A stretch of DNA of 64,000 nucleotides from Kordia antarctica (lineage in GTDB: Bacteria > Bacteroidota > Bacteroidia > Flavobacteriales > Flavobacteriaceae). The notes beneath the pieces are model-generated. The model was given only the letters and a program-made list of their open reading frames with translations. It was not told where the DNA came from and did not search any database. The translations under genes and the position numbers were made by a program. The stretch's first letter is position 1. Every line of letters starts with the position of its first letter. The stretch is taken from NCBI RefSeq assembly GCF_009901525.1, contig NZ_CP019288.1, positions 3,315,501 through 3,379,500 of the forward strand. The letters are read 5' to 3'. Shown here in pieces: positions 1 through 64,000 of this stretch.

Positions 1-195
1 ATAGAACCCTTCATCTTTGAACGTGAATTTCCCTTTGTATCTCGGTGTTTTTTTTCCAGTTGTATAGTGTACCATTCCGCCAAGCACTGTAATTTCGTGT
101 CCTTGACTTGCCCAAACTTGGGTCATTTCATTGAAACGAGATCCACCGCCGTCTCCTTTTTCTAAAAAGGCTTGGTGTATTAGTAATATTCTCAT
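1..195 (-). CDS. Glycosyltransferase family 4, N-terminal fragment (cut by window edge)
   Basis: The first 65 codons of a gene that runs off the left edge. The protein begins MRILLIHQAFLEKGDGGSRF and continues with a Gly-rich loop and a QGHEITVLGG segment. This is the usual start of GT-B fold, GT4-type glycosyltransferases (first Rossmann strand, Gly-rich loop, 'GHxVTVL' strand). Its ATG lies directly next to the stop codon of the upstream heparinase-like gene, so the two are translationally coupled and in one operon. It probably adds one sugar of the polysaccharide repeat unit at the cytoplasmic face. Donor and acceptor cannot be told from the fragment. Confidence 0.75.
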   Translation of the reverse strand, partial: MRILLIHQAFLEKGDGGGSRFNEMTQVWASQGHEITVLGGMVHYTTGKKTPRYKGKFTFKDEGFY

Positions 196-2076
196 CTATT
201 GTTTAATCCGTATTGAAGTGTTGAACACATTATGTTTGCTTGCAAATGTAAGCCTTATTGATTTTTCTTTGACTCCATAGTAGCCAGAAAACCATTTTTC
301 TTCTATGAGCGGTTCTAGTTGCTCACCATTTTTATCCGTTGTACTGATTTCTATATCATTTACATGATCTGGATGCAAATGCCAATATTGGTATATATTT
401 TTGTTTCCTTGGTTTTGAATGCTGTCTGTAACTTCCCAATGGTTTTGTCCCTGTTTTTTTGTTACTTTTCGGGTATGCAAAATATTGTTTCCAAGTTGTT
501 TGAAGGCTTTTATTGTTCCATCAAACTTGAAAATATCTTGTTCTTTTGTTACACTTGCATTGGCTTTTTTAACCCAATAATACCAAATGAAACGTCCGCC
601 TTTGAGCATTTGATCTTCTTTAGCTACACTTATTGTATTGTGCCCTTCCGTACCATTGAAATACTTCACATCACCAAGTTCTGCATTGTATTTGTACGAA
701 CCTGTATCGCGTAAATAATTGATTCCATTTGCCCAAATGTCTAGATGTAAATTGTCTGACTGAAAAGGTCTGTCTTTGTAAGCGCCGCAACGGATGAATG
801 TTTTACAGTTTTCATCTTGAATGATATAGTAACCGCTTTTTTCAAAGGTATTGAGTTCAGGTAATTTTACAGATGATTTTTGTTCTGGATGAATTCCGTA
901 CCAACGTGAACTTTCTGATGTAAAATACGTATATCCATTTAATACCGCGCGCAAATCGTCTAATTGTGATCGGTAAACTCTGTAATCATCATTGGTAAGT
1001 TTAAAGAATAATGCGCCATCATTGGAACCATAGTTTGGCAATTTTCCTGTGACAGGATCCATACATGCATCTAAGAAATTGAGCGATTTTTGTGCGCGCT
1101 CGTATACGACATCTATAAATTTATCATTGTGGAGCTTTGCCAACTGAATTCCCCAAGTAAGTAATTGAATTACGACTCTGTGATAGTTCATAGAGAATTG
1201 CAAAAATGTACCATCTTCATAGATTTGATACTCAATTTCCTGCTCAAACCATTTTTTACCTTTTTTGCTCCATTCAGCTACATTTGGTAAAAACGGAAAT
1301 AATTTTCCCGAAAGGTATAATAGCAACGTTTCTGTAATTGCATGATTGTTTCGAACCGTAATTCTAGAGAAATGAATGTTTTGATATACGTGATGAATTT
1401 GCCAATAGATATTGTGCATTATTTTTTGGAATACTGCTTCGGTTAGCTGTGGCGAATCTTTATAATAATACAGCGCAAATGTCCAATTCATGACACGCAA
1501 ACTGATTTCTTGACTGCATTTGTAATTTGGTCCTTGATTGATTGGATTTTTGGTAATAAAATCTTCAATTTCACTTAAAACATATGCCGATTGATCATCT
1601 TCAAAGTGGTAATCATAACGAATAACATCATACAGAAATGAAAAACGCGCTTTTTCCCAAACGTATTTGATATCGCCTGCTTCTTTGGATAAATCAACTA
1701 CTTCCGACCAATGTTTGTTACTATTGTAGCGATATTCAGTAGTTGGATTGACCATCCAATTGTATTCTGTACCAAGTTTTATTTTCGTTTTGTTGAAAAA
1801 TGTAAAGATTCCTTTTTGAATTTCTTCAAAGGTTTGTTTCAATATTTCTTTTTCCTCTTTTGGTACGTTGGGAATGTTTTTCCCGTAAAAGAAAAATGGC
1901 GGCAAGTTCGTTTTCCAATCTTCTAGAGAAATCTGTTTTTCTTCTTTCGGATTAATAGGATATGCCTTTTTTTGAAATCCTAATTTCGATTTAATCATAT
2001 ATATGACTCTAAAAGACAGATAGCGGAATCCCATGTTTGAGATAAGATTGGCTATCTTTTTTATTTTTTGAATCAT
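196..2076 (-). CDS. Heparinase II/III-like (alginate-lyase family) protein
   Basis: A 626-residue protein with the layout of heparinase II/III polysaccharide lyases: an alpha/alpha-toroid N-terminal part (to about residue 390) and a C-terminal beta-sandwich. Visible landmarks are NNHAITE near 243, MNYHR at 296-300, YGSNDG near 349, and a SDNLHLD stretch near 440 followed by RDTGSYKYN. There is no signal peptide; the N-terminus is basic and amphipathic, so it probably acts inside the cell or at the inner-membrane face. Members of this family cleave uronate-containing chains by beta-elimination. Inside a polysaccharide locus it more likely edits or trims the polymer than degrades food. It overlaps nothing and touches the next glycosyltransferase start. 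It resembles the heparinase-like protein at 13921-15861 in layout but lacks that protein's GHGHND motif. Specificity is unknown. Confidence 0.8.
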   Translation of the reverse strand: MIQKIKKIANLISNMGFRYLSFRVIYMIKSKLGFQKKAYPINPKEEKQISLEDWKTNLPPFFFYGKNIPNVPKEEKEILKQTFEEIQKGIFTFFNKTKIKLGTEYNWMVNPTTEYRYNSNKHWSEVVDLSKEAGDIKYVWEKARFSFLYDVIRYDYHFEDDQSAYVLSEIEDFITKNPINQGPNYKCSQEISLRVMNWTFALYYYKDSPQLTEAVFQKIMHNIYWQIHHVYQNIHFSRITVRNNHAITETLLLYLSGKLFPFLPNVAEWSKKGKKWFEQEIEYQIYEDGTFLQFSMNYHRVVIQLLTWGIQLAKLHNDKFIDVVYERAQKSLNFLDACMDPVTGKLPNYGSNDGALFFKLTNDDYRVYRSQLDDLRAVLNGYTYFTSESSRWYGIHPEQKSSVKLPELNTFEKSGYYIIQDENCKTFIRCGAYKDRPFQSDNLHLDIWANGINYLRDTGSYKYNAELGDVKYFNGTEGHNTISVAKEDQMLKGGRFIWYYWVKKANASVTKEQDIFKFDGTIKAFKQLGNNILHTRKVTKKQGQNHWEVTDSIQNQGNKNIYQYWHLHPDHVNDIEISTTDKNGEQLEPLIEEKWFSGYYGVKEKSIRLTFASKHNVFNTSIRIKQ

Positions 2077-2126
2077 GATTTATATAATTATTTTAGAACG
2101 AATGTTACTGCTTTACTATTATACTG

Positions 2127-4241
2127 CTATTCTATTTCGATCCACTTTCCTTCTTTTAAACTTTGAATAGCTGCAAAGCTTGCTTTTGTTACATTTATGA
2201 GTTCTTCATACGGAATTAAAGCAATATCACCTTGTTTTATTTTTTCAAGAATTTGTCCAAATTGTGCTTTGTGCCCTTTGTTTAATTTCGTTTTAAGTTT
2301 AGAAAACCCTTTTGTACCGTGACCTGTTGTTTTGATAAAGTTGTCCATGATGAGTGTTTTCTCTTGTGAGAATACTTCTAATCGTTCTTTAGCGTACGAT
2401 TTTGATCCGTTTGCAAAGTAATTGACAACTCCTGTAGAACCGTTTTCTAGTTTTACTAAAATAGAAGCGCTGTCTGTGTTTTCTGCTGGATTTTCGCCCA
2501 ATGCATTCATACAAACTGCTTTGATTTTGCTTCCTGTTAAGTATACAATTAAGTCTAAATAGTGACACGCTTCTCCAATGATTCTTCCGCCACCGACTTC
2601 CATATCATGCACCCAAATTTCTGGCGGAATTGCGCCTGCGTTCATCGTAGCAATTACGTTCATTGGCGCATCGCCTACTAATGATTTTATTTTTTGCGTG
2701 TGTGGAGAGAAACGTCTGTTGAAACCAATCATTAAGGTTCCGTTGCTTTTTTGGTAACTTTCTTCGATTGCTTCTAGTTCTTCATGATTAAGCGCTAGTG
2801 GTTTTTCAACAAATACATGTTTTCCTTTGTCTAATGCTTTGATCACCATATCCGCGTGCAAGTTGTGACGCGTTGTAATCATTACTAAGTCTACATCTTT
2901 ATCGTCTAATACCAGCTCATAATCTGTAGTACTCTGTGCAATGTTATGTTTTTTGGCAAGTGCAGTTCCGTTTACGCCACCTGAAGAAACAATGTGCTTT
3001 ATGTGTGCATTTGTTCCTTTTAATGCAGGCAACAGTGTCATTTTCGTGAAGTTTCCGGCACCAATTAATCCGATCACGCCTTTTGTTGGTTGTCCTTCTT
3101 TTTTAGTGACAATTATCGTGCTTTCTGGCTGCGTACTTTCGTCGTATTTTATGATGGAAGCAATTGATTTTGAAGTACCAATTTCTCCGTATATTTTTTC
3201 ATATTCTTCTAATGCAACAACTTCGGAAATGAGGTTTTTTACTTGTAATTTTCCTGTGGAAATGAGTTGCAATACGGTTTCAAAGTTTCGCTTTTCTGTC
3301 CAACGTACAAATGGTAATGGATAATCGATTCCTTTTTGTTCGTAATCGTCATCATATCTTCCTGGCCCGTAAGAACAAGAAACTTGGAAGCTTAATTCTT
3401 TTTCGTAAAATTCTGCTCTTGATATATTTAATCCAATAACACCAACTAAAACGATGCGTCCACGTTGTCTGCTCATTTGAGCCGCTTGTGAAATAATAGC
3501 GTTCGATTTTGCAGAAGCTGTAATTAATACGCCATCGGCTCCAACATTATTCGTGTTTTCTAATACAAATTTTACAGGATCATTTCCTTTGAGCGGATTG
3601 AACGCGATGATACCTTTTTCTTTGGCAATGGCAACTTTGTTATCGTCTAAATCGTATCCAATAACTTTACAACCATTTGCCATTAACATTTCTGCGGCTA
3701 GCAACCCGATAAGACCTAAACCAATGACAACAATTGTTTCTCCCATTGTAGGATTGACCAAACGAATTCCTTGCAATGCAATTGCGCCAATTACCGTAAA
3801 TACGGCTTCTTCGTCAGTGATGTTGTCAGGAATGTGTGCTACTAAGTTTTGCGGAATGGAAACAAATTCGGCGTGTTGCCCGTTTGATGTAACTCTGTCA
3901 CCTACTTTAAAGTCTGTGACACCTTTTCCAACTTCTATTACTTTACCAACGTTGCAGTATCCTAAAGGAAGTGGTTGTTCTAGTTTGTTGAAGACCGTTT
4001 CTAACGTAGGCATTAATCCTTCGGTCTTTATTTTATCCAACACCATTTTTACTTTGTCTGGTTGTTGTCTTGCTTTTTGTATGAGTGAAGCTCTTCCAAA
4101 CTCCACTAACATGCGTTCTGTACCTAATGAAACTAAACTTCTAGTCGTTTTTATTAATACTTGTCCTGTTTTTACTTTTGGTGCTGGCAGCTTTGCTAGT
4201 TCCGTCACTCCTGTCTTGAACGACTGTAGTATTTGTCTCAT
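2127..4241 (-). CDS. Two-domain oxidoreductase (MDR-like domain fused to Gfo/Idh/MocA domain)
   Basis: A 704-residue fusion. Residues 1 to about 355 form a medium-chain dehydrogenase/reductase domain with a Rossmann motif VVIGLGLIGLLAAE. Residues from about 385 form a Gfo/Idh/MocA domain with a dinucleotide motif GLIGAGNFTK and the signature EKPLAL. The usual catalytic-zinc ligands of zinc alcohol dehydrogenases are not in place: the GxCGTD position reads VSLGTE and the GHE position reads GYCNVG, so zinc-independent chemistry is likely. Such fusions are common in Bacteroidota polysaccharide loci and are thought to modify nucleotide sugars or glycans. A paralog lies at 19440-21557. A promoter-like element lies about 30 bases upstream, which would start a unit with the two genes downstream. 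Confidence 0.85.
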   Translation of the reverse strand: MRQILQSFKTGVTELAKLPAPKVKTGQVLIKTTRSLVSLGTERMLVEFGRASLIQKARQQPDKVKMVLDKIKTEGLMPTLETVFNKLEQPLPLGYCNVGKVIEVGKGVTDFKVGDRVTSNGQHAEFVSIPQNLVAHIPDNITDEEAVFTVIGAIALQGIRLVNPTMGETIVVIGLGLIGLLAAEMLMANGCKVIGYDLDDNKVAIAKEKGIIAFNPLKGNDPVKFVLENTNNVGADGVLITASAKSNAIISQAAQMSRQRGRIVLVGVIGLNISRAEFYEKELSFQVSCSYGPGRYDDDYEQKGIDYPLPFVRWTEKRNFETVLQLISTGKLQVKNLISEVVALEEYEKIYGEIGTSKSIASIIKYDESTQPESTIIVTKKEGQPTKGVIGLIGAGNFTKMTLLPALKGTNAHIKHIVSSGGVNGTALAKKHNIAQSTTDYELVLDDKDVDLVMITTRHNLHADMVIKALDKGKHVFVEKPLALNHEELEAIEESYQKSNGTLMIGFNRRFSPHTQKIKSLVGDAPMNVIATMNAGAIPPEIWVHDMEVGGGRIIGEACHYLDLIVYLTGSKIKAVCMNALGENPAENTDSASILVKLENGSTGVVNYFANGSKSYAKERLEVFSQEKTLIMDNFIKTTGHGTKGFSKLKTKLNKGHKAQFGQILEKIKQGDIALIPYEELINVTKASFAAIQSLKEGKWIEIE

Positions 4242-4272
4242 ATGGTCTTTTTTGATTTTTACAAATTCTGCG

Positions 4273-4304
4273 CAAATTTACTTTTTAATTTGACACTAAC
4301 CCAA
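4273..4304 (-). promoter_or_regulatory. Putative Bacteroidota promoter upstream of the two-domain oxidoreductase
   Basis: On the minus strand a TAAATTTG box (4273-4280) matches the Bacteroidota -7 consensus TAnnTTTG. A TTG (4302-4304) sits 21 bases upstream, close to the usual -33 position. The box is about 31 bases before the oxidoreductase start. It would give the last three genes of the locus an extra promoter. It was found by motif match only. Confidence 0.4.
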
Positions 4305-4316
4305 GAATTTGTCCAA

Positions 4317-5510
4317 TTATCCGTTAGGTACGTTTTTATTAGATTTCATCACATATTTTACTACGATATAAAAAAGGATTGCCGCAGTGACGTTTAATAA
4401 AAGTCCTCCGGAAAGTAAGCTTGTAACAAATGTAATGATGATTAAGTTTCGCTTGACTAAATCACTTCCGTTGAAAAGCATTGAAACCACATAGAGATAG
4501 TAAATAATCCCTGCAATTCCCATAAATATGTAGAGATCGATGAATTCAAATTCTACTTTGAATGTATTAAAGTCCAATCCGCCAAAAATATAGTTGAGGA
4601 AACTCCAATTTTCATTCATGTGATTCATGGTATCTATCAATAATTGATCTCTGTAAGATGTCACTGTTGATAACAATCCGCTTTCATTGTAAATAACTGT
4701 CCAAAAGTCAGAACTTTTAATGAGTTCCGTTAATATTGTTTCCTTGAAAAAGAAGAATCCTACTGCTAAAACTCCCAATGTCCAACTAAATATCTTTTTA
4801 TATCGGTTGTGACGCACTAAGAATACGATGCCTAAAAGCAGTAAAAAAAGCAGCATCTTTTTTTGTCCTAAACAGAGAGAACATGCGATAAAAAATAACA
4901 GTTTGTAGCCGTATTTTTTTTGCTTGTTTGTGATCCAAAAATAATAGTTAACCGCAACTGCAATCATGTACATGTAGCTTGCTTCTCCGGGTTTGGAGAA
5001 AAAGCCTGTAACACCAAATCGAACCGTGTATTCGTAGGATCTAAATAATTCTATATGGAATATATATCCGCAAATTAACGCAATTGCGTTTACATATAAG
5101 AAATACTCGAAATACGTATATATTTTTTGATAGGTTTCTTCTTTTAGCGGAATCGTTTTGATAAATAATGCAAAGATGAGTAGGTATATATATCTGTTAA
5201 AGAAATAGATGTTACCACTCAAAAATTCTGTTTGTAGGTTGTAGCCTTCCGGCGAATTTAGCAGTAATTGACTGATGATGAATGATGCCGTAATTCCGAG
5301 AATAAACCACAGTGTTCGAAATGGCTTTTTGTATTGTGTAATGATCATGAATACCATGAATATTTCAAATACTAGTTTTACAATTCCTGAGTATCGGTAA
5401 AAAGAATTTGGCACAAGCTTAAAGGTGATACTTGTAAGAAAGTCACTTACGAAGAATGCCATCAAAAAAAATATTACAATGCTGTCTATGTTTTTTTTGA
5501 TAAAATTCAT
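4317..5510 (-). CDS. Polytopic membrane protein, polysaccharide polymerase/ligase-like
   Basis: A 397-residue protein with about ten hydrophobic segments and a larger non-membrane loop near residues 260-320 (contains SYRDQLL and GGLDF). This is the topology of Wzy/EpsG-type O-antigen polymerases and WaaL-type ligases, whose sequences are very divergent. It overlaps the upstream polytopic gene by 4 bases (ATGA), so the two are translationally coupled. It is one of three consecutive polytopic proteins, and which one is the true polymerase cannot be decided here. The best guess is a repeat-unit polymerase or a ligase acting at the periplasmic face. Confidence 0.6.
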   Translation of the reverse strand: MNFIKKNIDSIVIFFLMAFFVSDFLTSITFKLVPNSFYRYSGIVKLVFEIFMVFMIITQYKKPFRTLWFILGITASFIISQLLLNSPEGYNLQTEFLSGNIYFFNRYIYLLIFALFIKTIPLKEETYQKIYTYFEYFLYVNAIALICGYIFHIELFRSYEYTVRFGVTGFFSKPGEASYMYMIAVAVNYYFWITNKQKKYGYKLLFFIACSLCLGQKKMLLFLLLLGIVFLVRHNRYKKIFSWTLGVLAVGFFFFKETILTELIKSSDFWTVIYNESGLLSTVTSYRDQLLIDTMNHMNENWSFLNYIFGGLDFNTFKVEFEFIDLYIFMGIAGIIYYLYVVSMLFNGSDLVKRNLIIITFVTSLLSGGLLLNVTAAILFYIVVKYVMKSNKNVPNG

Positions 5511-6865
5511 GGGCGCAATTTCACTTTAAATCCTTTTTGTAAAAACATCCAAGTAATCGCAAAAAAGAAAAATCCGTATCCTAATAATGATCTCGCCATA
5601 CTTGCTTGCGATAAGTAATACGCAAATACGAAACAAAAGATGATAAAGATTAAGTTGATATTGTTTTTTTCCAACCGATTAAGAAATGCATCTAAACCAC
5701 AAAGAAAAAACCCTAAAATCATATTCCCAATGATTAGTCCGTAATATCCAAAGGCTCCGTAGAAATCTAAAATACTATTTATTGCTAATGATCCTTGTTT
5801 TTCATCTGTTCTTGTAAAGTGTAAAAATACTTCTTTTGAATCTAAGAATGTTTGGTATCGGAATACTTTACTCAGCGTTCCAATGTTTGTAATTCCATAA
5901 TGACCTTCTACATTGGGAAAGTAATGCACATAACAGAATGCAGGAAGCGCCAATCGTCCAAAAATACGCGTAAGTACAACTTCTGTTAGTTTTGTAACTC
6001 CTGAAAATACACTTTTAAATTGATAGGTAGTTCCTGAATAATAAAGTAATATTAATATGGAAAATAACGCGAGTCCAATAAGTGCATAACGGCGGCGTAA
6101 TTTTTTCTTTTCTTTTCTTGTTAGAATTCGCTTTTCTTTTATGTGAATGTATTTTCTAAATATAAATGCTGACAGCAATAAAGACAGTAGAAATATAATT
6201 AACGGGCGTTTTTGAAATAGTAATAGAATTAAAGAAAACGATACTATGAATAACCCAATGAAAAGTATTCTACTGACCAGCGTTTTTCTTTTCATGGAAA
6301 CATACAACGCCACAATAGTAAGAAATGGCAGTAAATTGTATGTGATAACTACATATAAATAGTTTGAAGTAATGCCAATCCTAGATATTAATAATGCTGT
6401 TGGTTGTCGTCCAATAAGTCCATCTACAATACCTGTAATTAAGATATCTCTTTTGATAAAGAGATATACAGACAGAAATAAAAAGATGAGAAGTAGGATA
6501 AAGTAGAAGTTTGTTTTGCTCAAATTATTTTTAATCGGTGCTTCCATTCGGAAATGATCTATACATTCCACGCGTCCATATAATGCCCAAATCCCAATTG
6601 TATATGAGTATAATACGGTGAGCAATCCGCCGACGACCAATAATTGTGTTTTGATGATTTCTTGACTCGTTATCAGCTCTAGCTTAAACGTGTTGAATGT
6701 GATCATTACATAATCTATCATAAATGGATATGCCATCACACCAACTACAGAAAATATCATAGTAGCGATAAAGAATATCCCAAACGTATTCCATCTGAAA
6801 ATCATCTTTTTGAATAGAATGATGTGGAATAGTAAGACAAATATGAGTATATATGTAATCGTCAT
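5507..6865 (-). CDS. Oligosaccharide repeat unit polymerase-like membrane protein
   Basis: A 452-residue integral membrane protein with about a dozen hydrophobic helices and a basic cytoplasmic loop rich in Lys/Arg near residue 240 (TRKEKKKLRRR). The long loop at about 290-370, containing YHFP-like and NSILDFYGAFGYYG segments, is typical of Wzy/O-antigen polymerases, which join repeat units on the periplasmic side. The gene abuts the upstream ligase-like gene with no gap and overlaps the downstream polytopic gene by 4 bases. The call rests on topology and context; sequence identity within this family is low. Confidence 0.6.
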   Translation of the reverse strand: MTITYILIFVLLFHIILFKKMIFRWNTFGIFFIATMIFSVVGVMAYPFMIDYVMITFNTFKLELITSQEIIKTQLLVVGGLLTVLYSYTIGIWALYGRVECIDHFRMEAPIKNNLSKTNFYFILLLIFLFLSVYLFIKRDILITGIVDGLIGRQPTALLISRIGITSNYLYVVITYNLLPFLTIVALYVSMKRKTLVSRILFIGLFIVSFSLILLLFQKRPLIIFLLSLLLSAFIFRKYIHIKEKRILTRKEKKKLRRRYALIGLALFSILILLYYSGTTYQFKSVFSGVTKLTEVVLTRIFGRLALPAFCYVHYFPNVEGHYGITNIGTLSKVFRYQTFLDSKEVFLHFTRTDEKQGSLAINSILDFYGAFGYYGLIIGNMILGFFLCGLDAFLNRLEKNNINLIFIIFCFVFAYYLSQASMARSLLGYGFFFFAITWMFLQKGFKVKLRP

Positions 6866-8098
6866 TTATTTTTTTGGGTATTGAAAGTAAAGCAAATAGT
6901 TGAAAGCCGCATAGAACGTAATTCCCCATTGCCTGCTCAATATATTTTCTGTAAAACAACAAATCATAATGATTATTGTGAAACAAAAATAGATATAATT
7001 ATTTGTTTTGATTGCTTGAAAGAGCGAATAGCCAAAAATGGTAAGGAAAAGCGCCAATCCTAACACTCCAAATCGCATGAGATAATCTAAGTATTGATTG
7101 TGCACATTACTGCGCAGTGGAATGTTATTTTTCTCAAATTCGGCATGCAGAAAGCGTTTTACATCGCCTGTTCCTGAACCTATGAGATAGTTTTCTTTGA
7201 TAACAGGAATTGCAGCTTTCCAAATTCGCGCACGCGTTATTCTATCCGAATCTTCTCCTTCTAACAATTCCGTTAAACGATCGCTAATTCTGCTTAGCGG
7301 CAAATTTAAATGTTGCGTGGCAAACCAACCTGTGATACAAATTAATAGTAACGAAAATCCTAGAATTTTAAAACTTCTGCTTTTAACAAGAAAGTAAATT
7401 AATGACGTTGAAATAATAATAGCATTGAGTACAATGGCTGTTTTTGCTACGGTTTGAAAAAGAAATAAGGATTGTACAACCAATAATAATACTAGTAAAA
7501 TAATGAGGTAGTTTTTGGTCGCTTTGCGAATGTAATCTAAGATAATAACATGTGCGAATATAATGTACATTCCGAAATACGAATTGTGCATTTCAAAAAC
7601 TTTGGTGAGTTCCGCGCCCGTATATCGATAGGAAAAAAACAATTCTAAATCTAATGGAAAAATATCACTTTTGTAAAAGAAGCGATACAGCGTATGCGTT
7701 TCAAAGATAACAATGAACCCAAAAATAGAAATTACAAATGCTTTTAGAAGAAAGTCAATATTTTTGACACGATATACCGTGTAAAAAATCGGAAACAACA
7801 CAAAACTGATTTGACGCGTAATGGTATTGAAACCTCGTGAAACATCTTGTGTATATAACATTCCGACAATATTTAGCGCATAGAGCGCAAGTAAGAGCCA
7901 AAAGTACGTCGTGGTTTTGAAGTGAATTTTTTCTTTTTTTCGAAACATGATGAATCCTTGCACAATCATGAGTGAAAAAATGAATATCGGATTTATTTTT
8001 TCCTGTGTAAAGGTTCCTACAACACCAATGAGTAGTAGAAAAATAATGTCAATATTGTTCTTTTGAAAAAATTGGATCAGAGACGTTTTTTGTTGCAT
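6866..8098 (-). CDS. O-antigen ligase family (Wzy_C-type) membrane protein
   Basis: A 410-residue polytopic protein. Its key segment is the periplasmic loop around residues 290-350, with RARIWKAAIPVIKENYLIGS, GTGDVKRF and a conserved VHNQYLDYLMRFGVLGL stretch. The R...W...GxGxG...HNxYL pattern is the hallmark of the Wzy_C/WaaL superfamily. These enzymes transfer a glycan from undecaprenyl diphosphate to an acceptor, or polymerise repeat units, on the periplasmic side. Start and stop abut both neighbours in a tight operon. It is the most confidently assigned of the three consecutive membrane polymerase-like proteins. Ligase and polymerase activity cannot be separated by sequence. Confidence 0.75.
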   Translation of the reverse strand: MQQKTSLIQFFQKNNIDIIFLLLIGVVGTFTQEKINPIFIFSLMIVQGFIMFRKKEKIHFKTTTYFWLLLALYALNIVGMLYTQDVSRGFNTITRQISFVLFPIFYTVYRVKNIDFLLKAFVISIFGFIVIFETHTLYRFFYKSDIFPLDLELFFSYRYTGAELTKVFEMHNSYFGMYIIFAHVIILDYIRKATKNYLIILLVLLLVVQSLFLFQTVAKTAIVLNAIIISTSLIYFLVKSRSFKILGFSLLLICITGWFATQHLNLPLSRISDRLTELLEGEDSDRITRARIWKAAIPVIKENYLIGSGTGDVKRFLHAEFEKNNIPLRSNVHNQYLDYLMRFGVLGLALFLTIFGYSLFQAIKTNNYIYFCFTIIIMICCFTENILSRQWGITFYAAFNYLLYFQYPKK

Positions 8099-9220
8099 TT
8101 AGTTGGCTAAAAAAGATTCTAGTGCTTCGTAATCTTCATCGCCAAAATACATCTTTTCAGGTAAAGACGAAAAATTATTTTGTAAACGGTCGGTATTCTG
8201 TGTCAAATAACTCACTGCTTCTTCTAAAGCGTTTGGTTCTTTGTAATTTACGGAAGTTCCAATGCCCAAATCCATCACTATTTCTTCTAAATATGTTTGC
8301 TTACTACACAATATTGGCACTTTGTAGTACATACATTCGTATAGTTTGTTTGGCAATGCCAAACGATTGTTCAATGAAGTTTGATCAATGTCGTATACTA
8401 AATAGATTATATCTACAGAATTGTAAATGCGTTGTGCATCTGTAAACATGTTGTACGGCCCGAAATACGTAATGTTATCATAGTTTGCAGCATATTCTTT
8501 CACTACGTTTTCGTATTGTCCTTTTCCGTGAATGTGAATGTCTACATTCGGATGGTTTTTATAGGTTTCAAATAGTTTGATATATTCATCTTTTCGCAAC
8601 AGTAACCCAACAACTCCGATCACTGTTTTTTCAGTTTGTTGCTTTTGAATCGTAGTATCATGTTGCAATTCTGTTGAAAGCATTTTGTTTTCCAATACAA
8701 AGACCTCTTTTTTAAAGAATTTTTCAAAATGATAGCTATAGTATTTTTTAGAGGTCACAATGAGTTTGTCAATATGCTTGGTGTACAAGTATTTTTCCAA
8801 CGATCGCATGCGTTTGCTCATAAAACTGTCTGCAAAGACAAACTCTCGCAAATCGGAAATTTCAATGGTTAGTTTTGGTTTGTGTTTCTTTTTACCAAAT
8901 TTGAAACTTGCCATTAGGTATAGAATAATGACATCAATATTGTTTACCAACGCCACATTGAATTGTGAATTGGAAAGAATTTTTCTAATTTGCCTAATCG
9001 CTTTGATGTATACCCAAATTCTTTTGAATGCTTGTGAAGCATTTGGCAAACCGCCTAAGTTATGACGAATTACATTTTTTGCGATAGAATCATCAAGTGT
9101 AGCCAACGTTTCTCTGTGAAAGTACACCAATGTTACTGTATGGTTTTTTGCTAAGAAATTGATTTGCTTTACAAACCTCGGATTCGGCTGATGTGAGATA
9201 AAGAATAAAATATCTTTCAT
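8099..9220 (-). CDS. Glycosyltransferase (GT-B fold, GT4-like)
   Basis: A 373-residue protein beginning MKDILFFISHQPNPRFVKQI, with two Rossmann-like halves. The C-terminal half has VVGLLLRKDEYIKLFE, then IHGKGQYE, then the donor-binding region ALPNKLYECMYYKVPILCSK, which matches the conserved EX7E-type area of GT4 enzymes (the first acidic residue is the E of YECMYY). No membrane helix is obvious, so it should work at the cytoplasmic face, extending the lipid-linked repeat unit. Its start codon overlaps the asnB stop (TAATG). The sugar it transfers is unknown. Confidence 0.75.
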   Translation of the reverse strand: MKDILFFISHQPNPRFVKQINFLAKNHTVTLVYFHRETLATLDDSIAKNVIRHNLGGLPNASQAFKRIWVYIKAIRQIRKILSNSQFNVALVNNIDVIILYLMASFKFGKKKHKPKLTIEISDLREFVFADSFMSKRMRSLEKYLYTKHIDKLIVTSKKYYSYHFEKFFKKEVFVLENKMLSTELQHDTTIQKQQTEKTVIGVVGLLLRKDEYIKLFETYKNHPNVDIHIHGKGQYENVVKEYAANYDNITYFGPYNMFTDAQRIYNSVDIIYLVYDIDQTSLNNRLALPNKLYECMYYKVPILCSKQTYLEEIVMDLGIGTSVNYKEPNALEEAVSYLTQNTDRLQNNFSSLPEKMYFGDEDYEALESFLAN

Positions 9221-11073
9221 TATTTCGCTAGTTTTTCATGATTAATCAACCATTTGTTTAATGAATAAATAATCCAAATTCTATAGCCTAACTTAGGAGA
9301 TACTTCTTTTTTAGAGCCTAATTCTTTTAGAAAAGATTCTTTTAGATATTCTTTTATTGGAGCAGCTTCATCATTAAGTACTTCTTCTTGAAACATTTTT
9401 GGCAATGAAAGCGTTAAAAAAGGATGTAATAACATTCCAAATCCTACTTTTTTACCATTTACAATATAATCGGGAAGAATTTCTTTCGCCATACTTTTGA
9501 TTATTGATTTGGGACCATTTTTCATTTTTAAATCAAATGGTAATCCGGCACAATATTCTATTAATTGATAATCCATGTAAGGCGATCTCGCTTCTACACT
9601 CGCTGCCATTGTTGGGTAATCTACTCTAGGTAATATTAATTCGGGTAGTCTTAATTTGTATTCAATGTTTAAAACTTTCTTCAGAAAAGAGTCTTTACTT
9701 TTTACAGTAACCTCATCCATTAATTTACCTAAAATTTCATAGGTGTTGTAGTCGTTTTTCTTCCAGAATGTTTTTTTCTCAGATTCGGTGAAGCCATGTA
9801 CTTGTCTTCTAGAAACTATTTTTCCTTTGTAAAAGAAATCGAACGGTTTTGAGAGCGGAATGTATTTTAAGAATCTTTTTAAGAATCCTGGAATCCATTT
9901 TATGATATCATATTCTCGTTGCATATTGGTATACACAGGATAACCGCCTAATTCGTCTCCGCCTTCACCAACTAAAATTATTTTAGAGCCAATTTCGCGT
10001 GCTTTTTTGGAAATGTAATAGAGCAATACAGAATTTGGATCGCCAAAAGGCATATCTGCTTGAATGCTCATTAGTTTTATAAGTTGCGTTTCAAATTCTT
10101 CTTGATCAATTTGCATTTGATGATATTCTATAGCTAATGATTTAGAATATTTTCTTGCGTTTACAGATTCATTAAATTCGTGTTTCGTTTCATATTCCAA
10201 ATTTATAGCATTGATATTTGGACTTATTTTTGAACTGTAATGTAAGTTTAACGAACTATCAATTCCGCCACTTAATGCAATAGAAATTGGAACATCGGAA
10301 ACGTTACGCAACACCATTGATTTTTCTAGTTTTTCTTTAAAAGTGGCTTCTGCTTCTTCATAAGAATCACTAGATATTGTGTTTATTGCATCAGTAACAG
10401 ACCAATATTCTTTTTGAGTGATGTTTCCGTTAGCCTCAATTTTTAAGTAATTTCCTGCTTCTAATTTTTTTATGTTTTTATAAAATGTGTTCGGAGCATT
10501 TACCGTTAATAAAGAAAGGTAATGGTAAATTGCTTCTTCATTGATTGATTTGTCTATTTCGTCAGATTTTAATAATGCTTTAATTTCTGATGAAAAGTAA
10601 AGTTTATCTTTTATGGAAGCATAGTATAGTGGTTTTTTTCCCAGTCTATCTCTTACAATATAGGTTGTTTGCTTTTTTATGTCATAAATAGCAAAGGCAA
10701 ACATTCCTTTTAGTTTTTCTAATGTTTTATCTAATCCCCATTCTTTGTAGGCATTAATAATTACTTCCGTATCTGAGTTGTTCGTGTTAAACTGTTGTTT
10801 GCCTATGAGGTCTTTTTTGATTTCTTCATGGTTGTATACTTCGCCATTAAAACAAATAACCACCGATTCGTCAACAGATTTCATCGGCTGATTCGCCTGA
10901 TCTGACAAGTCAATAATAGAAAGTCTATTATGTCCAAAAACAACTGAGTTATCATTCCAAATAGATTGATCGTCCGGACCTCTATGCAAAATTTCTTGTT
11001 GCATTAAAGCCATCGTACTCGTGTCTTTGTCTATTATTTTATTATAATTAATAATTCCTAAAATTCCGCACAT
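9220..11073 (-). CDS. asnB: Asparagine synthase (glutamine-hydrolysing) type amidotransferase
   Basis: A 617-residue protein with two domains. The N-terminal glutaminase starts MCGILGI, with the catalytic Cys2 exposed after Met removal, and has HRGPDDQ and the substrate loop NGEVYNH. The synthetase domain has the ATP-pyrophosphatase loop ALSGGIDSS and GEGGDELGGY. In metabolism AsnB makes asparagine from aspartate, glutamine and ATP. Inside polysaccharide loci such proteins often amidate uronic-acid carboxyls instead, which would fit the uronate precursors made by this locus. The gene is coupled to the downstream glycosyltransferase by a 1-base overlap. The general family is certain, the actual substrate is not. 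Confidence 0.88.
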   Translation of the reverse strand: MCGILGIINYNKIIDKDTSTMALMQQEILHRGPDDQSIWNDNSVVFGHNRLSIIDLSDQANQPMKSVDESVVICFNGEVYNHEEIKKDLIGKQQFNTNNSDTEVIINAYKEWGLDKTLEKLKGMFAFAIYDIKKQTTYIVRDRLGKKPLYYASIKDKLYFSSEIKALLKSDEIDKSINEEAIYHYLSLLTVNAPNTFYKNIKKLEAGNYLKIEANGNITQKEYWSVTDAINTISSDSYEEAEATFKEKLEKSMVLRNVSDVPISIALSGGIDSSLNLHYSSKISPNINAINLEYETKHEFNESVNARKYSKSLAIEYHQMQIDQEEFETQLIKLMSIQADMPFGDPNSVLLYYISKKAREIGSKIILVGEGGDELGGYPVYTNMQREYDIIKWIPGFLKRFLKYIPLSKPFDFFYKGKIVSRRQVHGFTESEKKTFWKKNDYNTYEILGKLMDEVTVKSKDSFLKKVLNIEYKLRLPELILPRVDYPTMAASVEARSPYMDYQLIEYCAGLPFDLKMKNGPKSIIKSMAKEILPDYIVNGKKVGFGMLLHPFLTLSLPKMFQEEVLNDEAAPIKEYLKESFLKELGSKKEVSPKLGYRIWIIYSLNKWLINHEKLAK

Positions 11074-11088
11074 ACATTTTTATTCTAT

Positions 11089-12339
11089 TTAATTACTTGG
11101 CTCAAATTTTATTATTTTCAATGGATTCGCAGAATGATTTGTGGCTACTATGAAAACATTATAAGTATCATCTACTGATACTATATTATAAACAGTCGGA
11201 TAACTTGTCATTTGGGTAATACTTGAAATTATATTAATACTATTCTCCTCCATTACATGTTTTATTAAATACTCAGTACTAGTCCATTCCAGCGAATATA
11301 AATGTCCTTGTGAATCTACTTGAAAAATTTTCGTAACTCGATCTGCAAAAGGTTCCGTATATACATTTAGTAATACTCCTTGAGATGAATAAACTAAAAG
11401 AGAGTTTTTTGTTGAAGCTACTGTAGAAACTAAAATATATAATTTATTATCTGCACCATAAGTAATTCCATTTATACGATTATAATCTGCGCTTATACTA
11501 ATTGGAGTTAATACATTAAAATCCGCATCATATACCTCTATAGTTAAAGAGTTTTGTTTATTTATAAATAATCTATTTTGTATTTTATCTACATCAAAAT
11601 GATTGATTCTGACAGATGTTTGTATGGATTCTGAATATACATCTTGTGTTTGAGAATTAAAGCGTCGTATTCTTTTATGATTGTTATCTAATACATATAT
11701 ATCTTCATTAGAGTTTACTCTAACTAATTTAGCATCATTAAATAAGCTATTATTGAACATAGACAGCAAACTTCCTGTGCTAGCATCTATTATAAGTAAG
11801 TTACTACCACCATTGTTAGTTTCATAAGCTACAAACAATTTATTGTTCATAAGATCCGTAGAATTAACACGTTCTGGTCCAACAATACTTGTAATAACTT
11901 CTGAAGCCACATAGGTTTGACATCTTTCCAATTCTAATGTTTCTGATGCCAAACCATCTCCATGAATATTACTGTAAGCAACTACATAAAAGAAATAAGG
12001 TGTGTTAAATTCAAAATCAACACTAGAATAATACGTCTCCGTAACTGTTTCTAGTAAAGTATATGTACCGTTTATAGCATCTGAGGCAAAAACTTTATAG
12101 TTATCTGCTCCTTGTACTGAATTCCATTTTATACATATGTGATCTCTACAAGCCGAATTTGCATAGGTTAAATCAAAACAAGAACCTTCTTCTGCTGTTA
12201 AATCAAAATTTACTTGCAATGTTGAAAAGTCATTTACTGGGTTCTGGTTCGTATTAGTGTTCTCACTATTTTCATCTGAACTAGTACACGAAGAAAGTAT
12301 TAGAAGTACTGTAAGTAGCGTAAAACTGAATTTTTTCAT
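11089..12339 (-). CDS. Lipoprotein with fibronectin-III-like and propeller-like regions
   Basis: A 416-residue protein. It starts with a lipoprotein signal, MKKFSFTLLTVLLILSSC (lipidated Cys at 18), followed by a Ser/Asn-rich linker. Residues about 65-140 look like a fibronectin type III domain (KWNSVQGADNYKVF, then TPYFFYVVAYS). The rest is made of repeated beta segments of about 45 residues (for example KLYILVSTVA and HLYSLEWTST), suggesting an NHL/SMP-30-like beta-propeller. Five Cys residues cluster before and around the FN3 part. It sits between the flippase and asnB genes with gaps of only 3 and 15 bases, so it is expressed with the polysaccharide machinery. It may bind the polymer at the envelope. 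No enzymatic function is visible. Confidence 0.6.
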   Translation of the reverse strand: MKKFSFTLLTVLLILSSCTSSDENSENTNTNQNPVNDFSTLQVNFDLTAEEGSCFDLTYANSACRDHICIKWNSVQGADNYKVFASDAINGTYTLLETVTETYYSSVDFEFNTPYFFYVVAYSNIHGDGLASETLELERCQTYVASEVITSIVGPERVNSTDLMNNKLFVAYETNNGGSNLLIIDASTGSLLSMFNNSLFNDAKLVRVNSNEDIYVLDNNHKRIRRFNSQTQDVYSESIQTSVRINHFDVDKIQNRLFINKQNSLTIEVYDADFNVLTPISISADYNRINGITYGADNKLYILVSTVASTKNSLLVYSSQGVLLNVYTEPFADRVTKIFQVDSQGHLYSLEWTSTEYLIKHVMEENSINIISSITQMTSYPTVYNIVSVDDTYNVFIVATNHSANPLKIIKFEPSN

Positions 12340-12342
12340 AAC

Positions 12343-13785
12343 TTATTTTTTAAAAATTAATATTGCTTCTTTTATAAATGGACTCTTTATTTTTATACTG
12401 TAAGCTAAAAATAAAATGCTCGATATAAAACCACTTATTACAAACCCTAAAAAATTAGGGTAAAAATCATGAATTGCAAAGTTGATTAAAAATAATAGAA
12501 CGTTCAATGCTAAAAGTGGTATTATTTTAAAGTATTTGTGTGATTTTAAGTATTTTCTATTCCAATATAAAGAGAAAAAACCTAACAATACAAAGCTACA
12601 CATTAACGAGATTGATAATGCTTCTATAGTACCTATTGTACTTTTTAAAGAATAATACATTACTACATGCGTTGCAATTGCTATTGCTAATGATATTAAA
12701 TTCAACGGCTTAAAAAACTTAACTTCTATAATTCCTTTTAAAACTTGAAATATCGCATACGGAACCAATCCTAATGAAAGTAGTTTGAATATGAATACGA
12801 CTAGCACAATAATTTCTTCATTTTTTAGCCAAAGCGGCAACAGAACATCCACCCAATTGAATAGTACTACGGAAGTTAGTATTGCAATGTATAATGTGCC
12901 TCCAACTAATAGATTTACTAATGTTTCATGTCGTTCTTCAGAATTTTTATGACCAGATATAACTGCTGAAAGTAATGAAACTGGTTGCAATACAATTAAT
13001 ATGGTTCTAGATAGCGTTATTCCTATTAAAAATCCTCCAATAATTTCATCTTTTCCATGTATCATCATAGCTCCTACGGTAAGTAAGAACATATCTGAGA
13101 ATGTAATTATTGATCTTGGCAAACCATATTCAATAAAGTCTTTTCCAACAGTTTTTATTTCTTGAAATCTTGGAAAAATATACAATTTTAAAGTAATAAT
13201 TATATAAGTCAGTAATAGTAATAACAGTAATACAATAACCGATAAAGCATTTTTGAAAAGTAATATTAAATCATTTTCAATTGTGAAAAATTTAAAAACA
13301 AATAGCAGTATTAAACTCGCTATTAGCAACTGAATCATGTTGTATGTAAATATTTTTCTCAGATTCAAGAAATAAGGCAATATGATATAACTTAAATGTA
13401 AAATACTTATATAAACAAACGTAATTTTTAAAATTTCTTCAGCTATTTCTTCGGGAAAATAACCACTCAAATAGGTGTGAAACAGTGCATAAATTCCCAA
13501 TAATATACCAGACATCAATATCCAAATTGATATGGATAATATGTAATATATCTTTAATTTACTCTTATTGTCTTTGTCAATGCTCGTAAACCTAATTAAT
13601 GCTTGAGAAGTACCTAATTGGGAAAAATTAGAAAATGTTGGTGCAATACGTCTGACATAAAGAAACACACCTAAATGGACAACCGACAACGTAAATTCCG
13701 CTTCCTTAATTAACCAAAAATTAAAAAGCACATTAAAAAAAGAAAAAGCAGTACTAATTATGATGTCTTTACTGAGTTTGTTCAT
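12343..13785 (-). CDS. Wzx-like polysaccharide flippase (MATE/MOP superfamily)
   Basis: A 480-residue protein with 12-14 hydrophobic helices, starting MNKLSKDIIISTAFSFFNVL, where the first helix holds a small basic stretch as in Wzx proteins. The pattern FSNFSQLGTSQALIRF near residue 60 matches the 'LG...ALxR' region of polysaccharide flippases. These proteins move undecaprenyl-linked repeat units from the cytoplasmic to the periplasmic face. It is the first gene after a well-formed promoter at 13820-13849 and is followed by the lipoprotein after only 3 bases, so it opens the operon that also holds the polymerases. Confidence 0.8.
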   Translation of the reverse strand: MNKLSKDIIISTAFSFFNVLFNFWLIKEAEFTLSVVHLGVFLYVRRIAPTFSNFSQLGTSQALIRFTSIDKDNKSKLKIYYILSISIWILMSGILLGIYALFHTYLSGYFPEEIAEEILKITFVYISILHLSYIILPYFLNLRKIFTYNMIQLLIASLILLFVFKFFTIENDLILLFKNALSVIVLLLLLLLTYIIITLKLYIFPRFQEIKTVGKDFIEYGLPRSIITFSDMFLLTVGAMMIHGKDEIIGGFLIGITLSRTILIVLQPVSLLSAVISGHKNSEERHETLVNLLVGGTLYIAILTSVVLFNWVDVLLPLWLKNEEIIVLVVFIFKLLSLGLVPYAIFQVLKGIIEVKFFKPLNLISLAIAIATHVVMYYSLKSTIGTIEALSISLMCSFVLLGFFSLYWNRKYLKSHKYFKIIPLLALNVLLFLINFAIHDFYPNFLGFVISGFISSILFLAYSIKIKSPFIKEAILIFKK

Positions 13786-13819
13786 TACTAACTGAAGTTA
13801 ATTCGGTGTTTTCCAAGTG

Positions 13820-13849
13820 CAAAACTAATTTATTAAAACAAAACCACAA
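13820..13849 (-). promoter_or_regulatory. Bacteroidota-type promoter of the flippase-polymerase operon
   Basis: On the minus strand a TAGTTTTG box (13820-13827) fits the -7 consensus TAnnTTTG. A TTG (13847-13849) lies exactly 19 bases upstream, the preferred -33 spacing. The box is about 35 bases before the flippase ATG. It defines the start of the operon running leftward from 13785. It was found by motif and spacing only. Confidence 0.6.
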
Positions 13850-13920
13850 TTATTAAGTGGATTAATAATGGTGGTATTTGGTATAAATTGAAAGATTATG
13901 CTTTAGTAAAACTGTATTTT

Positions 13921-15861
13921 TTAATTATTTTCCTTTTCAATCATAAACTGTAACGTGGTTGTTCCTTTTATATTTGTTTCTAAAATGACTTTTTTAGAAG
14001 TTACTTTACTTCCATAATTGCGACTGCTTGTATAATCTGCAATGCGAATTGTGGTAGAAGCATCAACCGTTATTTTTGAAGAACCAGCATTCGTTCTTAC
14101 TAAAATAGCATTATCTTTTATTTCGACACCAATTTTTTCGTCAAAATGTAAATTTCGCGTGATTTTATGTTCGTTTTCACAAGAAATAACATCGATACAT
14201 GTCAGCTTAAAGTTTTCTTTTTCAATGTGAAACGTACGTTCATGCGTTACAGCATCTTCCAAACGTTGGTAACCTTTATGCTTTCCTGAAATCGTAGCAT
14301 TTGTTGCCGAATGTTCCGTTGCAACGTCAAAAGGTTCCGCAATATCACTAATTCCCCAATTGCCAATCATAGGCGCTAGTTCTTCTCCGTCAACTTCCAA
14401 TCCGTTATGATATGCCGTTGATTTCATTTTTGTTTTCAGTGCCAAATCGCCAGTATATGTATAACAACCTGGATCTACGATAATATCGGTTGCATCGAGC
14501 ATGAGTTCAAAGCTAAACAAATCGTTGTGTCCGTGTCCGCCGCGACCTTTCATTCCGACTTCGCCAACATCTGTAATAAAATAATTTTGCGCATCTTTTA
14601 CAGTTACAAATCCGCCTTCTTTATAATAATACGATTCAAAAGTATTTTGTGTTGTAAAGCCTAAATTCTCGGTTGCTTTTGTTCCAAATACTTCAAATGC
14701 GGAATGATATTTTTTGTTTGTACTGTTTAATTTTTCATCTTGAAAAAACAAACTCGCCAATTGCAATAAGTTTGTATGATTGTTCAAAGAAACGTCATCA
14801 TTTTGAAATACAGAAGCACTATCGTTATCTCCAATAATTGGTGTTAACTGGTTTGGTTTTGTGACATCACGCGTGAATTCGCATGCATTTTTCAAGACTT
14901 TCAATGTGTTTTCTTTCACTTTCAAACCTGCGCGTTGCATCACTACGAAAGAAATAAAATAAAATTCTACGACTAATCTGTGATACGGAATCGATTTTTC
15001 AAAGTTGACGCCATCTGCAATAAATTGCAAGTGAAATTCTTTTTCGGTGTGTTTTACGGCGTAGTTGTACCACGTTTTTGCTTCTGAGTAAAATCCTTTG
15101 AAGGTACTTCCTAAAAGTAATAATGCGGTTAGGTTTGCCGAATAATGATTTCCACGAATATCTGTATATTCTATAGTTCGCCACAAGAAAATTCCGTGAA
15201 GCAACAAAATTTCATTCAACACATTTACAACCGCATCTGTATTTGAAGCTTCTAGTAAAATTTCTCGCAATTGAATCAAATTAATCGTTCGCACCGAAAC
15301 TTCCATCGGATACCAATTCACAGAAAAACCTATTGGATTCTTGCTTTTCCAATCGGATAAAATCTCATGAATATACGCTAATTGTGAAGCATCTTTTTGC
15401 AATTGATACGCACGTGCCACAGGAATTAAAAAACTCAAACGTGATAATTCCCAAGGAAATTTTACATCAAATTCTTTTGCTTTATTTTTTTCGTAGAATG
15501 AATAGCCTTTAAAGTACTTGTTTTTCCATGAATGATTTTCGCGCCAATCCGTATTCCAAGAAATTGGTTGTGTGAAAGTATAATTTACATCAAATACCGA
15601 AATGGTTCCGTTTACGATTTCATTAGCATTTAAAATGGTTTGTGTTTGAAGCGTTTCAGGAAGCGATTCCGCTGAAAAATCATCAGAAAACAATAAACTT
15701 TTTGCGTTCCACGTGTTTTTAGATTTGTTTACTTTTTGATGAATTTTTGGTTCAATTTTCTGCCAGAACTTCGTTTTAAAATACATTTTCAACTTTACAA
15801 GTTGCACAAATCGATACCAAACTACAGGAATTGGCTTGGATAAAATGGTTTTTATGTTCAT
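13921..15861 (-). CDS. Heparinase II/III family protein
   Basis: From the ATG at 15861 the product has 646 residues, a normal length for the family. Landmarks are NWYPMEVSVRTINL near 182, RGNHYSANLTALLLLG near 236, PYHRLVVEF at 292, GDNDSA near 345 and a clear GHGHNDLFSF at 442 followed by DPGCYTYTGD. These match the alpha/alpha-toroid plus beta-sandwich layout of heparinase II/III and related lyases. The open frame runs 64 codons further upstream, but that stretch overlaps the previous gene and is Lys/Gln-rich with no domain signal. A promoter-like box at 15906-15913 also favours the internal start. There is no signal peptide. It probably cleaves or edits the uronate-containing polymer of this locus. 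A related protein is at 196-2076. Confidence 0.8.
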   Translation of the reverse strand: MNIKTILSKPIPVVWYRFVQLVKLKMYFKTKFWQKIEPKIHQKVNKSKNTWNAKSLLFSDDFSAESLPETLQTQTILNANEIVNGTISVFDVNYTFTQPISWNTDWRENHSWKNKYFKGYSFYEKNKAKEFDVKFPWELSRLSFLIPVARAYQLQKDASQLAYIHEILSDWKSKNPIGFSVNWYPMEVSVRTINLIQLREILLEASNTDAVVNVLNEILLLHGIFLWRTIEYTDIRGNHYSANLTALLLLGSTFKGFYSEAKTWYNYAVKHTEKEFHLQFIADGVNFEKSIPYHRLVVEFYFISFVVMQRAGLKVKENTLKVLKNACEFTRDVTKPNQLTPIIGDNDSASVFQNDDVSLNNHTNLLQLASLFFQDEKLNSTNKKYHSAFEVFGTKATENLGFTTQNTFESYYYKEGGFVTVKDAQNYFITDVGEVGMKGRGGHGHNDLFSFELMLDATDIIVDPGCYTYTGDLALKTKMKSTAYHNGLEVDGEELAPMIGNWGISDIAEPFDVATEHSATNATISGKHKGYQRLEDAVTHERTFHIEKENFKLTCIDVISCENEHKITRNLHFDEKIGVEIKDNAILVRTNAGSSKITVDASTTIRIADYTSSRNYGSKVTSKKVILETNIKGTTTLQFMIEKENN

Positions 15862-15905
15862 ACTGATAAACTGTCGTATATAAATAAAATGCTTGAAATA
15901 TGCTG

Positions 15906-15913
15906 CAAATTTA
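15906..15913 (-). promoter_or_regulatory. Putative -7 box upstream of the second heparinase-like gene
   Basis: TAAATTTG on the minus strand matches TAnnTTTG and lies 44 bases before the ATG at 15861, inside the gap after the beta-helix gene. No clear TTG is present at -33. It supports the shorter start chosen for the heparinase-like gene. Confidence 0.35.
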
Positions 15914-15979
15914 TTGTTTTGATTTTTGATAGACAGTTTCGATCCTAAAAAAGATGTGAAATACTGAGCTATTTTCTGT

Positions 15980-17419
15980 TTACACTGTTGTATTTGGATA
16001 ATCTTGGTTATGCATCCAATCTGCATCTGTGTCATTTTCAATTTCATGCGCATTGTTATAGCATTTATAAAAAGTGACTGTATTATTATCTATGTTTATT
16101 GGACATTGTAATTCTATAGGATGATTTTTTCGTTTATTTAAGATAAACTTTTTTGTTACTTGCAGTCCTTCATGATCTTTATCCGAACCGTTGTAGATTA
16201 ATAGCTTTCCAAAGCTACAATCAATATTAGTAAATAAGCTTTTCTTTTCAATTTTGATACTTGCATGCGTAAGATCAACACCATTTAAGTGTGTATTTGC
16301 ACAACCATAGATTCCGCCAAGTACAATTCCAGGATAAATAGCTTTATTATGTACACCTAATCCAGAAGAAAGTGTACCTCCAATTATGTGCAATCCTAAG
16401 CAATTCATTGCGCGTATGGTTTCTCCTTCCAAAGTTCCACCTGCAAACTTGCAGTTCATTAATACAATATCTCTAATACGCCAAGGCAATTGCCCGCCTT
16501 CTTGGTAACTTCTCATGTAAATAGCTCTTTTGGCTCTTGCTCTCATTACAATGAAAACATTTTCTGCTTTCCATTTGGAAACCGCTGGGCAATAGGTTAA
16601 TCCCGCTGATGGCGTTTTATCAGGCGCAATTAATACGATTACATTTGTATCATATCCATTATTCAAATCCTTTTTAGCGTTTGTATGAATGTTTTCTACG
16701 CTAATGCTTAAGTTTTTAAGTCCGCCGCCAGAATTATTTGCTGCATTTGCATAATATCTTAAAAATCCATACTCATCTCTTTTAACTCCTGTGAGAGCTT
16801 CGTCAACTTCTGTATATTCATGAAAAATAAGAAGGCGCGTTCCGTGTGAAGATGCGCCCATATTCCCTTCACCTTCAATCACAACTCCGTACTGTATTGA
16901 ATTTATCGCTGAGAAAAATTTGTATCTTCCTGCAGGAATGTAGATCGTTTTTCCTGGCCGCGTGTATACTTGGTAATTAAATATGGTAATCTCTGGATTT
17001 GGAATAGTTGTTGGCTCATTAGCCCGACCTTTGTTCGGATTGGCAATTTTAGGAGATTGAACATTAAATTGCGCATATGCTAAGGATGCATTTAATGCAA
17101 AAGATGCATCTCTACTTGGGCTAAAATCTGGCAATGCACCAAACCAGCGTAAATTTAGTGCTCCTCGATCCCATTGACGAATCCATCTTCCATCAGCTAC
17201 ATTTTCAGCTTTACAAACCATTCCATCGTAATTAGCATTGTAACCTACTTTATAGTAACTCGTATCATCAAAAAAAGGATTCACAGTACAGAATTTATCA
17301 AAAATAAAAAATCCGCCACCGCCATCATTTTTATCCCAAAATCCTTTTACATATAACATATCTCCGTCTTTCGGAGTAGCTAATTCATACAATCCAGCTA
17401 AATTTTCTACTACTGTCAT
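15980..17419 (-). CDS. Right-handed beta-helix (pectate-lyase-like/tailspike-like) protein, copy A
   Basis: A 479-residue protein without a signal peptide. Its N-terminal part (to about residue 100) has NDGGGGFFIFD and ALNLRWFGALPDFSPS, which resembles the entry region of phage tailspikes and pectate-lyase-3-like proteins ('xxWFGAxxD'). Next comes RPGKTIYIPAGRYKF, the usual first coil of such beta-helices, and then short repeating beta turns to about residue 420. It is a paralog of the next gene (17596-19092), sharing long near-identical stretches such as LINCK/WFAG-type coils and the C-terminal NNAHEIENDTDADWMHNQ. It carries an 18-residue peptide (125-142) that the paralog has at another place. 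A polysaccharide-binding or cleaving role is likely from fold and context. The catalytic residues were not identified. Confidence 0.65.
   Translation of the reverse strand: MTVVENLAGLYELATPKDGDMLYVKGFWDKNDGGGGFFIFDKFCTVNPFFDDTSYYKVGYNANYDGMVCKAENVADGRWIRQWDRGALNLRWFGALPDFSPSRDASFALNASLAYAQFNVQSPKIANPNKGRANEPTTIPNPEITIFNYQVYTRPGKTIYIPAGRYKFFSAINSIQYGVVIEGEGNMGASSHGTRLLIFHEYTEVDEALTGVKRDEYGFLRYYANAANNSGGGLKNLSISVENIHTNAKKDLNNGYDTNVIVLIAPDKTPSAGLTYCPAVSKWKAENVFIVMRARAKRAIYMRSYQEGGQLPWRIRDIVLMNCKFAGGTLEGETIRAMNCLGLHIIGGTLSSGLGVHNKAIYPGIVLGGIYGCANTHLNGVDLTHASIKIEKKSLFTNIDCSFGKLLIYNGSDKDHEGLQVTKKFILNKRKNHPIELQCPINIDNNTVTFYKCYNNAHEIENDTDADWMHNQDYPNTTV
16994..17047 (-). repeat. Inserted 18-residue peptide repeat, copy in beta-helix A
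   Basis: It encodes IANPNKGRANEPTTIPNP at residues 125-142 of beta-helix A. The other copy is in beta-helix B at residues 18-35 with 13 of 18 identical residues. Each copy is absent from the matching position of the other paralog, so it behaves as an in-frame insertion. Confidence 0.7.
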
Positions 17420-17517
17420 ATTTTTTTGTGTTTGCCTTTACGATATGTTGTCTTAAAAGTTTCAAACCACAAGATATAAAGTAATTTTATATGAATTGAT
17501 CTGTTAAAGTTTTAAAT

Positions 17518-17554
17518 AAAAAAAGCACATCAACTTTGAAAGTTAACGCACTTT
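17518..17554 (-). terminator. Rho-independent terminator after beta-helix B gene
   Basis: On the minus strand a stem of 13 or more pairs (several G-U) is followed by a run of seven T. It lies 42 bases after the stop of the 17596-19092 gene. It is about 85% identical to the terminator at 19373-19409. Confidence 0.75.
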
Positions 17555-17595
17555 ATTTAAATTTTAAATAAAAAATTAACGAATATATTTTCTAT

Positions 17596-19092
17596 TTAAA
17601 CTGATGTATTTGGGCAAGCTTGATTGTGCATCCAATCTGCATCAGTATCACATTCAATTTCATGCGCATTATTGTAACACTTGTAGTCAGTTACGGTGTT
17701 GTTATCTATATTTAAAGGGCATAACTGCTCCTGAGAAAGGTCAGTCCGTTTATTTAAAATAAATCTTTTAGTCACATGTAACGCTTTGTGATTCTTATCA
17801 GCTCCATTATAAATTAATAATCTCCCAAATCGACAATCTATATTTACAAGATTACTTGTTTTCCAAATTTTTATAATTCCATGACTTAAATCTACGTTAC
17901 TTAAATGCGTATTGGAGCATCCATGAATTCCTGTTAATACTATTCCTGGCTTAACTCGCAATGGTGGAAGATTTGGGTCTGTCGGGTGCACTAAACCTAA
18001 ACCTGAAGAAAAGAAACCTCCAATAATATGTAATCCTGAAACATTTTCTGCTCTAACAGTTTCTCCTTCTATACTTGCGCCTGCAAACCAACAATTTATT
18101 AAGGCAATGTCACGTATTCTCCAAGGTAAAGTGCCTCCACTCTGTTGATTACTCTTCATATAAATAGCTCTTTTCGCATTAGCACCTAATCCCATGACAA
18201 TATTTTCCGCTTTCCATTTTGCCACCGCAGGTAAATCTATGCCATTAGGAGGAACGCTTCCTGTTGAAATAAGTGAAACTATATTTGCATCAAACCCTTT
18301 TTCTACATAATTAGCGTCTGCATCCGCAGGTGGGTTTAAATCTATAACATCAAATGTCAAGTCTTTAATTCCTCCTCCTGAACTGTGAGCTTCATTAGAA
18401 TAAAATCTTAGGAATCCAAACCCATTATTTCCTATAATTTGATCAATTCCTAAATCTTCATACCTATGTGCTATTAATAATCGTGTTCCATTTGCTGAAG
18501 TTCCAATGTTTCCTTCACCTTGAATAACAACACCAAATGTTATGGTAGTGATAATACTTCTGAAATAATATCTACCTGCAGGAATAAAAATTGTTTTTCC
18601 AGGTCTTGTGTAATGTACATCATTGAAAATTGTTCCGTTGGATAAAGGGTCAAATTGCGCATATTCTAACGCTGCATTTAAAGCTTTTGATGCATTTCCA
18701 ATATCACCAGGCATTCCTCCAAACCAACGTAAATTTAAAGCTCCTCTATCCCATTCTCTAATCCATCTTCCAGTTGTGTTGTTTTCGGATTTACAAATCA
18801 TTCCATCATAATTTGGATTATTTCCAATTTTATAATGCTCCGCTAAGTTTACAGGACTTGGCGATGCTATCAATCTGTATACCGGGTCTAAAGTGGAAGA
18901 AGCATCAAAGATGAAAAAGCCGCCACCGCCATCGTTTTTAGTTCCATAACCTTTTACATAAACCATATCTCCGTCTGATAGTACAAATGGATTCGGAATC
19001 GTCGCTGGTTCATTAGGTTGACCTGCGTTAGGATTGGGTATTGTAGCACTAGTTAAGCTATACAATCCTGCTAAATTTTCTACTGTTATCAT
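17596..19092 (-). CDS. Right-handed beta-helix (pectate-lyase-like/tailspike-like) protein, copy B
   Basis: A 498-residue paralog of the 15980-17419 product, colinear over its whole length and also without signal peptide. Shared landmarks are MITVENLAGLYSL at the start, NDGGGGFFIFD, ALNLRWFGGMPGD, TRPGKTIFIPAGRYYF, and the C-terminal DTDADWMHNQ. It carries the 18-residue IPNPNAGQPNEPATIPNP at residues 18-35, where copy A has nothing. Both genes have a similar A-rich leader just before the ATG (ACACAAAAAAT), and a terminator lies after this gene and before copy A. This supports a tandem duplication. It may bind or cut the polysaccharide made by the locus. The enzymatic activity is not proven by any residue seen. 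Confidence 0.65.
   Translation of the reverse strand: MITVENLAGLYSLTSATIPNPNAGQPNEPATIPNPFVLSDGDMVYVKGYGTKNDGGGGFFIFDASSTLDPVYRLIASPSPVNLAEHYKIGNNPNYDGMICKSENNTTGRWIREWDRGALNLRWFGGMPGDIGNASKALNAALEYAQFDPLSNGTIFNDVHYTRPGKTIFIPAGRYYFRSIITTITFGVVIQGEGNIGTSANGTRLLIAHRYEDLGIDQIIGNNGFGFLRFYSNEAHSSGGGIKDLTFDVIDLNPPADADANYVEKGFDANIVSLISTGSVPPNGIDLPAVAKWKAENIVMGLGANAKRAIYMKSNQQSGGTLPWRIRDIALINCWFAGASIEGETVRAENVSGLHIIGGFFSSGLGLVHPTDPNLPPLRVKPGIVLTGIHGCSNTHLSNVDLSHGIIKIWKTSNLVNIDCRFGRLLIYNGADKNHKALHVTKRFILNKRTDLSQEQLCPLNIDNNTVTDYKCYNNAHEIECDTDADWMHNQACPNTSV
18988..19041 (-). repeat. Inserted 18-residue peptide repeat, copy in beta-helix B
   Basis: It encodes IPNPNAGQPNEPATIPNP at residues 18-35. Internally it repeats ATIPNP with a 14-residue period. 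The related copy is at 16994-17047 on the same strand. Confidence 0.7.
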
Positions 19093-19439
19093 AATTTTTT
19101 GTGTATTATTTTTAAGGCATTTTACCTTAAAATATTAATAAATTGTTATCTACTGTTGAGAAGATTCTACAAAAGAACACAGAAAAAATTGTGTGATGAA
19201 TTATTTTGGAGTGTATCAAATGCAACTACGGGAAGAAGCTGTTTTTGGTGTTTTTGAATCTGAGAAGATTCTATAAATGGAAAAATAGATTAGACTTCGC
19301 TTTTCAGCGGAGTTAGTTCAACTTACAATTTGGAATACGCCTAAAACAGGCTTCTCAAAATAGAGTTTCACTAAAAAAAGCGCGTCAACTTTAAAAGTGA
19401 ACGCGCTTTGTAGCTTGTTTGGTATTAGAAAATTTCTTT
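19093..19439. other. Intergenic region between beta-helix B and the oxidoreductase operon
   Basis: A 347-base gap. It holds the terminator at 19373-19409, two direct copies of TGAGAAGATTCTA (19157-19169 and 19261-19273), a small stem near 19294-19310, and an inverted TTTAAGG/CCTTAAA pair just before the beta-helix B leader. No open frame with coding character and no strict TAnnTTTG promoter was found. Confidence 0.5.
19373..19409 (-). terminator. Rho-independent terminator ending the precursor/acetylation operon
   Basis: On the minus strand the arm AAAGCGCGTTCACTTT pairs with AAAGTTGACGCGCTTT over 15 of 16 positions (one G-U, one mismatch) and is followed by seven T. It lies 31 bases after the oxidoreductase stop and closes the 19440-29896 gene row. 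Confidence 0.85.
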
Positions 19440-21557
19440 CTAGTTATCTTGAATTAAGAATGTTGCTCTGGTAGTTTGTACCATATCATCAAAGTCAATA
19501 GCGAATTTGTTGTTTTGAATCGCATCAAACATATGAATTAATTCTTCATACTGTCCTTTCTCTGATGTTTTAGAAGCCAATTCGTTTACTTTAACGCCAT
19601 AACCTGTGAGTTTCATGAAATCATCCATGATAATCGTTTTTGTGTCGTAATGCACTTCTAAGTTCTCTTTTTGATACGCTTTGTTTCCAACAGCAAAGTA
19701 TTGTAAACTTCCAACAGAACCATCTTCGTATTTTAATAAGATAGAAACATTGTCATCATTACGAATTTGATCATTATTAGGGCTTATTTTTTCAACACTA
19801 ACCGACTGAATTTTAGATTCCGTTAAAAACGTAATTAAGTCAATAAAGTGACATACTTCTCCAATAACTCTTCCACCATGTTCGTGTAACGCATCTGTTG
19901 CAGGACGGAATCCGGCATTGATACGGTAACTTATATATAATGGATTTTCACGAGTCGTTGTATGCTTTTTAATTTCTTGCGCATATTTACTAAAGCGTCT
20001 GTTAAAACCTGTTAGTAATAATGGTTTGTTTTGAATGCTTTCATCATTGTAGAAATCAACAATTTTGTCTAAGTCTTCTGGCGTTGTTGCTAGTGGTTTT
20101 TCAACAAATACATGTTTTCCCGCTTGCAATGAACGCAATGTTAATGACGCGTGATCTTTGTGTTGTGTGGTAATAAATACAAGATCAACTTCTGGATCTG
20201 TTAATACATCTTCTATTTCCGAGGTTGTATATTTTGCATCAAAATGCGTAGCAACTGTTTTTCCTTTGTGTCCAGTTCTGTTTACAACTGCATAGAGCGA
20301 ATATTTGTCTTTCATTTTCTCCATGTTTGGCAAATGCATTGCCGTTGCAAAACTTCCTGCGCCAACTAAAGCAACATTTAGTTTTCCTTTTTTGACGTAA
20401 GTATCATTTATGGCAACTTTTGCTCTTGGAGCTGCAGTTACATCATTGTCGTACGAAAGTAATACAATGATTGGTTTTTCCGGACTTTGCAAAGATGCGT
20501 ACGCTTCTTCTGCTTGTTCTATTGGATATGTTTTGTTGATTAACGGAGTAAGGTTTACTTTTCCTTCGTGAATCATTTTTAGGTATTCCGTCATGTTCCG
20601 ATTTTCCGTCCAACGAACATATGCGTATGGATAATCGTGTCCTTTGTCTTCGTATTCTCTGTCGTAACGTCCAGGTCCGTAAGAGGTAGATATTTTAAAG
20701 TCTAATTCTTTTTGATAGATATCTTCACGTTTGATTTCCATTCCAGTAACTCCAACTAAGATAACGCGCCCTTTCTTTTTACACGCTTTAAATGCTTCTG
20801 ATAACGGTTCGCTACTTGCGGTTGCTGCTGTGAATATTACGGCATCAGTTCCGTATCCGCCAGTAAAATCTTTTGTTTTCTTTACTAAATCGTCTCTCGT
20901 AGGATTTAATATAATGTCAGCACCTAATTCTTTTGCAATTTGTAAACGATCATCATTTATATCACTTACAATCGTACGAACACCTGAGTTTTTCAAGAAT
21001 TGAACCGTTAGTAATCCTAAGATTCCTGCGCCAATAACCACACAATATTCTCCTAAACGTAAGTCTGCACGACGAACTCCTTGCAATGCAATTCCACCAA
21101 GTGTTACGGTAGAAGCTAATTTTAAATCCAATCCTTCAGGGACTTTCATTACTAAGTTTTCTGGAACTACTGCATATTCTGCATGATTTGCAATTCCTGC
21201 GCCAGCTGCAGCAACTTTGTCTCCAACTTGTACGTTTTGAACGCCTTCTCCAACAGCAATTACAATTCCTGAGTTAGAATAGCCTGTTGGTGTTCCGTAT
21301 TTTACTTTTTGCTGTACTTTAGAGAATGCGCGCGCAATTCCTTGCGATTTTGCAAGTGCAATTACCTTTTTTAAGTTTTCTGGTTGCTTGATGGCTCTCA
21401 TCAGTAGATTTTCTCCACTGTTTCCAACACTTTTTAATTCTGTTCCCGCAGAAATACAGCTATACGATACTGCAATAAGTACTTCTCCTGCTGATAATAT
21501 TGGTGATGGCACTTCTTCTGCCATTACCTTTCCTTTTTTTATGATTGCTTGTAACAT
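19440..21557 (-). CDS. Two-domain oxidoreductase (MDR-like domain fused to Gfo/Idh/MocA domain)
   Basis: A 705-residue paralog of the 2127-4241 product with the same domain order. The MDR part has CVVIGAGILGLLTVQ, and the Gfo/Idh/MocA part has VALVGAGSFATAMHLP, EKPLATTPEDLD and GFNRRFSKYAQEI. As in the other copy the zinc-ligand positions are changed: SAGTE where GxCGTD is expected, and GYSNSG where GHE is expected. It is the last gene of the operon, coupled to the SGNH gene by a 1-base overlap and followed by a strong terminator. It probably oxidises or reduces a sugar or nucleotide-sugar carbon. The two copies differ enough to have different substrates. Confidence 0.85.
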   Translation of the reverse strand: MLQAIIKKGKVMAEEVPSPILSAGEVLIAVSYSCISAGTELKSVGNSGENLLMRAIKQPENLKKVIALAKSQGIARAFSKVQQKVKYGTPTGYSNSGIVIAVGEGVQNVQVGDKVAAAGAGIANHAEYAVVPENLVMKVPEGLDLKLASTVTLGGIALQGVRRADLRLGEYCVVIGAGILGLLTVQFLKNSGVRTIVSDINDDRLQIAKELGADIILNPTRDDLVKKTKDFTGGYGTDAVIFTAATASSEPLSEAFKACKKKGRVILVGVTGMEIKREDIYQKELDFKISTSYGPGRYDREYEDKGHDYPYAYVRWTENRNMTEYLKMIHEGKVNLTPLINKTYPIEQAEEAYASLQSPEKPIIVLLSYDNDVTAAPRAKVAINDTYVKKGKLNVALVGAGSFATAMHLPNMEKMKDKYSLYAVVNRTGHKGKTVATHFDAKYTTSEIEDVLTDPEVDLVFITTQHKDHASLTLRSLQAGKHVFVEKPLATTPEDLDKIVDFYNDESIQNKPLLLTGFNRRFSKYAQEIKKHTTTRENPLYISYRINAGFRPATDALHEHGGRVIGEVCHFIDLITFLTESKIQSVSVEKISPNNDQIRNDDNVSILLKYEDGSVGSLQYFAVGNKAYQKENLEVHYDTKTIIMDDFMKLTGYGVKVNELASKTSEKGQYEELIHMFDAIQNNKFAIDFDDMVQTTRATFLIQDN

Positions 21558-23224
21558 TATAGATTGAGTTCTTTTATGATATATTTTGCTAATTTTTCGT
21601 GACCTTCTGCATTGAAATGTAATACATCTATTTTACCTTTTTTTTCTCCATTTGTATAAAGTCCAAAATTGTCTTTCGATAAAATGTATGACGCATCTAC
21701 AAATGCGACATTGTTTTGTACGCAGTATTTTTTTACCGCTTCCACTAAGTCTTTATATTGTGCTCTTTGTGGATAGGCTGTTTTTTCATTGTTATGCCAA
21801 AAAGGCGTTAATAAAAATACATTTTGCTCTTTTGTTTTCAGTTTTGCTAATTGATCAACTACTAAAAACATGTTTTGTTGAATACGTACCCATTCTGCGG
21901 TTGTATATGAATATGAAACATTTACACGTTCTGTAAGTTCTTCTTCAAATCCTGCGTTTGGTAATAGGTTTTCGCTAGCAACACCATTATAAACAGGCAT
22001 TGCTTTTATTTCGTCAAACCAAACCGTTCCTGTTCCTCCATAAAATAAAACATGTGGTTTGATTGATGTTACTTTTTTGTCAAATTGGATCCGTGTTTTT
22101 ACTAGTTCCCAATCATGTGTTCCTGTATTAAATGTCAATCCTTTGTAAAACCATTTGCTGGTACCATCTTCAAAAATAACTTGAAAGTCTATACAATAAA
22201 GTTTGCTATTCTGAACGTTTTCAGCTTTACTCCAACCTTCAAAATCAAATGTATCGGTTGGTTTTTTTAAAAGAATATCGTCACCAGTCCATTTAGCGCT
22301 TTGTGCTTTTTCATTGACAATTTTGATTGATTTGCTTCCTGTATGCGCAATTTCAGATTCCCAACCTTCAATGTTGTCTAAATCTTGATTAAAGGTTTTC
22401 CAGTAAGCTGGAGTGTTCGTTCTAAATACGTCTTCTGTTTTCTCAGAATTAACGTCTCTAATTTCTTTGAGAACGCCTATAGTTTCAGCATTAAGCCATT
22501 TTTTGATTGCGGATCTTTTTTGATAAATATCAATATTATCTTCTACAATTTTATCAACAGCTGTTGTAATTTTTGAATTTATGTTTAAAGGAAATACCTC
22601 ATCGCTCACTGCGTTAGTAACAGCTTCATCATTGCCGTTTTTTTCGAGTTTGTTCTCTACTTTCTTATACGTTTTATTTACAATAGCTTTTACTTCTGGT
22701 CTGATGACTTCAGCTAAACCATCCCAAGGTGTTACTGCGATAAGTATGCGATCTGGGTTAATGATTTCAACACCTTTTTCAGACATTATAAATTTTTCAG
22801 GCGTTGACATTCCTCCTAAAGAAAGGTTGTAAGTAGCGTATTTGTCACCTGTAAATTGTGCCATTTTTCTAGAAACCATCTTTTGGTACGAATCCTGAAT
22901 ATCTTCTCCTTGCATTACACGCATTTGCGAGGAGCCAATGATTAAAAATTTTGGCTTTTCTGAGTACTTTAAGTTGTTCAGAACTTTATCTAGCATTTTT
23001 CCACTAGTTGGATCAAATGTTAAATCGTTTTGTGCAATTAATGAATCTATCAACGAATAGGTATTGCTTGCCATATTTTTGATACCATCATTGAACGAAA
23101 GATATGATTGTGCTTTAGGATCTTTTAAGAAGATACTTTTCACAGCGAAAGATGTCCCAAGAAATATGACTAAGGCAATTGCAACCTGAATGAGAAATAA
23201 ACGATGTTGTTTTTTCATAGCCAT
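21557..23224 (-). CDS. Membrane-anchored SGNH (AlgJ/AlgX-like) protein with embedded CBM-like domain
   Basis: A 555-residue protein with one N-terminal membrane helix (about residues 9-28) and the rest likely periplasmic. The first SGNH block is FLIIGSSQMRV (94-103), with a conserved-looking NLSLGGMSTP at 133-142. The last block is KIDVLHFNAEGHEKL (531-545), giving the Asp/His pair. Between them, residues about 280-410 form a separate beta-sandwich with GWSKAENVQ, TGTHDWELVKT and GGTGTVWFDEI, typical of CBM4/9-like jelly-roll modules. It overlaps the MBOAT gene by one base. This arrangement matches the AlgI/AlgJ pairs that O-acetylate exopolysaccharides in the periplasm, and the embedded module would hold the glycan. 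Confidence 0.7.
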   Translation of the reverse strand: MAMKKQHRLFLIQVAIALVIFLGTSFAVKSIFLKDPKAQSYLSFNDGIKNMASNTYSLIDSLIAQNDLTFDPTSGKMLDKVLNNLKYSEKPKFLIIGSSQMRVMQGEDIQDSYQKMVSRKMAQFTGDKYATYNLSLGGMSTPEKFIMSEKGVEIINPDRILIAVTPWDGLAEVIRPEVKAIVNKTYKKVENKLEKNGNDEAVTNAVSDEVFPLNINSKITTAVDKIVEDNIDIYQKRSAIKKWLNAETIGVLKEIRDVNSEKTEDVFRTNTPAYWKTFNQDLDNIEGWESEIAHTGSKSIKIVNEKAQSAKWTGDDILLKKPTDTFDFEGWSKAENVQNSKLYCIDFQVIFEDGTSKWFYKGLTFNTGTHDWELVKTRIQFDKKVTSIKPHVLFYGGTGTVWFDEIKAMPVYNGVASENLLPNAGFEEELTERVNVSYSYTTAEWVRIQQNMFLVVDQLAKLKTKEQNVFLLTPFWHNNEKTAYPQRAQYKDLVEAVKKYCVQNNVAFVDASYILSKDNFGLYTNGEKKGKIDVLHFNAEGHEKLAKYIIKELNL

Positions 23225-24663
23225 TAGAATTGAAAATATATAAATGCTTGATTGTCATCACTTCCAAATAGTAATACTAGGAAGATTGCCAGTCCAAATA
23301 AAGCTCCTTGCAAATACGGATTGGAAAACATGTGTTGTTGCTTTTCTTCTACTTCTTTGTAATATTTTGTTCCAAAGAAATGACCTATTACGGTAATTCC
23401 AAGCAATGCAACAAACGCAATTGGAATTGTGTAATTGACAGATTCTTTTAGTGTAAACATGTTTTGTAATACTTGTGAAGCATCGCCAAATGTTTGCGCT
23501 CTAAAAAACACCCACGTAACCATTACAAATATCATGGTTAAAACCCACGCAAATACGGTATATGCAGAAGCGCCAAGTTTTGAGAATTTGAAATTTTTTG
23601 AGTATTTGGTTGAATATAATTTGTGTACAATTAATGCGGTTCCGTGCAATCCGCCCCAAACGACAAAGTTCCAGCTTGCGCCGTGCCAAAGTCCTCCAAG
23701 AAGCATGGTTAACATTAAGTTTCTGTAATAGAATATTTTTTTAGAGACTCTACTTCCTCCTAACGGAATGAATAAGTAATCCCGTAACCAGGTTGATAAA
23801 CTGATGTGCCATTTTCTCCAAAAAACAGTAATGTCGGTAGCGTTATAAGGCATGTTGAAGTTTTCCATTAAACGAAAACCTAACAATGCTGCTACACCAA
23901 TTGCCATGTCTGAATATCCTGAGAAATCGCAATAAATTTGGATACTATACGCCATTACACCAATCCAAGAAGCTAATGTTCCAAATTGATCTGGATTTGA
24001 AAATAACGGATCCGAGAAGTGTGCAATATTATCTGCTATAACTACTTTTTTTACCAATCCTAAGAGAAAATAATTCGCGGCAAGCTGAAAGTTAATATTT
24101 TTAAAATATTGATTGACTTTTAACTGCGGAATGAAATCAACGGCTCTTACAATAGGTCCGGCTACTAATTGCGGGAAGAATGTTACGTATAATGAAAACT
24201 CGAAGAAATCTTTGGAAGGTTTCAGTTTTCCGTAATAAATATCTATCGTGTAACACATGGATTGAAATGTGTAAAACGAAATTCCCACAGGCAATATTAC
24301 ATCTACAAAAAAGTTAGAACCTGCAACGTCATTGACCGTTCCTAAGAAGAAATTGACATATTTGAAGTATGCCAAAAACCCTAAGTTGGTTACCAAACTG
24401 ATAATCAAAAATAGTTTCTTCTGTTTTTGAGATTCGCTACTATGAATTTTTTTACCAGCAATATAATCGACAACCGTAGAAAATAATATCAATAGAATGA
24501 ATATCGGATTCCATGACATATAAAAGTAATAAGAAGCCAAAAGCAAGAATACAATTCTCGCTTTTAGCCTTTTATTATCGTCTTTTATACTACCTAATAC
24601 AAACCAATATATTACAAATACAATAGTAAAGAATACTAGGAAAAGAGAAGTAGAAAATATCAT
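23224..24663 (-). CDS. MBOAT family O-acyltransferase (AlgI-like)
   Basis: A 479-residue polytopic protein. Its core is the MBOAT signature: FWRKWHISLSTWLRDYLFIP near residue 290 and LGGLWHGASWNFVVWGGLHG near 330, with the presumed catalytic His in the second. Other AlgI-like stretches are LPVGISFYTFQSMCYTIDIY and FFPQLVAGPIVRA. Such proteins carry acetyl groups across the inner membrane for an SGNH partner to put on the polymer, and here that partner is the next gene (1-base overlap). The start at 24663 gives a first helix, as in AlgI/DltB proteins. Confidence 0.88.
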   Translation of the reverse strand: MIFSTSLFLVFFTIVFVIYWFVLGSIKDDNKRLKARIVFLLLASYYFYMSWNPIFILLILFSTVVDYIAGKKIHSSESQKQKKLFLIISLVTNLGFLAYFKYVNFFLGTVNDVAGSNFFVDVILPVGISFYTFQSMCYTIDIYYGKLKPSKDFFEFSLYVTFFPQLVAGPIVRAVDFIPQLKVNQYFKNINFQLAANYFLLGLVKKVVIADNIAHFSDPLFSNPDQFGTLASWIGVMAYSIQIYCDFSGYSDMAIGVAALLGFRLMENFNMPYNATDITVFWRKWHISLSTWLRDYLFIPLGGSRVSKKIFYYRNLMLTMLLGGLWHGASWNFVVWGGLHGTALIVHKLYSTKYSKNFKFSKLGASAYTVFAWVLTMIFVMVTWVFFRAQTFGDASQVLQNMFTLKESVNYTIPIAFVALLGITVIGHFFGTKYYKEVEEKQQHMFSNPYLQGALFGLAIFLVLLFGSDDNQAFIYFQF

Positions 24664-24675
24664 TTAATAGTTTAT

Positions 24676-25221
24676 TTACTTAGGCATTTTGATATCTCTA
24701 ACTGTCAATATTTTTTTATTAACAACACCTTGATCATTGTAAAAGTAAAATTTCACTTGCGTGAATTCTTTTGGTATGATTTCAAAGTTTTGAGCTACTA
24801 CAATTCCTCCGTCTAAAGTGAATAATTTACTTAACTCAGGTATTTGTCTTGCTTTTCTTTTTTGATAGATTTCATCTTTTAATAATGATGGATCTACTGG
24901 GTAGAATACCGCAGAAACTTTTAATTCTGCTACTTTAGCAAAGTCTGTACCTTCTTCTAATCCGTAGATTAATTGATATTTATCTCCACCTTTACTTTCT
25001 AATGCAATAAAATCTACTTTGATATCATCTGCAAATTCATATCCATTATCAAAAATATAGTTAAGCTGTGTCGGAACATCTGTAAGTTTCGGATATGTTA
25101 CTTCTTCCTGTGTTGCTTCTATTTTTTCGGTTTCTTTTGTAGTGTCTTCAGGTTTCTTTTTTTCATCTGAGCCACATGCAATCAGAAAAAGACCAAGAAC
25201 TAATACTAATACTTTTTTCAT
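24676..25221 (-). CDS. Small lipoprotein of the acetylation cluster, unknown function
   Basis: A 181-residue protein starting MKKVLVLVLGLFLIACGSDE, a lipoprotein signal with the lipidated Cys at 16, then a Lys/Glu/Thr-rich linker. The remaining 130 residues are mixed alpha/beta without a recognised domain. It lies 12 bases before the MBOAT gene and 19 after wecC, so it belongs to the same transcript. It may be an accessory part of the O-acetylation system, but this is inference from position. Confidence 0.55.
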   Translation of the reverse strand: MKKVLVLVLGLFLIACGSDEKKKPEDTTKETEKIEATQEEVTYPKLTDVPTQLNYIFDNGYEFADDIKVDFIALESKGGDKYQLIYGLEEGTDFAKVAELKVSAVFYPVDPSLLKDEIYQKRKARQIPELSKLFTLDGGIVVAQNFEIIPKEFTQVKFYFYNDQGVVNKKILTVRDIKMPK

Positions 25222-25240
25222 TGTTTTTTATTTTTACAAT

Positions 25241-26443
25241 TTAACTTACGTTACAAAAATCGATAACAGTTTTATTTACTGTTAAATCTTTAAATTCATT
25301 ATGCGCTACTAAATATACAATAATATCTGCTTGTGACACAGCTTCTTGCATATCGTGAATTTCAAATGCTTTGTGAGATTTTACGTTTGGCTCTACTGCT
25401 AATACCTGAAAACCATCGTTTACTAACGTGTTGGTTACCAATAATGCTGGCGATTCGCGTAAATCATCAATATTTGGTTTAAATGCTAATCCCATACATG
25501 CGATTTTGGCATCTCTTCCGTTGTCTATTTTAAATTGTAACGCGGTATTTTTTACTTTTTCAATAGCCCATTCTGTTTTGTAATTATTGATTTCTCTTGC
25601 TGCGCGAATTATTTTTGCTTGCTTTGGAAATTCCGATACAATAAACCAAGGATCTACGGCGATACAATGTCCACCAACTCCAGTTCCTGGTTGTAGAATG
25701 TTTACTCTTGGGTGTTTGTTCGCTAAGCGAATTAATTCCCAAACATTGATTCCTGCTTCATCACAAATCATAGAAAGTTCGTTTGCAAATGCAATTTGAA
25801 CGTCTCTTGATGAGTTTTCAACCAACTTACACATTTCTGCCGTTTTAGCGTTGGTTTTGTGCAATTCTCCTTTTACGAAATGCTTGTAAAATGCTACTGC
25901 TTTATCAGTTGATGCAGCATCAATTCCGCCAATAGCTCTATCATTATGCTCTAATTCGTAAATTACATTTCCGGGCAATACACGTTCTGGGCAATATGCC
26001 ATGTATATTTTACCTTTCAATTCTGGACGTCCAGCATTAACGATAGCTAGCATTTTTTCCGTAGTTCCTACAGGACTTGTAGATTCTACAATAACCAAAG
26101 CGCCTTCTCTTAAGGTTGGCAATAAAGCCTTTGTTGCAGCTTCTACATATGAGATATCTGGCTCATGATCACCTTTAAATGGTGTTGGCACTGCTATCAA
26201 ATATACATCTGCCTCAACGGGCGATGTACTTGCTGTTAAGTATCCTTTTTTTACTACATGATGTACCAAACCATCTAAGTCTGGCTCCACAATATGGATT
26301 TCTCCTTTGTTTATAGTATCTACAACATGTTGATGAATGTCAACTCCTGTTACTTTAATTTCTTTACTTGCAATTAACGCTGCGGTAGGAAGTCCAATAT
26401 ATCCTAAACCTACCATAACAACGCTTGGTTTGTTATTCCCCAT
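25241..26443 (-). CDS. wecC: UDP-N-acetyl-D-mannosamine dehydrogenase
   Basis: A 400-residue UDP-glucose/GDP-mannose dehydrogenase family member. The NAD-binding start is VVMVGLGYIGLPTAALIAS, and the active-site region reads GTGVGGHCIAVDPWF with the catalytic Cys. The NELSMICDEAGINVWELIRL region and the overall length match WecC rather than UDP-glucose dehydrogenases. It oxidises UDP-ManNAc to UDP-ManNAcA using two NAD+, in the cytoplasm. Its usual partner wecB is directly upstream (8-base gap), giving a two-step path from UDP-GlcNAc to UDP-ManNAcA. Confidence 0.9.
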   Translation of the reverse strand: MGNNKPSVVMVGLGYIGLPTAALIASKEIKVTGVDIHQHVVDTINKGEIHIVEPDLDGLVHHVVKKGYLTASTSPVEADVYLIAVPTPFKGDHEPDISYVEAATKALLPTLREGALVIVESTSPVGTTEKMLAIVNAGRPELKGKIYMAYCPERVLPGNVIYELEHNDRAIGGIDAASTDKAVAFYKHFVKGELHKTNAKTAEMCKLVENSSRDVQIAFANELSMICDEAGINVWELIRLANKHPRVNILQPGTGVGGHCIAVDPWFIVSEFPKQAKIIRAAREINNYKTEWAIEKVKNTALQFKIDNGRDAKIACMGLAFKPNIDDLRESPALLVTNTLVNDGFQVLAVEPNVKSHKAFEIHDMQEAVSQADIIVYLVAHNEFKDLTVNKTVIDFCNVS

Positions 26444-26451
26444 GATTCTCT

Positions 26452-27579
26452 TTATTGTAATTTTGACATGTATTTTACGATTTTATCACAAGCAGTTCCA
26501 TCTCCATACGGATTATGTAATTTACTCATGCTGAGATACGCTGATTCGTCTGTTAATAATTTTGTAGCTTCTTCAATAATACGTTCAGTATTTGTTCCTA
26601 CTAATAATACCGTTCCTGCATCTACAGCTTCTGGTCTTTCTGTGGTATCACGCATGACTAATACAGGTTTTCCTAAACTTGGTGCTTCTTCTTGTACGCC
26701 GCCACTATCTGTAATGATTAAGCTAGACTTATCCATTAACCAAACAAAAGCAGGATACGATAACGGTTTTATTAAGTTTACATTGTCAATACCGCCTAAT
26801 AATTCGTACACAGGTTTTTGTACGTTTGGATTTAAGTGTACAGGATAAATAATTTGTGTGTCAGGATGATTGGTTGCAATTTGCTTTAATGCACTGCAAA
26901 TGTTGATGAATCCTTGTCCGTGATTTTCTCTACGATGGCCTGTAACTAAGATTAATCGTTTGGAAGTGTCTAAAACTCCTTTTAAGTCTTCGATTTCTTG
27001 ATCTTGAAATCCTTCCGATTTTACTTTGTTTGCGCTAAAGTGCAACGCGTCAATTACCGTGTTTCCAGTAATTAGTATGTTTTCGTCTGTTACGTTTTCG
27101 TTTAACAGATTTTGCTTTGATGTTTCCGTTGGCGAGAAGTGATAATCACAAATACTTCCAGTAACACATCTGTTGATTTCTTCTGGAAAAGGCGATCTTT
27201 TGTTGAATGTACGCAATCCTGCTTCTACGTGACATACTTTTGCACCAGAGTAAAATGCCGCAATACTTGTTGCCATGGTCGTAGTTGTATCTCCATGAAC
27301 GTATACAAAATCTGGTTTGAATTCCTCCAACACAGGTTTTAGATTCATGATGATATCTGAAGTTAAACCATATAGATTTTGATTCGGCTTCATTAAGTCT
27401 AGATCGTAATCTGGAATTATTTCAAAAAATGAAAGTACCTGATCTAACATTTCTCTGTGTTGCGCCGTAATACAAACTCTTGTTTCAAAAGTGTCTTGAT
27501 GCTTTAAAAATTCCTTTACCAATGGCGCCATTTTGATGGCTTCTGGTCGTGTACCAAATACAATAAGATTTTTTTTCAT
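26452..27579 (-). CDS. wecB: UDP-N-acetylglucosamine 2-epimerase (non-hydrolysing)
   Basis: A 375-residue GT-B-like protein starting MKKNLIVFGTRPEAIKMAPL, the standard WecB opening. Further signatures are VHGDTTTTMATSIAAFYSG, HVEAGLRTFNKRSPFPEEIN, TGHRRENHG and TDSGGVQEEAPSLGKPVLV. It interconverts UDP-GlcNAc and UDP-ManNAc in the cytoplasm and feeds the next gene, wecC. The gap to the upstream dehydrogenase is 30 bases, so it belongs to the same operon. Confidence 0.92.
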   Translation of the reverse strand: MKKNLIVFGTRPEAIKMAPLVKEFLKHQDTFETRVCITAQHREMLDQVLSFFEIIPDYDLDLMKPNQNLYGLTSDIIMNLKPVLEEFKPDFVYVHGDTTTTMATSIAAFYSGAKVCHVEAGLRTFNKRSPFPEEINRCVTGSICDYHFSPTETSKQNLLNENVTDENILITGNTVIDALHFSANKVKSEGFQDQEIEDLKGVLDTSKRLILVTGHRRENHGQGFINICSALKQIATNHPDTQIIYPVHLNPNVQKPVYELLGGIDNVNLIKPLSYPAFVWLMDKSSLIITDSGGVQEEAPSLGKPVLVMRDTTERPEAVDAGTVLLVGTNTERIIEEATKLLTDESAYLSMSKLHNPYGDGTACDKIVKYMSKLQ

Positions 27580-27609
27580 TGATTCTTTACTATTTTATCG
27601 TTCTTACGG

Positions 27610-28869
27610 CTATAATCTTTCTGTTACAATTGATTTTGGGAGGAAATTTTTCGCGTCAAAAATAATACATCCATCTTTAAAAAAGGGCGTTACATCAATT
27701 TTATTGAAACTTTTATGCGCAACTGCCAAAATAATCGCTCTAGTGTCTTTTGAAATCGATGAAACTAGCTCAATATTGTATTCCTTTTTTACTTCGGAAG
27801 CATTTACGTTATCGTCAAATACCTCAACCTCAATTCCATATTCGTTGAGTTCATGCACAATGTCAATCACTCGTGTATTTCTAATGTCAGGACAATTCTC
27901 CTTAAAAGTGATTCCTAAAATGGTCACTTTTGCACCTTTGATTAGTTTTTCTTGTTTTATCATGAGTTTTACAACGCGTTCTGCGATATATTTCCCCATG
28001 TTATCATTTATTGTTCTTCCTGCCAAAATTACTTGCGGAATGTAGCCTACACTTTTTGCTTTGTACGTTAGGTAATACGGATCGACGCCAATGCAATGTC
28101 CGCCAACCAAACCTGGCGTAAATGGTAAAAAATTCCATTTTGTGCCTGCGGCTTCTAATACTTCATGCGTATCAATACCTAGTTTGCCAAATATTAATGC
28201 CAATTCGTTTACAAACGCAATGTTGATATCGCGCTGAGAATTTTCAATCACTTTTGCGGCTTCTGCTACTTTTATGGACGACGCTTTAAACGTTCCGACA
28301 GTAACAATACTTTTGTATAATTTGTCAATAGTTTCTGCAATTTCAGGCGTACTTCCCGAAGTGACTTTGACAATGTTGTTGACTCTGTGTTTTTTGTCGC
28401 CTGGGTTTATTCTTTCAGGAGAATATCCACAATAAAAATCTATATTAAATTTTAATTGACTTTTTTCTTCCAGAATTGGTACACAAACTTCTTCTGTACA
28501 ACCTGGAAAAACGGTAGATTCATAGATTACAATGTCATCTTTTTTCAATACCGAACCGACTAAACGTGAAGCTGATTCTAGCGGGTTTAAATCTGGGAAT
28601 TTTTGCGCTGTAATTGGTGTTGGAACCGTGATAATATATACGTTCGCTTTCGCGATTTCTTCCGCTTCGTTCGTATACTGCAAACTTGAAGCTTCTTGCA
28701 ATTCTTCCGAAGTTACTTCAAGTGTGTGATCTTTTCCTTGCTGTAATTCTTGAATTCTGTTTTTATTGATGTCAAATCCAATGACTTGAAACCCTTTTTT
28801 ACTGAATTCAACAGCCAAAGGCAATCCAACATATCCTAAACCTATTATGGAGATTACCTTATTTTTCAT
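27610..28869 (-). CDS. Nucleotide-sugar dehydrogenase (UDP-HexNAc 6-dehydrogenase, TviB/WbpO-like)
   Basis: A 419-residue UDP-sugar dehydrogenase. The N-terminus is ISIIGLGYVGLPLAVEFSKK, the middle has YCGYSPERINPGDKKH, and the active-site segment is PGLVGGHCIGVDPYYLTYKA. The SPERINPGD motif and 'VGGHCIGVDPYYLT' are characteristic of the Vi-antigen/WbpO group, which makes UDP-GalNAcA or UDP-GlcNAcA. It overlaps the upstream 4-epimerase by 11 bases, the classic pairing of TviB with TviC or WbpO with WbpP. The exact epimer oxidised is not decided by sequence. Confidence 0.87.
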   Translation of the reverse strand: MKNKVISIIGLGYVGLPLAVEFSKKGFQVIGFDINKNRIQELQQGKDHTLEVTSEELQEASSLQYTNEAEEIAKANVYIITVPTPITAQKFPDLNPLESASRLVGSVLKKDDIVIYESTVFPGCTEEVCVPILEEKSQLKFNIDFYCGYSPERINPGDKKHRVNNIVKVTSGSTPEIAETIDKLYKSIVTVGTFKASSIKVAEAAKVIENSQRDINIAFVNELALIFGKLGIDTHEVLEAAGTKWNFLPFTPGLVGGHCIGVDPYYLTYKAKSVGYIPQVILAGRTINDNMGKYIAERVVKLMIKQEKLIKGAKVTILGITFKENCPDIRNTRVIDIVHELNEYGIEVEVFDDNVNASEVKKEYNIELVSSISKDTRAIILAVAHKSFNKIDVTPFFKDGCIIFDAKNFLPKSIVTERL

Positions 28870-29896
28870 TTGCTACAGCTTGTTTTTTAAAAAAGTCATA
28901 TGTAATTGCCAAACCTTCACGTATTTTATATGTAGGATTGTATTTTAAAAGTGTTTTTGCTTTTGTAATGTCTGCTAATGAATCTCTTACATCGCCAATT
29001 CGGTTTTCTCCATGAGAAGCTTCAACTGTACTTTGCGTAAGTTCTTTGATGTTATTCCACAAATCGTTTACACTGATCCGATCTCCAACTGCAACATTGA
29101 AAACTTCATGCTGATTGATTTCTGCAAATAACGATTTCATATTCGCTTGCACTACATTTTCGACAAAAGTAAAGTCTCTCGTTTGATTTCCATCACCGTT
29201 GATAGTTACTTTTGTATTATGTATTCCTGCATTGAAAAATAACGGAATTACTGCCGCATAAGCGCCTTTTACATTTTGTTTTGGTCCAAAAACGTTGAAA
29301 TAACGCAATCCGACGGAATGAAAATTGAAGTGTTTTGAGATATTGTCAGCGTATAATTCGTTTACATATTTTGTAATTGCGTACGGAGATAATGGATTTC
29401 CGATAATTTCTTCTTGTTTTGGCAATGCTTTACTATCGCCATACGTACTTGAAGAAGCTGCATAAACCATTCGTTTAACGCCTGCATCACGTGAAGCTAT
29501 TAATATGTTTAGAAAACCAGAAATGTTTACTGCATTTGTAGAAATTGGATCGTCAAATGATCGTGGAACAGAACCCAATGCCGCTTGGTGCAATACGTAG
29601 TCTATTCCGTTTACTGCTTTTTTGCAGGTTTCTACGTCTCTAATATCGCCAAGAATGAATTCGAAATTTGGGTTTGATTCAAATTCCGCTAAGTTGTGTT
29701 TAAAACCTGTTGCCAAATTGTCTAATACACGTACTTTTTTAGCCTTGTGTTTTAGCAAATATTCAACTAAATTAGAACCAATAAATCCTGCGCCTCCAGT
29801 GATTAGGAAACTGTGCTGTTCTAATTGCTCTTGATGATATGCTTTTTGGTACATGTTGCTATTATTGGCTGCAAAACTAGCCATAAATTTTAACAC
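28859..29896 (-). CDS. UDP-N-acetylglucosamine 4-epimerase-like SDR enzyme (TviC/WbpP-like)
   Basis: A 345-residue extended SDR protein. The NAD loop is ITGGAGFIGSNLVEYLL, the active-site Ser/Tyr/Lys are in AASSSTYGDS and SPYAITKYVNEL, and GLRYFNVFGPKQ and the VFNVAVG end region fit the WbpP/TviC group. It interconverts UDP-GlcNAc and UDP-GalNAc for the dehydrogenase that it overlaps by 11 bases. Family members usually begin close to the QHSFLITGG stretch, so the ATG at 29854 (MYQKAYHQEQ) is an equally possible start. It is the promoter-proximal gene of the 19440-29896 operon. Confidence 0.87.
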   Translation of the reverse strand: MLKFMASFAANNSNMYQKAYHQEQLEQHSFLITGGAGFIGSNLVEYLLKHKAKKVRVLDNLATGFKHNLAEFESNPNFEFILGDIRDVETCKKAVNGIDYVLHQAALGSVPRSFDDPISTNAVNISGFLNILIASRDAGVKRMVYAASSSTYGDSKALPKQEEIIGNPLSPYAITKYVNELYADNISKHFNFHSVGLRYFNVFGPKQNVKGAYAAVIPLFFNAGIHNTKVTINGDGNQTRDFTFVENVVQANMKSLFAEINQHEVFNVAVGDRISVNDLWNNIKELTQSTVEASHGENRIGDVRDSLADITKAKTLLKYNPTYKIREGLAITYDFFKKQAVANEK

Positions 29897-29963
29897 TAGG
29901 AAATAAATGAGTTTTATGGGGAAATACCCTTTTATTCAAGGGTAAAATCACCCTTTTTATTTA

Positions 29964-30254
29964 ACGTGAGTTCGACATAAGTTTACTTAAGTAAAATTTT
30001 GAACATATTTTCATAATAAGTGCTAAGTATTTGATTTTTATTTTTTTATTTTCGTTTTCTTTGTGCGCACAAAGAAAAGAAACAAAAGAAAGTGCGCTTT
30101 TCCAGAGGTATTTTTAGTTTTTCTTTTTGGGAAAAACTAAAACCGCATGAATTTTTCTAAATTTTCTCCAAGGATTCGAAAATTCTTAACGAAAAATTCC
30201 TGCTATACTGCGGAAAAGACAAATAAATACTCTGAATTTTATATCGAACTCAGG
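29964..30254. mobile_element. MITE-like dispersed element, copy 1 (full length)
   Basis: A 291-base non-coding element. The ends are inverted repeats: TGAGTTCGACATAA inward from the left and TGAGTTCGATATAA inward from the right. The 7 bases TTATTTA are present on both sides (29957-29963 and 30255-30261), consistent with a target-site duplication. The right one overlaps the cysQ stop codon. Inside are a perfect 22-base palindrome (arms TTTCTTTGTGC/GCACAAAGAAA) and an AGTTTTTC/GGAAAAACT stem. About 90% identical to the copy at 42383-42674. No open frame of note. The rest of the 29897-30258 gap holds an A/T-rich leader with a small AAGGGTG/ACCCTT stem. Confidence 0.75.
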
Positions 30255-30258
30255 TTAT

Positions 30259-31056
30259 TTATGTTACTTTTCGAACAATAAACCACGGATTTAGTAGATT
30301 TTCCTTGTTGTATTTTAGCGGTTTCTGGGTTTCTAATGAATAGACCTCTACTCCGACAGCATTGCAAATGGCGTGTCCTGCCGCAGTGTCCCATTCCATT
30401 GTTGGAGCGTACCGCGGATAATACGAAGCTTTTCCTTCCGCCACCAAACAGAATTTTAAGGAACTTCCTGCTTTGATGAGTTCAACTTGTTTTTGTTCGC
30501 CTTCATGTTTTGCAATTAAGTCGAGTACTTGCTGGTTTGTGTATGAGCGACTTGACGTAATTGTAACAACATCACTTTCAGAAGCTGGAACTATTTCAAC
30601 TGCATTTTCCAACATGTCAGTTGAAATGTTGTGTTCGGCTAACTCTATTTTAAACGCTTTTTGTTCCGAGACAACTGCATAATACAACGTTTTTTGTGCA
30701 GGAATATAGATAACGCCTAAGATTGGCTTTCCGTTTTCAATTAATGCAATGTTTACAGTAAATTCGCCATTTCGTTTTATGAATTCTTTGGTTCCGTCTA
30801 ACGGATCTACAATCCAACATTGATTCCAGTTCTTCCGAATTTCGTAGGTTGCATGTTCGCCTTCTTCACTTAACACAGGAATATTAGTGCTTTCCAACGC
30901 TTCTTCAATAAACGCATTTGCTTTTTTATCTGCAATAGTTACAGGAGAATTATCAGCTTTCGTTTCTACTTCCACGATTTGATTTTCATAGATGTCCATG
31001 ATAATTTTGCCTGCGTTTATGGAAGCTTTTATTGCTTTTTGTAGATGTGATTGCAT
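30259..31056 (-). CDS. cysQ: 3'(2'),5'-bisphosphate nucleotidase
   Basis: A 265-residue inositol-monophosphatase superfamily protein. Metal-binding motifs are visible: EEGE near 64, WIVDPLDGTKEFI (81-93), and the late WDTAAGHAIC. KADNSPVTIADK near 33 is the CysQ form of the N-terminal motif. The enzyme removes the 3'-phosphate from adenosine 3',5'-bisphosphate left by sulfate assimilation or sulfotransfer, in the cytoplasm or at the membrane. Its stop codon overlaps the flank of the MITE-like element. The fic gene ends 59 bases upstream, so they may share a transcript. Confidence 0.9.
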   Translation of the reverse strand: MQSHLQKAIKASINAGKIIMDIYENQIVEVETKADNSPVTIADKKANAFIEEALESTNIPVLSEEGEHATYEIRKNWNQCWIVDPLDGTKEFIKRNGEFTVNIALIENGKPILGVIYIPAQKTLYYAVVSEQKAFKIELAEHNISTDMLENAVEIVPASESDVVTITSSRSYTNQQVLDLIAKHEGEQKQVELIKAGSSLKFCLVAEGKASYYPRYAPTMEWDTAAGHAICNAVGVEVYSLETQKPLKYNKENLLNPWFIVRKVT

Positions 31057-31115
31057 TAATTTAGAATTGGTTTTAGTACTGTTTTGAACTTTGGTATTCT
31101 TGATAGTTAAAGTAA

Positions 31116-32189
31116 TTACTTTTCCAAGGTTAATATTTTAATCAATTTTATATTAACATAGTAATTTCCAGTTCCTAATTTTTCTTTTTTCAGTATATTA
31201 TCTTTTGCTAATAGATTAAGATATTTAGCAGCAGTAATTCTTGAAACACCTAAATCCTTTTCTATAAATTCGATTTTGGTATACGGATGCTTAAATAAGT
31301 TATTTAATAAATCTTGGCTATAAAATTTATAATTATTTCTCAACAGGTTTTTATACTCAAAAATTAGCGCTTTAATTTTTGAAATTAATATAATAGTCTC
31401 TTTTGAAATTTGTTCAACACTGTCAAGTATATATAGTATCCACTTTTCCCAATTATCGGTTTCTCTAACTTCTTGTAAAAGTTTATAATATTCTATTTTA
31501 TGCTCAATAATATAGCGACTCAAATATAAAACAGGCAGATTTAGTAAATCATTCATTACTAAATATAATACATTAATAATTCGTCCTGTTCTTCCATTTC
31601 CGTCATAAAAAGGATGAATACTTTCAAATTGATAATGAATGATAGCCATTTTTACTAAATCGTCGAAATCTGACATCGTAGCATCATTTATATATTGCTC
31701 AAGGTTTGTCATTAAATCCACAATAGTATCATAATCTTGTGGTGGTGTATAAACAGTTTCTCCCGTAGTTGCGTTCTTTAAGGCAGTTCCTGGCACTTTT
31801 CTAAATCCAGCATTATTTTTTTCTAATTCCGATTGAATTGAGATGATATTGTTTTTGGTCAATATTTTTTGCTTTGTTATTAATTCGAACCCTTTTTTTA
31901 GTGCAGAAATATAGTTTTGAACTTCTTTGGCATTTAATGATTTAAAACCATCAAGGTTTAGTTCGGCTTTGTATATGTCATCGTGCGTTGTTATTATATT
32001 TTCAATAGCAGAACTGTCTTTAGCTTCTTGAAGACCTAACGTATTAATTAAAATATTTTGATTTGGAATACTTGAAACTACACCTTTCAATTCGGCTAAA
32101 GCTCTATGCGCAGAAGTTAGTTTTTTAAGAACTTTCTTCGTTTCAATATCTTTTGATAGTGGTAATTTTCCAAGTTTAAAATCGATCAT
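31116..32189 (-). CDS. Fic-domain protein with N-terminal inhibitory motif and C-terminal winged helix
   Basis: A 357-residue protein. The Fic active site is HPFYDGNGRTGR (192-203), the complete HPFx(D/E)GNGRxxR form, with catalytic His192. An inhibitory motif of the (S/T)xxxE(G/N) type is present as SSAIEN (59-64), so this is a class II Fic with its brake in the same chain. The C-terminal 80 residues include KIEFIEKDLGVSRITAAKYL, a winged-helix DNA-binding segment. Active Fic proteins transfer AMP from ATP to target proteins. Palindromes around the promoter (32188-32263) suggest that its winged helix controls its own gene. The target is unknown. Confidence 0.88.
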   Translation of the reverse strand: MIDFKLGKLPLSKDIETKKVLKKLTSAHRALAELKGVVSSIPNQNILINTLGLQEAKDSSAIENIITTHDDIYKAELNLDGFKSLNAKEVQNYISALKKGFELITKQKILTKNNIISIQSELEKNNAGFRKVPGTALKNATTGETVYTPPQDYDTIVDLMTNLEQYINDATMSDFDDLVKMAIIHYQFESIHPFYDGNGRTGRIINVLYLVMNDLLNLPVLYLSRYIIEHKIEYYKLLQEVRETDNWEKWILYILDSVEQISKETIILISKIKALIFEYKNLLRNNYKFYSQDLLNNLFKHPYTKIEFIEKDLGVSRITAAKYLNLLAKDNILKKEKLGTGNYYVNIKLIKILTLEK

Positions 32190-32263
32190 AATGATAAGAA
32201 AATCTATTTTTCTTTACAAAGATAGTTTATTATGATAAGAAAATGCGTTTTTCTTATCATAAT
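32188..32263 (-). promoter_or_regulatory. Fic promoter with two operator sites
   Basis: A perfect inverted repeat with 15-base arms, ATTATGATAAGAAAA (32229-32243) and its complement (32249-32263), is separated by 5 bases. A second site, ATAATGATAAGAAAA (32188-32202), 14 of 15 identical to the first arm and followed by a weak partner arm, overlaps the start codon. A -7 box, TATCTTTG on the minus strand (32217-32224), lies between them. The two sites are 41 bases apart, about four helical turns. This fits repression by a DNA-binding protein, most likely the Fic protein's own winged helix. Confidence 0.7.
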
Positions 32264-32393
32264 GAATGCTTAAGATAAGATTTTTGGATATTTTATACAG
32301 TATTGATTTTCTCTGGTGTGGTGTTTTTAGTTAGCGGTTTCGTGTATGATTTCGTTGCGTATCTAAGCAAATAATTAGACACGGTGGTATTTA

Positions 32394-33131
32394 TTAATAT
32401 TTATATGCTGCAACTTTTAACCAAATTGCATCCAATTCCTTTTTTGTTTTAATATTGAATTTTTTCATTATTAAAGGATGATATTCTTCTTCTTGCAAAT
32501 CTATATATTTTTCGTTCATCATTTCATTATAAATATCTAATTCTCGTTTTGTTGGTAAGTCCGTTTTTTTGATATTCCCTACTTTGTCTTTTATGTCAAT
32601 GTCGAATTTATAAGAATCTCGATTATTGTTTTTTGCAATTTTTGATGTCACATTTCCAGTTTTTCCATTCGGTCCCCAAAATAGTTTTCCAAAGGTGTAA
32701 ATTCCGCCACTATTTGTTAAATCCTTTTTGTCGTCATAAGCGAAAATCATAATTTCATCGATGTCCTTATTCTCTTTGATTTTTTCGCTCGTGATGTATT
32801 TCATTGTGTTTAATAAACTCTCTTTGCTAATGTCAAATGGGACAACAATTCCCAAAGTAAGTCTTTTAAATTCAGGTAATTCTTTAAGTTCCTGAGTGGT
32901 ATAGTCAGATAGTATTTTGTCTAATGCTTTTGATTTTACTAATTCTGAATGTTCAATAGTAAATTTCGCAACTTTTGTTGAGTCAAAATCTATTTTATAT
33001 GGCAGCTCGTCTTGGTTTACGTTTTCTTGAGTTTTCAATTTCGGCGAAGTTTCTAATTCGGTATTAGCTTTTTTGGTTTCGTTGCATCCGAATATGCACA
33101 AAGCAAATAAAATTCCTAATATTTTTTTCAT
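32394..33131 (-). CDS. Lipoprotein of unknown function
   Basis: A 245-residue protein with a lipoprotein signal MKKILGILFALCIFGC (lipidated Cys16) and a polar linker. The rest is mostly charged and soluble, with IMIFAYDDKKDLTNSG and AKFTIEHSELVK segments, and no known domain recognised. It stands alone between the fic promoter region and rfbD, on the same strand as both. An envelope location is likely; the role is not known. Confidence 0.6.
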   Translation of the reverse strand: MKKILGILFALCIFGCNETKKANTELETSPKLKTQENVNQDELPYKIDFDSTKVAKFTIEHSELVKSKALDKILSDYTTQELKELPEFKRLTLGIVVPFDISKESLLNTMKYITSEKIKENKDIDEIMIFAYDDKKDLTNSGGIYTFGKLFWGPNGKTGNVTSKIAKNNNRDSYKFDIDIKDKVGNIKKTDLPTKRELDIYNEMMNEKYIDLQEEEYHPLIMKKFNIKTKKELDAIWLKVAAYKY

Positions 33132-33279
33132 TTCTAATTTTCTTGGTTAGTTCTGATATTTGTTATAATTACCCACAACATTCATATAATTAATACATGT
33201 TCATTGCACAATATCTGTCTTTCACAAATCTAAAGAATTTTTAGCAACTTAAAAAAAAGCTACTACACACAAGCTTAAA

Positions 33280-34131
33280 CTATAACTCATCCATCAACTT
33301 CCGCAAACTATCCTGCCAAGAAATTGTTTCAATTATGTTGCGAACTTTGGTTTTGTCTAAGACGCTATTTTTTGGGCGTGCGGCTTTAGTTTTGTAACTC
33401 GCTACAGATTGTAACGTAGGTTTTTCGGCGGAAGCCAAGTTTAAATTTTTAATAATTTCTTTGGTAAAATCGTACCAAGTTGCTTCGCCATCATTGCTAA
33501 AGTGATAAATTCCGTAGTCTGTATTTTCTGTATTGATGATTTTCAGAATCAATTCCGCTAAATCATTTGCGTTTGTCGGCGTTCCTGTTTGCTCCGTTGT
33601 AATGGTTAGGTTTGCCTTTTCTTTTGCTTTTTGTACAATGGTTTTGTAGAAATTCTTCCCAAATTCAGCATATAACCAAGACGTACGAATGATGAAATAC
33701 TGCTGTAATACTTCTTGAATGTTTTGTTCGCCTTTTAACTTAGACGCGCCATAAACGCTGATAGGATTTGTCGTATCAGTTTCTACGTATGGAGCCGTTT
33801 TTGTTCCGTCAAATACATAATCTGTAGAAATATGTAGTAATGTTGTGTTGTTTTCAGCGCAAGCTTTCGCCAGATTTTTAACAGCTTCCGCATTTACTAG
33901 ATATGCTTTTTCTTCTTCGCTTTCTGCCAGTTCCACATTTGTGTACGCAGCACAATTTACACAATAATCAAAAGTATTTTTAGAAAAGTAATCGTTAACA
34001 GTTTTTGTGTCTGTAATGTCTAATTCGCTTGACGATTTGAAGTGAAACTTAATCTCTTTATGCTGTTGTTGTATTTTTTGAATACATTGTCCTAATTGAC
34101 CATTTGCGCCAGTTACTAAAACCGTTTTCAT
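33280..34131 (-). CDS. rfbD: dTDP-4-dehydrorhamnose reductase
   Basis: A 283-residue SDR-type enzyme. It starts MKTVLVTGANGQLGQCI (nucleotide-binding GANGQLG), has the catalytic region STDYVFDGTKTAPYVETD and YGASKLKGE, and ends with the substrate region RPKNSVLDKTK. It reduces dTDP-4-dehydro-L-rhamnose to dTDP-L-rhamnose with NADPH. It is the last gene of the rfbB-A-C-D run, in the cytoplasmic supply of rhamnose for surface glycans. Confidence 0.92.
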   Translation of the reverse strand: MKTVLVTGANGQLGQCIQKIQQQHKEIKFHFKSSSELDITDTKTVNDYFSKNTFDYCVNCAAYTNVELAESEEEKAYLVNAEAVKNLAKACAENNTTLLHISTDYVFDGTKTAPYVETDTTNPISVYGASKLKGEQNIQEVLQQYFIIRTSWLYAEFGKNFYKTIVQKAKEKANLTITTEQTGTPTNANDLAELILKIINTENTDYGIYHFSNDGEATWYDFTKEIIKNLNLASAEKPTLQSVASYKTKAARPKNSVLDKTKVRNIIETISWQDSLRKLMDEL

Positions 34132-34220
34132 GTGTGTTTATATTATTTGTTTTTTTATTGGTCACATGTTGTTCGCTATTAATCATTCCCTTGGATGATA
34201 ATCTTTTTAACATGCTCGTT

Positions 34221-34754
34221 TCATAGCGATAATGATTTCAGTGTTGGTAATGCTTTGTCTTTCTCAGAGAGTAGTATTTCGTCTTCGGGCAGCATCCAAT
34301 CAATAGCAATTTCAGGATCGTTATACATAATTCCCGATTCAGCTTCTTTGTTGTAAAGATTGTCACATTTGTATGCGAAAATGGTATCGTCTTTCAAGAC
34401 GATAAAACCATGTGCAAATCCTCTTGGTACAAATAATTGCTTGTTGTTTTGATTGTTTAAGACTACTGAAAAGTGTTGTAAAAATGTTTTAGATTTTGGT
34501 CTTATATCAACGGCAATGTCTAATACTTCTCCTCGAATGACACGTACTAATTTTGCTTGCGCATGTTTCCCTGTTTGAAAGTGTAATCCGCGCAAAACAC
34601 CTTTTTGTGACGTAGATTGATTGTCTTGTACAAAGTGTACATCTGCTGGAAAGTTTTTTTCGTTATATGTTTCCATAAAGCTGCCTCTAGCATCTCCAAA
34701 TATTTGAGGTTCTATGATAAAACAGCCTGCTAATGGTGTGTGAGTAATGTTCAA
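34221..34754 (-). CDS. rfbC: dTDP-4-dehydrorhamnose 3,5-epimerase
   Basis: A 177-residue cupin-type protein. Diagnostic stretches are GDARGSFMETYNEK, FVQDNQSTSQKGVLRGLHFQ with the catalytic His, and FVPRGFAHGFIVL. It converts dTDP-4-dehydro-6-deoxy-D-glucose to dTDP-4-dehydro-L-rhamnose. It lies 9 bases after rfbA, so the two are co-transcribed, and rfbD follows 89 bases on. Confidence 0.93.
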   Translation of the reverse strand: MNITHTPLAGCFIIEPQIFGDARGSFMETYNEKNFPADVHFVQDNQSTSQKGVLRGLHFQTGKHAQAKLVRVIRGEVLDIAVDIRPKSKTFLQHFSVVLNNQNNKQLFVPRGFAHGFIVLKDDTIFAYKCDNLYNKEAESGIMYNDPEIAIDWMLPEDEILLSEKDKALPTLKSLSL

Positions 34755-34763
34755 GACTAAAGT

Positions 34764-35621
34764 TTAGTGTATTTCTAATAGATGTTTTCCATAACCACTT
34801 TTCAATAATGGTTGTGCCAATTCATCTAATTGTTTTTTGGTAATGAATCCCATTCGATATGCAGCTTCTTCAATAGCGCCAATTTTGAGTCCTTGACGTT
34901 CTTCAATGACTTGTACAAATTGTGAAGCTTGCATTAATGAATTAAATGTTCCTGTGTCTAACCAAGCCGTTCCTCTGTCAAGAATGCTAACACTTAGTTT
35001 TCCTTTTTCAAGATATACGCGGTTTACGTCTGTAATTTCGAGTTCGCCACGTTTGCTAGGTTTGATATTTTTGGCAATTTCTACCACTTCATTGTCATAG
35101 AAATAGATTCCTGGAACCGCATAGTTCGATTTTGGTGTTGCAGGTTTTTCTTCAATAGATATTGCATTTCCGTCTGCATCAAATTCCACAACTCCATAGC
35201 GTTCCGGATCGTGTACGTGATACGCGTAAATGATTCCACCTTGAGGATCATTGTTTGCTTGCAGTAATGTCGCCAAGCCAGATCCATAAAATATATTATC
35301 TCCTAAAATCAACGCAACTTTGTCATCGCCAATAAATGGTGCGCCAATTATAAAAGCTTCTGCCAATCCGTTTGGATTTTCTTGTACTTCATAGTGAAAT
35401 TCGCACCCAAGTTTTTTTCCGTCGCCCAATAGTTTTTGGAATAATGGTAAATCTTGTGGCGTAGATATGATGAGTATTTCACGAATTCCAGCACTGATAA
35501 GTGTAGAAACTGGATAGTAAATCATCGGTTTGTCATATACAGGCATCAATTGCTTACTTACGGCTAACGTAAGTGGATGCAATCTTGTTCCTGAACCGCC
35601 TGCTAATACTATTCCTTTCAT
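34764..35621 (-). CDS. rfbA: Glucose-1-phosphate thymidylyltransferase
   Basis: A 285-residue nucleotidyltransferase beginning [20 protein letters not shown], the full GGxGTRLxPLT signature. It also has [30 protein letters not shown], the substrate region [18 protein letters not shown], and [14 protein letters not shown]. It joins glucose-1-phosphate and dTTP to make dTDP-glucose, the first step of dTDP-rhamnose synthesis. The gap to rfbB is 110 bases and to rfbC 9 bases. Confidence 0.94.
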
Positions 35622-35731
35622 CTGTTGATTTCTATTTTATTAATTAGGTCAAATGGAATTCGCAAATAAACAATCCGTTATTGTAACAACTCAGGGTTTA
35701 TGCTCATTTCATTTGTTTATTTTTATTTGAA

Positions 35732-36748
35732 CTATTGTGTGTATTTGTGTAAATACCATTCAATTGTTTTCAAAATGCCCGATTCGAAGTTTTCTTCGGC
35801 TTTCCAACCCAATTCTTCTTCTATTTTGCTTGCATCAATTGCATACCGAAAATCATGTCCTGGTCTGTCAGATACAAACGTAATTTGTTCTTTGTAGGAT
35901 GCTTCTTTTGGATGAATTTTGTCTAATAACTCACATATTGTTGAAGCAATGTATACGTTGTTACGCTCATTACGTCCGCCAATGTTATAGGTTTCGCCTG
36001 TTTTTCCAGTTTGGTATACTAAGTGAATTCCTTTGCAATGATCTAATACGTATAACCAATCGCGAATATTGGTTCCATCTCCATATATTGGAATGTTTTC
36101 GCCTGAAATTGCTTTGCGAATTATGGTAGGAATCAACTTTTCGTCATGTTGTTTTGGTCCGTAATTGTTGGAACAGTTTGTCGTCACAACATTCATTCCG
36201 TACGTATGAAAGTAACTGCGCACAATAAAGTCTGACGAAGCTTTGGAAGCACTGTACGGACTGTTTGGCGCGTATGATGTTTCTTCTGTAAACAAACCTG
36301 TTTCGCCTAAGGTTCCGTAAACCTCGTCGGTTGATATGTGATGAAATCTACAGTTTTCGAATCCTTTTTTGATTTGATTTGGTCCATCCATCCAAAACTT
36401 TTTTGCAACATCTAATACATTAAAAGTTCCAAAGATATTTGTTTGAATGAATGCATCCGGATTTTTGATAGAGTTGTCTACATGCGATTCCGCAGCAAAG
36501 TGAATCACCGCTTTAAAATCGTGCTTCGTAAATAATTCTTCAATAAACGCTCTATTACAGATATCGCCTTCCACAAACGTGTAATTTTCATGATTCGCAA
36601 TTTCTGCCAGATTTTTTAAATCTCCAGCATACGTTAGTTTATCAATATTTACAACTGTGGTGTCTTGGTGTTGTTCCAAGAAATACGGAATATAGTTTGC
36701 TCCTATAAATCCTGCTCCTCCAGTAATAAGTACAGCGTTTTTAGGCAT
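35732..36748 (-). CDS. rfbB: dTDP-glucose 4,6-dehydratase
   Basis: A 338-residue extended SDR enzyme. It has VLITGGAGFIGANYIPYFL, HFAAESHVDNSI, HISTDEVYGTLG, the catalytic YSASKASSDF (YxxxK) and NCSNNYGPKQHDEKLIP. It converts dTDP-glucose to dTDP-4-dehydro-6-deoxyglucose with bound NAD+. Its start overlaps the end of the Wzz-like gene by 8 bases, so rhamnose synthesis is tied to the chain-length protein and the DUF6909-like gene upstream. Confidence 0.94.
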   Translation of the reverse strand: MPKNAVLITGGAGFIGANYIPYFLEQHQDTTVVNIDKLTYAGDLKNLAEIANHENYTFVEGDICNRAFIEELFTKHDFKAVIHFAAESHVDNSIKNPDAFIQTNIFGTFNVLDVAKKFWMDGPNQIKKGFENCRFHHISTDEVYGTLGETGLFTEETSYAPNSPYSASKASSDFIVRSYFHTYGMNVVTTNCSNNYGPKQHDEKLIPTIIRKAISGENIPIYGDGTNIRDWLYVLDHCKGIHLVYQTGKTGETYNIGGRNERNNVYIASTICELLDKIHPKEASYKEQITFVSDRPGHDFRYAIDASKIEEELGWKAEENFESGILKTIEWYLHKYTQ

Positions 36749-37814
36749 TCGATCTTCTATTTTCTGCGTAAGTATTTAAGTATTTGTTTAATTCTCTTAA
36801 TAAGATAAATACAAATAATAACAGTAATGTAACGATTGGAATTCTAAATAAGTAACTCTCGTAGAAGTTTCTTATTTGTGCACCATCTGAAAAATTACTC
36901 AATACATTTATTGTTTGCCCCTTAAACTCCCTATCTTCTGCAATTTGACGTAAACGTGCTGATATATTTTCGTCTAAAGAGAAAAGTTCTATTTCGTTTG
37001 TTTTTATCGAACTTGAAGACATCTGAATTTGCGTTTGTGCTAGACTCGTTTTTCCTGCTTCACTTTGTATTGCTTTGTTGTATACCGCACGTAATGTATC
37101 AATTTTATCCAAACGCTTCTTTAAGGCTTCTTCAGTAGCATCTAAGTTTCGAATCATAATCTCCTTTTGCTTCTTGATATATTCATTCTCAACATTTTCA
37201 GTAATCAGCCTTGCTTGCAATAAACCAAAAACGTTTTGTTCTCCAGAAACAATGCCTAATTCATGTCTAGTAAAGTCTAAAGGATCAATACTTTTCTTAA
37301 AAAGATCATAGTCAATTTGATCAGCAACATTGCTACTGTCCGTTTCTTTTCTGAATTCATCATATCTTTTTAACATTTCTATTTCAGAGATGTTTGGCTT
37401 TATGAATACACCTTTCAATTGGCTTGCTTGAGGAACTGTAATAGCAAATACCTTTGCTAATGCAATACTATCACCTTGCAGTACCAATCCATTATAATAT
37501 CTAATGTTTGAGTATAGTTGACGCTCACTTCCAAAGTTGGTTTGTACAGTCATATTTGATCCATATACAATAGGTTGTCTTGAATCAATAAACCATCCAA
37601 TAGCAACACTTAGTATTCCTACAATGATAAATTTTACAATGTGAACTCTAACTATAATTAAAGCTCTGATAATTAAGTCAAGAACAAATAGAAATGCACT
37701 TCTTAAAAAGGCAAAAAATCGGCTCATTGCTCTACCTATCATTCTAAATAATTCTCCTAAGTCTACTTCCGTAGATTTTTGAGGTGTAGGTGTATTCTGA
37801 ATATTTTCACTCAT
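36741..37814 (-). CDS. Wzz-like chain-length determinant membrane protein
   Basis: A 357-residue protein with two membrane helices: one near residues 55-80 (FIIVGILSVAIGWFIDS) and one near 325-345 (RIPIVTLLLLFVFILL). Between them is a long, mostly helical periplasmic part that includes LDATEEALKKRLDKIDTLRA. This N- and C-terminal TM layout is that of Wzz/co-polymerases. It lacks a kinase domain and the usual Pro-rich motif near the second helix is weak, so it may be a Wzz relative rather than a true chain-length regulator. It sits 5 bases after the upstream gene and overlaps rfbB. Confidence 0.6.
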   Translation of the reverse strand: MSENIQNTPTPQKSTEVDLGELFRMIGRAMSRFFAFLRSAFLFVLDLIIRALIIVRVHIVKFIIVGILSVAIGWFIDSRQPIVYGSNMTVQTNFGSERQLYSNIRYYNGLVLQGDSIALAKVFAITVPQASQLKGVFIKPNISEIEMLKRYDEFRKETDSSNVADQIDYDLFKKSIDPLDFTRHELGIVSGEQNVFGLLQARLITENVENEYIKKQKEIMIRNLDATEEALKKRLDKIDTLRAVYNKAIQSEAGKTSLAQTQIQMSSSSIKTNEIELFSLDENISARLRQIAEDREFKGQTINVLSNFSDGAQIRNFYESYLFRIPIVTLLLLFVFILLRELNKYLNTYAENRRSNA

Positions 37815-37819
37815 ATTCT

Positions 37820-39514
37820 TTAGTTGTTAAATAGTTGTTCTAAAATTTTTCGTGTTATTAAATAAGTCGGTTTTACACCTGTTGTTCCCAATCCGCCAGA
37901 AGCTAATGTGCTTCCAGTTTCTAATGGATTATCAGAAGCGTAATATGCATACCGCACTTTTACATCTTCTGAAATACTTCTTCTTATTTTTGAAGCAGAT
38001 TGAATTGCTTTTTGATAATGTGCGCCTTCCATTTCTAAACCAATGACATTCCAAGTAGAATCATGAAAGAATTTTAAGATGTCTTTGTTTTGCAATGACG
38101 TTCCTAAAACGGTAATCATGGAACCTTCAAAAACCTTTAATCCATGACCTTCTAAATCTTCTTTTTTCAATTCATTTTCAAAAGGATAATTATCGGCTGT
38201 TCCTTCAAATATGTGTGCTGACGGAATCATGATATCGCCTTTTCCTCCTTCTAAAATACCTGCTTTTCCCATAATGGAAATGGAAGCCATATTTAGGTAT
38301 TCTTTCTGAGTTTCATCGTCACTAGTATAAGGTTTTAAAAACTCATCAATAGTTTCATATGCTTGTTCTCCAAAAGCATAATCCATGACAAATAAAACAG
38401 GTTTTTCATCATCATTTTTCGCAGTACATGTGTACGATGTTTTGCTAAAATCTATTTTAGAAGTATCAAATATTTGCACATTGATATTGGTTCCTGATTC
38501 ATCTTTAATGTAAATCATTCCTCTTTTTAACGCTTCTTTTTCTACTTTAGCACGAAGTGTATTGTTTCCTGATGCACTTAATTCTTCAAAGATATCAAAC
38601 TCGTCCGTTGTATTGAGTTGTTTGCGTAATAGTTTTGGCGCAAATATAGAATTCATCACACTGTGCATATTGGCACTAATAATATGAATTGGTCTGTGTA
38701 ATAGATTATTTTCTTTTAATACTTTTTTAATATTGTTTGCCCAAACTTCTCCATGAATATGGTGTCCTAAGCGTTCTCGCAACACAGGACTAAACGTAAT
38801 GGTTCTTTTTTCGCTTTTGGCAACTTCTTTAATGGCAAGTTTCCCTAACCAGTAAATAATGTTTAAAAAGCGCTCTGGATGTTCTTTAGTAGAAAACGTT
38901 TTATGTGCATCTAAGATTTCCTCAAATGTTCTTCCTAATATATTCGCTGTATGCGTAATGGCAACTTCTCGCTCGGCAAGTGTTAATTTTTTCTTTTTAG
39001 TAACTGCGGCTTCTAATTTTTCCCAATCGCGCGTTGTTTCACCTTCTTCTCCAAACAATACACGATTGCAAATTTTATGCGATTCTATAAATAAAAACGT
39101 CAAATGCGTTAAAATATCATAGATTTCCGAACGTCCACGCGTAATTTCAATGTTCATCTGTTCCTCATCAATTCGGTAACAGTTTCTTCTTCTTTTAGGT
39201 GGAATAATGGCTTTAAAGTGTGAATTTTTATAGCCTTCATCAGATGTTAAATTGATAAAACGACATTCTTCAATCCCAATTGGCAAACGATCAATTACAT
39301 AAAGTAATCCGTTAATTTCTGCCTTTTCATCAGCGATAGAGCCATATATTTCGGGACGTAACACCAATAACGATTGTCGCAATGTTTCTCCAGAAACGCC
39401 CATCGGTTTATAAAATCCACGATTAAATAAATGCCTCATGGTAATGTACAAACGTTCAATAGCTCCTGATGATTCTTGCGCTCTAGTTCTTTCGTGTCTT
39501 TTAATGTTACTCAT
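37820..39514 (-). CDS. Conserved Bacteroidota protein (DUF6909-like) with nucleoside-phosphorylase-like C-terminus
   Basis: A 564-residue protein from the ATG at 39514 (MSNIKRHERTRAQESSGAIE). The nine codons before it are open but unlikely to be used. The N-terminal half is helical, with the basic IIPPKRRRNCYRIDEEQMNI. The C-terminal 170 residues have EGSMITVLGTSLQNKD, WNVIGLEMEGAHYQKAI and YYASDNPLETGSTLASGG. The EMEG and SDN pieces recall the nucleoside and Glu-binding region of purine-nucleoside phosphorylases. I recall the whole protein as the DUF6909 family, but this was not checked. A promoter box lies at 39531-39538. Function unknown; probably cytoplasmic. Confidence 0.6.
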   Translation of the reverse strand: MSNIKRHERTRAQESSGAIERLYITMRHLFNRGFYKPMGVSGETLRQSLLVLRPEIYGSIADEKAEINGLLYVIDRLPIGIEECRFINLTSDEGYKNSHFKAIIPPKRRRNCYRIDEEQMNIEITRGRSEIYDILTHLTFLFIESHKICNRVLFGEEGETTRDWEKLEAAVTKKKKLTLAEREVAITHTANILGRTFEEILDAHKTFSTKEHPERFLNIIYWLGKLAIKEVAKSEKRTITFSPVLRERLGHHIHGEVWANNIKKVLKENNLLHRPIHIISANMHSVMNSIFAPKLLRKQLNTTDEFDIFEELSASGNNTLRAKVEKEALKRGMIYIKDESGTNINVQIFDTSKIDFSKTSYTCTAKNDDEKPVLFVMDYAFGEQAYETIDEFLKPYTSDDETQKEYLNMASISIMGKAGILEGGKGDIMIPSAHIFEGTADNYPFENELKKEDLEGHGLKVFEGSMITVLGTSLQNKDILKFFHDSTWNVIGLEMEGAHYQKAIQSASKIRRSISEDVKVRYAYYASDNPLETGSTLASGGLGTTGVKPTYLITRKILEQLFNN

Positions 39515-39530
39515 AAATGGTTTTTCCGCA

Positions 39531-39538
39531 CAAAAATA
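39531..39538 (-). promoter_or_regulatory. Putative -7 box for the DUF6909-like/wzz/rfb run
   Basis: TATTTTTG on the minus strand fits TAnnTTTG and lies 16 bases before the ATG at 39514, just after the GH3 gene ends. No strong TTG is present at -33. It would drive the operon running to rfbD. Confidence 0.4.
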
Positions 39539-39556
39539 CAAGTTAATTTGAGATTT

Positions 39557-41056
39557 CTATGCTTTTTTGTAATTCGTTAGCGTTTCCGCGATTTTTCTAT
39601 CGTTTGATAATCTCGGAATTTTGTTTTGTCCGCCCAATTTCCCAATCGATTTCATATAGTTTTGAAATCCATCTTTTTGAATTTTGGTAACTTGTAATGG
39701 CTTTAATACTTTCCCTTTTATCAAGTCAAAATAATAACTATTTTGCGTTTGTAAAGAAGCGTCTATTATTTTTTCAAAAGCATCCATATTTTCAGGTTCT
39801 TTTTCAAATTCTATAAACCATTCGTGATATGGCAAACCGATTTCAGGATCTATTTTTGGCGCAACGGTAAATTCATTAATGCTTGCGCCAGATTGTTGCA
39901 GTGCTTCGTTTAATGCATGTTCTACTTCCTTACCAATCACGTGTTCGCCAAATGCCGAAATAAAATGTTTGATGCGTCCCGAAACAATTACTTTATACGG
40001 TTTTAAAGAAGTAAACTCAACAGTATCGCCAATATTATACGCCCAAAGTCCTGCGTTTGAAGAAATTATTAGTACGTAATTAACGCCAAGTTTTACATCT
40101 TTTAGTGTAATTCGTGTTGGAGTTGAATCAAAAAACGTGTCTGCTTTGATGAATTCATAGAAAATTCCCGAATCCAATTGCAATAACATTCCTTTATCTT
40201 CTTGTTCATCTTGAAACGCAAAAAATCCTTCACTTGCTGGATACAATTCAATGCTGTCTACTTTTCTTCCAATAAGGTTTTCAAACTTATTTCGATACGG
40301 TTCGTAATTCACGCCACCAAAAATGAACAATTTAAAATCTGGAAAAACATCGCCTATTTTTTTGCCTGTTCGTTCTTGAATACGTTCAAAATACATTTGA
40401 ACCCACGAAGGAATTCCGCTAATAATCGCCATTTTTTCAGGCAACGTTTCATCAACAATTGCTTCTACTTTGGTTTCCCAATCGTCAATGCAATTGGTTT
40501 CCCAACTTGGCATTCTATTTTTTTGCAAATAACCAGGTACATAATGCGCTACAATTCCTGAAAGTCGTCCGAGTTTTACGCCATTTTCTTCTTTTAAGAC
40601 TGGACTTCCTTGCAAAAAGATCATTTTTCCGTCTACAAAATCTGTATTTCCAGTTTCGGCAACGTACAATAAAATTGCGTTTCGAGCTGCTTCAACATGA
40701 GTTGGCATTGATTCTTTTGTAATTGGAATATATTTTGAGCCAGAAGTCGTTCCAGAAGTTTTAGCAAAGTAGAGCGGTTTTCCTTTCCAGAGAATATCTG
40801 ATTCGCCCGCAACTACTTTTTCAACATATGATTTTAATGCTTCGTAATCACGAATTGGAACACGTTTTATAAAATCAGCATGCGATTGAATGTTTTCAAA
40901 ATCGTGATCTTTTCCAAATTCCGTATGCTTTGCACTTTCAATGAGTTTTTGAAATACTTTTTCTTGTGTGACAATCGGATTGCTTGCCCATTTGTACACT
41001 TTTTTTCGAATGTAATGCGCAAATGGTTTAGCTAGAAGTGCTTTTAGAGATTTCAT
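39557..41056 (-). CDS. GH3 family acyl-acid-amido synthetase-like protein
   Basis: A 499-residue protein from the ATG at 41056 (MKSLKALLAKPFAHYIRKKV), preferred because an upstream ATG would overlap the M23 gene by 17 bases. The nucleotide-binding signature is FAKTSGTTSGSKYIPIT near residue 105, and VIVSGRIKHFISAFGEHVIG near 365 is the hinge motif of the ANL-like GH3 fold. In plants GH3 proteins link amino acids to hormones. Bacterial homologs with this fold are frequent in Bacteroidota but their substrates are unknown. It follows the M23 peptidase gene after a 1-base gap, so the two are co-expressed. Confidence 0.82.
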   Translation of the reverse strand: MKSLKALLAKPFAHYIRKKVYKWASNPIVTQEKVFQKLIESAKHTEFGKDHDFENIQSHADFIKRVPIRDYEALKSYVEKVVAGESDILWKGKPLYFAKTSGTTSGSKYIPITKESMPTHVEAARNAILLYVAETGNTDFVDGKMIFLQGSPVLKEENGVKLGRLSGIVAHYVPGYLQKNRMPSWETNCIDDWETKVEAIVDETLPEKMAIISGIPSWVQMYFERIQERTGKKIGDVFPDFKLFIFGGVNYEPYRNKFENLIGRKVDSIELYPASEGFFAFQDEQEDKGMLLQLDSGIFYEFIKADTFFDSTPTRITLKDVKLGVNYVLIISSNAGLWAYNIGDTVEFTSLKPYKVIVSGRIKHFISAFGEHVIGKEVEHALNEALQQSGASINEFTVAPKIDPEIGLPYHEWFIEFEKEPENMDAFEKIIDASLQTQNSYYFDLIKGKVLKPLQVTKIQKDGFQNYMKSIGKLGGQNKIPRLSNDRKIAETLTNYKKA

Positions 41057-41057
41057 A

Positions 41058-41930
41058 TTATAGTTTAAAATCAATAAATGTTGCCGGATTTACAGGATAA
41101 CCTTCGCTCCAAAGTTCAAAGTGTAAATGTGGACCAGTTGTTAACTCGCCTGTATTTCCAACCGTAGCAATAACTTCGCCTGCGGTGACCAAATCACTTT
41201 GTTGTTTGGTGAGAGATGCATTGTGTTTGTATACCGAAATCATATTGTTTGCATGTTCAATAATGATAACATATCCTGTAGCTGCTGTCCATTCGGAAAA
41301 AATAACGGTTCCGTCAGCAGTTGCTTTTACGGGCGTGCCTTTTGGAACTACAACATCAATGGCAAAGTGTTTTTCTTTCGGATTAAATTCTTGTGTAATT
41401 TGTCCTTTTACAGGCGGAAATAGCACAAAGTTGACTTTGGACGTTGCAGTTTCAAACAGATTGTATTTGTCTTCTTGCGCAACTTCTTCTCGTAGTAATG
41501 AATCTTGTTTACTTGGCGTTAAATCAACTTCGTCAGGATCAACCTCAACCGATCGGTATAAGGAATCTTTATTGATGCTTGCGCTTTTTATTTCTCCCGT
41601 AAGGACATTACGAATAGACGCCAAATACATAGAATCTCTTACGGTGACTTGTTGTAACGAATCTATTTTTTCATTAAGATCAATCGCTTTTTGCTTCAAA
41701 GCCGTTGATGAATAGCCTGGAATATATTCTCGCAATGAGGTAAAGGCAATTAAAAACGTTGTTAATACAATGAGTAGAATTGCGGAAAACGTGACCAACA
41801 CGAAAACATTTAAACGTGTCAGTTTAAAGGAAATACGCTCTTCAAAAGTATCTTCATTGAGAATTACCAACCGATACTTGTGCAAAAGTCTCTTTTTTAA
41901 TCGTTGTTTTTTCTGTTTATCTTTTGCCAT
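41058..41930 (-). CDS. M23 family metallopeptidase, membrane-anchored
   Basis: A 290-residue protein from the ATG at 41930 (MAKDKQKKQR); five codons upstream are open but unlikely. After a basic N-terminus comes one membrane helix (about residues 35-60), then a coiled-coil-prone stretch around LNEKIDSLQQVTV, then the peptidase domain. Zinc ligands are visible in HFAIDVVVPKGTPVKA (HxxxD) and GPHLHFELW (HxH). Such enzymes cut peptide cross-links in peptidoglycan in the periplasm, or activate other hydrolases. A promoter box is at 41948-41955, divergent from tatA. Confidence 0.85.
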   Translation of the reverse strand: MAKDKQKKQRLKKRLLHKYRLVILNEDTFEERISFKLTRLNVFVLVTFSAILLIVLTTFLIAFTSLREYIPGYSSTALKQKAIDLNEKIDSLQQVTVRDSMYLASIRNVLTGEIKSASINKDSLYRSVEVDPDEVDLTPSKQDSLLREEVAQEDKYNLFETATSKVNFVLFPPVKGQITQEFNPKEKHFAIDVVVPKGTPVKATADGTVIFSEWTAATGYVIIIEHANNMISVYKHNASLTKQQSDLVTAGEVIATVGNTGELTTGPHLHFELWSEGYPVNPATFIDFKL

Positions 41931-41947
41931 AAGTCTATTGTACACTA

Positions 41948-41955
41948 CAAACTTA
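41948..41955 (-). promoter_or_regulatory. Putative -7 box for the M23/GH3 pair
   Basis: TAAGTTTG on the minus strand fits TAnnTTTG, 17 bases before the ATG at 41930. No TTG is seen at -33. It is divergent from the tatA promoter. Confidence 0.4.
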
Positions 41956-42030
41956 AAAGAAAAATGTTAGTAATAAATTGTAGAAAGTGTTTTTTTTATG
42001 CTTCTTTACACTTAGGTGTGTATTTATTTT

Positions 42031-42038
42031 TACCTTTG
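42031..42038 (+). promoter_or_regulatory. Putative -7 box of tatA
   Basis: TACCTTTG fits TAnnTTTG and lies 19 bases before the tatA ATG at 42058. The -33 region shows only T-rich sequence. Confidence 0.45.
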
Positions 42039-42057
42039 TAACTTAAATTTAATCATT

Positions 42058-42246
42058 ATGATGACTTTAAATATGTTTTTAGCAATTCCTGGCGGATATT
42101 CAATTATCCTGATCGTTGTTGTAGTATTACTTTTATTTGGAGGAAGAAAGATTCCTGAATTAATGCGTGGCTTAGGTAGCGGAATTAAAGAATTTAAGGA
42201 TGCCACAAAAGAAGACGAAACACCAAAGAAAGTAGATAAAGAGTAA
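42058..42246 (+). CDS. tatA: Sec-independent translocase subunit TatA/E
   Basis: A 62-residue protein from ATG 42058 ([13 protein letters not shown]), with an N-terminal membrane helix [20 protein letters not shown], the FGG hinge and an amphipathic helix [17 protein letters not shown], followed by a charged tail. This is the complete TatA family layout. TatA oligomers open the inner membrane for folded, twin-arginine proteins together with TatC, which is not in this window. The ATG at 42016 is possible but would add a segment that overlaps the promoter box, so 42058 is chosen. A terminator follows at 42270. Confidence 0.9.
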
Positions 42247-42269
42247 TTTCTATTTTTATATAAAAGTAT

Positions 42270-42300
42270 AAATCCACGCTGTTATAGTGTGGATTTTTTT
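42270..42300 (+). terminator. Rho-independent terminator of tatA
   Basis: The arms AAATCCACGC and GTGTGGATTT pair with one G-U around a 7-base loop, followed by seven T. It lies 24 bases after the tatA stop. Confidence 0.85.
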
Positions 42301-42382
42301 GTTTTAGAAACTATCTTTAACTACTAAAAAATCTTATTCTCAAGTAACGGAATGTGAAAATAATGTACATATCTTACAATGA

Positions 42383-42674
42383 ACGTGAGTTCGACATAAG
42401 TTTACTCAAATAAAATTTTGAACACATTTTCGCAATAAGTAATAAGTATCTCATTTTCATATCATTATTTTCGTTTTCTTTGCTCGCACAAAGAAAAGAA
42501 ACAAAAGAAAGTGCGCTTTTCCAGAGGTATTTTTAGTTTTTCTTTTAGGGAAAAACTAAAACCGCATGAATTTTTCTAAATTTTCTCCAAGGATTCGAAA
42601 ATTCTTAACGAAAAATCCATGCTATACTGCGGAAAAGACAAAAAAACACTCTGAAATTTTAGATCGAACTCAGG
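42383..42674. mobile_element. MITE-like dispersed element, copy 2 (full length)
   Basis: A 292-base element about 90% identical to the copy at 29964-30254, in the same orientation, with the same terminal repeats TGAGTTCGAC/TGAGTTCGAT. No target-site duplication is clear around this copy. Its right end supplies the ATG at 42566 and the first 36 codons of the following open frame, so it landed at or replaced the 5' end of that gene. It occupies most of the 42247-42565 gap. Confidence 0.75.
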
Positions 42675-43348
42675 TAAGGAATAAAAATTTAACACCATTG
42701 GAAATCATTAAAAAAGAAGTCAAGCAACTTATACAAACTGAACAGAAAGATACATTTCTGAATCACATGTTGGGAATGTTTAAACGTGATTTCAATGTGA
42801 TTGGCGAATGTTCTTCAGAGGAAATAAAACTTTGGCAACGTAATAGTTGGACCGTAAGTTTGTACGCCATTTTTATATTCAAATTTAATGCGCAACAACA
42901 TTTAATTGATATTAAAGCTGAACTCAATTTTTTTGGAAAAGTGCTCTCTTACGGGATCTTTTTTTTACTTCTATTTATTTTTATTCCTAAAGATGTAGCT
43001 TCTTATCAGCATGATAATTTTTGGCTTTTCAGCATGATAAAAATCATCTCTCTCATCATATATGTTTTGTTTTGTACGGTTATTTACGAAAGTGAAAAAA
43101 GAATTCAGCGACAAGCTATTTATGAATTATTAGATATTGAAATAAACGAAGAAAACACACTCAAGGAACGATCATTATTCAGTATTTTTATTCGAATATT
43201 TACATATCCTTTAGGTTTAGCAACACTTTATGGTAGTGTATTTCACTTTTTTCCAGAAGGACAATATAAACTTGCAATCGTAGGAATGGTGATTGTTTCT
43301 GCGTATTTTATAACTGACATAATCCTTCTTTTTAGAAAGAAAAAATGA
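42566..43348 (+). CDS. Membrane protein of unknown function with element-derived start
   Basis: A 260-residue open frame. Residues 1-36 are translated from the MITE-like element and are not protein-like; the native part begins after residue 37 with NLTPLEIIKKEVKQLIQTEQ. The middle has two membrane segments (about 125-142 and 153-175), and the end two more (about 215-255), with a charged loop of about 40 residues. The next ATG is at 42767 (MLGMFKRDF), which would give 193 residues. The original start may have been lost, so the gene may be expressed from the element or truncated. No family was recognised. It is followed by a Crp/Fnr gene after 13 bases. Confidence 0.5.
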   Translation: MNFSKFSPRIRKFLTKNPCYTAEKTKKHSEILDRTQVRNKNLTPLEIIKKEVKQLIQTEQKDTFLNHMLGMFKRDFNVIGECSSEEIKLWQRNSWTVSLYAIFIFKFNAQQHLIDIKAELNFFGKVLSYGIFFLLLFIFIPKDVASYQHDNFWLFSMIKIISLIIYVLFCTVIYESEKRIQRQAIYELLDIEINEENTLKERSLFSIFIRIFTYPLGLATLYGSVFHFFPEGQYKLAIVGMVIVSAYFITDIILLFRKKK

Positions 43349-43361
43349 TGAAACATTTATA

Positions 43362-43934
43362 ATGGAAACCACCGAAAACATATTTGAACATTTTGAGCAG
43401 TTTATCAAACTTTCTGATACATTGAAAGCGGAATTGCAAGATCGGTTACAGCTCGTTACGTTTAAAAAAGGCGAACTTATTTTAGATGCGAATCAAATTT
43501 CTACCAAAAGTTACTTTATTCGAAAAGGAATGCTCCGCACGTATTTTTTAAAAGACGGAAAAGAAATTAGCGAATATTTTTCTAGTAAAAATGAATGGAT
43601 AAACTCGCCAAAAAGCTTCATGCAACGCAAAACAGATATCTATTATATTGACGCGATTGAAACTACAGAAGTTTTTTCGTTACATGTAAATGATTTGGGT
43701 TATTTGTTTGATAATTTTCCAGAAATGGAACGCTATGCACGACTTTCTATGGGAACTGTTTTTGGACATTTTATGGAACGAATTACATCGATGCGTTTTG
43801 CTTCTGCGAAAGAAAAATATGCACACTTTCGTAAAACATATCATGATATTTACCATCGAATTCCATTAGGAATGATTGCTTCTTATATTGGAATTACGCA
43901 AGAAACATTAAGCAGAATTCGTGCAGAAAAATGA
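43362..43934 (+). CDS. Crp/Fnr family transcriptional regulator
   Basis: A 190-residue protein. Residues about 20-110 are a cyclic-nucleotide-binding-type beta-roll (FKKGELILDANQISTKSYFI, GMLRTYFLKDGKEISEYF). The C-terminal part has a winged-helix HTH ending GMIASYIGITQETLSRIRAE. It lacks the Cys residues of Fnr, and the usual Glu/Arg/Ser cAMP pocket is not evident, so the ligand is unknown. It follows the unknown membrane protein by 13 bases and precedes the hydrolase by 65 bases. A regulator of a small number of genes, perhaps its own neighbours, is likely. Confidence 0.85.
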   Translation: METTENIFEHFEQFIKLSDTLKAELQDRLQLVTFKKGELILDANQISTKSYFIRKGMLRTYFLKDGKEISEYFSSKNEWINSPKSFMQRKTDIYYIDAIETTEVFSLHVNDLGYLFDNFPEMERYARLSMGTVFGHFMERITSMRFASAKEKYAHFRKTYHDIYHRIPLGMIASYIGITQETLSRIRAEK

Positions 43935-43999
43935 TTATTTGATATAAGTCAAAAGTTTTGAAATTGTAATGAAGTTACTTTGTATAAAAGTAAACAACT

Positions 44000-44854
44000 A
44001 TGATTTCATCAAAAAATATACAACGCGTATTTCTACTAATATTCTTAATTTCTACAACAGCATTTCATGCGCAAGTAACGCTTCAAACAAAAAATACAGA
44101 AGCCGTTTTATATCTTGGAAAAAGCGAAAAACAACCTTTGATTGTCGGACTTGGCGGTTCGGAAGGTGGAAATGCTTGGACTAGTGATTATTGGAAAAAA
44201 ACCAGGGATCAATTTCTTGAAAAAGGCTATTCTTTTTTAGCAATTGGCTATTTTAACGCAACAGAAACTCCTAAACTTTTAGAAAAAATTGCGCTTGAAG
44301 ATGTGCATAATGCAATTCTAAAAGCAACACAACATAAAAATGTAGATTCTGAGCGAATTGCCATTGTTGGCGGTTCTCGTGGCGGAGATTTAGCGTTGCT
44401 ACTAGCGAGTTATTATGACGACATTGATTGCGTGGTGAGTTTAGTGCCAAGTCATGCGGTTTTTCCTGGAAACACCAATCATTTTACAACTTCATCTTGG
44501 ACGTACAACAACGCTGAATTGCCTTTTATTCCTGTAAATGAAGCTTCCGTACCGTTTTTGATGAAACGTGATTTACGCGGAACTTTCACAGCAATGTTAC
44601 AAGATACAGTTGCAGAACAAAAAGCGTTGATTAAGGTTGAAAACATAAAAGCGCCTATTTTATTAATTTCAGCAACCGAAGACGAAATTGCGCCAACTAC
44701 GCCAATGTGTAACAAAATTATCAACAGATTGAAACAGCACGACTTTCCATATTACACGGAACATATTGCTATTGTTGGTTCGCATGCAAAACCTTTACAG
44801 CATTTTGAATTGGTATTTAATTTTTTAAAACATAAATTTCCTGTGAATAAGTAA
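44000..44854 (+). CDS. Secreted alpha/beta hydrolase, BAAT C-terminal-like
   Basis: A 284-residue protein with a signal peptide (MISSKNIQRVFLLIFLISTT, cleavage near FHA-QV). The nucleophile elbow is IVGGSRGGDLALLLA (GxSxG form GGSRGG). The acid is in ISATEDEIAPTTP and the His in GSHAKPLQHF. This is the C-terminal BAAT/acyl-CoA-thioester hydrolase fold with no N-terminal thioesterase domain. It is probably a periplasmic esterase or thioesterase. The upstream region has a weak TTACTTTG box, so it may have its own promoter. Confidence 0.78.
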   Translation: MISSKNIQRVFLLIFLISTTAFHAQVTLQTKNTEAVLYLGKSEKQPLIVGLGGSEGGNAWTSDYWKKTRDQFLEKGYSFLAIGYFNATETPKLLEKIALEDVHNAILKATQHKNVDSERIAIVGGSRGGDLALLLASYYDDIDCVVSLVPSHAVFPGNTNHFTTSSWTYNNAELPFIPVNEASVPFLMKRDLRGTFTAMLQDTVAEQKALIKVENIKAPILLISATEDEIAPTTPMCNKIINRLKQHDFPYYTEHIAIVGSHAKPLQHFELVFNFLKHKFPVNK

Positions 44855-44887
44855 GCTTTTTTTGGTGTTATTTCTTAAATTGACAAG

Positions 44888-45526
44888 ATGAAAACGTTCA
44901 CTACTTTCTTTCTAATTACAATCGTATTTACTTTTGTTTCTTGTAATCAGAATACAAAAACTGTTCCTGAGAAGCTTCCTAAAAAAGAAAATGTAACAGA
45001 TACAATTGTTCCTAAAAAAGTAGTTTCTCACGAAAGTGAAACTATAAAAAATATAAATCTTACTTCAAAATTAGCAGAAAAAGTAAACCGATTAGCTCAG
45101 CTAGAACATAACTATCTACTGAAAAGTTTAGAAATTGTACAATCTGAAGAAACGCTTCTTTTAGGTCGTTTACAACGTATTTTAAAACATAAAGACAGTT
45201 TGTCTAGAGAAATCGATCTTGCTTCTATAAGAAGTGAAATTCATAATATTCGGAAGTCGTTTTTAAAAGGCACAAAATCGATGCAACCTAACGGAAATAT
45301 CTTTCCAAGAGTTACGATTGAAGAATATATTTTTAAAAGTCAACAAAGTGCAAAAAAAGCTTTTGAAACATTTATAAAAGCTAAAAAAAGCGGAAGTTTA
45401 TGGACATATGTTTCTAAAGAACCAAGTGTGTTCTTTTTGGAAAAAAATAAAATCTATTTTGTGTGTTCTGGCGGATATTATATGATGAATATGTATGAAG
45501 AAATTGTTGAAAAGATAAAAGGTTGA
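44888..45526 (+). CDS. Lipoprotein of unknown function
   Basis: A 212-residue protein starting MKTFTTFFLITIVFTFVSC, with a lipoprotein signal and the lipidated Cys at 19. After a Lys/Glu/Thr-rich linker the middle is strongly helical (LAEKVNRLAQLEHNYLLKSL and on), likely a short coiled coil. The end, VFFLEKNKIYFVCSGGYYMM, is more beta-like. It follows the hydrolase by 33 bases on the same strand. An outer-membrane anchored protein of unknown role. Confidence 0.6.
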   Translation: MKTFTTFFLITIVFTFVSCNQNTKTVPEKLPKKENVTDTIVPKKVVSHESETIKNINLTSKLAEKVNRLAQLEHNYLLKSLEIVQSEETLLLGRLQRILKHKDSLSREIDLASIRSEIHNIRKSFLKGTKSMQPNGNIFPRVTIEEYIFKSQQSAKKAFETFIKAKKSGSLWTYVSKEPSVFFLEKNKIYFVCSGGYYMMNMYEEIVEKIKG

Positions 45527-45899
45527 TAAATTCGCAGAAATGCTAACATCGGTTCTTTATAAAAACAACAAATTTTCTTATGAAACTCGTTCTTTTTCCA
45601 CAGTATAGTAGCTATTTTTTTGTTTAAAATTTTCAAGTTATATAGAATACTGAATGATCTCACTTGCACAAAACAGAGCTTGGGGAAACAAAATTCAGAA
45701 AAATAACTGCGGTTTTAGTTTTCGATAGAAAAACTAAAAATACCTCTGGAAAAAGTGCACTTTCTTTTGTTTCTGTTTTCTTTGTGCGAGCAAAGAAAAT
45801 GAAAATTAGAAGCAAAAAAGGAGGTTTTTGATCAATTATTTACTTCATAAATCAGTATAATTTTTCAACCTTAAACATAGAACATTAACCCTTGAATTT
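45527..45899. other. Convergent intergenic region between lipoprotein and tex
   Basis: A 373-base gap between two converging genes. It contains a partial, inverted copy of the MITE-like element (about 45706-45806). Nothing else with a coding, promoter or RNA signature was seen; the flanks are A/T-rich. Confidence 0.5.
45706..45806 (-). repeat. Partial copy of the MITE-like element (inverted)
   Basis: About 100 bases match, in inverse orientation, the core of the two full copies: GCACTTTCTTTTGTTTC, AATACCTCTGG and the AAAACTAAAA stem. The terminal inverted repeats and outer thirds are missing, so this is a decayed remnant. Confidence 0.65.
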
Positions 45900-48026
45900 T
45901 CACTCAATCATCGACAATTGAATTCGTTTGCGAGCTTCGTCAACCTCAACAACGGTAACTGTTACGTGTTGGTGTAGTTTTACAACAGAATTTACATCGC
46001 TGATAAATTCACTGGCAAGTTTTGAAATGTGAACCAAGCCGCTTTCCTTTATTCCGATATCCACAAAACAGCCAAAATTGGTAATATTATTTACAATTCC
46101 TGGCAATGACATGCCAACTTTTACGTCAGACATCTTTTTTACATTTTTGTCAAATTCAAAGAGTTTTGCCGCTTTCCGCGGATCAACGCCAGGTTTTTCC
46201 AATTCCTTTATAATATCATTTAGCGTTGGCAATCCGATGGTTTCTGTGCAATAAGTATCAAGTTTTATCTTGCTTAAAACTTCTTTATTTCCAATCAATT
46301 CATTGACAGAAATCTTCGCATCTTTCGCCATTTTTTCTACAATATGATAACTTTCAGGATGCACCGTAGAATTGTCTAACGGATGTTTTGCATCTCTAAT
46401 TCGTAAAAAAGCGGCGGCTTGTTCAAACGCTTTTGGACCTAATCGTGGTATTTTTTTTAAGCTTGAACGCGAATCAATCTTTCCGTTTTCAGTTCTGAAT
46501 TGTACGACATTTTCTGCCAAAGTTGATCCAATACCAGAAACATAACTCAGCAATGCGCTACTTGCTGTATTTACGTTAACGCCAACGGCATTTACGCAAC
46601 TCATGACAACTGTGTCGAGTTCTTCTTTGAGTTTTGTTTGATCTACATCGTGTTGATATTGTCCAACGCCAATTGCTTTTGGATCAATTTTTACGAGTTC
46701 CGCTAACGGATCTTTTAAACGTCTTCCAATAGAAACTGCACCACGAACGGTAACGTCATAATTTGGAAACTCAGCACGCGCAATTTTTGACGCAGAATAT
46801 ATTGATGCGCCAGCTTCATTGACGATGAAAACTTGCAAATCGCGATCAAATGGAATCTTTTTAATGAAGAATTCGGTTTCGCGCGAAGCTGTTCCGTTTC
46901 CAATGGCAATTGCTTCAATTTTGTATGCGTTTACCAACGATTTTATTTTTTTGGAAGCTTGTGTAATTTCTCGCTGTGGAGGATGCGGATATATATTTTC
47001 GTTATGAAGTAAATCGCCTTTTTCATCCAAGCAAACCACTTTACAACCCGATTTAAAACCTGGATCAAGTGCCAATACACGTTTTTGTCCTAAAGGCGCA
47101 CCGAGTAATAATTGCTTTAAATTTTCTGCAAAGACTGAAATTGCGATTTCGTCTGCTTTTGATTTTGCGTCGTTCATAACTTCGTTAACAATTGCTGGTG
47201 CTAATAAACGTTTGTACGCATCTTCAATTGCCATAGAAACTTGATCTGTGCTTGATTTTACGTGCGTTTTAATCACCAATCCGTTAATAGTGTGTAATGC
47301 TTCTTCTTTGTCAACTTCAACTTTAAGTTTTATGAAACCTTCATTTTCTGCACGTAGCATTGCTAATAATCTGTGTGAAGGTGTTCTTTGAAGCGATTCG
47401 CTCCAATCAAAATATTGTTTGTATTTCTGTGCTGTTTCATCGTCTTTTTTGACTTTGACAACTTTGGTTGTAATCGTTGCTTTTCGTTGGTAAAGACGTC
47501 GTATTCTATTTCTGACGTATTCGTTTTCGTTAATCCATTCTGCAATGATATGTCGTGCGCCTTCCAATGCTTTTTCAACGGAAGTGACTTCGCCTTTTAC
47601 AAAACGTTGCGCGGCGTAATCCACATCTTCATGTTGTTGTTTCATGATGATTTTCGCCAATGATTCCAATCCGTTTTCTTTGGCAATTGACGCTTTTGTC
47701 TTCCGCTTTTTCTTGTATGGTAAGTATAAATCTTCTAAAATGGTTAGTGTTTTCGCTTGCGCGATTTTTTCCTGCAATTGTGGCGTTAGTGCATCTTGTT
47801 CCGTAATGGATTTTAAGATGGCTTCTCGCCTTTTTTCCAATTCTGAATAAGCATTTTTTAGTTTTACAATGTCACCAATTTGAACTTCATCCAAGTTTCC
47901 TGTCATTTCTTTTCGATAGCGCGAAATAAAAGGAATTGTACAATCTTCATTCAACAATTGAATCGTTTTAAGAATGCTTTTTTCAGGGATTGAAAGTTGT
48001 GATTGAATGTATTGAAGTTCGGTCAT
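45900..48026 (-). CDS. tex: Tex family RNA-binding transcription accessory protein
   Basis: A 708-residue protein with the full Tex layout: helix-rich N-terminal part, a YqgF/RNase H-like core (RVLALDPGFKSGCKVVCLDE, AIAIGNGTASRETE), a helix-hairpin-helix pair (SALLSYVSGIGSTLAENVV, IPRLGPKAFEQAAAFLRI), and a C-terminal S1 domain (GIVNNITNFGCFVDIGIKES, GLVHISKL). Tex binds nucleic acid and associates with transcription. It is transcribed alone, with an A/T-rich upstream region and a gene converging from the left. Confidence 0.92.
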   Translation of the reverse strand: MTELQYIQSQLSIPEKSILKTIQLLNEDCTIPFISRYRKEMTGNLDEVQIGDIVKLKNAYSELEKRREAILKSITEQDALTPQLQEKIAQAKTLTILEDLYLPYKKKRKTKASIAKENGLESLAKIIMKQQHEDVDYAAQRFVKGEVTSVEKALEGARHIIAEWINENEYVRNRIRRLYQRKATITTKVVKVKKDDETAQKYKQYFDWSESLQRTPSHRLLAMLRAENEGFIKLKVEVDKEEALHTINGLVIKTHVKSSTDQVSMAIEDAYKRLLAPAIVNEVMNDAKSKADEIAISVFAENLKQLLLGAPLGQKRVLALDPGFKSGCKVVCLDEKGDLLHNENIYPHPPQREITQASKKIKSLVNAYKIEAIAIGNGTASRETEFFIKKIPFDRDLQVFIVNEAGASIYSASKIARAEFPNYDVTVRGAVSIGRRLKDPLAELVKIDPKAIGVGQYQHDVDQTKLKEELDTVVMSCVNAVGVNVNTASSALLSYVSGIGSTLAENVVQFRTENGKIDSRSSLKKIPRLGPKAFEQAAAFLRIRDAKHPLDNSTVHPESYHIVEKMAKDAKISVNELIGNKEVLSKIKLDTYCTETIGLPTLNDIIKELEKPGVDPRKAAKLFEFDKNVKKMSDVKVGMSLPGIVNNITNFGCFVDIGIKESGLVHISKLASEFISDVNSVVKLHQHVTVTVVEVDEARKRIQLSMIE

Positions 48027-48044
48027 GAAGGTGTTTTTTGCATT

Positions 48045-48170
48045 AAAAAATTGAAAAATTCAATGATTGAAATATTGAAAGATTCAACAATTAAAAAGAT
48101 GCTAATTTTTAGTGTTGCAATTTAGTCTTTTTTCCATTGAAGGATTAAAAGATTCAATACTTAAAGAATT
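48045..48170. repeat. Degenerate AT-rich repeat region upstream of tex
   Basis: Short variations of TTGAAAAATTCAA and AAAGATTCAA recur several times between 48045 and 48170, with small self-complementary units. This looks like low-complexity drift, with no coding frame, no terminator and no strong promoter in it. Confidence 0.4.
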
Positions 48171-48243
48171 GCTGTTCGAGAATAGTTTTTTAAATCATTT
48201 GATATTTCCAAGTTCATTCCAGCGAAAGCGAAAAAAAAGACAT

Positions 48244-48277
48244 AAAAAAAGCACCTAAGTTTCTACTCAAGTGCTTT
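48244..48277 (-). terminator. Rho-independent terminator of the DUF4837/lytic transglycosylase pair
   Basis: On the minus strand the arm AAAGCACTTGAGT pairs over 13 positions with ACTTAGGTGCTTT (two G-U) around AGAA, then seven T. It lies 21 bases after the DUF4837 gene stop. Confidence 0.85.
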
Positions 48278-48298
48278 GGTGTTTTTATAATAATCGTT

Positions 48299-49276
48299 TT
48301 ATTCTTTAATGTCCAACGTTTTTAAAATCGCTTCAATTTCAAACATAAAATCTCGTTTGTCTTCCGATGGCGCAAAAGTGAAACCTTCTATAACCACTAA
48401 ACGATTGTGTTGCTTGTCTTCTACAATGTAGTTGATAAATGGACCTGCCATATGAAAGCCTTTCATTTCCCACATTCCTTTGGTTTCAAGCGCAGGTTTG
48501 TTGTCAATAATTGCATCGTATAAATACGGCGCATATGCTTTTTCTGTAATCATATGCATGGTTCTTGGATCTCTTCCTGGTACGTATAATTTACCAATAG
48601 AATCACGCATTTTGATAATGGCGTCAATGGTTGAATCGTTTTTCGGAATGCTTCCAAACGGCAATGTATATGCAATGATATTCATGGTTCCGTTAGAAAC
48701 TTCTCGCTCGTACCAAACGAAATTATCTTCCACTTTTACCGTTTTATATATAGACGGAATGTTTAGCGTAATTCCCAAGGTTTCTTCCAATTCTTTATCG
48801 TTATTTAACGATTCACTAATGAAATTTTGCTTGGTGCGTAATTCATTCAGTTTCAACGTTAAAATAGATTCTCGTGCATTTTCTGTTAGTTGTGAAATAA
48901 TTTCATCTTCATTTCCACCAATAAATACTATTTTTTGCGGCTTTGCGTATAGATTCTCGCGAATTTTAAATTGTTTTTTGTCTGATGATTTTACAATTAA
49001 AATACTTCTACATTTCAACAATAATCCGTCGAATACATCAGGGTTTATTTGTTTTAGCGAGAATAATGGTTCTTCCATTGGCAAACCATCTGTTGGCGCG
49101 CCGTAGATACTTCGAATGCTGTCACCAACTTTTCCTTTCCATTGTTCCAAATCAATGACAACGGTTAGTAAATTTACTTTTCCGAAAGATTCTGGTAGAT
49201 ATTGATCAGCATTTTCTCCGTTTTCACAAGAAGAAAGTACTACTAAAGCCAATAAAAGTATGTATAATTTTTTCAC
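48299..49276 (-). CDS. DUF4837 family lipoprotein
   Basis: A 325-residue protein with a lipoprotein signal MKKLYILLLALVVLSSC (Cys17). After a short linker it reads YLPESFGKVNLLTVVIDLEQ, the usual entry of DUF4837 proteins, and continues with SIRSIYGAPTDGLPMEEPLF. The C-terminus has GPFINYIVEDKQHNRLVVIE and FAPSEDKRDFMFEIEAIL. The family is common in Bacteroidota, with unknown function. It is 24 bases after the lytic transglycosylase and shares its transcript, which suggests an envelope or cell-wall role. Confidence 0.8.
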   Translation of the reverse strand: MKKLYILLLALVVLSSCENGENADQYLPESFGKVNLLTVVIDLEQWKGKVGDSIRSIYGAPTDGLPMEEPLFSLKQINPDVFDGLLLKCRSILIVKSSDKKQFKIRENLYAKPQKIVFIGGNEDEIISQLTENARESILTLKLNELRTKQNFISESLNNDKELEETLGITLNIPSIYKTVKVEDNFVWYEREVSNGTMNIIAYTLPFGSIPKNDSTIDAIIKMRDSIGKLYVPGRDPRTMHMITEKAYAPYLYDAIIDNKPALETKGMWEMKGFHMAGPFINYIVEDKQHNRLVVIEGFTFAPSEDKRDFMFEIEAILKTLDIKE

Positions 49277-49300
49277 GAAGCTAGTATTTTGATTGTTATT

Positions 49301-50944
49301 TTATTTTTTGGAAACTTTTAAAGTTGTTCCCGGTTTTAGTTTAGTACCGCTAATATCATTCCATTTTTTAATATTCGTCACGGAAACACCTGGGAATTTT
49401 TGTGCAATGCTCCATAAAGAGTCGCCAGACTTGACAACGTAGGTTTTTGCATTTCCTGTACTTTTTTTATTTTTGGTTGCTTTCTTGGCTGTAAATCCTG
49501 GTTTTTTAGGATAAATGGTTAAGCGTTGTCCAATTTTTAATTTATTGGAACGCAATCCATTCCAACGTTTTAAATCGCTGACACGAACACCAAATTTTCG
49601 AGCAATTTTACCCAGAAAATCACCGCTTTTTACACGATAACGCGTACGTTTTTTCGTTTCAAAGAGTTGCGGTAATGGCTTTTCTCTTTTGGCTAATTCT
49701 TCACGAACTAAGTTATAAATCGCATCTTCATTGTTTACAAATCTACCAACTTCTTGCACAGGCAATCGTAAGGTATAATTTCGTCCTTCTACATGTGGAA
49801 TGATATCTAATTTGTACGACGGATTGAAGAATTGAAGGTCTTCTACTTTTACGTTTAATACTTCCGAAATATGATCGAATGTCAATAATTCTTTTACGCG
49901 AATAGTATCCGTTGCAAAGTGTGGAATTTCTACTTTTTCTACTTGAAAACCGTGTTCTTCCGCATATTCAAAAATATACATTGTTGCCAAAAAAGCAGGT
50001 AAATATCCTGCGGTTTCGCGCGGTAAGTTTGGACGAATGTTCCAATAATTTACATATCCGCCAGAACGTCTAATGGCTTTGGAAACGTTTCCTGGTCCTG
50101 AATTGTATGCTGCTAACGCTAAATCCCAATCGCCAAATATTTTGTATAACCGTGCTAAATATTCACATGCAGCTTTCGTTGATTTTACAGGATCGCTACG
50201 TTCGTCTACATACGAACTTACATTCAAATTGTATTGTTTTCCTGTTTGATACATAAATTGCCAAAGTCCGGTTGCACCAACGCGCGAACGTGCTCGTGGA
50301 TTTAATGCAGATTCTACAATGGCTAAGTATTTTACTTCTAACGGAATGTTGTAATTGTCCAATTCTTGCTCAAACATTGGAAAGTAATATTGACTTATTT
50401 TCATCAATTTTTCCATTGATTTTTTGCGCCTTTTTAAGAATCGTCTAATAACACTTTCTAATGACGGATTGTACTCAATGTTGAATGGTGTTCTCTTGTT
50501 GAGTCGTTCCAAACGTGCTTTTAGCGTATCGGTTGGCAAATCTTGAAAGACAACAGGATCATATTTAAGTTCGGTAATTTCGTTGTGAATCGTATCAAAT
50601 AAATCGTCGCCATTTAATTCTCGCAACCAAAGACTATCAATAGAAGCTGCTAATTTATGATCCTGCAAGTCGTATTTTTCATTGACTTTCGTCAGATCGC
50701 GCTTGCCATCCAACAATATTAGTGTACTATCAATTTCTGGAAGAATAGTGTTAGTAGTGCGTTTGATTTCATTTTTGGTAGCGAAGTAAATCGTATCAAT
50801 CATCACGGTTTTTACGCCATCTAAAATGATCGTGTCTTTTATGATTTTGAACGTTGGCTTTTCTATTTTTGGCTTTTTTTCGTCTTCTTGTGCGTTTCCA
50901 ATAAAAGCTGCAAATAAGAGAAGTATACTAAAGAGGTTTTTCAT
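49301..50944 (-). CDS. LysM-containing lytic transglycosylase (MltD-like)
   Basis: A 547-residue protein with signal peptide MKNLFSILLLFAAFIGNAQ. Residues about 180-330 are an SLT domain, with LAIVESALNPRARSRVGATG (catalytic Glu in VES) and ALAAYNSGPGNVSKAI. Two LysM modules close the protein: RYRVKSGDFLGKIARKFGV near 443 and TYVVKSGDSLWSIAQKF near 504. Such enzymes cut glycan strands in peptidoglycan, forming anhydromuramic ends, and LysM holds them to the wall. It precedes the DUF4837 gene by 24 bases. Confidence 0.92.
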   Translation of the reverse strand: MKNLFSILLLFAAFIGNAQEDEKKPKIEKPTFKIIKDTIILDGVKTVMIDTIYFATKNEIKRTTNTILPEIDSTLILLDGKRDLTKVNEKYDLQDHKLAASIDSLWLRELNGDDLFDTIHNEITELKYDPVVFQDLPTDTLKARLERLNKRTPFNIEYNPSLESVIRRFLKRRKKSMEKLMKISQYYFPMFEQELDNYNIPLEVKYLAIVESALNPRARSRVGATGLWQFMYQTGKQYNLNVSSYVDERSDPVKSTKAACEYLARLYKIFGDWDLALAAYNSGPGNVSKAIRRSGGYVNYWNIRPNLPRETAGYLPAFLATMYIFEYAEEHGFQVEKVEIPHFATDTIRVKELLTFDHISEVLNVKVEDLQFFNPSYKLDIIPHVEGRNYTLRLPVQEVGRFVNNEDAIYNLVREELAKREKPLPQLFETKKRTRYRVKSGDFLGKIARKFGVRVSDLKRWNGLRSNKLKIGQRLTIYPKKPGFTAKKATKNKKSTGNAKTYVVKSGDSLWSIAQKFPGVSVTNIKKWNDISGTKLKPGTTLKVSKK

Positions 50945-51053
50945 ATATCTACTATGATTTGATCGTTTTTGCGTTTTAAGAATGTCACTGATTAAAACAC
51001 AATTCCTGCTAAATTCGTGTTTTTTATTCGAATTTTGAAATTAGCGTGTATTA

Positions 51054-51086
51054 AAAAAAGTCTAACTACGGGAATTAGACTTTTTT
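51054..51086 (-). terminator. Rho-independent terminator after pgk
   Basis: The perfect arms AAAAAAGTCTAA and TTAGACTTTTTT (12 bases each) enclose a 9-base loop. T runs are present on both strands, so it could stop transcription in both directions. It lies 24 bases after the pgk stop. Confidence 0.8.
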
Positions 51087-51109
51087 AATATGTTATTTCT
51101 GTTGATTTT

Positions 51110-52297
51110 TTACGACAAAATCGCAGCAATTCCTGGCAATGTTTTTCCTTCTAAACTTTCTAACATTGCACCGCCGCCTGTACTTACGTAACTTACTTTT
51201 TCTTCAAAACCAAATTGTTTTACTGCCGCAACCGAATCGCCACCGCCAACTAGTGAGAAGGCTCCGTTTTTTGTTGCTTCCGCAATAGCGTCGCCCAAAG
51301 CAATTGTTCCTTTGGCAAAGTTTGGCATTTCAAAAACACCTAAAGGTCCATTCCAAAGAATCGTTTTTGATTTTGAAATTACATCCGCAAAGTATTCTTG
51401 CGTTTCCGGACCAACATCTAATCCCATGAAACCATCTGGAATTTTACTTACGCCTACAATTTGTGTGTTGGCATCGTTGTCAAATGCATCCGCAGCTATA
51501 ACATCAACTGGTAAATGGATTTGTACTTTTTTAGCAACTGCTAATTCCAAAATATCATTTGCCAACGCTAGTTTATCATCTTCTACCAAAGAGTTTCCAA
51601 TGTTTCCGCCTTGTGCTTTTATGAATGTAAATGTCATTCCGCCACCAATTATTAGGTGATCTATTTTTTCTAAAATGTTATCTATAATTGTAATTTTTGA
51701 AGATACTTTTGCACCTCCAAGAATTGCTGTGACTGGCTTTTTGCCTGTTTCCATTACTTGTTTGATACTTTCTATTTCTTTCGCAAGTAAGAGACCGAAA
51801 CATTTTTTTCCTGTAAAGTTTTGTGCAATTACTGCCGTAGATGCGTGCGCTCTGTGTGCTGTTCCAAAAGCATCATTTACATAGATATCGCCAAGTTTGG
51901 CAAGTTTGGCTGCAAATTCTTCATTTCCTTGTTTTTCTTCTTCGTGAAAACGTAAATTCTCCAATAATAATACTTCGCCATTTTTTAAACCTGCAACTGC
52001 TTTTTCAGCTTCTTCACCAACACAGTTTCCTGCAAATTTAACGTGTACGCCAATAATTTTAGAAACCGTTTCTACAATGTGACGTAACGAATATTCTTCT
52101 TGAAATCCTTTTGGTCTTCCCAAATGTGACATTAACACGCAACTTCCGCCATCTTCTAATATTTTGATAATCGATGGTTTTGCTGCACGAATTCGAGTAT
52201 CATCTGAAACTTGAAATTCAGCGTTTAGTGGTACATTAAAATCTACACGAATTAATGCTTTTTTATCTTTGAAATTGAAATCGTTGAGCGTGTTCAC
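51110..52297 (-). CDS. pgk: Phosphoglycerate kinase
   Basis: A 395-residue protein of standard PGK length. Landmarks are [59 protein letters not shown] and [14 protein letters not shown], all standard substrate- or nucleotide-binding parts. It transfers a phosphate from 1,3-bisphosphoglycerate to ADP in glycolysis, or the reverse in gluconeogenesis. It is transcribed alone, divergent from holB, and ends at a strong terminator. Confidence 0.96.
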
Positions 52298-52528
52298 TTG
52301 TGTTATTATTTTAGTTATTGTTGTGCTTTATCTATTAAATCAGCAAGCAAGATAAGTTGTTTTATATTTTCGAGAATCACTTTTTTGAAGTTTTTTTTAA
52401 TCAAACGTTTGCGTAATCTCTTTAGAAACTAAAAAATCCTTGATAGAATAATTTGGTGTCTTCATCCTATTATTTTATCCGTAGTGGAAAGTAGTGTATG
52501 TTATGATGAAAAATTCAACAGTTACAAC

Positions 52529-52536
52529 TATATTTG
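52529..52536 (+). promoter_or_regulatory. Putative -7 box immediately before holB
   Basis: TATATTTG matches TAnnTTTG and ends 4 bases before the ATG at 52541, which would give an almost leaderless message. The 14 bases TATATTTGTGACAT here are identical to the promoter/operator half-site of the abiE operon on the other strand (see 55339-55371). Confidence 0.35.
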
Positions 52537-52540
52537 TGAC

Positions 52541-53701
52541 ATGCTTTTCCAAGATATTTTAGGATTAACACATATTAAAAAACACCTTACGTTAAGTGCC
52601 GATGGCGGACGAATTCCGCATGCGCAACTTTTTGTAGGACCAGAAGGTTGCGGAACACTTCCAATGGCAGTTGCGTATGCGCAATATGTGTTGTGTACTA
52701 ATGTTAACAGTGAAAATGTAGGCGAAAACGAAGCGTGTAATTTGAAATTTAATAATTTATCGCATCCCGACTTGCATTTTGCGTTTCCCGTTGCCGGAAA
52801 TCATAAAGTGAAAAGTCATCCAGTTTCCAAACATTTTTTGGAAGAATGGCGCCAGTTTGTAAAAGAGCAACCGTACGGAAATTTGTTCGATTGGTACAAA
52901 TTGCTTGGAATTGATAATAAACAAGGTCTAATTGGTGTTGATGAAGCGTTGGATATTGTAAAATCGCTTGCGCTGAAATCGTATGAAGGCGGTTATAAAG
53001 TGATGATTATTTGGATGGCGGAACGCATGAATACTGCCGCCGCAAATAAGTTATTAAAATTGCTTGAAGAGCCACCAAATAAGACATTGTTTTTGTTGAT
53101 TGCTGAAGATGAGGAACAGCTAATTAATACGATTCGTTCGCGTTGCCAAATTGTACATTTTCCTCCTTTGGGCGAACAAGCTATTAAGGAATCTTTGATT
53201 TCAACACTAAATGTTTCCGAAGCAGAAGCGACTAAAATTGCACATCAAGCGAATGGAAATTATAATAAAGCTGTCGATTTAGTGCATCAAGATTCAGAAG
53301 ATTTAATGTTTGAAACTTGGTTTGTGGCTTGGGTTCGTTCTGCTTTTAAAGCGAAAGGAAATAAAACTGCAATTCGCGATTTGATTGCTTGGAGCGAAGA
53401 AGTTGCCAAAACTGGTCGTGAAACACAGAAGAAGTTTTTAGGCTTTTGCCTGAATCTTTTTAGACAAGCTTTATTACAAAATTATACTGCAACTGAATTA
53501 GTATTTTTTGAACCACATACGAAAGGTTTCTTTTTAGAGAAGTTTGCTCCTTTTGTACATGGAAATAATATTTTGGATATTTCTAAAGAACTTCAAGATG
53601 CAATTTTTCATATTGAGCGTAACGGAAATTCGAAGATTGTATTGACCGATTTGTCTATTAAGTTGACGCGATTGTTGCATCGGAAGGATCAAAAATTGTA
53701 G
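52541..53701 (+). CDS. holB: DNA polymerase III subunit delta' (HolB-like)
   Basis: A 386-residue AAA+ clamp-loader subunit from the ATG at 52541 (MLFQDILGLTHIKKHLTLSA); the 19 open codons before it have no homology to family starts. The Walker A region reads VGPEGCGTLPMA, with Thr in place of Lys, as in delta' subunits that do not bind ATP. It has MIIWMAERMNTAAANKLLKL, then EEPPNKTLFLLIAEDEEQ and TIRSRCQIVHFPPL, the typical sensor-like region. It opens the sliding clamp in replication. It converges with the abiEii-like gene, leaving an 11-base gap. Confidence 0.85.
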   Translation: MLFQDILGLTHIKKHLTLSADGGRIPHAQLFVGPEGCGTLPMAVAYAQYVLCTNVNSENVGENEACNLKFNNLSHPDLHFAFPVAGNHKVKSHPVSKHFLEEWRQFVKEQPYGNLFDWYKLLGIDNKQGLIGVDEALDIVKSLALKSYEGGYKVMIIWMAERMNTAAANKLLKLLEEPPNKTLFLLIAEDEEQLINTIRSRCQIVHFPPLGEQAIKESLISTLNVSEAEATKIAHQANGNYNKAVDLVHQDSEDLMFETWFVAWVRSAFKAKGNKTAIRDLIAWSEEVAKTGRETQKKFLGFCLNLFRQALLQNYTATELVFFEPHTKGFFLEKFAPFVHGNNILDISKELQDAIFHIERNGNSKIVLTDLSIKLTRLLHRKDQKL

Positions 53702-53712
53702 AAAGTCCGTTT

Positions 53713-54720
53713 TTATTCTTCTTCTTTAATACTATTAATTCTATCATTTAACTTTTGCAACTTCTTTATAAGCTCTTCGAAAGATTCAGTTTCTCCATAA
53801 AACATACTTTCTTTCATAGCTGAATAGTCTTTTTCATATTCCCCTATAATTTCTTTTGGCGGAATAAAATTTAAAGTTTTATGATTGTGTGTATTATAAT
53901 CTACCCACGAGATTCTAGTTAATTTACTTCTGTGATTTATGATTGTATTGTATAATTCTTCATTATTAATAGCTTCTTCTAAATACTCGGTGTCCATAAG
54001 TCTAGAAATATCATACAAATGCCTTGTCATTCGTTCGCTTCGAATTTTCCTTTCCTTTGGTTTTTGAAATTCTTCATGTAACAAGAACATTTTTTCAATT
54101 AAAGTTCTAGTTGGTATAACTGTAGGTACAACTATTGGTTTGTCAACAAACTTATGTTTAGGATAAACTGTTCTAATCAATGAAGACAATTCTCTATTTT
54201 CAAAAGGTTCTATTAATGATCTAGAACTGATTTCAATAAGTATTCTTGGTTGAAGATACTCTTGTTTTTCTACTAAAGAATTATATTTTAATTCTATGGC
54301 TAACGGATCTGTATCTGATTCTTCAAATTCTGTCACGTTTAACTCAAATTCTTTTACTCCGTTTTTCAAAAGAGCTTTTTTTAGAAGTTTAGGGAATTTC
54401 TGGTCTACATATTTACAAGATGCTTTTCTAAGGTTTTTAACTTGAGATCGATTCAAATCGCCTTTAAAATCAAAGAAAGATCTATTTATAGCTAAATCAA
54501 TGTCCTCAGAAAATCGCTCTATTATTCCCCAAGCTTTACTTAAGGAAGTTCCACCTTTAAACACTATGTGTTTAGCTATTTCAGTAGAAAATATAGCCTG
54601 TAATGCTATCATTACCCACAAATCTTTTTCTACTACTACTGGAAGTAATCCTGTTTTTGAACTTACTTGATTTATTATTTCTTTTCGATATTCTTCGGAT
54701 AGATTAAACCAGTTTTCCAT
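53713..54720 (-). CDS. Nucleotidyltransferase toxin, AbiEii/AbiGii family
   Basis: A 335-residue protein. Its nucleotidyltransferase motif is FKGGTSLSKAWGI at about 54-66, followed by ERFSEDIDLAINR (69-81), the conserved GGTxxxK plus ED(I/L)D of the family (metal-binding acids in EDID). The later IPTRTLIEKMFLLHEEF and RMTRHLYDISRL segments also match AbiEii-type proteins. AbiEii toxins are thought to act by transferring nucleotides and help abort phage infection. It comes after its partner gene with a 1-base gap and shares one promoter. Confidence 0.88.
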   Translation of the reverse strand: MENWFNLSEEYRKEIINQVSSKTGLLPVVVEKDLWVMIALQAIFSTEIAKHIVFKGGTSLSKAWGIIERFSEDIDLAINRSFFDFKGDLNRSQVKNLRKASCKYVDQKFPKLLKKALLKNGVKEFELNVTEFEESDTDPLAIELKYNSLVEKQEYLQPRILIEISSRSLIEPFENRELSSLIRTVYPKHKFVDKPIVVPTVIPTRTLIEKMFLLHEEFQKPKERKIRSERMTRHLYDISRLMDTEYLEEAINNEELYNTIINHRSKLTRISWVDYNTHNHKTLNFIPPKEIIGEYEKDYSAMKESMFYGETESFEELIKKLQKLNDRINSIKEEE

Positions 54721-54721
54721 A

Positions 54722-55324
54722 TTATTTTTTTAATATACTTTCTACTATTTCAGCGATCCAAACAGGAGCAAGTTTCATGTCATTTTTTACATCCTTAATC
54801 TCAACTTTTTTTAAAATATTTTTAATCTTCTCAATGATTGTAGCATCTATATTTTCTTTCCCAAGTTCTCTAAGAGCCTGAATAATTAATACATTCGTTT
54901 CGTTTTTTGCAGAAAGTAATTTAGGTGAAGCTATTTTAAATTTGATTGTTCTATTCTTAATTTTAATTGTTCTTGGAGTTCCATCTGTCAAATAAACCAC
55001 ATTCATAGGCACTTGAGTAGACAATCCTAATTTATTAAGCGCATTAATTCCAGTTGGAATAATTCTAGCTTTATCTCTTTTAGAAATTGCTAATGCTATT
55101 TGTTCAAGAGTAGGTTGAAGAATCCCTAATAATTCATGGTTTTTTGGATATAGATAAATTCCTTTAGCGAGCCTTACTAGTCTTCCTTTATCTTCTAATC
55201 TATTTAAAGCTTGTCTTACAGCAGTAGATGATCCAAATTCTGAAAAACTTGATGGGAAAAATATTTTTCCACGCTTATAATTTGATATTGCTTTTTTTAT
55301 ACTATTTATAACTGATTCAGACAT
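54722..55324 (-). CDS. AbiEi-type antitoxin/regulator (DUF6088-like)
   Basis: A 200-residue protein. An N-terminal winged-helix segment, FGSSTAVRQALNRLEDKGRL, is followed by VRLAKGIYLYPKNHELLGIL, the classic opening of the AbiEi/DUF6088 family, and then PTGINALNKLGLSTQVP and YLTDGTPRTIKI, typical of the AbiEi central domain. It neutralises the neighbouring AbiEii-type toxin by regulation rather than tight binding, as known for type IV pairs. It is expected to bind the palindrome at 55339-55371 and repress its own operon. Confidence 0.85.
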   Translation of the reverse strand: MSESVINSIKKAISNYKRGKIFFPSSFSEFGSSTAVRQALNRLEDKGRLVRLAKGIYLYPKNHELLGILQPTLEQIALAISKRDKARIIPTGINALNKLGLSTQVPMNVVYLTDGTPRTIKIKNRTIKFKIASPKLLSAKNETNVLIIQALRELGKENIDATIIEKIKNILKKVEIKDVKNDMKLAPVWIAEIVESILKK

Positions 55325-55338
55325 TTTTTTAGAATAAA

Positions 55339-55371
55339 TATGTCACAAATATAATGAATAATTGTGACATA
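55339..55371 (-). promoter_or_regulatory. abiE operator palindrome and promoter
   Basis: The inverted repeat TATGTCACAA (55339-55348) and TTGTGACATA (55362-55371), 10-base perfect arms with a 13-base spacer. A minus-strand -7 box, TATATTTG (55346-55353), overlaps the arm closest to the gene, 21 bases before the AbiEi start. Binding would block polymerase, a standard design for AbiEi autoregulation. Confidence 0.75.
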
Positions 55372-55420
55372 ATAATATTTTATTTATTGAAGAAGTGATC
55401 TTTTAGATAGTATAAGAAAA

Positions 55421-58021
55421 TCAAAAATCAACCCGAAAAACCAAATTCGGCGTTAAGCCTAACGAAAATTTATCAACGGTTTGCAAACGAAATTGAATAT
55501 CATTATCTTGATTTAAGAAAGCTCTTATTTCATAATAACGCTCTAGTAGATTTTTACGATCGTAGATATTGAGTAATGAAAAACCTATTTTTCCTTTCCA
55601 ATTGTGCTTTTTGTCAAAATTGAATGTGTACGTTCCCGAAAAATCCAAGCGATGATAATCAGGAATGCGCGTACTATTCGTTTCTCCGATAAACACGAAT
55701 AAGTCTCCGTTGGTTTGCGTTTCCGATGTTACAGGCGTATATGGCGTTCCTGTACGGTAATTCCAACCTAAAGAAAATTTAAAATTATTCAGCGTATACG
55801 AATGCGCCCAACGGAAATAATGGCGAATGTCATAATTCCCCGGAAAAGTAAGTCCGTTGTTGATTTTGGAGAATTCAAATTTATTGTCTGTGTACGAATA
55901 ACTCATCCACGTTTGGTAATCATTGATCGTTTTTTCAATGAGAATATCAACGCCATATATTTGACTTTTTCCTTCCGAAAAGGTTTCTAAAACACTCGTA
56001 TTTCCAAAACTCCTATTAAAGGAAGTCAATCCACTAATGTTTTTGTAATAACCGTCTACATCAACACGCCAACCTTTTTTGTTAAATACAACTCCTGTGG
56101 AAATTTGCCTGCTTTTCAATACAGGAAATTCATCGCCATTCGCAATTGCCCAAACTTGATTTTCCAATCCAAAATTTGAGGTATTAAATTCCAATATCTG
56201 ACTTACCGCTTGGTGTTTTAATTCCGCAGAGAAATTTACGCTAAAAAGCGAATTTAACTTTTTTTCAACGTATAATCTTGGTTCAAAAAACATACTTTTT
56301 GCGGTACTGAAATAATTGACACGCACACCTGCATTAATGATGACTTCATTTTGGTCGTTGTACTTATAAGATGAATATAGTGCGTGCGAATTGTTGATAC
56401 TTTCCTCAGAAGCCGCATAAGTAGTTACGCCATCTTCTGTTCCTTGAAAACCTGAAAAGCCAAATGAAACATCGTTAGATGAGAATTGATACCCTGATTC
56501 TAAACTACGTTTTTCATCTATTTTTAAGGATGTATCATAAGAAAATCCGATGTCTTTTATTTTATTTCGTTTTTGATCTTGTTCAGTAATTGATACAATA
56601 TTTCCTCTGAATGTTCCCAAATAATCAAAGTCAAATCGTGAATAATAAGCACTTAGCGTATGCGAAAAATTAGCATTCCATGTACGTTTCCAAAAACCAC
56701 TAAAACCTGAGTTTCGAATGCTAAGTTGATCACGAGATGTTTCTTCAAATAGCGCTATTTTAGATCTGAAATCGAGTTCGTTTTTGGTGCGCAAATTACT
56801 AATCATGATGTTGTCTTTATCAGAAAGTTTCCCAATTAGTTTTATGGTATAATCTGTAAAATAGAACCTGTTTTCCGTTTCTGAAAATACGTTTTCTATA
56901 ATTTCTTCGCTTTTTGTAATCTTGGTATTTTGAAAAACACGTTCTGAAAAATTGTTATAGGTAAATGTTTCCCATACGTCTGTAAATGCACGACGTGCCG
57001 AAACCATGACGCCGAATTTTTTCCCAACAGGGATTTTTAAATACGCATCGGCATGTGTCATATTAAAACCAAATCCGCCTGATAATTTTTCAGGAACTTT
57101 TGTATCCGTTTGAATGTCGATTACTCCCGAAATACGATCGCCATAACGTGTTGCTGTTCCACTTTTGTAGATGGAAACTTCTTCTATTACATATGGATTG
57201 AATGCTGAAATAAGTCCGAAAAAATGACCTGAATGATACATTTTGATTCCGTCCCACAAAATTAAATTTTGGTCAGGCGTTCCACCACGAATGAATAATC
57301 CTGAAGCAGTTTCGTTTGGACTTTGAATACCTGGCAAGAGTTGTATACTTTGCAAAACGTCAGGTTCTGTAAGTCCTGGAAGAATGCCCAATTTTGATGG
57401 CGAAAGCGATAATGCGCCATCTGTTTGTTTGTCGATTCCGGAAGTTAAATAGTTGCTGATTAATACAGTTTCTAAATCATATTGATCGGCAATCATTGCA
57501 ATTGTTATACATGGTTTTACTTGTAATTCTTTGGCTACAAAACGCCTTGTTTTGTAACCTAAAAAGCGAATTTCAATGGTATCAGAAGGAAATGCCAAGA
57601 AAAGTTCAAATGATCCGTTAGTATTTGTAACTGTTCCTTTAAATTGCGTTTTGTTCACAACAGAAGCTTCTATGATTGGTTGTTGATTTTGAGCATCAAC
57701 CAAAACGCCACAAATTTGTATTTTTCCTTCTTGTGACTGGTTTCGAATGATGTAATAGCGTTCATTTACTTTTTCAAACACAATAGAAGCTTGTTCTTGT
57801 AAACGCTGAAAAACAGTGTTTAAAGTTGCGTCTTTGAGTTTTAACGTAATTATTTTGTCGTTGGCTAATTCTGCTCGGTACGAAAATTTTATGTTGTATG
57901 CTTTTTCTACCGCTGTTAAGACATTTTGTAGTGGTTCTTTTTCAAACGAGAGTGACACATCATTTTGGGCAAACAATGTATTTGTGATGAACAGTAAGAC
58001 AACACTTATAACACTTCTCAT
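55421..58021 (-). CDS. TonB-dependent outer-membrane receptor with STN domain
   Basis: An 866-residue protein. A signal peptide (MRSVISVVLLFITNTLFAQN) precedes an STN domain (about 25-95, SFEKEPLQNVLTAVEKAYNI). Next is a carboxypeptidase-regulatory-like domain (IQICGVLVDAQNQQPIIEA), then a plug (ILPGLTEPDVLQSIQLLPG, FIRGGTPDQNLILWDG, YGDRISGVIDIQTD) and a C-terminal beta-barrel. STN is the part that senses cognate sigma/anti-sigma systems, and here FecR and the ECF sigma gene lie just upstream on the same strand. It imports an unknown ligand across the outer membrane, with energy from TonB, and signals its own gene. No SusD gene follows. Confidence 0.9.
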   Translation of the reverse strand: MRSVISVVLLFITNTLFAQNDVSLSFEKEPLQNVLTAVEKAYNIKFSYRAELANDKIITLKLKDATLNTVFQRLQEQASIVFEKVNERYYIIRNQSQEGKIQICGVLVDAQNQQPIIEASVVNKTQFKGTVTNTNGSFELFLAFPSDTIEIRFLGYKTRRFVAKELQVKPCITIAMIADQYDLETVLISNYLTSGIDKQTDGALSLSPSKLGILPGLTEPDVLQSIQLLPGIQSPNETASGLFIRGGTPDQNLILWDGIKMYHSGHFFGLISAFNPYVIEEVSIYKSGTATRYGDRISGVIDIQTDTKVPEKLSGGFGFNMTHADAYLKIPVGKKFGVMVSARRAFTDVWETFTYNNFSERVFQNTKITKSEEIIENVFSETENRFYFTDYTIKLIGKLSDKDNIMISNLRTKNELDFRSKIALFEETSRDQLSIRNSGFSGFWKRTWNANFSHTLSAYYSRFDFDYLGTFRGNIVSITEQDQKRNKIKDIGFSYDTSLKIDEKRSLESGYQFSSNDVSFGFSGFQGTEDGVTTYAASEESINNSHALYSSYKYNDQNEVIINAGVRVNYFSTAKSMFFEPRLYVEKKLNSLFSVNFSAELKHQAVSQILEFNTSNFGLENQVWAIANGDEFPVLKSRQISTGVVFNKKGWRVDVDGYYKNISGLTSFNRSFGNTSVLETFSEGKSQIYGVDILIEKTINDYQTWMSYSYTDNKFEFSKINNGLTFPGNYDIRHYFRWAHSYTLNNFKFSLGWNYRTGTPYTPVTSETQTNGDLFVFIGETNSTRIPDYHRLDFSGTYTFNFDKKHNWKGKIGFSLLNIYDRKNLLERYYEIRAFLNQDNDIQFRLQTVDKFSLGLTPNLVFRVDF

Positions 58022-58078
58022 ATACGTAACGGTAAAATTCTAGTGTACGAATCCTTTTTCGTCGTAAAAAAAGTCCGA

Positions 58079-58996
58079 TTATTTCGCTTTCTTAAGGATG
58101 ATTGTTTTTCCGTCCTTAAAAGTATATGAAATTTCCATAGGAACAAAAACTGTTCTTAAGGCAAGTTTTAAATTTTTGTGTGAAAAAGTTCCTGTAAAGC
58201 GTTCCGAAATGTTTATATTTTCAGTGATAAATTGCACTTGATATTGATCTTCCAAAGCTGTAATTACATGTTTTATAGGCATTTCTCTAAAATTGCTTTC
58301 GCCTTCTCTCCAAGTTAAATTGTTTACATCAAAGTTCCAAGAAGCAGTTTTTCCTTCAATAAGAGAAAATGCATTTCCTTGTGTTAATAGTGCCGTTTTT
58401 TGTGTTTTAGATGCAACTTGTACTTTTCCTGCGTGACATTTTACTTCAAATATTCCATCTGCGGAAAGCACATTAAATTGTGTTCCAAGTACTTCAACCG
58501 TTCCAGAAGTTGTAGTTACGGTAAATTTTTCGCCTTTTTTTACTTTGAAATATGCTTCTCCTTTTAAAGAAACAGTTCTATTAGTATCCCAAGAATTTTT
58601 AGTGAATGTTAGTGAAGATTTTGCATTTAATATTGCTTCTGAACCATCTGGCAATAGAACCGTTTGTTGATTTCCAAAGCCAGTTTCAACTGTTTCGCCA
58701 GACGTAAAATACATGTATGAGAATCCAACAAATAAAAGTACAACGGCAGCGGCAGCGTATATCCACGAAGTATTCAATTTTCTTGTTTTTGACGCAGTAA
58801 CTTGCTGTTTTTGTTGAATAGATTTCAACGTAGCTTGCTTATCAAATGAAGGCGCTTCTAATTGATCGGCACTTTCAATGATTTGCAGATAGTCGTGATA
58901 CTCCGCAGAATTTTCAAAACGTAGTTTTTCTTCTGCATTGAGATCGTCGGCTAGCCATCTTGCTAAAAACGTATCATCATATTTTTCTTCCATCAT
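58079..58996 (-). CDS. FecR-family anti-sigma factor
   Basis: A 305-residue protein with one membrane helix near residues 80-100 (WIYAAAAVVLLFVGFSYMYF). The cytosolic N-terminal part would bind the sigma factor. The periplasmic half carries the FecR domain (VLLPDGSEAILNAKSSLTFT, then RTVSLKGEAYFKVKKGEKF and VLGTQFNV) and a C-terminal STN-interacting part (NNLTWREGESNFREMPIKHV). It relays the receptor signal to the sigma factor. It lies 57 bases before the receptor gene and 53 after the sigma gene. Confidence 0.9.
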   Translation of the reverse strand: MMEEKYDDTFLARWLADDLNAEEKLRFENSAEYHDYLQIIESADQLEAPSFDKQATLKSIQQKQQVTASKTRKLNTSWIYAAAAVVLLFVGFSYMYFTSGETVETGFGNQQTVLLPDGSEAILNAKSSLTFTKNSWDTNRTVSLKGEAYFKVKKGEKFTVTTTSGTVEVLGTQFNVLSADGIFEVKCHAGKVQVASKTQKTALLTQGNAFSLIEGKTASWNFDVNNLTWREGESNFREMPIKHVITALEDQYQVQFITENINISERFTGTFSHKNLKLALRTVFVPMEISYTFKDGKTIILKKAK

Positions 58997-59049
58997 TCTC
59001 CTTTGATTCGATTATTAAACAGTTTTCAACTAAAATACCCTACTTTTTT

Positions 59050-59562
59050 TTAAATATTTCCTATTTCTTTTCGCAACAGAATTAATGCTTTGTGCATTCT
59101 TTTTTCCACTGCTTTTACAGAAAGTCCAATGATTTCTGCAATTTCAGCATAGGTTTTTTTGTCAATTCTGTTGAGTAAAAAGACTTCGCGTTGTCCGTCG
59201 GGCAGTTTTGCAATGGTTCGTTGTAGCTTTTCTTGAAATTCTTTATGGCGCAATACAAATTCGGGCGTTTCGTTGGAAACTCTGCTCGGCGTTTGTTGTT
59301 TGTATTTTAAAACCACTTTTTGATGTGCTACTTCATTTAGAAACATATTGTTGGCAACTGTATATAAATACGATTTGGCTTTCGTAAAAATCACTTTTGC
59401 ACAATTTTTCCAGAGTTTTATAAATGCATCTTGAACAATATCTTCCGCTTGCTGTTCACTACCACATTTGTAATACACAAAATTCCGAAGTGTTTCGGAA
59501 TGCGCATTAAATATGCTTTCATAGTGTTTGGTTTCACAAACAGATTTATCTTCTGGAGACAT
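59050..59562 (-). CDS. ECF sigma-70 factor
   Basis: A 170-residue ECF sigma factor. Region 2 is visible as FNAHSETLRNFVYYKCGSEQQ, then AEDIVQDAFIKLWKN and SYLYTVANNMFLNEV. Region 4 is TIAKLPDGQREVFLLNRIDK with TYAEIAEIIGLSVKAVEKRM. It directs RNA polymerase to the receptor operon when released by the FecR protein. It is the first gene of the sigma-FecR-TonB receptor operon; a TAGTTTTG box lies at 59590-59597. Confidence 0.92.
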   Translation of the reverse strand: MSPEDKSVCETKHYESIFNAHSETLRNFVYYKCGSEQQAEDIVQDAFIKLWKNCAKVIFTKAKSYLYTVANNMFLNEVAHQKVVLKYKQQTPSRVSNETPEFVLRHKEFQEKLQRTIAKLPDGQREVFLLNRIDKKTYAEIAEIIGLSVKAVEKRMHKALILLRKEIGNI

Positions 59563-59589
59563 TAATTTTTAATTGTTTATTTGAATTTC

Positions 59590-59597
59590 CAAAACTA
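59590..59597 (-). promoter_or_regulatory. Putative -7 box of the sigma/FecR/TonB operon
   Basis: TAGTTTTG on the minus strand fits TAnnTTTG, 27 bases before the sigma gene. The -33 region is TTTC rather than TTG. Motif match only. Confidence 0.4.
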
Positions 59598-59855
59598 CGT
59601 AATTTTATTTTTAATGAAATCCTTGTTATACTTCATGAAAAAAGGGAAATAATAGACAATTCTTGATCTTTTTAACACTTTAATTTCAGATTTTTTGTTT
59701 TTTTTCAAAATAATGGTAGGGTATTTTCCAAGTATCCTGTTTTATTATCAAACTTAACGAAAGTTATTATTTGTTAGGAAAGTTGAATATTTCGGAATAC
59801 ACATATAAAAATAATAAGTTCAATTGAGTCGGTTTTTTATTAGTTGAAAATAAGT

Positions 59856-59905
59856 GGCAGCAAAGCTATTGAGACCGAGGCTAAAGTCTTTGTTGCCCTT
59901 TTTTT
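59856..59905 (+). terminator. Hairpin with T-run in the gap, possible small RNA terminator
   Basis: The arms GGCAGCAAAG and CTTTGTTGCC pair over 10 positions (one G-U) around a 22-base loop with a small inner stem, then seven T. No coding gene lies upstream on this strand, so it could end a short, uncharacterised RNA starting near 59780-59830. Confidence 0.6.
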
Positions 59906-59942
59906 AACTGTACATAAAATTATAGGTTGGGAAAAGAATGCT

Positions 59943-60023
59943 ATGAAAAAGAAAGGCAACTGTTTCGGTAGTTGTTTCAAAGAATTCGGGAAAAAGAAAA
60001 TACATCTCAAACCTATTTACTAG
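59943..60023 (+). CDS. Possible small ORF, 26 residues with two cysteines
   Basis: It encodes a lysine-rich peptide, MKKKGNCFGSCFKEFGKKK plus seven residues, with a CFGSC pair. It lies between the terminators at 59856-59905 and 60033-60066, only 10 bases before the second. No promoter, ribosome site or family was recognised. It could be a real small peptide or a chance frame in a non-coding RNA. The surrounding 59563-60173 gap otherwise holds only the sigma promoter and AT-rich sequence. Confidence 0.3.
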   Translation: MKKKGNCFGSCFKEFGKKKIHLKPIY

Positions 60024-60032
60024 TTTTTCTTC

Positions 60033-60066
60033 CCTCGGTAATGTCTGACTTTACCGAGGTTTTTTT
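60033..60066 (+). terminator. Rho-independent terminator downstream of the small ORF
   Basis: The perfect arms CCTCGGTAA and TTACCGAGG enclose a 9-base loop, followed by seven T. This is a strong plus-strand terminator without a larger gene upstream, so a short transcript probably ends here. Confidence 0.85.
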
Positions 60067-60173
60067 GTGCCTTATTTTTTAAATTTCTATACTTTTATTC
60101 AGTTTGTATTTGCTAAATTGGTAGTATAAAACATATAATACCAAATATGTTGGCAATAATTAAATAAACTACA

Positions 60174-60977
60174 TTGATACGATTTCTGCTTTTACTATTT
60201 ACAATAGTATTCTTTACAAATTGTAATAAGAATAACAACGATACTATTGAGAAATTAAAAACTGAGATACAATTTATCGGAGGTTATAGGTATTTTGAAA
60301 CGCCAAATATTGATATAGAAAGTTTAAGTCAGAATACTGCTAAAAATTTAACCGATTTACTTTCTAAAAAAGAACTCACAGCATCAGAAGTTGATTCTTT
60401 AGGTTTGGAACTTGCAATTACTTCACTCGAAAATAATTCATTGAAAATATATAATTTTGGCTATGATTGTGGAGGAACTAGAGGTTTTATAACGCATCCT
60501 GTTGTGCAGTGGAAAAACAATCAAAACAAGCTGTTTTCATATAATTTTTCAAAGGATATTAATTGTAGTTTTTATGAAATTCATCAACTAAATCATCCTT
60601 CAAAACAATTATTTTTATTGATTGGGCAAGAGCGAGGAAGTGGCGCTTGTCTGCAAAATATTGTGTATTGCTTAGAAATTAAAGATGATGATTTAATCGT
60701 TGATAATCCATTTTTTATAAACCGACCCTATATTAATCTTTGTAATGTTGTATTTGATTTTAACCAAGATACGCAAGAATTAATAGGTAATGAAGATTAT
60801 AATGGAGCCAATAATCTCATATACGCTGTAAAAGGTCAAGGGAAATATTCAGACTCTGAAAAAGATAATGAAAAACTAATTGAGTTGTTGAATGGAATAC
60901 TATTTATAGAAGAAGAACTTAATGTGATTAATTTATCATTTAATGGTTCACGTTTTATAAAAATTAACGGCTACTAA
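60174..60977 (+). CDS. Lipoprotein of unknown function (TTG start)
   Basis: A 267-residue protein. It starts at a TTG codon (60174), giving MIRFLLLLFTIVFFTNC, a lipoprotein signal with Cys17; no ATG fits the signal. The mature part includes NFGYDCGGTRGFITHPVVQW and LLIGQERGSGACLQNIVYCL, with several Cys residues that could form a disulfide. No known family was recognised. It stands alone with a terminator-like stem downstream. Likely an envelope protein. Confidence 0.6.
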   Translation: MIRFLLLLFTIVFFTNCNKNNNDTIEKLKTEIQFIGGYRYFETPNIDIESLSQNTAKNLTDLLSKKELTASEVDSLGLELAITSLENNSLKIYNFGYDCGGTRGFITHPVVQWKNNQNKLFSYNFSKDINCSFYEIHQLNHPSKQLFLLIGQERGSGACLQNIVYCLEIKDDDLIVDNPFFINRPYINLCNVVFDFNQDTQELIGNEDYNGANNLIYAVKGQGKYSDSEKDNEKLIELLNGILFIEEELNVINLSFNGSRFIKINGY

Positions 60978-60983
60978 AAACAT

Positions 60984-61030
60984 ATATGGTTAATTCCAGA
61001 TCGATTATTTAGACTTGAAATTAACCATAT
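60984..61030. terminator. Probable bidirectional terminator
   Basis: The perfect arms ATATGGTTAATT (60984-60995) and AATTAACCATAT (61019-61030) enclose a 23-base loop. It sits between the converging 60174-60977 and 61110-61961 genes. The T/A runs are short, so strength is uncertain. Confidence 0.5.
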
Positions 61031-61109
61031 TTATTAAATTCTGAATTGGTGATTTTATAAATAAATTACATCAGATTGAGTGAAATTCTGAAATAATTTT
61101 GTATCGAAA

Positions 61110-61961
61110 TCACTGAAACGTATAATCAACCTGATCAAATTCTGTGACTCTGAAATACCCAAACGCATAGTTTGATTCGTCAGTTACGTTGACACAGTTT
61201 CCTTTGATTTCGGCTGGAATTGATGCAAATGGATTTCCAGCAGAATCATATTGTTCCGATAGTAAAGAAATGTAATTGTAATACCGTTGCGAGATTCCGT
61301 ATAGTTTTATATTCACTATATCGCCAGGATTAAATTCTTCTAGTTCGTTTTCATCGTCTCTTCCTTTTTCGAAAAATTCTTCTTGCTCATTTCCGTTTGT
61401 AAATTCGTCCGATTGTGCTTCTAATGACGCAAATAAATCACTTTCTTCTTTGATTCGGAACATGTAATAGTTGTCTTCATTTACAGGATCATCAAAAAAT
61501 ATAGAAACATCTAATACTTCATCGTCAAATCCGCCTTCCAAAGATTGTGTTACTGCATTAATTGGCGAAACTGGTAGTAAGTTTTCTGTTGCCGTATACG
61601 TTTCTCCGTTGTGAATTACTTCTAATGTATAAGAATCATTCAACACAGGAATAAAGTTATTGATTGTATATGTTCCATCGTTTTGATCTGTAAAGTTAAA
61701 AACTGCATTGGAATTGTTGTTCGTCACTTTTACAGAAGCACCAATGACACTTGTATTTAATGTTGTTTGAAAATACGGCGTTGATGTACTTATTTTTATG
61801 GTTTGATTGTTTCCAGAAGTTCCTTTTTCCCAATCTAAAGAAGCTTCAATTACTAAACGTGGCTCAGCTTCAGGAACATCGACATCTATTTTGTCATCAC
61901 ACGAAATAAACGTGATGAAAACGGCTAAAATTACGGAGAGTTTTATATATTTTTTCATCAT
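61110..61961 (-). CDS. DUF4249 domain lipoprotein
   Basis: A 283-residue protein from the ATG at 61961, with signal MMKKYIKLSVILAVFITFISC (Cys21, or 20 from the next ATG). The rest fits DUF4249: an Ig-like segment KISTSTPYFQTTLNTSVIGA, then NYYMFRIKEESDLFASLE, and YGISQRYYNYISLLSEQY near the end. Such proteins are found with TonB receptors in Bacteroidota and are probably surface partners. The TonB receptor gene stops one base before the start, so they form an operon. Confidence 0.82.
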   Translation of the reverse strand: MMKKYIKLSVILAVFITFISCDDKIDVDVPEAEPRLVIEASLDWEKGTSGNNQTIKISTSTPYFQTTLNTSVIGASVKVTNNNSNAVFNFTDQNDGTYTINNFIPVLNDSYTLEVIHNGETYTATENLLPVSPINAVTQSLEGGFDDEVLDVSIFFDDPVNEDNYYMFRIKEESDLFASLEAQSDEFTNGNEQEEFFEKGRDDENELEEFNPGDIVNIKLYGISQRYYNYISLLSEQYDSAGNPFASIPAEIKGNCVNVTDESNYAFGYFRVTEFDQVDYTFQ

Positions 61962-61962
61962 T

Positions 61963-64000
61963 TTAAAATTTAAAATTATATGTGATTGATGGAAGTATGC
62001 TTCCAAAAATAGAAATTCTACGCGCTTCGTTCACACCTGTATTAAAATCTTGCGCAAATGAGATTGACGCTGCGTTTCTTCTCGCGTAAGCGTTATACAA
62101 CCCAAAAACCCATTCGCCTTGCCAACGTCTATTTTTATTTTTTGTTGGTGTCAGCGTTGCTGCTAAATCTAGTCTGTGATAAGCTGGCAAACGATTTGCG
62201 TTTCGTTCGTCAAAGCTTGCAATGGAGATTCCTTCATATTCATATTGTCCAGTTGGATACGTTACTGGACGACCAGTTTGATAGACAAAGTTTGCGCTAA
62301 ATCGCCATTTTTCATTGAAATCGTACGTTCCCGTTACTGAGAAATCATGTGTTCTGTCATATGGCGTGTTGTACCAATTTCCACTATTTATTCCTGGTCC
62401 GCCAGCATTTCCGCCAAGCGCTCTTTGCTCTGATTTTGAAAGTGTGTATGCAAACCAACCTTTGAATTTTCCTGTATTTTTCCGTAATAAAACTTCCAAA
62501 CCGTACGCTCTAGCTTCTCCGTTTAGAATTTCAGTTTCTATATTATTTGTTCCGATTAATTCAGATCCGTCAATATAATCGATTCTATTATCTACATTTT
62601 TATAGTATGCTTCTAATTCTAACGAATAGGTTTTGTCTTTTATATTTCGGTAATATCCAACAGCATATTGATTGGATTTTTGTGGTTTGATGTAACGTCC
62701 GCTTGGCGCCCAAACGTCTAATGGTGTTACCGAAACCGTGTTGGAAAGTAAGTGTACATATTGAACCGATCTGGTATAACTTGCTTTTACAGAAGAATCG
62801 TCATTGAGTTGATATGCAAGTCCTAATCTTGGCTCAAAATTGGCGAATGTTTTGATACTTTCACTTTTTTTGTAATCCGTAGTTCCTATTTGTTCGCCTT
62901 CTTCATAGATTCCTATTTCTTCGTTGTATACAACAGGTTGATTGTTGGCGTACTCTGAGAGTGTTTGTCCGCCTAATCGGCTAAATGTACTGAAACGCAA
63001 GCCATATTGCGCGGTTAACTTGTCTGTTAATTCATGTTCGGCACTTATGTATGCAGCAGCTTCAAAAGCTCTTTTTTGATCAAGTTTTCTATAGTTAATT
63101 AACGAACTTGGCTCTGAAGGTCGTACTTCTCCTGGATTGAAATTGTATGAAATTCCACTGACTCCAAAATCAAGTTTTAGCTTGTCACTTGCATAGTAAC
63201 GCAGGTCATATTTTAGGTTGAAATTTTTAATGTCTGCAACCCAATCTAGTTTTATAAAATCGAGCACAATTTCATAATTGTATTTACTATAAATTAATGA
63301 TAGGTTTGAGAATAGTTTTTCATTGAAAACATGATTCCAACGTACGTTTGCTGTTGTGTTTCCGTAAGTGTTTTTGATGAATTGTGAAAGATCAAAAATG
63401 TCTCTTCCAAAGTATCCTGAAAGATATACCCGATTGTTTTCATTGATTTCGTAGTTTGCTTTTAGGTTTAGATCATAAAACGAAATTTTATCATCTTTTA
63501 TTTCTTCAATTAATGGCATAAATATATGCGCGTACGACGTTCGTCCTGCAACTAAGAAAGATCCTTTTTTGTTGAACATTGGACCTTCAACCGCCAAACG
63601 ACTCGAAATGATACCAACGCCACCATTTACTTCTAAGTTTTTACTGTTTCCATCTTTCTGACGTACGTCTAAAACTGACGAAATTCGTCCTCCATATTTT
63701 GCTGGAATATCTCCTTTATAGAGTTTGATATCTTTGATTGCATCTGCATTGAATACTGAGAAAAACCCAAAAAAGTGTGATGTATTGTAAATAATTGCTT
63801 CGTCTAGTAATACTAAATTTTGATCGGCTGCGCCACCACGAACGTTGAATCCGCCAGTTCCTTCGCCTGCGTTTGTAACGCCTGGCAACATTTGAATGGA
63901 TTTAATAATATCAACTTCTCCTAAAACCACAGGCATTTGTTTTATAGTTGCTGCGTTCAGTTTGGAAACGCTCATTTGTGGTTTCCGAATATTGGGTCGT
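61963..64000 (-). CDS. TonB-dependent receptor, 5' end cut by window edge
   Basis: The C-terminal part (679 codons seen) of a TonB-dependent receptor; the frame stays open to the right edge. It has the plug region MPVVLGEVDIIKSIQMLPGV, then RGGAADQNLVLLDEAIIYNT and AKYGGRISSVLDVRQKDG, followed by the beta-barrel up to the C-terminal aromatic Phe. The N-terminal signal, carboxypeptidase-like domain and start are outside the window. It transports an unknown ligand and is paired with the DUF4249 lipoprotein, which follows after one base. Confidence 0.88.
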   Translation of the reverse strand, partial: RPNIRKPQMSVSKLNAATIKQMPVVLGEVDIIKSIQMLPGVTNAGEGTGGFNVRGGAADQNLVLLDEAIIYNTSHFFGFFSVFNADAIKDIKLYKGDIPAKYGGRISSVLDVRQKDGNSKNLEVNGGVGIISSRLAVEGPMFNKKGSFLVAGRTSYAHIFMPLIEEIKDDKISFYDLNLKANYEINENNRVYLSGYFGRDIFDLSQFIKNTYGNTTANVRWNHVFNEKLFSNLSLIYSKYNYEIVLDFIKLDWVADIKNFNLKYDLRYYASDKLKLDFGVSGISYNFNPGEVRPSEPSSLINYRKLDQKRAFEAAAYISAEHELTDKLTAQYGLRFSTFSRLGGQTLSEYANNQPVVYNEEIGIYEEGEQIGTTDYKKSESIKTFANFEPRLGLAYQLNDDSSVKASYTRSVQYVHLLSNTVSVTPLDVWAPSGRYIKPQKSNQYAVGYYRNIKDKTYSLELEAYYKNVDNRIDYIDGSELIGTNNIETEILNGEARAYGLEVLLRKNTGKFKGWFAYTLSKSEQRALGGNAGGPGINSGNWYNTPYDRTHDFSVTGTYDFNEKWRFSANFVYQTGRPVTYPTGQYEYEGISIASFDERNANRLPAYHRLDLAATLTPTKNKNRRWQGEWVFGLYNAYARRNAASISFAQDFNTGVNEARRISIFGSILPSITYNFKF

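Follow-up and report, generated by a model that had tools for sequence, protein, structure and literature searches.

The window, by which we mean the whole stretch of DNA analysed (64,000 nucleotides, positions 3,315,501-3,379,500 of the 5.5-Mb single-contig genome of Kordia antarctica), carries two tandem genes for beta-helix proteins on the minus strand: gene B (17596..19092, 498 aa), the first of the pair, and gene A (15980..17419, 479 aa), the second. Read along this strand, the genes come in the following order: an MBOAT O-acyltransferase (23224-24663) and a GDSL/SGNH-like protein (21557-23224), both of the same cluster, then a bi-domain oxidoreductase made of zinc dehydrogenase and Gfo/Idh/MocA parts (19440..21557), B, A, a heparinase II/III-like protein (PF07940, PF16889; 13921..15861) and a multi-pass membrane protein that looks Wzx-like to us, although no family matched it convincingly. 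For the heparinase-like gene we retained an inner Met (MNIKTILSKP) as the start. The longest ORF (13921-16053, minus strand) would extend 74 bases into gene A; in three relatives the ORF opens at the position corresponding to the inner Met at 15861 (646 aa), which means that this overlap is probably an artefact of the choice of start codon. We infer that the locus is an exopolysaccharide cluster with O-acylation.

Of 60 relatives first searched with B, 5 matched, counting the genome itself; one of these matches was weak and lay over a stretch with stops. Searching with an alignment, we found 6 genes in 4 of 11 genomes of the genus (the two genes of the window included). Of the 397 genomes drawn across the family, 7 matched; in 4 of these the match covered no more than parts of the first 140 profile positions and lay in other proteins. 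The B-only search of genome contigs, the alignment search of viral contigs and the B search of phages returned no result. The family considered below has seven members: A, B, copies 1 and 2 of K. algicida OT-1, one protein each of K. periserrulae and K. aestuariivivens and, as the seventh full-length member, a protein of an uncultured Lacinutrix sp. By eye, the gene neighbourhood recurs in part in the three Kordia records and the Lacinutrix record: Lacinutrix has all five genes around the beta-helix gene, the K. algicida pair has no adjoining heparinase gene, and in K. aestuariivivens the SGNH and beta-helix genes stand without an oxidoreductase gene between them. One can also notice that the second beta-helix gene of K. 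algicida is followed by a convergent gene of 708 aa, which we take to be Tex-like, at the place held by the heparinase in the other three relatives, and that three minus-strand genes separate the oxidoreductase and beta-helix genes of K. periserrulae (by eye, a multi-pass membrane, a glycosyltransferase-like and a flippase-like protein).

Against PF12708, whose cut-off is 27, both A (20.6, residues 93-248) and B (24.3, residues 120-201) score below the threshold, as do the K. algicida copies (25.9 and 24.0), while the Lacinutrix protein scores above it (33.0). NCBIfam gave no match, and a PDB sequence search with the alignment gave nothing convincing (one match, E 0.96). Both proteins match PHROG 4250, "EPS depolymerase", a PHROG without a curated cut-off, with E 2.7e-6 and 2.1e-7. 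The predicted structures are weak (mean pLDDT 50.1 and 51.1, the regions of interest here falling below 50). A Foldseek search with the low-confidence model of A (pLDDT 51) listed phage tailspikes, WceF and alginate epimerases, the WceF chains having a best E of 3.5e-3 and TM-scores of 0.26-0.33 by query length. A and B are probably tailspike/WceF-like beta-helix enzymes, predicted to act on the cell's own exopolysaccharide.

A and B align collinearly with 61% protein identity, so that the initial annotation was right to describe them as colinear paralogs. The last 50 gap-free residues are 80% identical between the two proteins, windows in mid-protein just 42-58%, and the same 50 residues of A or B are 50-56% identical to those of the three relatives compared. 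What singles out the pair is a short peptide. B carries IPNPNAGQPNEPATIPNP at residues 18-35 (18988..19041, minus strand; site 1), where A reads ELATPKDGD at residues 12-20 (17360..17386, minus strand) without insert, as the initial annotation had described. A carries IANPNKGRANEPTTIPNP at residues 125-142 (16994..17047, minus strand; site 2). At site 2, B had been said to have nothing; the peptide of A is indeed there, but B has a shorter loop in its place (DPLSNG, within DPLSNGTIFN, residues 148-157, 18622..18651, minus strand). The 14-residue internal period of the TIPNP motif also holds (I18 and I32 in B, I125 and I139 in A). Sites 1 and 2 are non-homologous positions, both in the alignment of A with B and in that of the family, and the peptide is in frame at each of them.

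The two peptides share 13 of 18 residues and, to about the same extent as had been noticed, 41 of 54 nucleotides. Aligning the DNA of the paralogs, as the initial annotation had proposed for placing the borders of the insertion, gives an ungapped in-frame block of 59 nt with 45 identities (nucleotides 368-426 of A and 47-105 of B). Its edges are sharp: identity falls to 10/30 in the 30 nt upstream of the 54-nt segment and to 7/30 downstream. Away from the diagonals used by the A-B alignment, this block is the sole ungapped match between the two genes with a score of at least 16 (+1/-1). Compared as proteins, A and B reach an off-diagonal score of 88, over a 58-residue stretch, of which the loop alone accounts for 77; in the 20 other pairs among the 21 that the seven family members form, this score does not exceed 38. 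When the loop of A was shuffled, the ungapped local score averaged 23 and peaked at 43, and none of 4000 shuffles reached 77; with gaps allowed and flanks trimmed the observed score is 76, the maximum in shuffles is 56, and none of 5000 reached the observed value. A 71-base DNA query around the copy in B recovered, apart from itself, five weak matches (E 0.63 to 4.1); the copy in A was missed even at E 10. This means that the DNA match between A and B is not strong taken alone, the DNA having diverged.

We looked for further copies with a degenerate DNA pattern for NEPxTIPNP in the genome itself, in the 11 genomes of the genus and in the 397 genomes drawn from the family. The exact pattern occurs twice in the genome of the window and not at all in the other 10 genomes of the genus or in the other 396 of the 397 family genomes. 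With up to three mismatches there are 13 places in the genome itself, against 5 for the reversed control; with up to two, 9 of the 11 genus genomes match at 13 places (the two exact ones included), against 1 for the control. Eight of these 13 are one recurrent NELKTIPNP-like site, which was read in the genome of the window, where it lies at 1148586 within an unrelated protein of 641 aa. Nearly identical DNA around this site occurs once each in seven other genomes of the genus; it is a conserved and apparently unrelated occurrence of TIPNP. The pattern for TIPNPN with at most one mismatch finds 12 places in the genome itself, one of them in B, against 4 for the reversed control. Three further places are in frame within long open frames (344, 718 and 1006 aa), whose 36-residue excerpts look unrelated by eye. 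Nor does the DNA of the peptide fold unusually: z is -1.76 for the copy in B (matched by 11 of 200 shuffles) and -0.26 for that in A (76 of 200). The suggestion of a mobile peptide-coding repeat, made in the initial annotation, is thus rejected on copy number in the genomes searched; its other suggestion, that only these two copies would speak for a local gene conversion, fared better, the genome-wide pattern search pointing to a local event. The shared peptide is real, non-random and local, and it is apparently old.

The state of the two sites in the family suggests which of them came first. Two proteins have an insert at site 1, namely B and, in a diverged form, K. algicida copy 1 (LTVTTIPNPNFDPDFPISSDNPETISNPDPYSASDGD); the other five have none (A, K. 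algicida copy 2, K. periserrulae, K. aestuariivivens and Lacinutrix). Site 2 is a loop of widely variable length among the seven members: four have a long one (A, K. algicida copy 2, K. periserrulae and K. aestuariivivens), two a short one (B and Lacinutrix), and K. algicida copy 1 stands in between. The K. algicida insert stands in the first of its two tandem genes, as in B, and has the same start, TIPNPN; its likeness to the insert of B gives a score of 50, which 2 of 5000 shuffles equal or exceed. The likeness of this insert to the loop of A is weak (134 of 5000 shuffles), although the TTIPNP of A at site 2 is found there as an exact string. Because an insert beginning with TIPNPN is present at site 1 of K. 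algicida copy 1, site 1 is likelier to be the older home of the peptide, and site 2 of A is likelier to be the derived location. We also considered whether the site-2 loop of A is homologous to the other long site-2 loops. Ungapped and with flanks included, the loop of K. algicida copy 2 showed a mild likeness (180 of 4000 shuffles score as high; 264 for K. periserrulae and 1297 for K. aestuariivivens). Once the flanks were cut away and gaps permitted, this likeness was gone (2285, 2794 and 2428 of 5000, respectively), and the candidate was rejected.

Over its 18 codons, few as they are for such a contrast, the peptide pair has pS 0.52 and pN 0.15, with dS 0.88 and dN 0.17. Synonymous sites have diverged and residues are mostly kept, from which we infer that the copying is old and that the loop has since been under selection. 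The pS of the peptide matches that of the 5' part of the A-B alignment (0.53) and lies below that of the rest (0.79; Fisher test on rounded counts, 0.043). Identical residues of A and B share the same codon in 49 of 69 cases before site 2 and in 89 of 194 after it, and a scan with a free break places the best break after residue 118 of A, at site 2 (52 of 5000 permutations). A raised 5' codon identity is also seen in 2 of the 20 other pairs (p 0.010 and 0.042), and the tract supposed to have been exchanged shows no rise in amino-acid identity between A and B (windows at 54-66%). In trees of separate segments, the middle of B falls among K. algicida copy 2, K. periserrulae and K. aestuariivivens (supports 96/94), while at either end B joins A and K. 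algicida copy 1 (83/87 and 70/79); the whole-protein tree is weakly supported (64 and 71). The AU test does not reject grouping B with the other paralog type in the end segments (p 0.168 and 0.123), and for the middle segment it rejects A, B and K. algicida copy 1 together by a narrow margin (p 0.049) and B with K. algicida copy 1 (0.023), though not A with B (0.062). In these sequences there are weak signs that the tandem paralogs recombine, and hints that the loop may have been copied near the edge of an exchange tract.

We consider it probable that the two peptides are copies of one Pro/Asn-rich loop of about 20 codons, copied between or within the tandem paralogs and later kept by selection. 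Site 2 of A would have received the segment from site 1; the source would be the neighbour B or else a former site-1 insert of A itself, since lost, and the route a misaligned recombination or a template switch during an exchange between the tandem genes, after which selection would have kept the residues of the loop. Among the genomes searched there was no close relative with both A and B by which the event could be dated or given a direction. In the low-confidence models, the peptide of A follows the helix around LNASLAYAQF as a loop and leads to the strand TIYIPAGRY; that of B comes after the first helix (around ENLAGLYSL) and before the strand MVYVKGY. Both positions may thus join a helix to the next strand, where an insert would be tolerated.

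The same models would suit a convergence, in which the two loops came to the same Pro/Asn-rich sequence at the level of the protein, no DNA being copied, because it does the same task where a helix meets a strand. The codons leave room for it: 5 of the 13 shared residues differ in codon, and the 8 of 13 that agree are no better than the 6.07 expected from codon usage (P 0.20). Furthermore, TIPNP is repeated inside B itself with different codons. Convergence would have to account, however, for a sharp-edged block of 59 nt and for a match as long and specific as NPN.G...NEP.TIPNP, far above the 20 other pairs. In addition, the site-1 loop of K. algicida has kept just the ends of the motif, which shows that the whole sequence is not strictly required at site 1. 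We regard convergence as unlikely, while granting it some weight.

The peptide could also be ancestral at both sites, A having lost it from site 1 and B from site 2. The initial annotation had named relatives carrying both copies as ancestral parts of the fold as an observation that would overturn copying, and a part of this was found: K. algicida copy 1 as well as B has an insert at site 1, and three members besides A are long at site 2. The other part was not: outside the genome of the window, no site-2 loop among those compared resembles the site-1 peptide, the three other long loops being unlike that of A once flanks are removed. Moreover, none of the seven proteins carries the peptide at both sites, and the Lacinutrix protein has neither. 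Two copies in one ancestral gene would still need a copying event. We hold this history to be distinctly improbable.

It is doubtful, though worth stating, that NEPxTIPNP is a portable functional loop, for instance a contact with a subunit or a glycan, usable at either of two helix-strand junctions of polysaccharide-modifying beta-helix enzymes, which was copied from one junction to the other and then selected; if so, each of the two tandem enzymes would display this element, at a different place in the fold. Finally, the in-frame presence at non-homologous sites might recall the Rickettsia palindromic elements (RPEs). A mobile peptide-coding element of that type is most improbable given the number of copies in the genomes searched, their ordinary folding, their length of 54-59 nt rather than 100-150 and their position within neighbouring paralogs. 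Of the earlier idea of a coding segment that moves or is copied in frame, the presence of such a segment at two non-homologous sites of the paralogs with the frame kept is supported, and the mobile repeat is not; most likely this is no new class of element.

If a copy of the loop is what we see, the locus offers a clean small case of a loop relocated between tandem paralogs, with the frame kept, the residues conserved and the synonymous sites diverged. Dated by sister strains, it would show the re-use of surface loops in polysaccharide-modifying beta-helices.

Several known systems can be set beside this one. WceF of Pantoea stewartii is described as a glycosidase of an EPS cluster with a tailspike-like beta-helix (PMC7949094). 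A and B would resemble it as beta-helix proteins encoded within an exopolysaccharide cluster, as we take theirs to be; they differ in that the model of A is of low confidence, its TM-scores are low and the PDB sequence search gave no convincing match. RPEs are described as palindromic, of about 100-150 bp, and lying within unrelated genes, with ten families and 44 insertions in R. conorii (PMC10969869, PMC3767692). Like them, our segment is short, coding and in frame inside existing genes; unlike those described there, it has 54-59 nt, no notable fold and two copies in two paralogs. With gene conversion or the exchange of loops between tandem paralogs, the likeness lies in neighbouring collinear genes, a weak mosaic signal and sharing at the DNA level. 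Ordinary gene conversion operates between homologous positions, whereas here the shared block stands at non-homologous sites, and hence a misaligned or template-switch event is needed.
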